34,531 nucleotides of DNA from the NCBI GenBank assembly GCA_024399065.1, contig JAKSIB010000035.1, positions 1 through 34,531 of the forward strand, in the 5' to 3' direction. Position 1 is the stretch's first letter. The number at the start of each line of letters is the position of its first letter. The DNA is from Fibrobacter sp. Lineage in GTDB: Bacteria; Fibrobacterota; Fibrobacteria; Fibrobacterales; Fibrobacteraceae. The notes below the pieces were generated by a model. That model worked only from the letters and a program-made list of their open reading frames with translations. It searched no databases and was not told the DNA's origin. The translations under genes were made by a program, and so were the position numbers. Shown here one piece after another: positions 1-34,531 of this stretch.

Positions 1-1298
1 TTCCTGTGGAAAGTTCCAATTCTGAAGTTGTGGCTTATGCCTTGGCGAAGAAGGGCGCTGCAGGTGCCGGCGACTCGGCTCGCGTGCTTTTGGCAAACCT
101 AAGCGACATTCCTCAGGTTGTCCAGATTGACCGCGCTTCCGCTAGTGCCGACAGCAAGGCCGAAAATGTCCGTACCGAAGTGAACGTTTTTGGCGAAGAT
201 CAGTTCAAGTGGATTGGCGACCAGAAGAACGCCTATCCTTATCCCAAGATGGGCCCCAGCGGCCGTCGCCTGAATCCTGCCAAGTCCCGCGACATTACCA
301 TTCCGGCCTTTGGCCTTGCGGTTGCCCAGATTAACCCCCGCATTGTTGGTGGTGATAAGGCTTCTGCAAAGAATGCCGCAACTCCCGTGGTGCTTGCAGC
401 AGCCCTTGAAAAGAAGGTCATGATGCGTGGCGATACCCTGGACCTGTTCGGGACTGTTACCCAGCAGAATGGTCAGCTGACGGGCGCTACTCTCAAGATT
501 CCTGGTTTTGGAAAGAACGGCAGTGCCATGACTGTGAACGTTACGCCTGATGACGGCAAGTGGGACGCTTCCATCGAAAGTTTCCATGTGAAGGTTCCCG
601 TGCCCGAACATGCAAAGACGACGCCTGTGGTGGTGCAGGGTACCGGTGCCAAGGGTACTGAAATTGAATTGACGGTTGCGGGCCTTGGCGGCAAAAAGAC
701 TGTGCAGAAGATTCCGTTCCGCATTCGTGGCGCCTACCGTACCACAAGCATTCTGCAGAACTTTGATAACGGCGTCGATGCCGTGGATTGGTTCCCGGTG
801 GTGGGCGAAGGCAATACAGAAATGGGTGCCAAGGTCTTCAACGGAAATCCGCCCCACGGTGGCTTTATCCGTCATGATTTCCACATTGAGCAACCGCCTA
901 CTCTTGGCTGGCCCAACTACTCTGGCGCCTACTACGTTGTTCCACAGGAAATCAAGCAGTCTGTAGGTGTGGTGTTTGATTACGCTACCAACCACAACAA
1001 TCCCGATGGCTACATCGAAGTTCAGGTGCAGAGCGATCAGGTGAAGGACTACGACGAGTTCATGGTTCGCCTCCGCAATACTCACGGCAGCTGGGTTCGT
1101 GACACCCTCATTTGGGAAAACATGAGCCAGGAAGGTTGGGGCAAGACCATTCCCCAGCTGGATCCTACAAAGATCAAGACCATTAATTTCCGCGCCCGTC
1201 ATAGCGGCGTTGGCTACATCAGCCTGGACAACATCTACCTCCTGCAGGAAGATGGAACCGAAGTGCCCATGCCCAAGGGCCTGCGCCGCCTCCGCTAA
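1..1298 (+). CDS. C-terminal part of a secreted glycoside hydrolase with a CBM11-like module (5' truncated by window)
   Basis: The reading frame is open from the left edge, and the GTG at 6 is only the first possible start, so the gene begins outside the window. The visible 430 residues show a beta-rich stretch up to about residue 105 that could be the C-terminal sandwich of a GH51- or GH44-like enzyme. An Ig-like region follows (about 125-240), and then a module from about 245 to 425 with CBM11 character: QNFDNG near its start, WPNYSGAYYV in the middle and ISLDNIYLLQEDG at its end. Fibrobacter succinogenes endoglucanase F (GH51 with CBM11) has this kind of architecture. The catalytic domain is not visible, so the family assignment is inference. 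The protein ends in a short basic RRLR and lacks the C-terminal tail seen in the GH5 enzymes of this window. A hairpin terminator follows. Confidence 0.6.
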   Translation, partial: PVESSNSEVVAYALAKKGAAGAGDSARVLLANLSDIPQVVQIDRASASADSKAENVRTEVNVFGEDQFKWIGDQKNAYPYPKMGPSGRRLNPAKSRDITIPAFGLAVAQINPRIVGGDKASAKNAATPVVLAAALEKKVMMRGDTLDLFGTVTQQNGQLTGATLKIPGFGKNGSAMTVNVTPDDGKWDASIESFHVKVPVPEHAKTTPVVVQGTGAKGTEIELTVAGLGGKKTVQKIPFRIRGAYRTTSILQNFDNGVDAVDWFPVVGEGNTEMGAKVFNGNPPHGGFIRHDFHIEQPPTLGWPNYSGAYYVVPQEIKQSVGVVFDYATNHNNPDGYIEVQVQSDQVKDYDEFMVRLRNTHGSWVRDTLIWENMSQEGWGKTIPQLDPTKIKTINFRARHSGVGYISLDNIYLLQEDGTEVPMPKGLRRLR

Positions 1299-1340
1299 AA
1301 GTTGAGATAAATCACATATCTCTTTATTAGGCATACAAAT

Positions 1341-1379
1341 AGACCCTGTTAACGAATCCATCGTTGACAGGGTTTCTTT
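1341..1379 (+). terminator. Rho-independent terminator after the CBM11 gene
   Basis: A 12-bp stem (1344-1355 with 1361-1372, one G-T wobble) closes a 5-base loop and is extended by A-T pairs at its base. It is followed by TTTCTTT. It ends the upstream glycanase transcript. Confidence 0.85.
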
Positions 1380-1393
1380 GAATAAACTATTAT
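1364..1393 (+). promoter_or_regulatory. Putative promoter of the EAL gene, overlapping the terminator
   Basis: TTGACA at 1364-1369 matches the -35 consensus and TATTAT at 1388-1393 is a good -10, with an 18-bp spacer. The predicted start near 1400 leaves a leader of about 20 bases before the ATG at 1419. The -35 box lies inside the descending arm of the preceding terminator. Confidence 0.5.
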
Positions 1394-1418
1394 ATATTTG
1401 CAAAAATTTTGGTTGTGT

Positions 1419-3281
1419 ATGAATATTGAATGTCAATGTTGTGGTCTTGTCGTCAGCATATTGCTGCTGGTGCTGTATTCCGGAAGAAAACAGCTCGGCC
1501 TTTATGGTGAAAAAATCTTCAAGAATATGCTGATTGTGACCATTATCCTTTTGGTCCTGGATATTCTTTCTCTCGTTGGCATTGCGCATCAGGATACTTG
1601 GGACCCTATGGTGGTGATGGGTATCTGCAAATTGTACATCGCAACCCTTGTTATTGAATGTTGGTCAGCTCTGCTTTATTTGTTGCACGACGTGGTGGAT
1701 GAAAAACGCCATTGGAAGGCCACAAAGATCCTTTTTGGTGTCATTGGTGTAGAATGCTTGGCCATGTTCCTGCTGCCGCTGAATATTTATTCCAGCGGCC
1801 GAATCATGTACACCTACGGTCCGGGCGCCATTTTTGCCTATGGTTGCTGCGCTTTGGACTTTATCGCTATCATGGTGGTGGCTTTCTCCGAAAAGAAGAG
1901 AATTCCCAAGCTTCGCTGGTCCGCCATTGTGATTTGGATGTTGCTCTGGATGGGTGCCGCTGTTTGGCAGTTCTTTGATCCGGAAAAGTTGCTAGTGGGC
2001 TTTGCCACTTCCTTGGGCATGATGATTCTTTATGCCGCCTTGGAAAACCCGGAAGTGAACTTGAACCGCGAATTGGGATGCTTTAACGGCTACGCCTTGG
2101 AAGCTTACCTCAAGCAGCGTTTCAACCTGAAGAAAAAGTTCCATGTGATTCAGTTCTCCATGGACGATATTTCCCCGGAAACCTCCGAATATATTTACCG
2201 CTTGATGCACCGTTCCAATGTGCGTGACGGTGTTTTGTTCTTTAAGCTTCTCGGTCCCGAATTTATGATGATTACTGAGGACCGTCGTCGCTACAACCGC
2301 TTGATTCGTTGGATCCATAACGAACAGCAGCGTTCTTCTGATTACTTTAAGAACATCCAGGGCCTGGGTATGGAAAACGGCCTTGACGTAGTGGAAGCTT
2401 CCAGACTTACCAAGGTGTTCAAGTATTTCTTCAATAAGTTCAATGGTCAGGTTCCTGATACCGGTATTGAAATTACGAAGGATATGATCGAGGACTTCCT
2501 GCTTCATGAAAATATGCAGGAAGAAATCAACCTAGCTTTGACTGAAGATCGTGTGGAAGTGTTCCTGCAGCCCATTTTCAGCGTTCACAGTGGCAAGTTT
2601 GAATCTGCCGAGGCTCTGGTCCGTATCCGCCGCAGAGACGGTGGCTTGATTTACCCCAACGACTTTATTCCGGTGGCTGAAGAATCCGGTAGCATTTTGG
2701 CTTTGGGCGAACGCGTCTTTGTGAAGACTTGCGAATTTATCGCAACTGGCAGAATGCAGAAGGCTGGCGTCAAGTACATTGAAGTGAACCTCTCTGTGTT
2801 GCAATGCGAACAGGTGGACTTGGCAAATCGCCTGCATGCCATCATGGAAGAATACCAGGTTCCGTCTTCCGCATTCAATCTGGAAATTACCGAAACTGCA
2901 ACCCTGAACGTCAAGAAGAACTTGCTCAGCAACATGGGCACCTTGATGGACCTGGGCTGCTCCTTCTCTCTGGATGATTTCGGCAAGGGCGAATCCAACC
3001 TGATGTACATTGTGGAAATGCCGGTTTGCATCGTGAAGATGGACTACGATTTGACCAAGGCTTTCTTCGAAGTGGAAAAGGCAAAGCACGTTGTTCGTAC
3101 CGTGGTTCAGATGGCTCACGAAATGGGCCTCCACGTTGTTTCCGAAGGCGTGGAAACTGCTGCCGAGGCAGACGCCCTGAAGGAAATCGGTGTCGACTAC
3201 ATCCAGGGATTCTACTTCTCCAAGGCTATTCCCATGGACGAATTCCTGCAGTTCGTGGAAAAGAAAAACAGCCTGATCTAA
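1419..3281 (+). CDS. Membrane-anchored EAL-domain c-di-GMP phosphodiesterase with degenerate GGDEF
   Basis: The ATG at 1419 is preferred to an in-frame TTG at 1398, because the TTG sits at the predicted transcription start; no strong Shine-Dalgarno is visible for either. The first 200 or so residues are a run of hydrophobic helices (six or seven predicted by eye). A GGDEF-like region follows whose signature has decayed to LGPEF near residue 280, so cyclase activity is unlikely. The C-terminal EAL domain (about 375-620) keeps the catalytic set: EALVR at 398, EVNLS, EITET, DDFG at 519, KMD, SEGVET at 575 and QGFYF. It should hydrolyse c-di-GMP at the inner membrane in response to a signal read by the membrane part, whose ligand cannot be told. 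It appears monocistronic, with a promoter in front and a strong terminator behind. Confidence 0.88.
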   Translation: MNIECQCCGLVVSILLLVLYSGRKQLGLYGEKIFKNMLIVTIILLVLDILSLVGIAHQDTWDPMVVMGICKLYIATLVIECWSALLYLLHDVVDEKRHWKATKILFGVIGVECLAMFLLPLNIYSSGRIMYTYGPGAIFAYGCCALDFIAIMVVAFSEKKRIPKLRWSAIVIWMLLWMGAAVWQFFDPEKLLVGFATSLGMMILYAALENPEVNLNRELGCFNGYALEAYLKQRFNLKKKFHVIQFSMDDISPETSEYIYRLMHRSNVRDGVLFFKLLGPEFMMITEDRRRYNRLIRWIHNEQQRSSDYFKNIQGLGMENGLDVVEASRLTKVFKYFFNKFNGQVPDTGIEITKDMIEDFLLHENMQEEINLALTEDRVEVFLQPIFSVHSGKFESAEALVRIRRRDGGLIYPNDFIPVAEESGSILALGERVFVKTCEFIATGRMQKAGVKYIEVNLSVLQCEQVDLANRLHAIMEEYQVPSSAFNLEITETATLNVKKNLLSNMGTLMDLGCSFSLDDFGKGESNLMYIVEMPVCIVKMDYDLTKAFFEVEKAKHVVRTVVQMAHEMGLHVVSEGVETAAEADALKEIGVDYIQGFYFSKAIPMDEFLQFVEKKNSLI

Positions 3282-3301
3282 TCAACAAAAAACGTAAAAA
3301 G

Positions 3302-3329
3302 AAAACCCCGCATCGCTGCGGGGTTTTTT
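3302..3329. terminator. Bidirectional terminator between the EAL gene and gltA
   Basis: An 11-bp stem, AAAACCCCGCA with TGCGGGGTTTT, closes a TCGC loop. It has a T-run on the plus strand and a T-rich tail on the minus strand, so it can stop both convergent transcripts. Confidence 0.85.
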
Positions 3330-3334
3330 CAATG

Positions 3335-3412
3335 TTAGCGCTTGATCGCTGCGCAATCTGATCACTGCGGCTCGGCAATGGTCAAGTAAACTTGACCGCT
3401 GCGCTCGCCTTG
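3335..3412 (-). repeat. Palindromic insertion-like element, copy A
   Basis: Read on the minus strand the segment begins ACAAGGCGAGCGCAGCG directly after the gltA stop codon. It continues into a palindrome (3380-3397, GGTCAAGT and ACTTGACC around AA), then CATTGCCGAGCCGCAG, and ends near GCGCTAAC. The flanks match those of copy B at 6828-6904, while the palindrome is a different sequence. The left part also holds partial GCTGCGC repeats. No T-run follows the palindrome, so it is not a normal terminator. Confidence 0.6.
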
Positions 3413-4702
3413 TTATCTCTTATCCCTATCCACCCAGGGTCTCAGGTTTTCGCCGGTGTAAATCTGGCGAGGACGGTTGATCTTGGAATTAGGATCGTCG
3501 TGCATTTCCTTCCAGTGAGCAATCCAACCCGGCAAACGACCGATGGCAAACATCACGGTAAGCATTTCGGTGGGAATGCCCATGGCGCGGTAGAGGATGC
3601 CAGAGTAGAAGTCCACGTTGGGGTAGAGCTTACGTTCGATGAAGTATTCGTCCTTCAGGGCGGCTTCTTCGAGCTTAAGAGCGATGTCCAACAGCGGGTC
3701 CTGAACGTGTTCGCGTTCGAAGACCTGGTACATGAGCTTCTTCAGTACCTTGGCGCGGGGGTCGTAGCTCTTGTAGACGCGATGACCGAAACCAGAGAGA
3801 CGGAACGGGTCGTTCTTGTCCTTTGCCTTTGCCATGACCTGATCGATGGTCATGCCGCTCTGCTGGATGCGGAGCAATGTTTCGAGCACAGCCTGGTTTG
3901 CACCACCGTGGAGTGGGCCCCACAGGGCGCAAATGCCTGCGCAGATAGAAGCGTAAAGGTTTGCCTGGGAGCTGCCCACCATACGGACGGTAGAAGTGGA
4001 GCAGTTCTGTTCGTGGTCGGCGTGAACGATGAGCAAGGTGTTCAGGGCCTTTTCCATAATCGGATCCGGGTGGTAAGGACGAGCCTTACTGCTGAACATC
4101 ATGTTCAGGAAGTTACTGCAGTAACTGCGTTCTGCTTCCGGGTACACAAACGGTTCACCGATGCTTGCCTTGTAGGAGAAAGCTGCAATGGTGCGGATCT
4201 TGGAAATCAAGCCGGCGGTTGTGAGTTCGAAAGCACTGGCGATGTTTTCGTCGTCGTAGAAACGGGGGGTGAACAAACCCACGGCGTTCACGATGGAGCT
4301 CAAAATACCCATGGGGTGGGCGTTAGGCGGCATCTGACGGAAGAAGCTCAGCAGGTTTTCGTGGAGGAGGGCGTTCTCGGTAAGCAGCGTACGGAAATGG
4401 GTAAGCTGCTGCTGGGTGGGCAGTTCGCCATAGATCAGGAGCCATGCGGTTTCGGGGAAGGTGGCCTTTTCAGCCAAGTCTTCGATGGCGTAACCGCGAT
4501 AGCGCAAGATGCCCTGTTCACCATTCACGTAGGTGATGGAGCTCTTGGTGCTACCGGTGTTCAGGTAGCCGTAATCCAGCGTAACAAGTCCAGATTCCTT
4601 GCGGAGCTTGGAAATGTCGAGACCGTGTTCGTTCTCAGTACCTTCGCAGACGGGGAGCTCGAAACTCTTTCCGCCGTAGTTCAGTATTGCGTTATCGGAC
4701 AT
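3413..4702 (-). CDS. gltA: Citrate synthase (type I, hexameric-type length)
   Basis: This 429-residue protein condenses oxaloacetate and acetyl-CoA to citrate. The catalytic residues are all present: H265 in PLHGGANQ, H307 in GFGHRVY and D364 in NVDFYSG. HADHEQNCSTST is near 227-238, and the length matches E. coli GltA. The ATG at 4702 is preceded by GGAGG six bases upstream. The leader carries a heptamer array and a consensus -10 (TATAAT) at 4802-4807. The aminotransferase gene lies upstream on the same strand but is separated by this promoter region. Repeat element A begins at the stop codon, and a bidirectional terminator follows. Confidence 0.97.
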   Translation of the reverse strand: MSDNAILNYGGKSFELPVCEGTENEHGLDISKLRKESGLVTLDYGYLNTGSTKSSITYVNGEQGILRYRGYAIEDLAEKATFPETAWLLIYGELPTQQQLTHFRTLLTENALLHENLLSFFRQMPPNAHPMGILSSIVNAVGLFTPRFYDDENIASAFELTTAGLISKIRTIAAFSYKASIGEPFVYPEAERSYCSNFLNMMFSSKARPYHPDPIMEKALNTLLIVHADHEQNCSTSTVRMVGSSQANLYASICAGICALWGPLHGGANQAVLETLLRIQQSGMTIDQVMAKAKDKNDPFRLSGFGHRVYKSYDPRAKVLKKLMYQVFEREHVQDPLLDIALKLEEAALKDEYFIERKLYPNVDFYSGILYRAMGIPTEMLTVMFAIGRLPGWIAHWKEMHDDPNSKINRPRQIYTGENLRPWVDRDKR

Positions 4703-4710
4703 TGATCCTC

Positions 4711-4752
4711 CAGTTTCAGGCTTCAGGCCCCAGGTTCCAGTTCCCAGGATTG
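4711..4752 (+). repeat. Heptanucleotide array 1 (AGGCTTC-like units) in the gltA leader
   Basis: Successive 7-base units read AGGCTTC, AGGCCCC, AGGTTCC, AGTTCCC and AGGATTG, with one shorter unit before them. They lie between the gltA promoter and its ribosome binding site, so they are transcribed, and they run antisense to gltA. Confidence 0.65.
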
Positions 4753-4801
4753 AAACCGTTGTTTGATTTCTTGCTCAAATTTACTAAGCAAAACTTATGC
4801 C

Positions 4802-4831
4802 ATTATACTAAGAAGCAAAATCTTAGCACAA
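4802..4831 (-). promoter_or_regulatory. Putative gltA promoter
   Basis: On the minus strand TATAAT (4802-4807) is a perfect -10. TTGTGC (4826-4831) is a weak -35 at 18 bp. The predicted leader is about 90 bases and includes heptamer array 1. Confidence 0.5.
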
Positions 4832-4833
4832 TT

Positions 4834-4861
4834 CTCGAACCTCGAACCTCGCGCCTCGAAC
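4834..4861 (-). repeat. Heptanucleotide array 2 (AGGTTCG units) after the aminotransferase stop
   Basis: Four exact 7-base units are seen; on the plus strand they are CTCGAAC, CTCGAAC, CTCGCGC, CTCGAAC. Read in gene direction they are AGGTTCG-type, and they start at the base after the aminotransferase TAG. The unit matches the array that follows ilvE at 12857. Confidence 0.75.
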
Positions 4862-6157
4862 CTACTTCTGCAGGTCCTTTACAGCCTTGTAGATGTTGTC
4901 GAAGAGCTTGCCCAGCTTTTCGGTGGGCACTGCGGAGAAGGCCAGACGGATAAGGCCGCTCAGCATGATGGTGCCGGTGCTGTAATCCTTGATGAGCTTC
5001 TGACGGAGTTCTTCGGCATCAACGCCCTTCGGCTTTACGCACATGAAGTAACCGCTGTTGAACGGCATAGCTTCGAAGGCTTCTGCGTATTCCGGATGGG
5101 AAGCGAGGACTTCCTTGATGATGTCGTAGCGCTTCTTGAGGGTTGCGTACTTTTCAGCCTTCTGGTCGGCGTATTCGGCAGACTGGTAGGCGGCGAGAAG
5201 AATCTTCTGGCTGATGGACGGGCCGTTAGAGATGTTGCCACGGACGGTACCGGCGGCCTTGTCTTCCAGAGCCTTCAGCTGGGCGTCAGTTGCACCCTTG
5301 AAGCCAAAGCTCATGAAACCAACGCGGAAACCCCAGACGTAGTCTTCCTTGGTGGGGCCGTCCAGCTTCACAGCCAGCAAGTTTTCGTGGGCGTCGACAA
5401 TTTTTGTAAAGAGGGATTCGCGAGTTACACCATCTTCGTAAACCAGGCCGAAATAGGCGTCGTCCATGAGGGCCACGACCTTGTTGCCGGCAGCGGCACA
5501 TTCGGTGAGGATCTTAGCGATTTCCACAGCTTCGGTTTCGGTGGCGGTGTAACCGGTGGGGTTGTTGGGGAAGTTCAGGAGAACAACCTTCTTGTCGCTC
5601 TTGCCAGCTGCAAGGGCTGCCTTCAGGGCTTCAGTATCAAAACCGCCGTTCTTGAAGGTGTTGAAAGTCTTGATCTTTGCGCCGCGGGCGTTTTCGAAAA
5701 CCAGTTCGTAGTTGTCCCAGTACAGGTCTGGAATGATGACTTCGTCACCGGCGTCCAGGAACATGTAACCGGCGCAGCTAATGGCGTGGGTCAGAGCGCA
5801 GGTGACCACCGGGTTACTGAAGTTCTTGGAGGCGAGGCTCGGGTTCTTCTTGATGACCTGTTCCTTCCAGGCCTTGCGCAGGTCCGGATTACCGAAGCTG
5901 GGGGCGTAGAGGAAGGACTGCTTGGGGAGATTCAGGGACTTGAGAACACAATCCAGAACCAGGGGGCTGCCGTCGTCTTCGAGAGCAGTACCGATGGTTG
6001 CGTTGATGTCGGAGCCCTTAGCTTCGGCACCCTGGCCAAGAATACCCTTGCGGGGGAAGAAGATGGCCTTGCCCTGTTCAGAGAGCATATCGAGAACCTT
6101 GCAGCCGTTTGCAGAAAGTTCGGCGTTCAAGGCAACTGCGAGAGGATTGTAGTTCAT
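4862..6157 (-). CDS. PLP-dependent class I/II aminotransferase
   Basis: This 431-residue fold-type I aminotransferase has the expected PLP contacts: NNPTG at 198-202, MDDAYFG at 231-237, and TKEDYVWGFRVG, where K270 should form the Schiff base. It most resembles aspartate/aromatic aminotransferases of bacteria, but the substrate cannot be fixed from sequence alone. The ATG at 6157 has AGGA at a normal distance. A promoter with TTGCGA and TAAATT lies about 40-65 bases upstream. It is probably monocistronic, since gltA downstream has its own promoter. The stop codon abuts heptamer array 2. Confidence 0.88.
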   Translation of the reverse strand: MNYNPLAVALNAELSANGCKVLDMLSEQGKAIFFPRKGILGQGAEAKGSDINATIGTALEDDGSPLVLDCVLKSLNLPKQSFLYAPSFGNPDLRKAWKEQVIKKNPSLASKNFSNPVVTCALTHAISCAGYMFLDAGDEVIIPDLYWDNYELVFENARGAKIKTFNTFKNGGFDTEALKAALAAGKSDKKVVLLNFPNNPTGYTATETEAVEIAKILTECAAAGNKVVALMDDAYFGLVYEDGVTRESLFTKIVDAHENLLAVKLDGPTKEDYVWGFRVGFMSFGFKGATDAQLKALEDKAAGTVRGNISNGPSISQKILLAAYQSAEYADQKAEKYATLKKRYDIIKEVLASHPEYAEAFEAMPFNSGYFMCVKPKGVDAEELRQKLIKDYSTGTIMLSGLIRLAFSAVPTEKLGKLFDNIYKAVKDLQK

Positions 6158-6195
6158 TTTTCGTGTCCTGTTGAAAAATTAGTTTAACCGGGGGC

Positions 6196-6224
6196 AATTT
6201 AGTTTTTTTTGACCCCACTCGCAA
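6196..6224 (-). promoter_or_regulatory. Putative promoter of the aminotransferase gene
   Basis: On the minus strand TTGCGA (6219-6224) and TAAATT (6196-6201) are 17 bp apart. The leader is about 35 bases. Confidence 0.45.
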
Positions 6225-6324
6225 GGTACGGGAACGCTTCAAACTTGGCAAAATGTCCAAAAATTGGCCTAATTTTCCATAAATTGTATTACAGAAAATG
6301 AATGTAAGAAAAAAGGAATTTTTT

Positions 6325-6594
6325 CTACTTCACATTTTTTTCCAGCAGTCTGCTTTGGCCCGCATTTTCCAGAACGGTCATTTGCGAGATTGCAATTTGG
6401 TTCAATTTTACTAGGCGCTCTGACTGAGGCAAGCCTTCGTTAATCAAGACGGAATTTAGCGATTCCTTGTTGGAAAGTTCGCGTTTTACGGACCAGCCGA
6501 GCTGAGCCTGTTCGGCGGCCTTGAGACGCTGGAATTCATCAATGGCGATAAGCCCGATAGCGTTGGTGGATTCAATCCAATCCGAAACACTCAT
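6325..6594 (-). CDS. Hypothetical protein of 89 residues
   Basis: I do not recognise this gene. The ATG at 6594 (MSVSDWIES) is preferred to a GTG seven codons upstream. No clear Shine-Dalgarno is present, but an AT-rich TATATAGT lies about 45 bases before it. The protein is soluble, mostly helical by composition, with no Cys and no signal peptide. It lies downstream of the broken LEPR gene on the same strand. It could be a small conserved Fibrobacter protein or a leftover of a larger gene. Confidence 0.4.
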   Translation of the reverse strand: MSVSDWIESTNAIGLIAIDEFQRLKAAEQAQLGWSVKRELSNKESLNSVLINEGLPQSERLVKLNQIAISQMTVLENAGQSRLLEKNVK

Positions 6595-6638
6595 TACAAA
6601 ATTTACCAAATACACTTTTGTGCACTATATAAATCTAA

Positions 6639-7021
6639 CTACAAAATTTGAGGTTGGCAAGGCATTGGATAAAATTTCTCGGTAAGACCTAATTCAGCAA
6701 TATCAAGCTTTTCAATATTTTCCAGAGTTTCAGCAAAACCTTCGCCAAGTTCTGTAGAGATCGACACAAAGGATTCAACATAGGTGTCAATCTTGTCGGC
6801 TTCAAAACCAGAAGCGGCATCCATCATCACTACCGACAAGGCGAGTGATGCGAAAACAGACTAGTCTGTTTTCATATCCGAGCCGCAGCGGGAGGCGCTT
6901 AGCGCAAACGGGGTTCAAGATTTTCGATTTTGAAGTTTTTCTTGGAGGTTCTCTTAGCCTTGGAGGACTTAGAAGAGGTGTTCTTGGAGGACTTACGAGA
7001 GTTGTTGTTCATTTTAGACAT
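6639..7021 (-). pseudogene. Broken LEPR-motif surface-protein gene (5' fragment split by a 77-bp insertion)
   Basis: From ATG 7021 a 40-codon frame encodes a Lys/Ser/Asn-rich N-terminus ending NFKIENLEPRLR and a stop at 6899. A second open stretch, from the tandem ATGs at 6827 and 6824, encodes MMDAASGFEADKID and runs to a stop at 6639. The two parts are in different frames. Deleting 6828-6904 (77 bp, repeat copy B) joins them in frame as LEPRLMMDAASGFEADK. That matches the LEPR-type motif found near the N-terminus of very large secreted adhesin-like proteins. Those proteins are usually hundreds to thousands of residues long, so the gene is also truncated at 3'. The first part had not been expected to be a gene by length alone. 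Function is lost unless the short peptide itself has a role. Confidence 0.6.
6828..6904 (+). repeat. Palindromic insertion-like element, copy B (77 bp)
   Basis: The plus strand reads ACAAGGCGAGTGATGCG, then a perfect 22-bp palindrome at 6852-6873 (each arm GAAAACAGACT or its complement), then CATATCCGAGCCGCAG, and ends GCGCTTAGCG. Its boundaries are set by restoration of the surrounding LEPR reading frame. Flanks match copy A but the palindrome does not. Confidence 0.65.
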
Positions 7022-7069
7022 GAGATTAGCCTTTGGCATGCTCTTGCATACTTATTATTAAAAAGTTTG

Positions 7070-7100
7070 GGGAGATCCCAGGTATTCGCCTGGGATGACA
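7070..7100. repeat. REP-like palindrome, family 2, first copy
   Basis: GGGAGATCCCAGG and CCTGGGATGACA form an 8-bp inverted repeat (7075-7082 with 7089-7096) with a 6-base loop. The homologous flank of the second FISUMP gene lacks it. Confidence 0.6.
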
Positions 7101-7113
7101 CGCACAACGGGAA

Positions 7114-7151
7114 GCCCTCTATGGAGGGTTCCCTAGATTAATTTTTTGGGG
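7114..7151. repeat. Conserved hairpin block downstream of FISUMP gene 1
   Basis: A CCCTC-TATG-GAGGG hairpin is followed by TTCCCTAGATTAATTTTTT. The block is repeated without change at 9795-9834 downstream of FISUMP gene 2. The T-run is too far from the stem for a standard terminator. Confidence 0.55.
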
Positions 7152-7178
7152 AGATCCCGGACTAAATCCGGGATGACA
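7149..7178. repeat. REP-like palindrome, family 2, second copy
   Basis: GGGAGATCCCGGA and TCCGGGATGACA form an 8-bp inverted repeat (7154-7161 with 7167-7174) around CTAAA. The GAGATCCC/GGGATGACA edges are those of the copy at 7070. The homologous position near 9834 has only a few bases instead. Confidence 0.6.
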
Positions 7179-7196
7179 ATAGGAGATTTTAAGGGG

Positions 7197-8402
7197 TTAT
7201 TCCACCATTACACAACGAACGGACATTCCATAGGTTTTAAGATCGTTAGATCCATCTGGGCTGATGGAACCGATCATAACATAGCTTATGTAAGAATTTT
7301 TTTCTTCAGAGGAATGTTCTTCTGGGTAAAACCAAGCTGTTTCCTCATTTAAATACCTAAATTTTTCGCTATAGGGAGTTCTAAGTCCGGCCCCAACTAA
7401 AGAATAGCCGGAGGCATTAGAACCATTGAACACAGAAGAACGAAGGCCTTTTACGCCACTATCATTGTCTTCTGAAGTTAAAATGATCATGAAATCATTA
7501 TATGTGAGCAATCTCCATCCTTCGGGGCAAATTCCCTGATGGTTCTTTTGAATCTTATCTGCACAGCTTTCGGTATTGCAACGGCTAGGCAAGTCCATCA
7601 TTTCAGCCCACTGGTAAAGGGCTCCATACTGGTCGCAATATGTGGTATCATTTTTATAGCAATAACGTTCAAGCACGCCATCGTCGGCCTGATCATCGGC
7701 ACCATTGACCATTGTACCAATGTTCAAGTTTTCGGCCATGACCGTTACAGAAGTAGTCACTTTATTAGTGTCCTTACCTGTAATGGTAATGTAGTAGTAG
7801 CTACGACCGTTGCGGGAATCAGTAAACTGTTTGTAACGGTTTCGATCAATGTAGAATCCGCCTTCTAAATCTCCAAAATGGTCGTACGGAACGTATTCGC
7901 TACTGGAGGAAGACTTGGCACTGGAGCTGCTGCTCTTTACAGAGCTGGAGGAAATTCCGCCAATTTGAGTCCATTCCCAATCACGATACTTCTTGTTATA
8001 GCTGCACTGAAATTCGCCTTGATCATCACGATACCAAGCCTTACCAATCTTTCCGTCAATAGACTCATTACAAGGATTCTGAAGGACATCTTCAGCCACA
8101 TTCCATTCAAAATCATACTTGGAATTCTTTGACGAACTGGAGGAACCTTCTTGATTTTCGGTCGTTGACGAGGATGACGAGCTGGACTTTGCGCTAGAGC
8201 TAGAAGCAACAGAGGAGCTGCTCTTTGCTGTGCTGGAAGAGAATTCCTTCTTGGCACTGGAGCTGGAGCCTTCGCTGTCGCTAGAAACTACGCTGGACGA
8301 GGATTCGTCATCGTCGCCACCGGCATTGGTACCACCTTCGTCGCCACAGGCCCCAAAGAAAAGGCTCATGGTAAGCGCGGTCAACCATAGATATTTTTTC
8401 AT
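7197..8402 (-). CDS. FISUMP-domain lipoprotein, copy 1
   Basis: The 401-residue precursor starts with a lipoprotein signal (MKKYLWLTALTMSLFFGAC), with Cys at residue 19 as the lipidation site. Acidic and poly-serine linkers follow to about residue 90, then a short Cys-containing module (about 95-150) and a second Ser linker. The C-terminal FISUMP domain (about 170-401) shows YCYKNDTTYC, YGALYQWAEMM, GICPEGWRLL and a final GMSVRCV. This domain is a large paralogous family in Fibrobacter of unknown biochemical role, probably at the cell surface. The ATG has AGGAG six bases upstream. The first 200 bases, including the leader, are identical to copy 2 at 10957. The module between the linkers differs. 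Confidence 0.92.
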   Translation of the reverse strand: MKKYLWLTALTMSLFFGACGDEGGTNAGGDDDESSSSVVSSDSEGSSSSAKKEFSSSTAKSSSSVASSSSAKSSSSSSSTTENQEGSSSSSKNSKYDFEWNVAEDVLQNPCNESIDGKIGKAWYRDDQGEFQCSYNKKYRDWEWTQIGGISSSSVKSSSSSAKSSSSSEYVPYDHFGDLEGGFYIDRNRYKQFTDSRNGRSYYYITITGKDTNKVTTSVTVMAENLNIGTMVNGADDQADDGVLERYCYKNDTTYCDQYGALYQWAEMMDLPSRCNTESCADKIQKNHQGICPEGWRLLTYNDFMIILTSEDNDSGVKGLRSSVFNGSNASGYSLVGAGLRTPYSEKFRYLNEETAWFYPEEHSSEEKNSYISYVMIGSISPDGSNDLKTYGMSVRCVMVE

Positions 8403-8445
8403 GTGTTCTCCTAATTTAATCCCAAAATTTTTTCAGAATTTAATT
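8243..8445 (-). repeat. 203-bp direct repeat: leader and 5' coding region of FISUMP gene 1
   Basis: By eye 8243-8445 is identical to 10798-11000, offset 2555 bases. It covers the leader, signal peptide and first Ser-rich stretch. A single mismatch at 8242 is followed by further similarity on the 3' side. Confidence 0.85.
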
Positions 8446-8506
8446 TTTATAGGATTCGGCTCCGGGACCCAGGCGACATTATCACCAAATTCTGGGGCAA
8501 AATCCT

Positions 8507-8542
8507 AAAAAAAGCAAGCTCCAGGGCAAAGCCCCAGAGCTT
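8507..8542 (-). terminator. Terminator of a decayed gene upstream of FISUMP gene 1
   Basis: On the minus strand AAGCTCTGGGGC pairs with GCCCTGGAGCTT through a TTT loop and is followed by GCTTTTTTT. Two positions pair only as G-U on this strand and are mismatches on the other, which fixes the direction. Confidence 0.8.
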
Positions 8543-8553
8543 TTTCAAAAAGA

Positions 8554-8646
8554 TTACGCGTTGTTGGATTCTGCAGACGGTTTTGCAGGCTCGTTAAGAC
8601 CAATTTCGATCTTACCGTACTTAGCTATACGTACCCAAAAATACAC
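8554..8646 (-). pseudogene. 3' remnant of an unidentified gene
   Basis: A short frame ending at 8554 encodes VYFWVRIAKYGKIEIGLNEP and then AKPSAESNNA before a TAA. It sits a dozen bases before a properly oriented terminator. The frame runs upstream into the Rpn gene's terminator without an obvious start signal, so this looks like the preserved tail of a gene whose body was replaced. A GTG at 8646 could start a 30-residue peptide, but there is no ribosome binding site for it. I do not recognise the family. Confidence 0.35.
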
Positions 8647-8651
8647 TGAAT

Positions 8652-8679
8652 AAAAAAGCCCCGGGATTTTTCCCGGGGG
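8652..8679 (-). terminator. Terminator of the Rpn gene
   Basis: On the minus strand CCCCGGGA and TCCCGGGG pair around four A residues and are followed by CTTTTTT. It starts about 15 bases after the Rpn stop codon. Confidence 0.85.
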
Positions 8680-8693
8680 TTGAACAAAAAATT

Positions 8694-9494
8694 TTATAGA
8701 GCGTTGATTTGATCTGGCGTAAGACCGGTGCATCTTGCAACTTTTTCCACAGAATCACCTTCAGCAAGCATGGCCTTGGCCAAACGACGTTTTTCATCGT
8801 CAACGCCTTTCTTGTAGCGCAGATTGAGTTCCTGTTCCAAAGTCATATAAGCCTTCTTTGTGGCGGGGTCCTTGCGGTATCTTTCCACAAGGTCATGGAT
8901 TCGTTTCATCTTAACGGATTCATGCTTTTGCGTGGCGAAATACTGCATATACTCGCGAGTCGCCTTGTCGGTTACCTCGGAGTACTTCTTAAATATATAA
9001 AAGTTTTTGTAGCAGAGGTCACCCATCAAAATCCTGGGATTCGTCTCTTCACGATTTTGGAACTTATACACGGGCAAGCCCTTTCCGAAGATATCGTCCG
9101 GGCAGATGAACAAGATGTACTGTTCTTGAAGCTCGTCGTAACTTACGCCCTTGGCAAGGACATCCAGGTCGCACATTCCCTGGTAATAGCGTGCTCGCTT
9201 AGGGAGTTCACCGGTGTCGACCATCTGCAACTCGATATCGAAATAACGGCCTGGCTTAGAAACTCCCGATGCGTCAGAGATTTCCTCCTTCACAGCGACA
9301 TCAAAGCGGACGCTTTTGTGGAAGGGATCCTCCTGTGTGGTGGCTTCGCCGACTACGGAAATCTTGTCGATGGAAATTTTCAGGACATCCTGCAAGAAAT
9401 CCTTTGCCACATCCTCATTACTGAAGACCTTCGAGAACATGAAATTGTCGGTAATATTCAGCTCTTCGTACGGCTTTATTTTGTATTCGCCCAT
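8694..9494 (-). CDS. Rpn-family recombination-promoting nuclease / PD-(D/E)XK transposase-like protein
   Basis: The 266-residue protein opens with the family-typical NITDNFMFSKVF. It has nuclease-core candidates D65 in FDVAV and E88/Q90 in YFDIELQM, and ends in a helical C-terminal tail (LAEGDSVEKVARCTGL) common in this family. Rpn proteins are DNA endonucleases that stimulate RecA-independent recombination in E. coli, and they are often multicopy and horizontally spread. GGAGG lies just before the ATG at 9494. It sits between the two FISUMP copies, next to repeat elements and gene remnants, which fits a role in, or arrival by, local rearrangement. That last link is inference. Confidence 0.88.
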   Translation of the reverse strand: MGEYKIKPYEELNITDNFMFSKVFSNEDVAKDFLQDVLKISIDKISVVGEATTQEDPFHKSVRFDVAVKEEISDASGVSKPGRYFDIELQMVDTGELPKRARYYQGMCDLDVLAKGVSYDELQEQYILFICPDDIFGKGLPVYKFQNREETNPRILMGDLCYKNFYIFKKYSEVTDKATREYMQYFATQKHESVKMKRIHDLVERYRKDPATKKAYMTLEQELNLRYKKGVDDEKRRLAKAMLAEGDSVEKVARCTGLTPDQINAL

Positions 9495-9561
9495 TTTTCC
9501 TCCATGTTAAAAGTTGCGTTTACTATTAACACGCAGGAAAGTTCCAAATAAGCACAGATTT

Positions 9562-9736
9562 TTATGAAAAATTTTGTTTGCGCTGGAGGGACTTGGAAAA
9601 ATTTGATGAGTTGTTGTTCATTGAACGCCTGCGGCGTTAGCGGCGGCGGTCGCGACAACCACCTAAAGGTGGCCATGCCCACGTAAGTGCTGAAGCACTA
9701 AGTGGTCAAAGGTCGTTTAGCACGCTATTTAGACAT
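9562..9736 (-). pseudogene. Second copy of the LEPR gene 5' end, interrupted by repeat copy C
   Basis: ATGTCTAAA at 9728-9736 matches codons 1-3 of the LEPR gene at 7021. It is followed by 106 bp of inserted repeat and then ATGAACAACAACTC, which matches codons 4-7 onward. The remaining frame encodes only MNNNSSNFSKSLQRKQNFS before a stop at 9562, and no LEPR motif is found. The sequence is therefore a diverged, dead duplicate. In copy 1 the two parts are contiguous at 7012/7013. Confidence 0.5.
9622..9727 (+). repeat. Palindromic insertion-like element, copy C (106 bp)
   Basis: The plus strand holds several nested inverted repeats: AACGCC-TGC-GGCGTT, CCACCT-AAAGGTGG, and AGTGCT-GA-AGCACT inside CCAC/GTGG. 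As in copies A and B, a palindrome is preceded by a GCG-rich stretch and followed by CATGCCC, and the end reads CGTTTAGC. The similarity to A and B is weaker than between A and B. An empty site is visible in the homologous copy at 7012/7013. Confidence 0.5.
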
Positions 9737-9794
9737 GAGATTAGCCTTCGATACGCCTTTTGCGCATCATTATCATTTAAACTTGGGAATAGGA

Positions 9795-9834
9795 GCCCTC
9801 TATGGAGGGTTCCCTAGATTAATTTTTTGGGGGG
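9795..9834. repeat. Conserved hairpin block downstream of FISUMP gene 2
   Basis: This is the same CCCTC-TATG-GAGGG hairpin and AT-rich tail as 7114-7151, but without the flanking REP-like palindromes. Together with copy C and the LEPR 5' remnant it fills the gene-poor stretch 9495-9853. Confidence 0.55.
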
Positions 9835-9853
9835 ATGTATTAGGAGATTGGAG

Positions 9854-10957
9854 TTATTCCACCTTTACACAACGGACGGAAAGGCCCGCTTTTTTGTATT
9901 CGCCCGAATCATTTCCCGGAAGAAAATTTCCGGTAGAAACAATCCCATTGGAATACGCACCAATATCGGGTTGATTACCAAACTCTACAGGATAAAACCA
10001 ATAAGCACCTTCGCCAATATACTCAAAGTTTCCGTCCTTATTTTTTAGACCGCCACCCGTCAGTGAAAAACCAGAATAATTTGATCCACTAAACTGATAG
10101 GAAGAACGAAGGCCCTTGACACCATCATCATTGGTGTTCGCATGCAAAATGGTATAGAAATCATTGTAGGTCAACAAGCGCCAACCGGTCGGGCAAATTC
10201 CTTGGTGGTTTTCCTTAATCTGGTCTGCACAGCTCTTTGTGTTACATTCACTAGGCAAGGCCATCATTTCGGCCCACTGGTATAGGCCACCATAGCGATC
10301 GCAATTTGTGGTGTCATTTCTATAGCAGTAACGTTCAATCTTTTCATCATCATCCTGATTCCTAATACCACGGACCATTTCACCGACATTCAAGTTTTCG
10401 GCCATGACAGTCACAGAATTGTCTTTTCCACTAGTATCCTTGCCGGCAATGGTGATATAGTAGTAGCTACGACCATTACGTTCATCGGTAAACTGCTTAT
10501 AGGCGTCTTTACCAACCTTGTATGATGCAGCCAAAGCAACAGAATGATCAAAGGGCACATATTCGCTGCTGCTGGAAGATGACTTTGCAGAGCTTGAAGA
10601 TGACTTCGCGCTGGAGCTGCTGCTCTTGGCGGAGCTAGAAGAGGACTTGCTCTCCGAGCCTTGACACTGCGCCTCGGCAATGTCGATGCAAGCATCGCCG
10701 CTGCTCTCGGCTTGCGAGCCAATCACAGAGCTTGAGGAAGACTTAGCACTGGAACTAGAAGCAACAGAGCTGCTGCTCTTAACTGTGCTGGAAGAGGATT
10801 CCTTCTTGGCACTGGAGCTGGAGCCTTCGCTGTCGCTAGAAACTACGCTGGACGAGGATTCGTCATCGTCGCCACCGGCATTGGTACCACCTTCGTCGCC
10901 ACAGGCCCCAAAGAAAAGGCTCATGGTAAGCGCGGTCAACCATAGATATTTTTTCAT
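9854..10957 (-). CDS. FISUMP-domain lipoprotein, copy 2
   Basis: This 367-residue paralogue of the product at 7197-8402 has the same lipoprotein signal and nearly the same first 75 residues. Its spacer between the Ser linkers is different: a short stretch with two Cys (GDACIDIAEAQCQG) followed by four AKSSSSS-type units. The FISUMP domain (about 150-367) has YCYRNDTTNC, YGGLYQWAEMM, GICPTGWRLL and GLSVRCV and is clearly diverged from copy 1. A toxin-antitoxin pair lies immediately upstream on the same strand, but the FISUMP gene has its own leader. Surface exposure is inferred from the lipobox and linkers. Confidence 0.92.
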   Translation of the reverse strand: MKKYLWLTALTMSLFFGACGDEGGTNAGGDDDESSSSVVSSDSEGSSSSAKKESSSSTVKSSSSVASSSSAKSSSSSVIGSQAESSGDACIDIAEAQCQGSESKSSSSSAKSSSSSAKSSSSSAKSSSSSSEYVPFDHSVALAASYKVGKDAYKQFTDERNGRSYYYITIAGKDTSGKDNSVTVMAENLNVGEMVRGIRNQDDDEKIERYCYRNDTTNCDRYGGLYQWAEMMALPSECNTKSCADQIKENHQGICPTGWRLLTYNDFYTILHANTNDDGVKGLRSSYQFSGSNYSGFSLTGGGLKNKDGNFEYIGEGAYWFYPVEFGNQPDIGAYSNGIVSTGNFLPGNDSGEYKKAGLSVRCVKVE

Positions 10958-11000
10958 GTGTTCTCCTAATTTAATCCCAAAATTTTTTCAGAATTTAATT
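10798..11000 (-). repeat. 203-bp direct repeat: leader and 5' coding region of FISUMP gene 2
   Basis: Partner of 8243-8445; identical by eye over its whole length, whereas the 3' domain regions differ at many positions. Confidence 0.85.
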
Positions 11001-11036
11001 AAAAATTTATTCCTAGTGTTCCGCATTTCCCTTTCT

Positions 11037-11372
11037 CTAGCGGTATTCCTTTGCCTTGTTGTCGCTTAGGTGATCGCCTGAATTTCTTCTGCTGTGAAGG
11101 ACTCGTGCGACTGTGATTGTCTGGGCCGCGTCAGTAACCCAGTAAAAGACGGAATAGCTGCTTACCACCAATTGACGATATTCGTGAGAAAGTGGTTTTA
11201 ACGGTGTAAACAATGTTGCGGAATATGGAAATTCTCGAATTTTTTCCAGGTTGTCGGTTATTTCCGTAACGACCTTTATTGCCGTTTGCGGACTGCCTAA
11301 AGCTTCTGCAATGTACTTTGCAATTCCCTTTAGGTCGTTCAGGGCCAGGGGTAGGTATTCAACGGTATACAT
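11037..11372 (-). CDS. RelE/ParE-superfamily toxin
   Basis: This 111-residue protein has the RelE/ParE pattern: an N-terminal strand-helix (YTVEYLPLALNDLKGIAKYI), a central EFPYSATLF and a C-terminal strand pair with VARVLHSRRN. Members cleave ribosome-bound mRNA (RelE) or poison gyrase (ParE); the sequence does not settle which. It starts 11 bases after the stop of the antitoxin gene, which precedes it. The C-terminal dozen residues after the usual RRN end are extra. Confidence 0.85.
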   Translation of the reverse strand: MYTVEYLPLALNDLKGIAKYIAEALGSPQTAIKVVTEITDNLEKIREFPYSATLFTPLKPLSHEYRQLVVSSYSVFYWVTDAAQTITVARVLHSRRNSGDHLSDNKAKEYR

Positions 11373-11383
11373 GGCGCCTAATC

Positions 11384-11644
11384 CTAGAACATGGCCTTGA
11401 TTTCGTTAAGGACGCTTTTTGTGGAGTAGCGCTTCTTGGTTATTTCCGCCTCCCGTTCTGCTTCCTGTAGTTTATTCAAAATTTCGCACTGGAAAGCCAA
11501 GTTTTCAAAGGCCTCCATGCTGAGCACGACCATGTCGCCGTAGCCATTTTTTGTAAGGATCACGGGTTCGTCTGATTCGTGAACTTGACGCGAAATTTCG
11601 GCGAAATTGTTACGCAAATCAGAAACAGGGCGAATGTTTTTCAT
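11384..11644 (-). CDS. Phd/YefM-family antitoxin
   Basis: The 86-residue protein begins KNIRPVSDLRNNFAEI and continues PVILTKNGYGDMVVLSMEAFENL, the DNA-binding half of Phd/YefM antitoxins. The rest is the toxin-wrapping helix. AGGAGG lies six bases before the ATG. The promoter contains an 18-bp palindrome, as expected for autoregulation with the toxin as co-repressor. Confidence 0.9.
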   Translation of the reverse strand: MKNIRPVSDLRNNFAEISRQVHESDEPVILTKNGYGDMVVLSMEAFENLAFQCEILNKLQEAEREAEITKKRYSTKSVLNEIKAMF

Positions 11645-11671
11645 GAGTGCCTCCTTTGAATGGATGTACTT

Positions 11672-11700
11672 AATTTAGCATAATTATGCTAAGTCATCAA
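11672..11700 (-). promoter_or_regulatory. Toxin-antitoxin promoter with operator palindrome
   Basis: On the minus strand TTGATG (11695-11700) and TAAATT (11672-11677) are 17 bp apart. Between them sits the perfect 18-bp palindrome TTAGCATAATTATGCTAA at 11675-11692, ideally placed for repression. Confidence 0.65.
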
Positions 11701-11820
11701 GAAGGCTGCTTTTCGTCCCACTTTTTTCAAAACTCGGGCTCTTTTTCTCCATACTTTTATATTTTTTCCATAGAATTTTTTAACTCTGGCGCCTTGTGAC
11801 GCCTTATAAAAGGTCGCAAT

Positions 11821-12855
11821 ATGCAGATTGATTTGAATAACGTGGATTGGAAGACTCTCCCCTTCGGTTACTCCGACACCGATTACAACGTTCGTTGCTA
11901 CTACCGCAATGGTCAGTGGGGCAAGATTGAAGTTTCCTCCGACAAGAACATCAGCATTCACATGGCAGCAACCTGCCTCCACTACGGTCAGGAAGGTTTC
12001 GAAGGCCTGAAGGCTTACACCGGCAAGGATGGCAAGGTCCGTCTGTTCCGCGTGGATGAAAACGCAAAGCGCATGCAGAGCACTGCAAACCGCGTTCTCA
12101 TGGCTGTTCCGCCTATCGAACTTTTCCGCGAAATGGCTCACCTGGTCACCAAGCTGAACGCTCGCTTCGTTCCGCCCTATGGCCATGGCGCAACCCTTTA
12201 CATCCGTCCGCTCCTCATCGGTACTGGCGCAGAAGTTGGCGTGAAGCCCGCTGACGAATACCTGTTCATGATGTTCGTCTGCCCGGTTGGCCCCTACTTC
12301 AAGGACGGCTTCAAGCCCGTTGACATGATGATCAGCCGTAACTACGACCGCGCCGCTCCTCAGGGTACCGGTACTGTCAAGGTTGGCGGTAACTACGCAG
12401 CTTCCCTCCAGTCTCTTGCCGAAGCCAAGAAGTTGGGCTACTCCAGCACCATCTATCTGGATGCCAAGGAAAAGAAGTACATCGACGAATGCGGTCCGGC
12501 AAACTTCTTCGGTATCAAGGGCAAGTCCTACATTACCCCGAAGTCCGAATCCATCTTGCCGTCTATCACCAACAAGAGCTTGCAGCAGCTGGCTGAATAC
12601 CTTGGCTACACTGTTGAAAAGCGTCCGGTGGCTTTCGAAGAACTGACTGAATTCTCTGAAACTGCAGAATGCGGTACCGCAGCTGTGATTACCCCGATCA
12701 AGAAGATCGTGGACCCCGTTGCCGGCAAGGAATTCACCTACGGCGATGGCAAGAATCCGGGCCCTGTCTGCACCGAACTCTTCACCAAGTACACCGCTAT
12801 CCAGTTCGGCGAAGCTGAAGACCCGTTCGGCTGGACTGAAGTGGTCGACCTGTAA
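11821..12855 (+). CDS. ilvE: Branched-chain amino acid aminotransferase (class IV)
   Basis: This 344-residue fold-type IV enzyme transfers the amino group between glutamate and the keto acids of Leu, Ile and Val. K187 in GTVKVGGNYAAS is the PLP lysine. YGQEGFEGLKAY (55-66) and DECGPANFF (222-230) are family signatures. The length fits the longer BCAT2-like class. The ATG follows AAAAGGT at a normal distance. Nothing suggests an operon: a heptamer array begins at the base after its stop, then two hairpins, the second a full terminator. Confidence 0.95.
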   Translation: MQIDLNNVDWKTLPFGYSDTDYNVRCYYRNGQWGKIEVSSDKNISIHMAATCLHYGQEGFEGLKAYTGKDGKVRLFRVDENAKRMQSTANRVLMAVPPIELFREMAHLVTKLNARFVPPYGHGATLYIRPLLIGTGAEVGVKPADEYLFMMFVCPVGPYFKDGFKPVDMMISRNYDRAAPQGTGTVKVGGNYAASLQSLAEAKKLGYSSTIYLDAKEKKYIDECGPANFFGIKGKSYITPKSESILPSITNKSLQQLAEYLGYTVEKRPVAFEELTEFSETAECGTAAVITPIKKIVDPVAGKEFTYGDGKNPGPVCTELFTKYTAIQFGEAEDPFGWTEVVDL

Positions 12856-12856
12856 T

Positions 12857-12905
12857 AGGCTCGAGGCTCGAGGTTCCAGGTTCGAGGCTCCAGAGTTGGG
12901 GCTCC
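12857..12905 (+). repeat. Heptanucleotide array 3 (AGGCTCG-like units) after the ilvE stop
   Basis: Seven-base units read AGGCTCG, AGGCTCG, AGGTTCC, AGGTTCG, AGGCTCC, then two decayed units. They begin one base after the ilvE TAA. Orientation relative to the gene and unit sequence match array 2. Confidence 0.75.
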
Positions 12906-12931
12906 TGGCCTAAGGAATTCTCAAAAATTTA

Positions 12932-12959
12932 GAAGCCCGCGATGCACGTCGCGGGCTTC
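12932..12959. other. Strong hairpin after ilvE
   Basis: A perfect 11-bp stem (GAAGCCCGCGA with TCGCGGGCTTC) has a 6-base loop. No T-run follows on the plus strand; on the minus strand the flank is T-rich. It may be an RNA-stabilising or minus-strand terminator structure. Confidence 0.5.
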
Positions 12960-12974
12960 AAATTGCAAAAATCG

Positions 12975-13008
12975 AAGAACCTGCGATTTATTTCGTGGGT
13001 TCTTTTTT
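12975..13008 (+). terminator. ilvE terminator
   Basis: GAACCTGCGA pairs with TCGTGGGTTC (two wobbles that pair only on the plus strand) and is followed by six T. Confidence 0.8.
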
Positions 13009-13028
13009 GTATACAGTTTTTACATAAG

Positions 13029-13057
13029 TTGAATTGGATTTGCCGAGGTCATAATCT
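13029..13057 (+). promoter_or_regulatory. Putative promoter of the GH8 gene
   Basis: TTGAAT and TAATCT are 17 bp apart, leaving a leader of about 40 bases. Confidence 0.4.
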
Positions 13058-13105
13058 ATTTTTTAATGCAAGGGTATGTGTTTTGGGTCTCTTGGAGAGG
13101 TCTTT

Positions 13106-14692
13106 ATGAAGAAAATTTTTACTGCAGTTTCCGCAGTTTTTCTGGCAGCAAGTCTTTCTCATGCTGTCCTTGAAATCCCGAACGCTCAGCCGAAAATGGA
13201 TGCCGCCTACTGGAACCCGGTTCTTGACAAGACCTGGGAAGGCATGAAAAAGAGAATGATCGACCCGTACCGCAACGGTTTTGCCGGCGGCCAGGTTCAT
13301 CGTCCGAAGAGCGAATATCCTGGTGACGCCGTTTCTGAATCTGTGGGCTACGGTATGCTGGTGGCCCTGTATGCCGACGACCAGAAGTCTTTCAACGAAA
13401 TGTTTGATGCCAGCTACAAGAGCATGTGGCAGGGTTGCTATCTGGATTGGCAGTTGCTTCCGCCGGATGGTAAAAAGAGTAGGGGTGCCGCAACAGACGC
13501 TGAAGAAGATGTGGCTCTCGCCTTGATTTTTGCTGACAAGCTTGTGAATGCAGGCAAGTGGCAACCGTATTCTGGCTCTGTTCCCAACGGTTACCAGGGA
13601 CACGCAAAAAAGATTCTTGGTTGCATGTGGGAAACAGAACAAATTACCTATCAGGGTACTGTTGCTCCGGGCGCTGGCTGGGGTGGCGAGAACTTTGCTA
13701 ATGTAGGTTATTTCTCTCCCGCCTGGTACAAGATTTTTGCTGACTTCGATAATAGCCACGACTGGAAGAAGGTTGTTGATCGTAGCTATGAAATCATCGG
13801 AAACAGTCCGGCTTACAGCTTGGGCATGGTTCCCGACTGGATGAAACCGAATGGTGAATATGCCGGTTCCCTTGGCTACAATGCTTACTTTGAAGGCAAG
13901 GCATTCTTTAAGGATGCAATCCGCGTCTTGTGGCGTGTGGCTTTGGACGCCATCTGGTTTGATGATTCTCGTGCAAAGGCTTTCCTGAACAATTCCATGA
14001 AGTTCATCAATGGCAAGGGTGGTGCCGCTGCTGCTAACTTCTACCAGATGAATGGAGAACTTTTGCCTGCAGATGATGTGTGGAAAGATATGATGGCAGG
14101 AACCATTACCCGTCATCGTCGTGAACATAGCCAGATGACCATCGGTATGTGGATGACCGCTGCTGCCGCCGTTGGTACTGTTGATGATCGTGCCTCCTTC
14201 AGCGTAGAAATGGATAAGTTCTACGACAAGGGAAATGCGGATTACTTTGGTCTGGCTGTGGACACCAGCGGTATGGAGGAGGATACCCTTCATAATGAAA
14301 TGTACTTTGACCAGTTCCTTGCTTGGTTCGGTGTTTCCTTGATGACTGGCGTTATGAACAACATTGTGGAGAATATCGACCATCCCAAGGCAAATGTGGT
14401 TGGCGACTCCTCCATTTTGCTGAGACCTGCCGTTGTGCCTGAGGATACTATTCCCGCAGCCTTGCTCCCGGAAATGGCTTCTAAGGAATTTCGAATGGAA
14501 CGTATTGAAAACGGCGTCTCCTTCACTGCCGCTCAGCCGGCCCTGTGGTCTGTCTTCGACCTTCATGGCAACCTGCTGATGAGTGCCAAGGGCAATTCCG
14601 TGAAGTTCGTTTCTGAAACCAAGGGCCTCTATGTGGTTCGTGCCAACTTTGCCGACGGTAGTTCGCTTGTTCGTAAAGTAAAGTTGCACTAG
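13106..14692 (+). CDS. Secreted GH8 endo-beta-glycanase
   Basis: The ATG at 13106 (after GGAGAGG) gives a 528-residue precursor with a signal peptide (MKKIFTAVSAVFLAASLSHA); an in-frame start 30 bases earlier lacks a binding site. The catalytic domain (about 30-440) shows the GH8 marks: SESVGYGM with candidate acid E78, LDWQLLP, and the ATDAEED signature (D131). GH8 enzymes cut beta-1,4-glucan, lichenin, chitosan or xylan; the substrate is not decided here. The last 50-60 residues (LWSVFDLHGNLLMS...LYVVRANF) form a small beta domain like Por-type C-terminal sorting tails. A terminator follows, so it is a single-gene unit. Confidence 0.92.
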   Translation: MKKIFTAVSAVFLAASLSHAVLEIPNAQPKMDAAYWNPVLDKTWEGMKKRMIDPYRNGFAGGQVHRPKSEYPGDAVSESVGYGMLVALYADDQKSFNEMFDASYKSMWQGCYLDWQLLPPDGKKSRGAATDAEEDVALALIFADKLVNAGKWQPYSGSVPNGYQGHAKKILGCMWETEQITYQGTVAPGAGWGGENFANVGYFSPAWYKIFADFDNSHDWKKVVDRSYEIIGNSPAYSLGMVPDWMKPNGEYAGSLGYNAYFEGKAFFKDAIRVLWRVALDAIWFDDSRAKAFLNNSMKFINGKGGAAAANFYQMNGELLPADDVWKDMMAGTITRHRREHSQMTIGMWMTAAAAVGTVDDRASFSVEMDKFYDKGNADYFGLAVDTSGMEEDTLHNEMYFDQFLAWFGVSLMTGVMNNIVENIDHPKANVVGDSSILLRPAVVPEDTIPAALLPEMASKEFRMERIENGVSFTAAQPALWSVFDLHGNLLMSAKGNSVKFVSETKGLYVVRANFADGSSLVRKVKLH

Positions 14693-14715
14693 ACTAGTTT
14701 TCTTGAAAGTTTTGA

Positions 14716-14750
14716 AAATCCGGCAGGAAACTGCCGGATTTTTGTTTTTT
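14716..14750 (+). terminator. GH8 gene terminator
   Basis: AAATCCGGCAG and CTGCCGGATTT pair around GAAA and are followed by a T-rich tail. Confidence 0.9.
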
Positions 14751-14796
14751 AACGAATTTATGCAAAAATGGGCCTTTTTGTAGCAGTTTTAAAATC

Positions 14797-14825
14797 TTTA
14801 CATTAGAGCCGTAAATTACTATCTT
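14797..14825 (+). promoter_or_regulatory. Putative maeB promoter
   Basis: TTTACA and TATCTT are separated by 17 bp, about 50 bases before the ATG. Confidence 0.4.
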
Positions 14826-14875
14826 TGCGCGCGAAAAACGCCGGGTTCCCCCGCGCAATACACAAGGAGAAAATC

Positions 14876-17176
14876 ATGACCTTCGAAGAAAAGGCTCTCG
14901 CATACCACGCCAATGGTAAGCCGGGTAAGATTGAAGTCGTTCCCACCAAGCCCTATAGCACCCAGACCGACCTTGGTTTGGCCTACACTCCGGGCGTTGC
15001 TGTTCCCTGTTTGGAAATTGAAAAGAATCCGGAAGCCGCTTATGACTACACCGGCAAGGGCAACTTGGTTGCTGTTATTTCCAACGGTACTGCAGTTTTG
15101 GGCCTTGGCGACATTGGCGCCGTCAGCGGCAAGCCTGTGATGGAAGGTAAGGGCCTCCTGTTTAAGATTTACGCTGGTGTGGATGTTTTCGATATCGAAG
15201 TCAACGAAAAGGACCCGAAGAAGTTTATCGAAATCGTGAAGGGCATCGCTCCTACCTTCGGCGGCATCAACCTGGAAGACATCAAGGCTCCGGAATGCTT
15301 CGAAATCGAAGAAACCCTGAAGAAGGAATTGGACATCCCCGTGATGCACGATGACCAGCACGGTACCGCCATTATTTCCAGCGCTGCTTTGATCAACGCT
15401 CTGGATATCGCCGGCAAGGACATCGACAAGATTAAGCTGGTGGTGAACGGCGCAGGTGCTGCTGCTGTGGCTTGCACCAAGCTGTACCTCTCCTTGGGCG
15501 TCAAGAAGGAAAACGTGGTGATGCTGGATTCCAAGGGCGTCATCTACAAGGGCCGTGGCAAGCTTACCCCGGAAAAGGAATTCTTCGCCACCGAACGTAC
15601 CGACGTGAAGACTCTGGAAGAAGCCATCAAGGGTGCAGACATGTTCCTTGGCCTTTCCAAGCCCAACATCCTCACCAAGGAAATGATCCAGTCCATGGCT
15701 GCAAATCCGATTGTGTTTGCTCTCGCAAACCCGACCCCGGAAGTTTCCTACGATGTTGCAACCTCCGCTCGTGAAGACGTAATCTTCGCCACCGGCCGTT
15801 CCGACTATCCCAACCAGGTGAACAACGTTATCGGCTTCCCCTACATTTTCCGCGGTGCTCTGGACGTTCGCGCAACTGCTATTAACGAACACATGAAGCA
15901 CGCTGCAGTCCGCGCTATTGCAGCTCTCGCTCGCAAGCCGGTGCCCGATGTGGTGAACATTGCTTACAACTCCGAACGCTTCAGCTTCGGCCGTAAGTAC
16001 ATCATCCCCAAGCCGCTGGATCCGCGCCTCTTGACCGACGTTTCTATTGCTGTGGCCAAGGCTGCAATCGAAAGCGGTGTTGCCCGTAAGGAAATCAAGG
16101 ACTGGGACGCTTACGCAGACAGCCTCCGCGATATGATGGGCTACGACAACAAGCTGATCCGTGAATACGAAAACATGGCTCGTAGTAACCCGAAGCGTGT
16201 GGTATTCACCGAAGGCCTTAGTGTCAACATGATCAAGGCCGCTATCCAGGCCAAGGACGAAGGCATTGCATTCCCGATCCTTTTGGGTAACCCGGATCGC
16301 ATCAAGGAACTTGCCGCTCTCGAAAAGCTGGATGTTACCGGTATCGAAATTGTGAACCCCCGTTCTCCGGAAGAATACAAGCGTCGCATGAAGTTCGCTG
16401 AAATGTACGCTGCTGAAAACGGCCGTAACGGCGAAACCTTCGAAAAGGCTGCCTACGAAATGCCGGAACACAACCACTTCGGTATGATGATGGTGAAGAC
16501 CGGCGACGCAGATGCTTTGATCTCTGGTTCCAACAGCTCCTTCGCAACCAACATTGGTCTTGCCAAGAAGATGATCGGCATCCGCGAAGACTACAAGCAC
16601 TTCGGCGCTCTCCACATTCTCTCTACCAAGAAGGGAACTTTCTTCCTGGCAGACACCTTGGTGAACCGCGACCCGGATACCGAAACCCTCGTGGACATCG
16701 CCAAGCTCACTCACGACGCCGTGAAGTTCTTTGCTCACGAACCGGTGATGGCAATGCTTTCCTATGGTAACTTTGGTGCTGACAAAAATTCTTCTCTGGG
16801 TACCGCAGGTAGCGTCCGTGACGCCGTGAAGATCCTTCACGAACAGTATCCGGATTATGCCGTGGATGGCGAAATGCAGGTGAACGTGGCCTTGAACAAG
16901 GACCTTCGCGACAAGAAGTATCCGTTCAACACCATCAAGGGCCAGGACGTGAACACTCTCATCTTCCCGTGCCTCTCCTCTGCAAACACCACCTACAGAA
17001 TGCTCCTGGAAATGGGCGTTGGCGAATCCATCGGTCCTGTACAGATGGGCTTGAAGAAGCCGATTCACTTCACCGACTCCGAAGCTTCTGTCCATGACAT
17101 CTTCAACCTGACTGTTGCCGCCGTCATCGACGCAATTGTGCAAGAGAGAATTGACAAGGCTCGTCCGGTTAAGTAA
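14876..17176 (+). CDS. maeB: NADP-type malic enzyme with C-terminal phosphotransacetylase-like domain
   Basis: The ATG at 14876 follows AAGGAG; an earlier in-frame codon is ignored. The 766-residue product decarboxylates malate to pyruvate. The malic enzyme part (1 to about 425) shows [43 protein letters not shown] and the Rossmann motif [10 protein letters not shown]. The C-terminal part (about 430-766) is a PTA-like domain, which in MaeB proteins has a regulatory rather than catalytic role. Length matches MaeB (about 760). It stands alone between a promoter and a terminator. Confidence 0.95.
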
Positions 17177-17242
17177 CTGGTGTGGCTCGTCTGCGATTTT
17201 GAATATCGCAGGCTTGAGCAGCAAGTGAACCAAAAAACATGA

Positions 17243-17280
17243 AGGGCTGTACCTCAGAAGGTACAGCTCTTTTTCTTTTT
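17243..17280. terminator. Terminator shared by maeB and the first GH5 gene
   Basis: An 11-bp stem (AGGGCTGTACC with GGTACAGCTCT, one wobble) closes a 6-base loop and is followed by TTTTTCTTTTT. T-rich sequence on the other side allows weaker minus-strand use. It touches the stop codon of the GH5 gene. Confidence 0.85.
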
Positions 17281-19174
17281 ATTTCCGTATGCTTTGTCCG
17301 AGGGGGTTGACTAGCCTGGATGTTCGGTTTCGAGGTGTTGATTCTTTAAAGAATACACCGGAACCTCGGTGAATATTGACGATGAGTTTGGGTGCGTTTT
17401 TACCGGATGCTACAGCACTAGGCTTGATGGTGCTAGGGCCTGTTTCGTTGCCTGGGGCGGTGGAGGGGGCCAAACCTCCCACGGCAATTCCTTCGCACTT
17501 CATTTCCTTGTTGTCGTTGAAGTCCATGAACGTCACCTTGGTGCCGTCCTCTTTCCACAGGATAATGTTGTCCAGTTCCAGGGAGGCATCCACATCTACG
17601 CCTTGAACATTGATGCCGATGGCTACTACCTTGGAAATGTCTTCAAAATCCATGCCCGGTTCCGAGGAGCCATCAAAGGCGATCTTGATATTCTGCCATT
17701 CTCCGGTAAAATCATTGAAGTCTCCCAGATTTACCTGGTTCCATTTCCAATCTGCGGACATGTTGAATAGGGTTACTCCAGACCATGAACTGCTGGATCC
17801 CTTGAACTTGATGTCAAAGGACATGGCTGTATATTGGCTCCAGTCCTGGGCGGCAAAGCCGTAGCTAAGAGTTCCTGTTTCTGCGGTGTCGCTTTGGGCT
17901 TTGTAAATCACCTTCATTTCACGATCGCTATTATCCAAGCTCTTTTCTACAAGGGCGTCGATGGAGTTGCCTTCGAACTTGGGCAAACCATAAGCGGCAC
18001 GCATGGCGTTCAGACTTTCGTAATCCAGGATGCCGCGGTTCTTGTTTCTGCGGATGATGGTCATGTTGCCGTTGCCTTCGTCACCGGTATCCCAGATGCA
18101 AGGGACAAATCCGTACTTCTTGGAAAGTTCCGCAATTCTGCCGTAGTAGTCGGCGCGAGACTTCAGATGCAATCGAAGGTCTTCGCCTTTCAATTCAAGA
18201 CGCTTGATGACGCCGAATTCACCGATGACCATAGGAATGTCCTTGAAATCTTCTCCTAGCATGGCGAAGACGGAATCCACGTATTCGGGGCTGGCGTAGG
18301 CGCCTTTCTTAACATTGTGAGCGACATCTGTGGTGGAGTAGTTGCCTTCGCCCCAGTAACGCACGGTGTTGCCCCAGTCAGCATCCTGTTCCATCAAGGC
18401 GAACGTATAGGGATAGAAGTGGAATTCTCCCATCATGTAGTCGGTGCCGGCAGGGTCTGCGGGAAAGTTTCCCTTCAAGTAATTGTGAGCCTTGTTCTCG
18501 TCGGTGTCGGGTGCCTGCACGATGATGGTGCGTGTAGCGTTGTTACCGCCGGAACTGCGAACGGCCTTGATCATGGTCTCGTGATAGGCTTTCAGTGTGT
18601 TGGCGTTGTCCTGTTTCAGTCCGTCGCCACTTTCGCCGGGCTCGTTGGTGCTGGCGAACAGCAGATGTTCATCGTAATCCTTGAACTTGGCGGCAATCTG
18701 CTCCCAGTAGGATTTTTGGCGGGCATTGATCTTTTCGTCTACGGAAGTTCCGATATGGTCTTCCAGCCAGCCGTTATCCCAGTGGATGTTGAGGATGGCA
18801 TACATGTCTCGCTTGACTACGTAATCTACCACGGTCTTTACGGAATCCTGCCAGGCGGCATTAATGGTGTTCTCGTCTCCGTCAGGAGTATAAAGTGTCC
18901 AGTTGGAATCTACGGCGATGGCGTTGGAATGGCTGTACCAGGCGCAGGGAATGCGGACCGTGTTGAAACCTGCGGCCTTGACGGAATCGATCAGCTCCTG
19001 GGTGGGAAAATCGTTTCCCCAGGCGGATGGGTTCATGGGAACTTCCAGCGTGTTTCCGATGTTGTAACCCATTCCCATTTTCGCGAAGACTTCTTTTGCT
19101 GTGGGAAGTGCATTGGCTGAACTAAATAGTAGGCCAATGCAGCAGGGAATGCTGAAAATTCTTTTGAAATTCAT
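17279..19174 (-). CDS. Secreted GH5 endoglucanase with CBM11-like module and truncated C-terminal tail
   Basis: The ATG at 19174 (MNFKRIF) follows AAAGGA; an in-frame ATG ten codons upstream lacks a site. The 631-residue precursor has a signal peptide ending near residue 22. The GH5 domain (about 24-400) shows IHWDNGW, acid/base E178 in STNEPG, HFYPY, nucleophile E319 in VIGEFG and CIWDTGDEG. A beta-sandwich module (about 415-555) ends LELDNIILWKEDG, like the end of the CBM11 module of the first gene. The protein stops at LVNPLGQSIRK, where its neighbour continues about 45 residues more, so the C-terminal tail is cut short right at the maeB terminator. Beta-glucan endo-cleavage is inferred from the family. 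Confidence 0.93.
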   Translation of the reverse strand: MNFKRIFSIPCCIGLLFSSANALPTAKEVFAKMGMGYNIGNTLEVPMNPSAWGNDFPTQELIDSVKAAGFNTVRIPCAWYSHSNAIAVDSNWTLYTPDGDENTINAAWQDSVKTVVDYVVKRDMYAILNIHWDNGWLEDHIGTSVDEKINARQKSYWEQIAAKFKDYDEHLLFASTNEPGESGDGLKQDNANTLKAYHETMIKAVRSSGGNNATRTIIVQAPDTDENKAHNYLKGNFPADPAGTDYMMGEFHFYPYTFALMEQDADWGNTVRYWGEGNYSTTDVAHNVKKGAYASPEYVDSVFAMLGEDFKDIPMVIGEFGVIKRLELKGEDLRLHLKSRADYYGRIAELSKKYGFVPCIWDTGDEGNGNMTIIRRNKNRGILDYESLNAMRAAYGLPKFEGNSIDALVEKSLDNSDREMKVIYKAQSDTAETGTLSYGFAAQDWSQYTAMSFDIKFKGSSSSWSGVTLFNMSADWKWNQVNLGDFNDFTGEWQNIKIAFDGSSEPGMDFEDISKVVAIGINVQGVDVDASLELDNIILWKEDGTKVTFMDFNDNKEMKCEGIAVGGLAPSTAPGNETGPSTIKPSAVASGKNAPKLIVNIHRGSGVFFKESTPRNRTSRLVNPLGQSIRK

Positions 19175-19277
19175 CGGAAGATCCTTTGTTTTTTGTCTTT
19201 CCATAAACTATTCTAAAAAAAGAAAAAACTTTTGGAAAATTTCAAAGAGCAATGTATTTCGATGTTTTTTTCGCAAC

Positions 19278-19313
19278 AAAAAAGTCCCCGGCATTGTGCC
19301 GGGGGCTTTTTTT
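19278..19313. terminator. Bidirectional terminator after the second GH5 gene
   Basis: CCCCGGCA and TGCCGGGG pair around TTG and are flanked by A6 and T7, so it is symmetric. It ends the gene at 19372-21450 before the next GH5 gene starts. Confidence 0.9.
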
Positions 19314-19371
19314 GACAGGAACACTCGGCCCTGTTATTCCCGCAGAGATAGCGCGGGTCCTACACCAAATT

Positions 19372-21450
19372 TTACTTCAGGATAACCTTCTGGGTCTGCA
19401 TCTGGCTGCCCTGCTTGATGATGAGCATTGCGGGGCCGCGGTATGCTGCCTTCAGCTGAACGGTGTTGCTTCCCTTGCGGGTGGTGAAGTTCTGGCTTGC
19501 GATGACCTGGCCGAGACCGTTAACAAGCTTTGCGGTGGCAGAGACTGCTTCGGTTGCGGAGAAGGTTGCGTTTACAAAGCCCTGCTGAACGTTCACGAAC
19601 ATCTTGCTTGCGGAGGCGACAACCGGCTTGATGGCGGATGAGCCTGAATTCGGGGCGGTGGAGGTGACTCGGGTTGCGCTTGCGATACCATCGGTTTCTG
19701 CGCCCAGCTTCTTGTCGAAGTCTGCAAGAACAACGGCGGAACCGTCGGCCTTGATCAAACGGATGTTGTCGAAGTCAATCTTGCCCTTGAGCTGAGTTCC
19801 GTAGAGGTTGAAACCGAATGCGTTGACAGCTGCCTTGTTTTCGATGTCAAGACCGTCAGCATCCAATGTTACAGTGTAAGTTGCCCAGCCAGCATCGAGA
19901 TCGCTTGCGGCAAAGTTGTAATCACTCCATGCCCAATCATCGCCGCTCATGGCGAACAGGCTCAAAGTCATCCAGGTGACATCGTCTACTGGACCTGTTG
20001 CTTCTACATCGATCTTTGCCTGGAAAGAAATTGCAGTGTAGTTGGACCAGTTCTTACTTGTGACATTGAAACGGAGTGTTCCCACTTCACTGGAGTCGCT
20101 GGTGACGGTGTTGTAGGTAACTTCGAGCATCTTGTTGCTTTCATCGAGGCTTGCATTTACCAGGGCGTCGATGGAATTGCCTTCGATAGCGGTCATGCCG
20201 TATGCGGCACGCATGGCGTTCAGGGTTTCGTAGTCGGTAATGTCGCCGACGTTACCGCCGAACTTCTTGGTCTGGCGACGGACGATGGTAAAGTTGCCGT
20301 TGCCTTCGTCACCGGTATCCCAAACGCAGGGAATGATGCCGCTTGCCTTTGCTACCTTGGCCACTTCGCCGTACCAGGCGGCACGACCTTCAAGATGAAG
20401 TTTCAGGTTTGCACCGGTAAGTGCGTCGAGACGCTTGACTGCACCCATTTCGCCGATTACAACAGGAATGCCCTTGTCGCAGAACATGGTCTTCAGTTCA
20501 CCGAAGGCCTTGGCAATCTGCTTGGGAGTGCCCAGAGCCTGATCGTCGATAGACTTGGAATAAACGTTCCAGCCCATGTTATGAGTCTTGTCGGTGGAGC
20601 TGGGCATGTCGTAGTAGTAATAATACTGGGTGCCCCAGTCTTCATCAGCAGTCATCAGGGAGTACTGATACGGATAGTAGTGGACTTCCGCCATGATGTA
20701 GCCGGCGCCTGCGGGGTCGGTGGGCATGTTACTGCTCAGGAGCGGAGCCTTGTCAATTTCAGTACGGGGAGCCTGAACAATGATAGTACGGGTGGCATTG
20801 TTGCCTCCAGCTGCGCGAACACTCTTGATGCATGCTTCGTGGAAAGACTTCAGGACCTTCATACGATTTTCATCGAAGCCCCACTGGCCTCCATCAGTAC
20901 CGCCTTCGAACCACGGGTCATTAACGCCCGGTTCGTTGGCGGATGCAAAAATCAGGTGTTCGTCATAGGCGGCGAACTTGGTTGCAATCTGCTTCCAGTA
21001 GCTTTCCTGCTTGGCGGCTACGGTTGCTGCAGAACTGTTTACTTCGCCAGTCTTGTCATAACCCATGCCGTCAAAGACGTGGTCTTCCAGCCAACCGTTA
21101 TCCCAGTGGCTGTTCAGCATAGCATACATGCCTTCGCCAATTACGAGGTCGACGACGGTCTTTACGGAGTCCAGCCAGCCGGCGTTGATGGTGCCGTTGG
21201 ATGCGTGGGAGTCCCAGGCGCAAGGGATACGGACGGTGTTGAAACCGGCTGCCTTGATGGCCTTTACATATTCAGCTGTGGGGAAATCGTTGCCCCATGC
21301 GGTGGGGTTCCCCGGCACTTCCATGGTGTTGCCGATGTTGTAGCCGAGGCCCATATCAGCAACCAAGTCGGTTGCCTTAGGAAGGGCGAATGCGCTGGTG
21401 GCGGCGAGGCCGAATGCGCAGGTGAGGCCGAAAAGATTCTTGAAATTCAT
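19372..21450 (-). CDS. Secreted GH5 endoglucanase with CBM-like module and complete C-terminal tail
   Basis: A 692-residue precursor with signal peptide MNFKNLFGLTCAFGLAATSA. The GH5 domain (about 24-425) has SHWDNGW, E173 in SANEPG, HYYPY, nucleophile E334 in VIGEMG and CVWDTGDEG. A carbohydrate-binding-like beta-sandwich spans about 435-605 and ends KIDFDNIRLIKADG. The tail (about 625-692) starts KLVNGLGQVIASQ and ends KVILK, the layout of a Por-type sorting domain. AAGGAG lies nine bases before the ATG. It is closest to the first GH5 enzyme in domain order and in the EGNSIDALV linker after the catalytic domain, pointing to duplication. Confidence 0.94.
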   Translation of the reverse strand: MNFKNLFGLTCAFGLAATSAFALPKATDLVADMGLGYNIGNTMEVPGNPTAWGNDFPTAEYVKAIKAAGFNTVRIPCAWDSHASNGTINAGWLDSVKTVVDLVIGEGMYAMLNSHWDNGWLEDHVFDGMGYDKTGEVNSSAATVAAKQESYWKQIATKFAAYDEHLIFASANEPGVNDPWFEGGTDGGQWGFDENRMKVLKSFHEACIKSVRAAGGNNATRTIIVQAPRTEIDKAPLLSSNMPTDPAGAGYIMAEVHYYPYQYSLMTADEDWGTQYYYYYDMPSSTDKTHNMGWNVYSKSIDDQALGTPKQIAKAFGELKTMFCDKGIPVVIGEMGAVKRLDALTGANLKLHLEGRAAWYGEVAKVAKASGIIPCVWDTGDEGNGNFTIVRRQTKKFGGNVGDITDYETLNAMRAAYGMTAIEGNSIDALVNASLDESNKMLEVTYNTVTSDSSEVGTLRFNVTSKNWSNYTAISFQAKIDVEATGPVDDVTWMTLSLFAMSGDDWAWSDYNFAASDLDAGWATYTVTLDADGLDIENKAAVNAFGFNLYGTQLKGKIDFDNIRLIKADGSAVVLADFDKKLGAETDGIASATRVTSTAPNSGSSAIKPVVASASKMFVNVQQGFVNATFSATEAVSATAKLVNGLGQVIASQNFTTRKGSNTVQLKAAYRGPAMLIIKQGSQMQTQKVILK

Positions 21451-21634
21451 TAGGAGGACTCCTTTTGTTTACCTAATCCGTAATTACTCATCTATAAACT
21501 ACTTTGAAAATGGCTCTCTGTACTTAAATATTTAAAAAGCCAATGAAAATGTGATGAAAAATTCACAACGCCTGTAAGTGGCGAAATTTTGCTAAAAACG
21601 CCATTTTTTATTCAAGTGTTGAAAAAATCATAAT

Positions 21635-21661
21635 AAAAAGGACCCTAAAAAGGGCCCTTTT
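21635..21661 (-). terminator. Terminator of the third GH5 gene
   Basis: On the minus strand AAAAGGGCCCT pairs with AGGGTCCTTTT (one wobble) around four T and continues into a T-run. Confidence 0.8.
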
Positions 21662-21691
21662 CGTGGTTCCAAAATGGAATAGAACGAAGTT

Positions 21692-23458
21692 TTACTTGAT
21701 GCTTACTCGGAGGGTCTTAAGACCGCTCTTGGCAATGTATGTTCCCTGACGTAGTCCTGCCAAACTCATGGTTGCCTGGGAGGAAATGGCGCGGACTTCG
21801 CGAATCATGTTGCCATTCATGTCGAACAACTGGATGGTTGCACGGTCGCCCTGGGCCATAAGCATGTTGCCCTGGCGAGAGAGGGTTGCCTTTGCGACTT
21901 GCGTTTCGTTAAAGCCCATGTCCGGGTCAAAAGAACTGCTGGAGTTAACGGGAACAACCGGCATGCAGTATTCTGTAATTCCCATGGCGCAAAGGGCTTC
22001 GTGCGTGTATCCGCATTCCGGAATCAGGGCGTCGCAAGGGGGCTGGTCGATTTTTACGCTGCTGGAACTTGCCTCTTGCTGGGAGGAACTTGACTTTTCA
22101 GAGCTGCTGGAACTGGATTGAACCGGCTGCACGCTGGAAGAGCTTGCCACGGAGCTGCTGGAGTTCTGAATCGGGGTACTGCCCGGAATCAATCTTTCCG
22201 TGTGGGTGACGCCCTTGTTCACGTAGTTTCCTAGACCGTAAACGCCGCGCATGGCGTTGATGATTTCCGGTTCCACCACCTTGCCCATGGGACCGCCGAA
22301 CTTGTTGGTCTGACGACGGATGTAGGCCATGTTGTCGTAGCTGGCGCCTTCGTTACCCATGTCCCAGACGATGGGAGTAAGGCCGTAGTTCTTTGCCGCA
22401 GTTACAACGTCCTTGTGCCACTGGATGCGGCCCTTGCGGTGCAGTTCCAGGTCGGAACCGGAGAGTTCCGGAGAACGGTACAGGGAGCCGAATTCTCCGA
22501 TTATGACGGGGTAACCCTTGTCCACGTAGTTGGACTTCATCTTGGCAAACTGTGCGTTGGGGAATCCGATGCCAGCCTGGTCCTTGTCGACGGAATTTGC
22601 CCAGCAGTTGAAACCTGCATTTCGTGTGGGCTCGCTGGGCTTTTGGTAGTCGCCATAGTAGTACTGCACCTGGATATCGCCGTTAGGACAGTTCCAGTTC
22701 TGGGAGCTGGTCATAAGCACATACTGGTAGGGACCGTAGAAGTGGACTTCGAACATGAGATGGCCAGAAACCTTGTCCTTGGGGAAGATGCTTGTGGGGG
22801 CAAATTCTACGGACTTGTCGATGTCGGTCTGTAAGCCCTGAATAATCAAGGTACGGGTGGCGTTATTGCCGCCGGTGGCGCGGACTGCGTCAATAAAGGT
22901 CTGGTAATAGCCCATGAGAACCTGGGCGTGCTGGCTTGTCCAGGAGAGACCCTGCTGGCCTTCGCCCGGTTCGTTGGCGCCTGCAAAAAGAAGATGTTCG
23001 TCGTAGTTCTTGAACTTGTTGGCAATCTGGGTCCAGTAGTTCTTCATCTTGGTATCGACGGTGTTGTCTTTGTAGGTTGCCATCTTGGTCTGGAACCAGC
23101 CGCCTTCACCTTCGTGATGGATGTTAAGCACCACGTACAGTTCGTTACGTAGGGCGTAATCCACCACGGTCTTTACGGAATCCAGCCAGGTTTCGGTAAT
23201 CTTGCCGTTCTGGGTATGGGAATCCCAAGCGCAGGGGATGCGGACTGTGTTGAAACCGGCTGCCTTGATGGAGTCCAGCAATGCCTGGGTGGGATAGGGG
23301 TTGCCCCATCCGGTGGGATCATTGGGCACTTCCATGGAGTTTCCGATATTGTAACCCATGCCCATGTTCTTCTGAACTTGAGCGGCTGTCGGTAAATCTG
23401 CAAATGCAGCAGTTGCCATGGCGCCTGCGAACATCAACCCAAACATCGTTTTTTTCAT
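21692..23458 (-). CDS. Secreted GH5 endoglucanase with poly-serine linkers and a small Cys-rich module
   Basis: A 588-residue precursor with signal peptide MKKTMFGLMFAGAMATAAFA. The GH5 domain (about 22-412) shows IHHEGEGGW in place of the IHWDNGW of its neighbours, E163 in GANEPG, HFYGPY, nucleophile E322 in IIGEFG and VWDMGNEG. No beta-sandwich module follows. Instead Ser-rich linkers (about 432-468 and 505-510) frame a 30-residue piece with four Cys (CDALIPEC and LCAMGITEYC). The tail (about 525-588) has IQLFDMNGNMIREV and ends LRVSIK, nearly the same as in the fourth enzyme. It has a near-consensus promoter and its own terminator. Confidence 0.93.
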   Translation of the reverse strand: MKKTMFGLMFAGAMATAAFADLPTAAQVQKNMGMGYNIGNSMEVPNDPTGWGNPYPTQALLDSIKAAGFNTVRIPCAWDSHTQNGKITETWLDSVKTVVDYALRNELYVVLNIHHEGEGGWFQTKMATYKDNTVDTKMKNYWTQIANKFKNYDEHLLFAGANEPGEGQQGLSWTSQHAQVLMGYYQTFIDAVRATGGNNATRTLIIQGLQTDIDKSVEFAPTSIFPKDKVSGHLMFEVHFYGPYQYVLMTSSQNWNCPNGDIQVQYYYGDYQKPSEPTRNAGFNCWANSVDKDQAGIGFPNAQFAKMKSNYVDKGYPVIIGEFGSLYRSPELSGSDLELHRKGRIQWHKDVVTAAKNYGLTPIVWDMGNEGASYDNMAYIRRQTNKFGGPMGKVVEPEIINAMRGVYGLGNYVNKGVTHTERLIPGSTPIQNSSSSVASSSSVQPVQSSSSSSEKSSSSQQEASSSSVKIDQPPCDALIPECGYTHEALCAMGITEYCMPVVPVNSSSSFDPDMGFNETQVAKATLSRQGNMLMAQGDRATIQLFDMNGNMIREVRAISSQATMSLAGLRQGTYIAKSGLKTLRVSIK

Positions 23459-23495
23459 ATTGGTCCTTTACGAAAAGATCCAAAACACCGACTAT

Positions 23496-23524
23496 AATAT
23501 ATACCGAAAGAAAACGACTGTCAA
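23496..23524 (-). promoter_or_regulatory. Promoter of the third GH5 gene
   Basis: TTGACA (23519-23524) and TATATT (23496-23501) are 17 bp apart on the minus strand. The -10 and following GTCGGTGTT (23484-23501) are shared with the fourth GH5 gene. Confidence 0.65.
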
Positions 23525-23605
23525 AAATAAGTGCCGCGGCGGAGAAAAGCAGTTGTGTTTTTTTCAACGAACGTAAACGCCTTGTTACTAAATCGCGAAA
23601 AATCG

Positions 23606-23634
23606 AAAAAAAGCCGGCAATTGCTTGTCGGCTT
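23606..23634 (-). terminator. Terminator of the fourth GH5 gene
   Basis: A 10-bp stem at 23611-23634, with one mismatch on the minus strand, is followed by T7. It lies 22 bases after the stop codon. Confidence 0.7.
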
Positions 23635-23656
23635 CTTTGGTTAGGGGTATTGAAAT

Positions 23657-25651
23657 TTATTTCAAATTCACGCGAAGAGTGTTGTTGCCGCTCTTGGCGA
23701 TGTAGCTGCCTGCTCGAATTCCGGCCAAATCCAAGGAGGCGGAGCCAGAGTGGCCGCGAACTTCTCGAATCAGGTTGCCGTTCAGGTCGAAAAGGCGGAT
23801 GGAGGCGCGGGTTCCTTGAGCGACCAGCATATTGCCTTGGCGGGTGAGGCTTTGCAGCCCTTGTTTTTTCGCGATAGCCTTGATGGCGGTTGTAGTCGCC
23901 TTGACACTTTCGGTTGCAACCAAGGACTTTGCGGTGATGCCTCCGCCAACGTTCTTGGCGCCAATCAGGTTAAAGTCCAGGGTGTCTGCGGTGCCGTCGG
24001 TGTTCTTGAAGATAATCCAATCCACATAGACGTCGCCGGTGTAGCCCAGAGTGTATATCTGCAGTCCCATGAATACAATGTTTGTGGGATTACCCGGAAC
24101 CATCAGGTTGCTGCCGCTTTCTCCTGTGGTGGCGACCTTAACCTCGTAGGTGTTCCAGGTGCCCAGCTCAACTTCTCCGAGGCCTGCTTCCTGCCAGTTC
24201 CAGTCGGCGCCGTCCATGGTAACCAAGTTGGGAGCGATAAAGCCGAAATCTTCGCCCACCTTGGAAATGGTTCCGTCAAAGAATGCCCGAATAGAGACGC
24301 TGGAAATTTTGCTCCAGTCCTTGGGAACGCTGGAAAATTCGATTTGACCGTATGTACTGTCTGCAATGGTGAATTCTGCCTTGATGGACTTGTCTGTATC
24401 GGTGCTGATGACCGGATTGCTGCTTCCGTCAAGGTTTGGCATGCCATAGACATTTCGCATGGCGTTCATGACTTCCGGGTCAAAGACGGATCCGTCGGGA
24501 TCTGACTGACGGCGGATGATGGTCATGTGGTTCTCGCCTTCGTGACCGGTATCCCAGGCGATGGGGACCACCTTGTTGTCGAAGGCGGCCTGGGCTACGG
24601 CCTTGTACCAGCCGATACGTCCTTTGCGGTGGCGCTTGTAGTCATCGCCTTTCAGAATGCCCAGTCGGTCGTTGGCACCGAATTCACCGATGATGACCGG
24701 AATGCCCTTGTCCACATAGTTGGTCTTCATTTTCTTGAAAGCCACCTGCATGTCGTTTGCGCTACAGGGGGTGCCCATGGCGTTTCCCCACGGATTGTAA
24801 CCGCAGTTGTGAACGATGTCTGCGCCGGTGGCGTAGTTTTCCTCGCCCCAGTAGTATTGCGGTTCCACGATGGCGCCCCAGTTGACAGGCTCGCCTACGA
24901 TGGTGTAGGGGGACGGATCGTAGTAGTGGACTTCGAACATCATGCGGTTTGCGATAACGTCGTTAGGCATCATGCTTGCGGGGTAGGCTTCCACGGAGCG
25001 GTCGATGCTGGTGGAAGGACCTTGGATAATCAAGGTTCGGCTGGCGTTGTTGCCGCCGGTGGCGCGCACTGCATCTACGAATGTCTGGTGATATCCCTGA
25101 AGAATCTTGGATTCGTTCTTGTAGTTATCGTCTGTGGTGGCGGGCTCGTTGGCGCTTGCGAAAAGAAGCTTTTCGTCGTAGTCCTTGAAACGCTTTGCAA
25201 TCTGGGTCCAGTAGGCTTTCTGCTTGGCGTTGACTTCGGTCTTCTTGTCGTCTTTCAGGTTTTCTTCCAGCCAGCCGCCGTCCCAATGAATGTTCAAAAC
25301 GGTGTAGAGGCCAGCCTTGACGCAATAGTCTACAACGGTCTGGACAGAGTCCATCCAGCTTTCGTTAATGACGCTGTTTGTGGCGTGGGAATCCCAGGCG
25401 CAGGGAATGCGGATGGTGTTAAAGCCAGCGGCCTTAACGCCCTTGATATAAGCCTCTGTTGGGAACTTGTTTCCCCAGAGGGTGGGATTCCCGGGGACTT
25501 CCATTGTGTTCCCGATATTGATTCCCAAACCCATTTTTTCAAAGATTTGCTGGGCGGTAGGCAGGTCTGCAGCGAAGGCAGAAGACATGGTTGCTGCGGA
25601 AAGGACAGCTAAAAATTTGGACGTTTTGGTCCAGTGTTTAAATGAATACAT
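23657..25651 (-). CDS. Secreted GH5 endoglucanase with CBM-like module and C-terminal tail
   Basis: The ATG at 25651 follows AAGGGAG; codons upstream in frame are ignored because they precede the shared promoter motif and have no site. The 664-residue precursor has a long signal peptide (to about residue 28). The GH5 domain (about 30-405) shows IHWDGGW, E169 in SANEPA, HYYDPS, nucleophile E323 in IIGEFG and AWDTGHEG. A beta-sandwich module spans about 415-580 (VYVDWIIFKNTDG at its end). The tail (about 600-664) has IRLFDLNGNLIREV and ends LRVNLK, matching the third enzyme. Confidence 0.93.
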   Translation of the reverse strand: MYSFKHWTKTSKFLAVLSAATMSSAFAADLPTAQQIFEKMGLGINIGNTMEVPGNPTLWGNKFPTEAYIKGVKAAGFNTIRIPCAWDSHATNSVINESWMDSVQTVVDYCVKAGLYTVLNIHWDGGWLEENLKDDKKTEVNAKQKAYWTQIAKRFKDYDEKLLFASANEPATTDDNYKNESKILQGYHQTFVDAVRATGGNNASRTLIIQGPSTSIDRSVEAYPASMMPNDVIANRMMFEVHYYDPSPYTIVGEPVNWGAIVEPQYYWGEENYATGADIVHNCGYNPWGNAMGTPCSANDMQVAFKKMKTNYVDKGIPVIIGEFGANDRLGILKGDDYKRHRKGRIGWYKAVAQAAFDNKVVPIAWDTGHEGENHMTIIRRQSDPDGSVFDPEVMNAMRNVYGMPNLDGSSNPVISTDTDKSIKAEFTIADSTYGQIEFSSVPKDWSKISSVSIRAFFDGTISKVGEDFGFIAPNLVTMDGADWNWQEAGLGEVELGTWNTYEVKVATTGESGSNLMVPGNPTNIVFMGLQIYTLGYTGDVYVDWIIFKNTDGTADTLDFNLIGAKNVGGGITAKSLVATESVKATTTAIKAIAKKQGLQSLTRQGNMLVAQGTRASIRLFDLNGNLIREVRGHSGSASLDLAGIRAGSYIAKSGNNTLRVNLK

Positions 25652-25666
25652 CACAACTCCCTTTTT

Positions 25667-25684
25667 AACACCGACCATAATATA
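25667..25684 (-). promoter_or_regulatory. Shared -10/start-region motif before the fourth GH5 gene
   Basis: TATATTATGGTCGGTGTT differs by one base from 23484-23501 in front of the third GH5 gene. No good -35 is present here. Confidence 0.45.
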
Positions 25685-25786
25685 AGTTTTGGAAGATACG
25701 GGCGCATATAAAAATTTTTCAAAATTCATTGACAAAAAATCAATAAAAAACTCAAAACTATGACAAGTGTATTATTGCTCGGCACG

Positions 25787-25815
25787 AAAAAAGCCCCGTC
25801 GGGATAGACGGAGCC
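25787..25815 (-). terminator. Terminator of the polA operon
   Basis: On the minus strand GGCTCCGTC pairs with GACGGGGCT (wobbles only on this strand) and is followed by TTTTTT. Confidence 0.85.
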
Positions 25816-25861
25816 ATGTTGTTGTTGCACAAAATGGTGCTTGAATTTGACTTCGCGAAGT

Positions 25862-25975
25862 TTAGTGAGCCATCTGGCTGCCAATAATCACGATGGCATT
25901 GCAGACCACCAGCAATCCGATGATCAAAAGGATGGCGGTCTTGGTGGACATTTTCTTCTTGGGTTCGTTTGCCAT
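25862..25975 (-). CDS. Small single-pass membrane protein (37 residues)
   Basis: Found by reading the gap between polA and the operon terminator. ATG 25975 follows GAGGAAAAAT. The protein is MANEPKKKMSTKTAILLIIG and then LLVVCNAIVIIGSQMAH, that is, a basic N-terminus and one hydrophobic helix of about 20 residues. It begins 46 bases after the polA stop, on the same strand, and is followed by a short ACTTCGCGAAGT palindrome and a terminator. I do not recognise a family. The ribosome binding site and position make it a credible gene; a role is unknown. Confidence 0.6.
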   Translation of the reverse strand: MANEPKKKMSTKTAILLIIGLLVVCNAIVIIGSQMAH

Positions 25976-26021
25976 ATTTTTCCTCTTTTGGGGTGGGCGC
26001 GCTTGGGCTCGGTTCAATGGG

Positions 26022-28877
26022 TTAATGTGCAATAAGCCAGTTTTCGCCGAAACCGACGCTGGCGACTAATGGTACCTGGAGCTGCATGGCGTTTTCCATT
26101 TCGGATTTTACCATGGCGCTCAGTTCCTCGACGCGGTCCTTGGGGCATTCAAATACAAGTTCGTCGTGAACCTGCAGCATCATGCGGAGGGGGAGTTGTT
26201 CGTCGTTGATGTGTTTCTGGATGCGGATCATGGCGATCTTGATGAGGTCGGCGGCACTGCCCTGCACGGGGGTGTTCACAGCCATGCGTTCTGCCATCTG
26301 GGATTCCATGCGGTCGGAACTGTCGATGCCTGCGATGTAGCGGCGGCGACCTGTAAGGGTTTCTACGTAACCGTCGCGGTGGGCTGTTGCCTTGGTGCTT
26401 TCGATAAAGTCTTGAACGCCCTGGTACATGTCGAAGTAGCCGGTAATAAAGTCCTTGGCCTGGCCCATGGGAATTTTCAGGTCGCGGCTGAGGCGGAAGG
26501 CGGTCATGCCGTAAAGTACGCCGAAGTTCACCACCTTGGCGTCGCGGCGCATGTCGCTGGTGACGTTTTCCAGAGGTACGCCGTAAATCGCCGCCGCGGT
26601 GCGGGCGTGAATGTCGATGCCGTTCTTGTAGGAATCGATGAGGGCCTGGTCTCCACTCAAGTGCGCCAGCATACGCAATTCAATCTGGGAGTAGTCCACA
26701 GCGAGAATGACGTTGTCCGGATTCTGCGGGACGAATGCGGCGCGGATTTTTTTGCCCAAGTCGCTACGAACAGGAATGTTCTGCAGGTTGGGATCGCGAC
26801 TGCTCAAGCGGCCCGTTGCTGTACCCCATTGGATAAAGCTGGTGTGAATGCGCTTGGTCTCGGGGTTCACTAGGGTGGGAAGCACCGAGATGTAGGTGCT
26901 TTGCATCTTCTTCAGTTCGCGGTATTCGATGATGGAGAAAACGATGGGGTGGGCGGTCTTGAAACTCAGTTCCTCAAGGACGGCGGCGTCGGTACTGCGC
27001 TTCTTGATTTCGGGCAGGCCCAGGGTGTCGAAAAGAACTTCGCCCAACTGCTTGGGGCTTCCGATGTTGAATTCGCAACCGGCCATGTCGCAGATTTCTT
27101 TTTCAAGATTTTCAATGCGGCGTTGCAGTTCCTGTTCCAAACGCTTTAGGGTAGGAACGTCGATGGCTATGCCCTCGGATTCCATCTGGAAAAGAACTTT
27201 CAGCAAAGGCATTTCCTGGTTGAAGAAATACTTTTCGTAGTCCAATTTCTGAAGTTCCTTTTGGAGGGGCGCCCACAAACGCAAGGTGTAAACCGCGTCT
27301 TCGGCGCCGTATTCGGTGGCCTCGGGAACGCGGGTGCGGTTGAAGGTAATCTGGCTCTTGCCGCGGCCAATGAGATTCTCGATGGGAATCATTTCGTGTT
27401 GCAGCTTCTGCATCACCATGTTGTCAAGGCCAAGTCCTGTGGCGCCCGGAGAAAGCATCCAGGCGGCGATCAGGGTGTCTACAATGTTTGCCTTTTCAAT
27501 TTGAGCGATGGTCAAGCCGAATGCTCGTGCCAAAACATGAAGGTCAAATTTTGCATTATGGAAAACGAAGGTGTGTTTCTCGTCCCAGAATTCGATGAAC
27601 CAGTTCTTGACCAGGTTCACGTCGAAGTTTCCGTTCTTGCCCGCGGGGAGCGGGAACCCGATTTCATCGGTGTGATTCAAGGGAATGTAGTAACCCTTGC
27701 TTACGGTGGCCGCGCTATTCTCAGCCGAATCCTCGGTGGGGTCAGCAGCAGCTAGGCACAAGCCCACGATGTTGCATTGCATGGGGTCAAGGCCGTCGGT
27801 TTCCGTATCTACGCCAATCAAGTTAGATGCCGCAAATTCTGCCTTCATCTGTTCGAAGATTTCATTGGAATCTACGCAAATGTAGGTGGGCGGAACATCT
27901 TTCGGTAGGTCAAAGTCTGCGCTGACAACTTCTGCGGCAGCTCCGTCTACGGCGCTTGCGGAATCGGAACCCTCGCTCTTCACAAACCCTGTCTTGCTGG
28001 GAATGTTCTCCAGCAAACGCAACAGGCTGTTGATTTCGTGCTCCTTGAACATTTCTGCCAAGGTGTCTACGTGAATGCCGTTGTATTCCAGTGCGTCCAG
28101 GTTTCCACTGAAAGCTCGCTTGGTCTGCAAGGTTACAAGTTCGCGGCTCAGGAATGCCTGTTCGCGGTTGTTTGCCAAATTGTCGTGCAAACCTTTCTTC
28201 TTGATGTTATCGATGTTGGCGTAAATGTTGTCCATGTCGCCGTATTCTTCAAGAAGGGTAATGGCGGTCTTGGGGCCAACCTTCGGGACGCCGGGTACGT
28301 TATCGCTGGCGTCGCCCATCAATGCCAGGTAGTCGCGAATTTTTTCAGGAGGTAAACCGTACTTTTCGACGACTTGTTCCGGGCCGAAATCGATGCCGTC
28401 GGCGCCTTTTTCCAAATGGAACAAGTGAATCTTGTCGTTTACGATCTGGCTCATGTCCTTATCTTTACTGATGATAAGGATTCGATCAAATCCTGCTTCT
28501 GCTGCAGCTACGGCGGTACTTGCCATTACGTCGTCGGCTTCGTAGCCGGGCTCAGACAAAAGGGGAATTCCGCTGGCGGCAAGGCTTTCGCCAAGCAACG
28601 GCATTTGGGCTGCCATTTCTTCGGGCATGGGGCCGCGATTGGCCTTGTAGTCGGGGTAAAGTTCGTGGCGGAAAGTCTTGGTGTGTGCTACATCTCGGGC
28701 AATGGCAAAGTGTGTCGGCTTGTGCTTTGCAAGAATGCGCAACACTGCACCCCAGTAGCCGTGCATCATGGAAACGTCTTCGTCCTTGCTGTTCTTCAGC
28801 GGGTTCTGCGAATAAGCGTAGAACATGCGGAAAGCAAGAGCGTATGAATCAAGAAGTAGTAAAGTCTTTTCGGCCAT
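26022..28877 (-). CDS. polA: DNA polymerase I
   Basis: The 951-residue protein has three domains. The 5'-3' exonuclease (1 to about 300) has GYEADDVMAS and GDASDNVPGVPKVGPKTA. The proofreading exonuclease (about 330-540) has an intact active site: D357/E359 in VDTETDG, D445 in HNAKFDLHV, Y523/D527 in EYGAEDA. The polymerase (about 555-951) has D728 in VDYSQIELRM, RRDAKVVNFGVLYGM and D905 in VHDELVFE. It fills gaps and removes RNA primers. The ATG at 28877 has only a weak Shine-Dalgarno. It follows nnr by 45 bases in what looks like one transcript. Confidence 0.97.
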   Translation of the reverse strand: MAEKTLLLLDSYALAFRMFYAYSQNPLKNSKDEDVSMMHGYWGAVLRILAKHKPTHFAIARDVAHTKTFRHELYPDYKANRGPMPEEMAAQMPLLGESLAASGIPLLSEPGYEADDVMASTAVAAAEAGFDRILIISKDKDMSQIVNDKIHLFHLEKGADGIDFGPEQVVEKYGLPPEKIRDYLALMGDASDNVPGVPKVGPKTAITLLEEYGDMDNIYANIDNIKKKGLHDNLANNREQAFLSRELVTLQTKRAFSGNLDALEYNGIHVDTLAEMFKEHEINSLLRLLENIPSKTGFVKSEGSDSASAVDGAAAEVVSADFDLPKDVPPTYICVDSNEIFEQMKAEFAASNLIGVDTETDGLDPMQCNIVGLCLAAADPTEDSAENSAATVSKGYYIPLNHTDEIGFPLPAGKNGNFDVNLVKNWFIEFWDEKHTFVFHNAKFDLHVLARAFGLTIAQIEKANIVDTLIAAWMLSPGATGLGLDNMVMQKLQHEMIPIENLIGRGKSQITFNRTRVPEATEYGAEDAVYTLRLWAPLQKELQKLDYEKYFFNQEMPLLKVLFQMESEGIAIDVPTLKRLEQELQRRIENLEKEICDMAGCEFNIGSPKQLGEVLFDTLGLPEIKKRSTDAAVLEELSFKTAHPIVFSIIEYRELKKMQSTYISVLPTLVNPETKRIHTSFIQWGTATGRLSSRDPNLQNIPVRSDLGKKIRAAFVPQNPDNVILAVDYSQIELRMLAHLSGDQALIDSYKNGIDIHARTAAAIYGVPLENVTSDMRRDAKVVNFGVLYGMTAFRLSRDLKIPMGQAKDFITGYFDMYQGVQDFIESTKATAHRDGYVETLTGRRRYIAGIDSSDRMESQMAERMAVNTPVQGSAADLIKIAMIRIQKHINDEQLPLRMMLQVHDELVFECPKDRVEELSAMVKSEMENAMQLQVPLVASVGFGENWLIAH

Positions 28878-28922
28878 ACTTTGAATGTAGAAAAAATAAT
28901 GTGATGGTCGGCAGAGTTTTTG

Positions 28923-30536
28923 TTAACCGAATGCAAGATGCAAATGGTCAATGACGTCGCTGGGCAGCATGGAGTAGGCGCCCAAATCTTTTCGAGTCAG
29001 GCGACCGGCCTTTTGGTGGAGTAATGCGCCTAGTACTGCGGCGTCGCCAGTGGTAAGGCCTTGCGCCAAAAGTGATGCGATAATGCCTGTGAGAACGTCG
29101 CCACTTCCGCCCTTGGCCATTCCAGAATTTCTGGCAGGAATGACAAAGACCTTTCCGTCGGGAAGAGCCACGTAGGTGGGGGAACCTTTCAGCAAAATGA
29201 CGATGTTAAACTGCTTTGCGAAATTCCGGAGGTATTCCGGATAGAAATTCTCGTTTGTGGGCAAGGGACCGAAGTTTCTTTCCCATTCTCGCTTGTGGGG
29301 CGTGATGATGGCTTGAGTTGGCCCGCCCTGGATGCAGAAGAATGCTGAACCACAGGCGTTGATGGCGTCGGCGTCAATTACTACGGGAACGTTCAAACCA
29401 GTTAGGAATACGCGGATTGCGTCCTGGGTTTCGGGATCCGTTCCAAGGCCTGGACCTATGGCTATCGCGCTTTGGTGCTTTGCCCTTTCTTGCAACTGCA
29501 ACATGTGGGATACAGAAATTATGTCACAGTTCTTGTCTCCTAAACCGCAGAAAACAGGTTCTACAAGTTTGGATTGCAAAATAGGCAAAATTGCTTTTGG
29601 TGTTGCCAACGTAACCAAGCCTGCGCCGCTGCGCAAGGCCGCCTTTGTGCAAAGGAATGCGGCTCCGGTCATGTTGCCGGAACCTGCGATAATCATGGCG
29701 GTACCCTGGGAACGTTTTTCTCCGCTTTCGTTTCGCAACGGAAGCAGTTCTGGAATAAAGCTTTCGTCTGCAAGGTAGAGATTTTCGTCAAACTTCTGTA
29801 TCAGTTCCAGCGGGTAGTGGAGTTGGGCCACTTTCACCTTTCCGAAAACCTCGGATCCTTCGCTGGTGAAGGCATCAAGGCGAGGCAAGCCGAAAAGCAT
29901 TGTTTCGGAAGCCTTGATACAAACCTCTCCGCGGTGATGTTCCAGCGAATCAAAACCTGTGGGCGCGTCGGCAGCCAACACGGGAATGCCCCAACTGTTG
30001 ATTGCTTCGACCACTTGAGCAAAAGCAGGGCGAAGCTCGCCGGAGGTGCCGTTGCCTAGCATGCAATCAACAACGAGGTCGAAGTGGGGTGCCTTGGGCA
30101 AGTTGCCGTTTACGTAAATCAGTTTGCCGCGGTTTGCCTCGAAATCCTCAAAGGCCATGCGGGCTTCGTTCTTGAAAGTTTCAGGCTTTGCAAGAGAATA
30201 AACGGTACAGGGAATGCCTTCTTCAATAAGCCTTGTGGCAAGAACCAGGCCGTCGCCGCCGTTATTGCCTCCACCAACGAAAACAGCCACGTGGGAATGG
30301 TTCGCCTCTATAACGTCGCGGCGCCCGCCAAGAATTTCCTTGACTCGTTCAAAGAGTGCGGCGCCGGCTTCTTTCATCAGCACGTAGCCCGCTTCGATGG
30401 CGGTCATGGCCCCGGCTTCTGAACCCTCGCCATAACTTCCAAAACCGTTGTTCCTTGTGTTGAACAACTTGGTTTCGTTATCTAGGCTCCGCATTGCTGC
30501 GGCTGAAATAATTGGCGTGCACCCCCGAAAAATCAT
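28923..30536 (-). CDS. nnr: Bifunctional NAD(P)H-hydrate repair enzyme (epimerase/dehydratase)
   Basis: The 537-residue protein repairs damaged NAD(P)H hydrates. The N-terminal epimerase half (to about 230) shows GGGNNGGDGLVLATRL and VDCMLGNGTSG. The C-terminal ADP/ATP-dependent dehydratase half (about 250-537) shows AIGPGLGTD, VIDADAINA, ITPHKREW and AKGGSGDVLTGIIASLL. The ATG overlaps the stop of the upstream barrel gene by one base (TAATG), which implies translational coupling. Confidence 0.94.
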   Translation of the reverse strand: MIFRGCTPIISAAAMRSLDNETKLFNTRNNGFGSYGEGSEAGAMTAIEAGYVLMKEAGAALFERVKEILGGRRDVIEANHSHVAVFVGGGNNGGDGLVLATRLIEEGIPCTVYSLAKPETFKNEARMAFEDFEANRGKLIYVNGNLPKAPHFDLVVDCMLGNGTSGELRPAFAQVVEAINSWGIPVLAADAPTGFDSLEHHRGEVCIKASETMLFGLPRLDAFTSEGSEVFGKVKVAQLHYPLELIQKFDENLYLADESFIPELLPLRNESGEKRSQGTAMIIAGSGNMTGAAFLCTKAALRSGAGLVTLATPKAILPILQSKLVEPVFCGLGDKNCDIISVSHMLQLQERAKHQSAIAIGPGLGTDPETQDAIRVFLTGLNVPVVIDADAINACGSAFFCIQGGPTQAIITPHKREWERNFGPLPTNENFYPEYLRNFAKQFNIVILLKGSPTYVALPDGKVFVIPARNSGMAKGGSGDVLTGIIASLLAQGLTTGDAAVLGALLHQKAGRLTRKDLGAYSMLPSDVIDHLHLAFG

Positions 30537-31258
30537 TACATGAACCAGTAGCTAACGCCCACCTTGAACTTCATCATCTTTGCACCATGCATATTGATGT
30601 ATGTAAAGGCGTCTCCAGGTTCAACGTCGTCATATCCAATAGCTTTTGTGTCGGGGAACAGTTCCATGAAGCCCATGTAGAATCTTGCGTCAACGTTGAG
30701 GCCGCCGACGATATTGTAGCCAAGGCCTGCTGCGATGCCGAAGTTAAAGAAACCTTGTTCGGTGTGTTCGGTATAGCCGAGAGCGGACATAGCACCATTT
30801 GCCATTCCGCCTAATAAGGTGCTACCATCAGCCATGGGAGGAATATCAGATTCGTTGCTCAGGTTCAATACGATTTGGGGACCTGCGGTAATGTAGATCT
30901 TGTCCATGAAAAGGAGCACTGCTCGGAACATCAATGGAATTTCCAAGTCCATGGAAGTGTAGGAACGTTCTTTCTTTAGGTACTTGTGGCTGGTGCTTGT
31001 GTAGGCGAAGTTCACTTCGGGAGCGAAGTAGAGTCCCCTGGCCAGGTTCAAACGGAACATCAAGCCGGCGTCGAAACCAAAACCAGAGGGGTTTTCGTCG
31101 GTGCCGTCATTTTCTTCTTCAAAGCCATACATTTTGTCGTAATCAAAGGTTGCTTTGACGCCAGCGCCAAAACGGGAATCGTTTTTAGCGGAATCATCTG
31201 CAAAGGAAATGCCGGTGGCCAAAACCAGGCCTACCAATGCTGCAAAAATCTTCTTCAT
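30536..31258 (-). CDS. Outer-membrane beta-barrel protein (OMP_b-brl-like)
   Basis: A 240-residue precursor with signal peptide MKKIFAALVGLVLATGISFA. The rest alternates short amphipathic strands with Gly and aromatic residues (GFGFDAGLMFRL, YFAPEVNFAYTS, FGIAAGLGYNIVGGL) and ends in VSYWFM with an aromatic near the C-terminus, typical of small outer-membrane barrels. AAGGAG precedes the ATG. It is the first gene of the run that continues with nnr, polA and the small membrane protein. Specific function unknown. Confidence 0.8.
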   Translation of the reverse strand: MKKIFAALVGLVLATGISFADDSAKNDSRFGAGVKATFDYDKMYGFEEENDGTDENPSGFGFDAGLMFRLNLARGLYFAPEVNFAYTSTSHKYLKKERSYTSMDLEIPLMFRAVLLFMDKIYITAGPQIVLNLSNESDIPPMADGSTLLGGMANGAMSALGYTEHTEQGFFNFGIAAGLGYNIVGGLNVDARFYMGFMELFPDTKAIGYDDVEPGDAFTYINMHGAKMMKFKVGVSYWFM

Positions 31259-31436
31259 TTTTTCTCCTTAGACCCGATTTCGGGTGAACCAACATGGCTA
31301 CAAGATAGCATAAAGTGGTAAAAACGAAAAAATATGAAAGAGCTGAAGACTAGGAAAAATGGTGTTTTTTCATGTTTTTTTGCAGAAAACTTATCCATAA
31401 CTAAAATTTTTAACCTCAACTAACTTTTTTCGCCTA

Positions 31437-31503
31437 TTAGCCTTGACTAATTAGCCTTGGTTAACTAAATTTAGTCTTGCCTAATTCAATTAGGCTTGTC
31501 TAA
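31437..31503 (+). promoter_or_regulatory. DtxR-type operator array and promoter of the feo operon
   Basis: Three 14-bp imperfect palindromes, TTAGCCTTGACTAA (31437), TTAGTCTTGCCTAA (31471) and TTAGGCTTGTCTAA (31490), share TTAG...CTAA arms. A longer relative, TTAGCCTTGGTTAACTAA, lies at 31451. A promoter, TTGACT (31443-31448) and TAAATT (31466-31471) with 17 bp between, lies inside the array. The spacing suits a metal-dependent repressor covering the promoter. The rest of the 31259-31564 gap is AT-rich without other recognisable features. Confidence 0.7.
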
Positions 31504-31564
31504 ATATGGCTAGCGCGCAAATAAAGCCGTATTTAAGCAAGGTTCGAACTAAAAAGAGGTAACA

Positions 31565-31999
31565 ATGGAAAACGAACACATTAAGCTCAGCCAGAGCTTG
31601 GAAGATTACCTGGAAATGGTGCACATGCTGCGCCTTGCCCATGGTATCGCTCGCGTAAAAGATATCGCCGCTGCTCTGCAGGTAAAAATGCCCTCCGTGG
31701 CAAAGGCCATTCTAGAATTGAAAAAGCTGGGCCTGGTCACCCAGGAACCCTATAGCGGCATTGAGCTGACTGAAGCTGGCCGCATGGCTGCCAACGATGT
31801 GCTGAATCGCCATATCCTCCTGAAAGGTTTTTTAATTCGTCTCGGTGTCTCTGAAGCTATTGCTGATAAGGACGCTTGCTGTATGGAACATATCCTGTCG
31901 GCAGAGACTCTGTCTAAAATTGAAGACTTCATGAAGCCTTCGGAAACTGTAATCACAACTGTAAAGAAGTTGAAGGTTGCAAAGGGTAACAAAAAATGA
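31565..31999 (+). CDS. DtxR/MntR-family metal-dependent transcriptional regulator
   Basis: This 144-residue protein has an N-terminal winged helix (about 8-70; YLEMVHMLR, VKDIAAALQVKMPSVAKAI) and a dimerisation/metal-binding domain (about 75-140) with DACCMEHILSAET, whose Cys, Glu and His are the usual metal ligands. It lacks the C-terminal SH3-like domain of classical DtxR, like MntR. AGAGG lies just before the ATG. Its stop overlaps the feoA start (ATGA), and the operator array in front suggests it represses its own operon when iron is sufficient. Confidence 0.92.
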   Translation: MENEHIKLSQSLEDYLEMVHMLRLAHGIARVKDIAAALQVKMPSVAKAILELKKLGLVTQEPYSGIELTEAGRMAANDVLNRHILLKGFLIRLGVSEAIADKDACCMEHILSAETLSKIEDFMKPSETVITTVKKLKVAKGNKK

Positions 32000-32280
32000 G
32001 CTGTAATTGCGGCTGTGGCTGCGACGGAAAAACAAAAAAGTGGAACGTCGAGCCGAAATTCTCTGAACTGAAGAAGGGCGACAAAGTCGAAATCGTTGGC
32101 TACAACGATGGCGATGCCCGTTACAAGTCCAAGTTGCTGTCCATGGGCCTTGTCCGTGGTGTAACTCTGGAAGTCATGCAGGTGGCACCTCTCGGTGACC
32201 CCATTGAGGTGAGTGTTCTTAGCTATCGCCTTTCCCTGCGTAAAAATGAAGCTGAAGTTCTTAAGTTGAAGAGGATCTAA
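31996..32280 (+). CDS. feoA: FeoA with an N-terminal cysteine cluster
   Basis: The 94-residue protein carries the FeoA SH3-like domain (about 20-94): LKKGDKVEIVGYN, LLSMGLVRGVTLEV, DPIEVSV and LSLRKNEAEVLKL. FeoA assists FeoB in ferrous iron uptake. The first nine residues, MSCNCGCGC, hold four Cys in a C-x-C-x-C-x-C pattern not normal for FeoA. It overlaps both neighbours (ATGA with the regulator, TAATG with feoB), so the three are translated together. Confidence 0.92.
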   Translation: MSCNCGCGCDGKTKKWNVEPKFSELKKGDKVEIVGYNDGDARYKSKLLSMGLVRGVTLEVMQVAPLGDPIEVSVLSYRLSLRKNEAEVLKLKRI

Positions 32281-34531
32281 TGTCTCCCAAGCCGTTTACT
32301 ATTGCTATTGCAGGTAACCCGAACTGTGGTAAAACTGCTCTGTTTAACGCCCTCACTGGCTCTCGTCAGCATGTGGGTAACTGGCCTGGCGTTACCGTCG
32401 AAAAGAAAGAAGGCTTTTTTGATTTAGGTGATCGCCATATTCGCGTGGTGGACCTTCCGGGTACCTACGCTCTCTTCGCCAATGCTGAAGATGAACGTGC
32501 CGCTGTTGACTTCCTCCTGACTCGCGAAGCCAACTTGATCGTGAATATTGTTGACGCTACCAATATTGAACGCAACTTGTTCCTCACTTCCCAGATTGTG
32601 GATATGCAGCAGCCTATGGTTATTGCTGTGAACATGATGGATATTGCTGAAGCTCGCGGCCTCAACATTGATTTGGAAGCTCTTTCCAAGCGCTTTGGCG
32701 TACCGGTAGTACCTCTTTCTGCTGTAAGCGAAAAGAGCATTACCAATTTCATTAGCCAGATGACCCATGTGATTTCTAGCGCCATCACCATTCCTACCGC
32801 TCTTACTTATGGCGAAAAGGTTGAAGGTGTCGTTAAGGAATTGGAGCCGGTCGTTTCTCCGGTGGCAAAGCTCTTGGATGCTGAATCCCGCTGGGTTGCC
32901 CTTATGTACTTGGGTAACGAAAAGAGCTACGCAGATAAGTTTGCAGAAGCAAAAGTAACGCTGAACAAGGCTGACATCACCGCAAAGCTGGGCGAAGAAT
33001 CTGAATTCGTTTTGGCCGATGCTCGTTATAGCTTGGCTCACGAAATTGCTGGCGAAGTTCTTGTTGGTGATCGCAGCAAAAAGACATTCTCCGACAAGCT
33101 TGATTCCATCCTTTTGAATCGTTGGCTCGCCTTGCCGATTTTCTTGCTGATCATGTACCTGGTGTTCTGGGTTGCAGTGACTATCGGTAGCGCATTCATC
33201 GACTTCTTTGATATTCTCTTTGGTGCTGTTTTTGTAGACGGCCTCGGCTACTTGCTCACTGATGTAATCGGAGCACCCGCTTGGATTTCTGCAGTTCTTG
33301 CCGATGGTGTTGGCGCTGGTATTCAGACTGTGTCTACCTTTATTCCGGTGATCTTCTTCATGTTCCTCTGCCTTACCTTCTTGGAAGACTCTGGTTACAT
33401 GGCTCGCGCCGCCTTCGTGGCAGACCGCTTTATGAGATTCCTGGGCCTCCCTGGTCGTGCATTCGTTCCCATGATGGTGGGCTTTGGTTGCGGCGTTCCG
33501 GGTATTATGGGTTCTCGCGTTCTTGAAAGCAAGCGTGAACGCTTCCTCACTATCTTCCTGGTTCCCTTCATGAGCTGCGGCGCTCGCCTTCCGGTGTATG
33601 CATTGTTCGCTGCTGCATTCTTTGGCACTCAGGCTGGTACTGTTGTGTTCGCCCTCTATTTGGCAGGCGTTGTCTTCGCAATCGCTTACGGCTTGTTCCT
33701 GAAGAAGTCTCTCTTCATGGGTCAATCCAGCAACTTTGTGATGGAACTTCCCAATTACCATTTCCCGAAAATCAAGTCCCTTCTGATCCACTCCTGGCTC
33801 AAACTGAAGGACTATGTGATTCGCGCTGGTAAGGTGATTACTGTTGCCGTGGCTATTCTCGGCTTCCTCAATGCCTTTGGTATTGTTGATAAGCTCTATA
33901 CAGACATTGACGGCAAAAAGACTGAAATCGTTAAGACCGAAGAAGGCTACTCCATGATGAAGGAAACTGAAGAAGGAAAGACTGAAGAAGTTGCCCTTCC
34001 TGAAGGCTTCGTTGTGGACGAATCCAAGATTGTGACTGAAAGCGAATTTACAACCGGTAATGGTGACTCCGAAAATAGTCTCCTTTCAGTAATCGGCAAG
34101 GCCATTACCCCTGTGTTTGAACCCTTTGGTGTCGAAGAAGATAACTGGCCGGCCTCCGTTTCCCTCTTTACCGGACTCTTGGCTAAGGAAGCTGTCATTG
34201 GCACCATGAACTCTCTGTACTCCATGGCTCCGAAGAGCGATGCAGTAGAAGCTTCTAAGGCTGAACCCGCTGCACCTTCTGAAGCCGCAGAAATTGTCGC
34301 TGAGGAAGCCCCGGCTCCGGAAAGTGTCCCCGTTGCCGCTGCTGATAGCGCAGCACCGGTTGCTGAAACTGCTGCTGAAACCATCGCTGCTACTGACTCC
34401 GCTGTTGCACCTGTCGCTGATAGTGCTACTGCTGAAGCTGCTGTTGAAACCGCCGCCGCCGAACCCGTTGCAGAAGCTCCCGCCGAAGAAGAAAAGCCTC
34501 TCATCGCAGGTGTTGACGAATGCCCTGCAGA
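32280..34531 (+). CDS. feoB: Ferrous iron transporter FeoB (3' truncated by window)
   Basis: The frame is open from ATG 32280 to the window end (750 codons). The N-terminal G domain has GNPNCGKT (12-19), VGNWPGVTVE, DLPGTY and VNMMD. The membrane part (from about residue 280) includes FVPMMVGFGCGVPGIMGSRV, whose Cys lies in a Gate motif, and LLAKEAVIGTMNSLY near 640. A loop of about 65 residues rich in Glu/Lys/Thr precedes that motif. After it comes a stretch of about 90 residues rich in Ala, Glu, Pro and Val, which is unusual. The protein imports Fe(II) across the inner membrane. Its length already exceeds the common 700-770 residues before the end. Confidence 0.95.
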   Translation, partial: MSPKPFTIAIAGNPNCGKTALFNALTGSRQHVGNWPGVTVEKKEGFFDLGDRHIRVVDLPGTYALFANAEDERAAVDFLLTREANLIVNIVDATNIERNLFLTSQIVDMQQPMVIAVNMMDIAEARGLNIDLEALSKRFGVPVVPLSAVSEKSITNFISQMTHVISSAITIPTALTYGEKVEGVVKELEPVVSPVAKLLDAESRWVALMYLGNEKSYADKFAEAKVTLNKADITAKLGEESEFVLADARYSLAHEIAGEVLVGDRSKKTFSDKLDSILLNRWLALPIFLLIMYLVFWVAVTIGSAFIDFFDILFGAVFVDGLGYLLTDVIGAPAWISAVLADGVGAGIQTVSTFIPVIFFMFLCLTFLEDSGYMARAAFVADRFMRFLGLPGRAFVPMMVGFGCGVPGIMGSRVLESKRERFLTIFLVPFMSCGARLPVYALFAAAFFGTQAGTVVFALYLAGVVFAIAYGLFLKKSLFMGQSSNFVMELPNYHFPKIKSLLIHSWLKLKDYVIRAGKVITVAVAILGFLNAFGIVDKLYTDIDGKKTEIVKTEEGYSMMKETEEGKTEEVALPEGFVVDESKIVTESEFTTGNGDSENSLLSVIGKAITPVFEPFGVEEDNWPASVSLFTGLLAKEAVIGTMNSLYSMAPKSDAVEASKAEPAAPSEAAEIVAEEAPAPESVPVAAADSAAPVAETAAETIAATDSAVAPVADSATAEAAVETAAAEPVAEAPAEEEKPLIAGVDECPA

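Follow-up and report, generated by a model that had tools for sequence, protein, structure and literature searches.

Rickettsia palindromic element families are defined by sequence, and integron attC sites carry the boxes RYYYAAC and GTTRRRY. The hairpin repeat described here resembles the former in the in-frame position of one copy (copy 3) within a protein gene, and the latter in a variable palindrome between kept parts and an extrahelical base; however, it keeps structure and not stem sequence, and its copies are dispersed, not arranged in cassette arrays. Like MITEs, it is short and non-coding, lies at sites that are empty in relatives and has direct repeats flanking some copies, but a common terminal inverted repeat was not found, and its basal arms, U and M, vary between copies and frequently match their surroundings. 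With the REP/GTAG and CGTC repeats of E. coli, Pseudomonas and Stenotrophomonas it shares the short multicopy hairpin, the location at gene 3′ ends, the tandem groups and some alternative complementary stems, the last being described within GTAG REP families in the accessible text of PMC3733652; it differs in having no GTAG tag, a nearly sequence-free stem, a kept mismatch signature, and carriers that mostly have no detected Y1 transposase. Its order U–U′–U with spacers also recalls the small inverted triplications attributed to replication errors in the accessible part of PMC13334657, although the parts given there average about 150 bp, whereas those in Fibrobacter are short and are spaced by two hairpins of one family.

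The repeat is a short, non-coding, insertion-competent element, so far known from the family of Fibrobacter alone, and it was not described in the titles and abstract openings of the top-ranked literature entries, a coverage with subscription papers outside it. Since dispersed repeats are mostly detected via sequence similarity, a family that keeps its shape while its sequence is free is readily overlooked.

Copies in the Window and Architecture of the Unit

The window is a whole 34,531-nt stretch of a Fibrobacter sp. contig, and its features are collected in Table 1. The covariance model R1 was built from nine copies of the same genome, copies 1 and 2 being among the training sequences. The initial annotation had assigned one order of parts to three loci, more weakly to the third; this order holds for copies 1 and 2, but not for 9622–9727, a different repeat that is absent from the 23 window matches of R1 up to E 10. 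Copy 3, a true member, had escaped that annotation. As had been claimed, copies 1 and 2 have constant flanks around unrelated palindromes, sharing CAAGGCGAG-n-GNN-GC ... AT-N′N′-CCGAGCCGCAG, while the proposed end near GCTTAGC is no family feature and belongs to the second hairpin, which is itself variable.

Table 1. Hairpin repeats and neighbouring features in the window.
Feature	Position	Strand	Evidence
Copy 1, full insert of 78 bp	3335–3412	−	R1 66.1 bits, E 6e-13
Copy 1 parts	H1 3365–3412; M, H2 and D 3335–3364	−	as for copy 1
Copy 1 hairpin H1, core GGTCAAG-TTTA-CTTGACC	3365–3412	−	model match; RNA minimum-energy fold equals model structure
Citrate synthase gene, stop TAA abutting copy 1	3413–4702	−	Pfam PF00285, E 3.8e-134
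Terminator-like hairpin beyond copy 1	3302–3327	−	consensus scan
Copy 2	6828–6905 (U 6828–6836; H1 6837–6888; M + H2 6889–6905)	+	R1 72.7 bits, E 2e-14; sequence; RNA fold
PDDEXK_2 gene	8694–9494		Pfam
Second, sequence-conserved multi-hairpin repeat, non-member	9622–9727	+	phrase CCACCTnAAGGTGGCCATG
Fib_succ_major protein gene	9854–10957	−	Pfam PF09603, E 3.5e-16
Copy 3, core GGCGATG-CTTG-CATCGAC	10667–10714	−	R1 54.9 bits, E 2e-10; outside training set

The unit is laid out as U–H1–M–H2, with H2 usual, not universal. U and M pair as a basal helix of up to 7–8 bp; in 36 of 57 copies among the named-genome matches listed they are complementary over at least 6 bases, against 2.2 expected. H1 is a long hairpin of 48 or 52 nt, whose apical stem of 7 or 9 bp is of free sequence and whose near-invariant signature comprises a CGAG/CGAG motif, a one-base bulge and the double mismatch GC/AT; H2 is shorter, frequently with a GNA triloop. 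In copy 3, which lies in frame within the serine-rich linker of the Fib_succ_major protein (..GSQAESSGDACIDIAEAQCQGSE.. in translation), the outer pair is flipped (GCC/GGC). Copy 1 probably belongs to the citrate synthase 3′ UTR, because the terminator-like hairpin comes after it; such sites are not enriched in the region (16 vs. 14.0 in shuffles, consensus scan). In Rfam scans, nothing rose above gathering within the window, and across 20 of the loci tmRNA and tRNA alone reached it.

Distribution of the Family

R1 found 74 family matches across the own genome, 63 of them with E ≤ 2.1e-4. Under stricter filters, matches were present in all 61 genus genomes sampled and in 93 of 167 genomes of the phylum, every one within a single family. 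Because of these filters, and because at most 96 (genus) and 35 (phylum) candidates were scored per genome, the counts are lower bounds and the absences provisional. An exact-pattern scan of the species-genome (named-genome) collection, in which the palindrome was not demanded, gave at least 120 loci, 80 of them analysed, and at least 83 exact-pattern matches within Fibrobacterota among those listed. Three of the 80 listed loci, in Burkholderiales, Bacillota and Acidobacteria, pair at only 1/7, 1/7 and 3/8 core positions and are therefore chance matches. Viral contigs gave 0 exact-pattern matches, and a phage origin was rejected. Constant flanks enclosing a changing self-complementary core are real across this genome and across the genus, in model and exact-pattern scans alike, and the scarcity of further matches with both flanks, which the initial annotation had named as a refutation, was not seen.

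The H1 Stem Varies by Compensated Changes

The palindrome is not conserved in sequence, with 80 distinct cores among 101 distinct full-length H1 (101 of 156 distinct rows used). The 83 listed exact-pattern matches hold 70 distinct cores, and are thus not one sequence with random mismatches: 38 are fully paired along the stem, 77 pair at all or all but one position (0.25% after letter shuffling), and NN/N′N′ is complementary in 78. Within this varying helix the signature stays, as GC/AT in 95 and GA/GA in 96 of the 101 distinct H1.

In the nine copies of the own genome, 98.0% of 147 cells were paired and 12 of 17 pairs showed double changes; for four of the five measures none of 500 shuffles reached the observed value, and for the fifth 2 of 500 did so. 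In the other species, sampled as 42 distinct of 49 copies in an alignment fitted to the covariance model, 97.7% of 707 cells were paired and 15 of 17 pairs showed double changes (score 0.693 vs. 0.205); another covariation measure was reached by 2 of 500 shuffles, and the further-pair-types measure was no better than shuffles in this sample (266/500). Since 12 to 15 of the 17 H1 pairs vary through changes on both sides with pairing retained, the H1 core is maintained for structure, one of the two options that the initial annotation had proposed. That the fold and the mismatches are kept while the paired letters differ suggests recognition by shape, not by sequence.

A strand test by G-T and A-C counts, comparing one folded strand with a cruciform, pointed to one folded strand in a first sample (GT + TG 19 vs. 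AC + CA 2), while a second sample, from the named-genome matches listed, contradicted it (3 vs. 9). The loops of the 101 distinct H1 hold one orientation (CTTG 50, CTCG 19, TTTA 10; reverse complements 0), and among 71 named-genome matches listed CTTG outnumbers CAAG by 36 to 3.

Insertion and Gene Ends

Copy 1 is missing at the orthologous site of the relative G025, where the flanks are about 96% identical, and the sites C2:1957, C4:143755, C2:72029 and C12:70072 are likewise empty there; further empty sites were seen. At C48:18916 a copy interrupts a Transposase_31 gene that is intact in G025; by eye, U arrived with this insert and no duplication was seen. At C4:143755, also by eye, one H1 arm looks like a copy of the upstream flank. 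Direct repeats of at least 7 bp flank 24 of 72 own copies (of 74 matches) vs. about 2 by chance, 12 of 30 copies in other species (42 of 49 matches, then 30 with distinct U) vs. about 1.3, and 17 of 56 named-genome matches listed vs. 4.0 expected. The empty sites together with the flanking direct repeats show insertion, and part of the empty sites may instead be deletions. Only a minority of copies have such repeats, whose length and position differ. The idea that M is copied from a whole direct repeat is weakened, because U·M matches end at 7–8 bases among the named-genome matches listed, and in several of these copies the direct repeat is outside U.

A sense stop codon lies 0–11 bases ahead of GG in 20 of 58 copies (of 74; only ORFs of at least 100 codons were counted, so short genes are missed). 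This orientation fits a structured RNA at mRNA 3′ ends, in which the hairpin would protect the mRNA or act on terminating ribosomes and U·M and M·D would be alternative pairings at the stop codon. A stop codon and a terminator-like hairpin bracket copy 1, the full H1 of copies 1 and 2 forms with RNA energies while DNA energies give the apical stem alone, and H1 is conserved in place at orthologous sites; moreover, the accessible text of PMC12306157 reports that REPs of E. coli stall ribosomes when they lie no more than 15 nt from a stop codon. However, 38 of the 58 copies are away from a detected sense stop under the same ORF limit, some copies are intragenic, in frame (copy 3) or disrupting (C48:18916), and D is absent from most named-genome copies among the matches listed. 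As the explanation, a 3′-end RNA role is quite unlikely.

Stem Change at Orthologous Sites

Ortholog comparisons (14 at 10 sites, restricted to H1 lengths of 48 or 52 nt with at least 62% identity) showed 207 of 226 pairs unchanged, 13 double-changed and still paired, 5 single breaks, 1 double break and no single wobble change. Eleven of the 13 double changes were concentrated at two sites: at C43:1841, three pairs are double-changed vs. two genomes and the outer pair on the left is disrupted, as partial conversion would leave it; at C8:13141, five pairs are double-changed in G009, perhaps a separate insertion. One compensated pair each was found in place at C13:1819 and C47:5069. Cassette replacement of the core, which had been suggested, is thus not the rule and may explain two of the ten sites. 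Orthologs with H1 of other lengths or offsets, outside these counts, look the same or almost the same by eye, for example at C17:13851, C29:29342, C19:61335, C4:89766, C2:56495, C2:72029 and C42:8865. Orthologous H1 are often identical while the upstream flanks diverge by up to 14%, a hint of conversion or a resident function and not of mobility alone.

Paired double changes could also come from template switching, reported to create and maintain hairpins in the accessible text of PMC8794818. Fold-back copying during replication would then create and repair palindromes without selection: the newly made strand folds back, one of its arms serves as template for the other, and copies of U yield first M and then D, giving the inverted triplication U–H1–U′–H2–U. 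Consistent with such copying, 19 of 29 one-pair differences between similar copies are compensated (3 single G-T, 5 single breaks, 2 double breaks), the ortholog pairs hold double but no single wobble changes, the wobble excess is not seen in the second sample, and many sites have an M and D that match the local U. Nevertheless, the GC/AT mismatch and the tandem GA stay unrepaired in the very same helix, the loops hold one orientation, and the spread of fixed flanks is left unexplained. Template switching without selection we regard as improbable. With dozens of copies in many genomes and with compensated stems, the family is a natural data set on the origin of paired double changes, namely selection through rare intermediates vs. 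one-step template switching.

Mobilisers and the Favoured Reading

REP elements are mobilised by RAYT (Y1 tyrosine) transposases, and size, dispersion, palindromy and position at gene ends liken the present repeat to them. However, PF01797 was detected in only 20 of the 61 genomes of the genus, among them 11 of the 29 best, while the element is in all 61; of 144 copies, 1 has GTAG at the 5′ side of the hairpin foot and 2 have CTAC at its 3′ side. The lone PF01797 match in the own genome (G000) is a 133-aa frame in what looks by eye like an IS200/IS605 arrangement. Because the Y1 transposase was undetected by PF01797 in 41 of 61 carriers, including 18 of the 29 best genomes, the family is not a standard REP/RAYT system; a RAYT as general mobiliser, which the initial annotation had named as a partner to look for, is rejected, and mobilisation of this kind is highly improbable. 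For the neighbouring Rpn protein, the other partner named there, the window has one PDDEXK_2 gene (8694–9494), and a nuclease of the PDDEXK/Rpn type may act on the hairpin as a putative mobiliser. The attC boxes RYYYAAC, GTTRRRY and both occur in 0, 5 and 0 of 144 copies (shuffled expectation 3.9, 7.7 and 0.3); by these counts and those of GTAG in the 144 copies, membership in either group is rejected.

Target-primed insertion leaves direct repeats of variable length, which the present repeats, together with the structured fold, resemble. A retroposon (bacterial SINE) spread via reverse transcriptase is nonetheless very doubtful: PF00078 was found in 31 of 111 family genomes and was undetected in the own genome, which is 99.1% complete, and in 79 others, and a reverse transcriptase partner is disfavoured by these 80 of 111. 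The PF01797 and PF00078 searches of genus and family genomes identified no mobilising gene.

The reading we consider most likely, with somewhat better than even confidence, is a REP/MITE-like element read by its shape. A protein would recognise the mismatch signature at a fixed height on a paired stem of a single folded strand; because it would read this height, any paired sequence would suffice, the stem sequence being free provided pairing holds, and copies without pairing would cease to spread or disappear. The recognising protein is a putative one, selection would act through mobility and/or a 3′-UTR role, and the folding nucleic acid may be RNA or DNA. We put forward more tentatively, as a rather unlikely extension, that the element is mobile, coded by its shape, and itself writes the complement of its target, the basal helix being built from the target at each insertion. 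Folding back and copying twice (U → H1 → U′ → H2 → U) would produce this helix, and recognition would require no more than the signature of mismatches at a fixed height along a paired stem. If this were true, signature-only recognition and a target-built helix would leave free stems and mostly unique copies, hard for host recombination to align.

The Second Repeat

The phrase CCACCTnAAGGTGGCCATG of the repeat at 9622–9727 was found at 10 distinct places among the loci examined, and by eye this repeat splits a gene near its start, with ATGTCTAAA on one side and ATGAACAAC on the other.

Copies in the window and structure of H1

The copies at 3335-3412 (copy 1) and 6828-6904 (copy 2) were confirmed as the initial annotation had described them. 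Nine copies of their main hairpin, H1, copies 1 and 2 among them, were used to build a covariance model (R1), which with filters off gave three strong matches on the window, including a further copy 3; the fourth-best match had an E of 0.19. The stretch at 9622-9727, previously taken as a third copy, was not among the 23 R1 matches up to E 10 and holds a different repeat. Copy 1 starts at the citrate synthase stop codon and a terminator-like hairpin comes next, while copy 3 is translated in frame inside a Fib_succ_major protein. Copy 2, judged by eye, appears to lie between two putative parts of one minus-strand gene start (LEPR...MMDAA).

Positions of H1 matches, the second repeat and the interrupted gene
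Feature	Location	Strand	Remark
H1 of copy 1	3365-3412	minus	strong R1 match
H1 of copy 2	6837-6888	plus	strong R1 match
Copy 3	10667-10714	minus	strong R1 match
Second repeat, further places	L140 102-155; L054 1131-1184; L036 1453-1471		CCACCTnAAGGTGGCCATG
Transposase_31 (PF04754) gene	L129 925-1815 and L029 1277-2248		whole in G025 / split in G000

The H1 consensus (9 copies, 52 columns) was YAA-GGC-GA-G-n-GNN-GC-(core of 22 or 18)-AT-N'N'C-C-GA-GCC-GCAG, where NN is complementary to N'N', the base is closed by GGC/GCC or alternatively GCC/GGC, CGAG stands opposite CGAG, and GC opposite AT forms a double mismatch (G.T, C.A). The core is a stem of 9 or 7 bp with a closing tetraloop, chiefly CTTG, CTCG or TTTA; G.A is its most frequent non-Watson-Crick pair. 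Its 5' arm was purine-rich in two samples (636/795 and 402/545 bases).

The changing but self-complementary core was borne out by covariation. In the nine own copies, 98.0% of 147 cells were paired, vs. 29–46% when the structure was shifted by 1–3 columns, and two-sided changes occurred at 12 of the 17 pairs; shuffles equalled this covariation in 0/500 cases on four of five measures and in 2/500 on the fifth. In other Fibrobacter species (42 distinct of 49 copies, in an alignment fitted to R1 and hence biased towards it), 97.7% of 707 cells were paired, 15 of 17 pairs had two-sided changes (reached by 2/500 shuffles), and the covariation score was 0.693 vs. 0.205; the 31 further pair types in these copies were not above shuffles (266/500). 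For copies 1 and 2, RNA energy parameters reproduced exactly H1 (z -3.0 and -2.3), while DNA parameters gave the apical stem without the lower part.

Distribution

Before the model was built, the genome of the window (G000; 3.82 Mb, 118 contigs, the window being contig 35) was searched for both flanks with 15–45 free bases between them. Seven matches were found, two being the window copies, vs. 0 for the reversed control pattern, and all seven cores were palindromic, one with a mismatched pair. Relaxed flanks added one match, and another unit lay in tandem next to one match. R1 gave 74 matches in this genome at E≤1 and 63 at E≤2.1e-4. It matched all 61 genus genomes sampled (5 to 88 each at E≤1e-4, as lower bounds) and 93 of 167 phylum genomes, all 93 in one family; 80 of these belong to the genus and 13 do not. 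An exact pattern, without a palindrome demand, had at least 80 loci in a species-genome collection; among the matches listed, 77 of 80 were titled Fibrobacter, Fibrobacteraceae or Fibrobacterales, and the remaining three had unpaired cores. Viral contigs gave 0 matches.

The larger unit

Beyond H1, the segment U in front of it recurs in part of the copies, in two forms. Its reverse complement M (≥6 bases) directly followed H1 in 25 of 72 own copies vs. about 1.7 expected, and the direct repeat D (≥7 bases) lay downstream in 24 of 72 vs. about 2 when different copies were paired. Further samples were in line with this. A second one of 30 copies gave D in 12 (vs. 4.4%) and M in 6 (vs. 2.2%). Among the exact-pattern matches listed, M occurred in 36/57 (2.2 expected) and direct repeats of ≥7 bases in 17/56 (4.0 expected); with ≥5 matching bases, U ended 2–3 bases upstream of AAGG in 33/42 and M started 2–3 bases downstream of GAGCC in 27/42. 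D repeats U in some copies and the bases immediately outside U in others. A second hairpin, H2, comes after M. Of 144 copies, 58 have a GNA triloop in the best hairpin at this position, and in 20 no hairpin of ≥4 bp was found there.

Insertion sites and genomic position

At the copy 1 site, the related genome G025 reads AGATAA followed by CATTGAAAAA, and G000 has 78 additional bases at that point; G024 carries the same H1, and G054, by eye, an H2 remnant only. The C2:1957 copy lies in a terminator-like hairpin, within its left arm, and is flanked by ACAAAGAACCC on both sides; at this site G025 has no element and a single AGAACCC. The C48:18916 copy, whose U arrived with the insert, splits a YhgA-like Transposase_31 gene (296 codons in G025, 228 in G000). 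However, some element-free sites hold U and then its complement without H1 (AAGGACTAATTAGTCC in G009; AAAGACTAATTAGTCC in G024), which counts against a simple insertion picture; these may represent older targets, or scars left by a deletion.

Among 58 own copies with enough flank (ORFs ≥100 codons, putative genes), a sense-ORF stop codon preceded GG by 0 to 11 bases in 20, at offsets of 0 (6 copies), -2 (1), -3 (5), -5 (4, two of them in one duplicated stretch), -6 (2) and -11 (2). Antisense ORFs ended ≤75 bases from the H1 end in 9 copies, and 5 and 18 copies lay inside sense and antisense ORFs, respectively. The stop-codon position may reflect target choice or survival of copies. Two conserved gene ends were matched in 49 and 57 genomes, 30 of which were read in each case. 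Here units were gained or lost and, at the stop codon, stood in short tandem arrays, which frequently ended in another copy of the gene end. Several element-free gene 3' ends (L135, L141, L142, L160, L169) carry a palindrome from the last codons across the stop codon, as AAGTAATTTCTC-GAA-GAGAAATTACTT in L169.

How the stems change

Orthologous copies (14 comparisons, 10 sites, 226 pairs) kept 207 pairs as they were; of the others, 13 had two-sided changes and still paired, five were single breaks and one was a double break. No one-sided change to a wobble pair was found. Changes affected 17/252 unpaired H1 positions vs. 72/840 upstream-flank positions. Two sites, whose differences may not be plain descent, supplied 11 of the 13 two-sided changes. 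At C43:1841, three pairs differ against each of two genomes, probably by one event, and the outer pair is broken, as after partial conversion; C8:13141 has five two-sided changes in G009, perhaps a separate insertion. C13:1819 and C47:5069 have one compensated pair each.

Among 101 distinct full-length H1, 29 comparisons differing at one pair position, which share copies and are not independent, gave 19 compensated double changes, three single wobble changes, five single breaks and two double breaks. The scarcity of intermediates argues against slow wobble-pair drift as a full account of stem change, and the mismatches retained in H1 argue against one arm being simply copied from end to end into its partner. 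Two G000 copies in a duplicated stretch (C20:56681 and C20:58647, L051) differ, by eye, by two changes, G.T and C.A mismatches to G-C and T-A.

Relation to known repeats, and the second repeat

The RAYT link suggested in the initial annotation was not sustained for the hairpin repeat, as a Y1 transposase was found in just 20 of 61 genus genomes. RVT_1 occurred in 31 of 111 family genomes, with none found in G000. A PDDEXK_2 transposase-type nuclease gene near the window copies (8694-9494) is a possible mobiliser. Some subfamilies of GTAG REPs have alternative complementary stems, and GTAG REPs often provide stop codons (PMC3733652); E. coli REPs close to stop codons are reported to affect translation (PMC12306157). 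The word 'Fibrobacter' is absent from the main texts of both. In the available text of a survey on 104 structured RNAs, Fibrobacter occurs only in a reference title (PMC2864571), and among the titles and abstract openings listed in a search of the freely accessible literature, none gave an earlier description of such Fibrobacter repeats. The family probably works like a REP or a MITE, but differs from REPs in tag, sequence conservation and RAYT, and its duplication and ends are too unclean for filing as a MITE.

The repeat at 9622-9727 is sequence-conserved and multi-hairpin. Its phrase CCACCTnAAGGTGGCCATG occurred at 10 distinct places among the loci examined, the window's own counted, and a longer exact phrase in 2 of 394 loci; two loci have CTTTGGTCACTTAGTGCTTTAGCACTTA besides CCACCTnAAGGTGGCCATG. 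In G025, this repeat was seen by eye nested in the left part of an H1.
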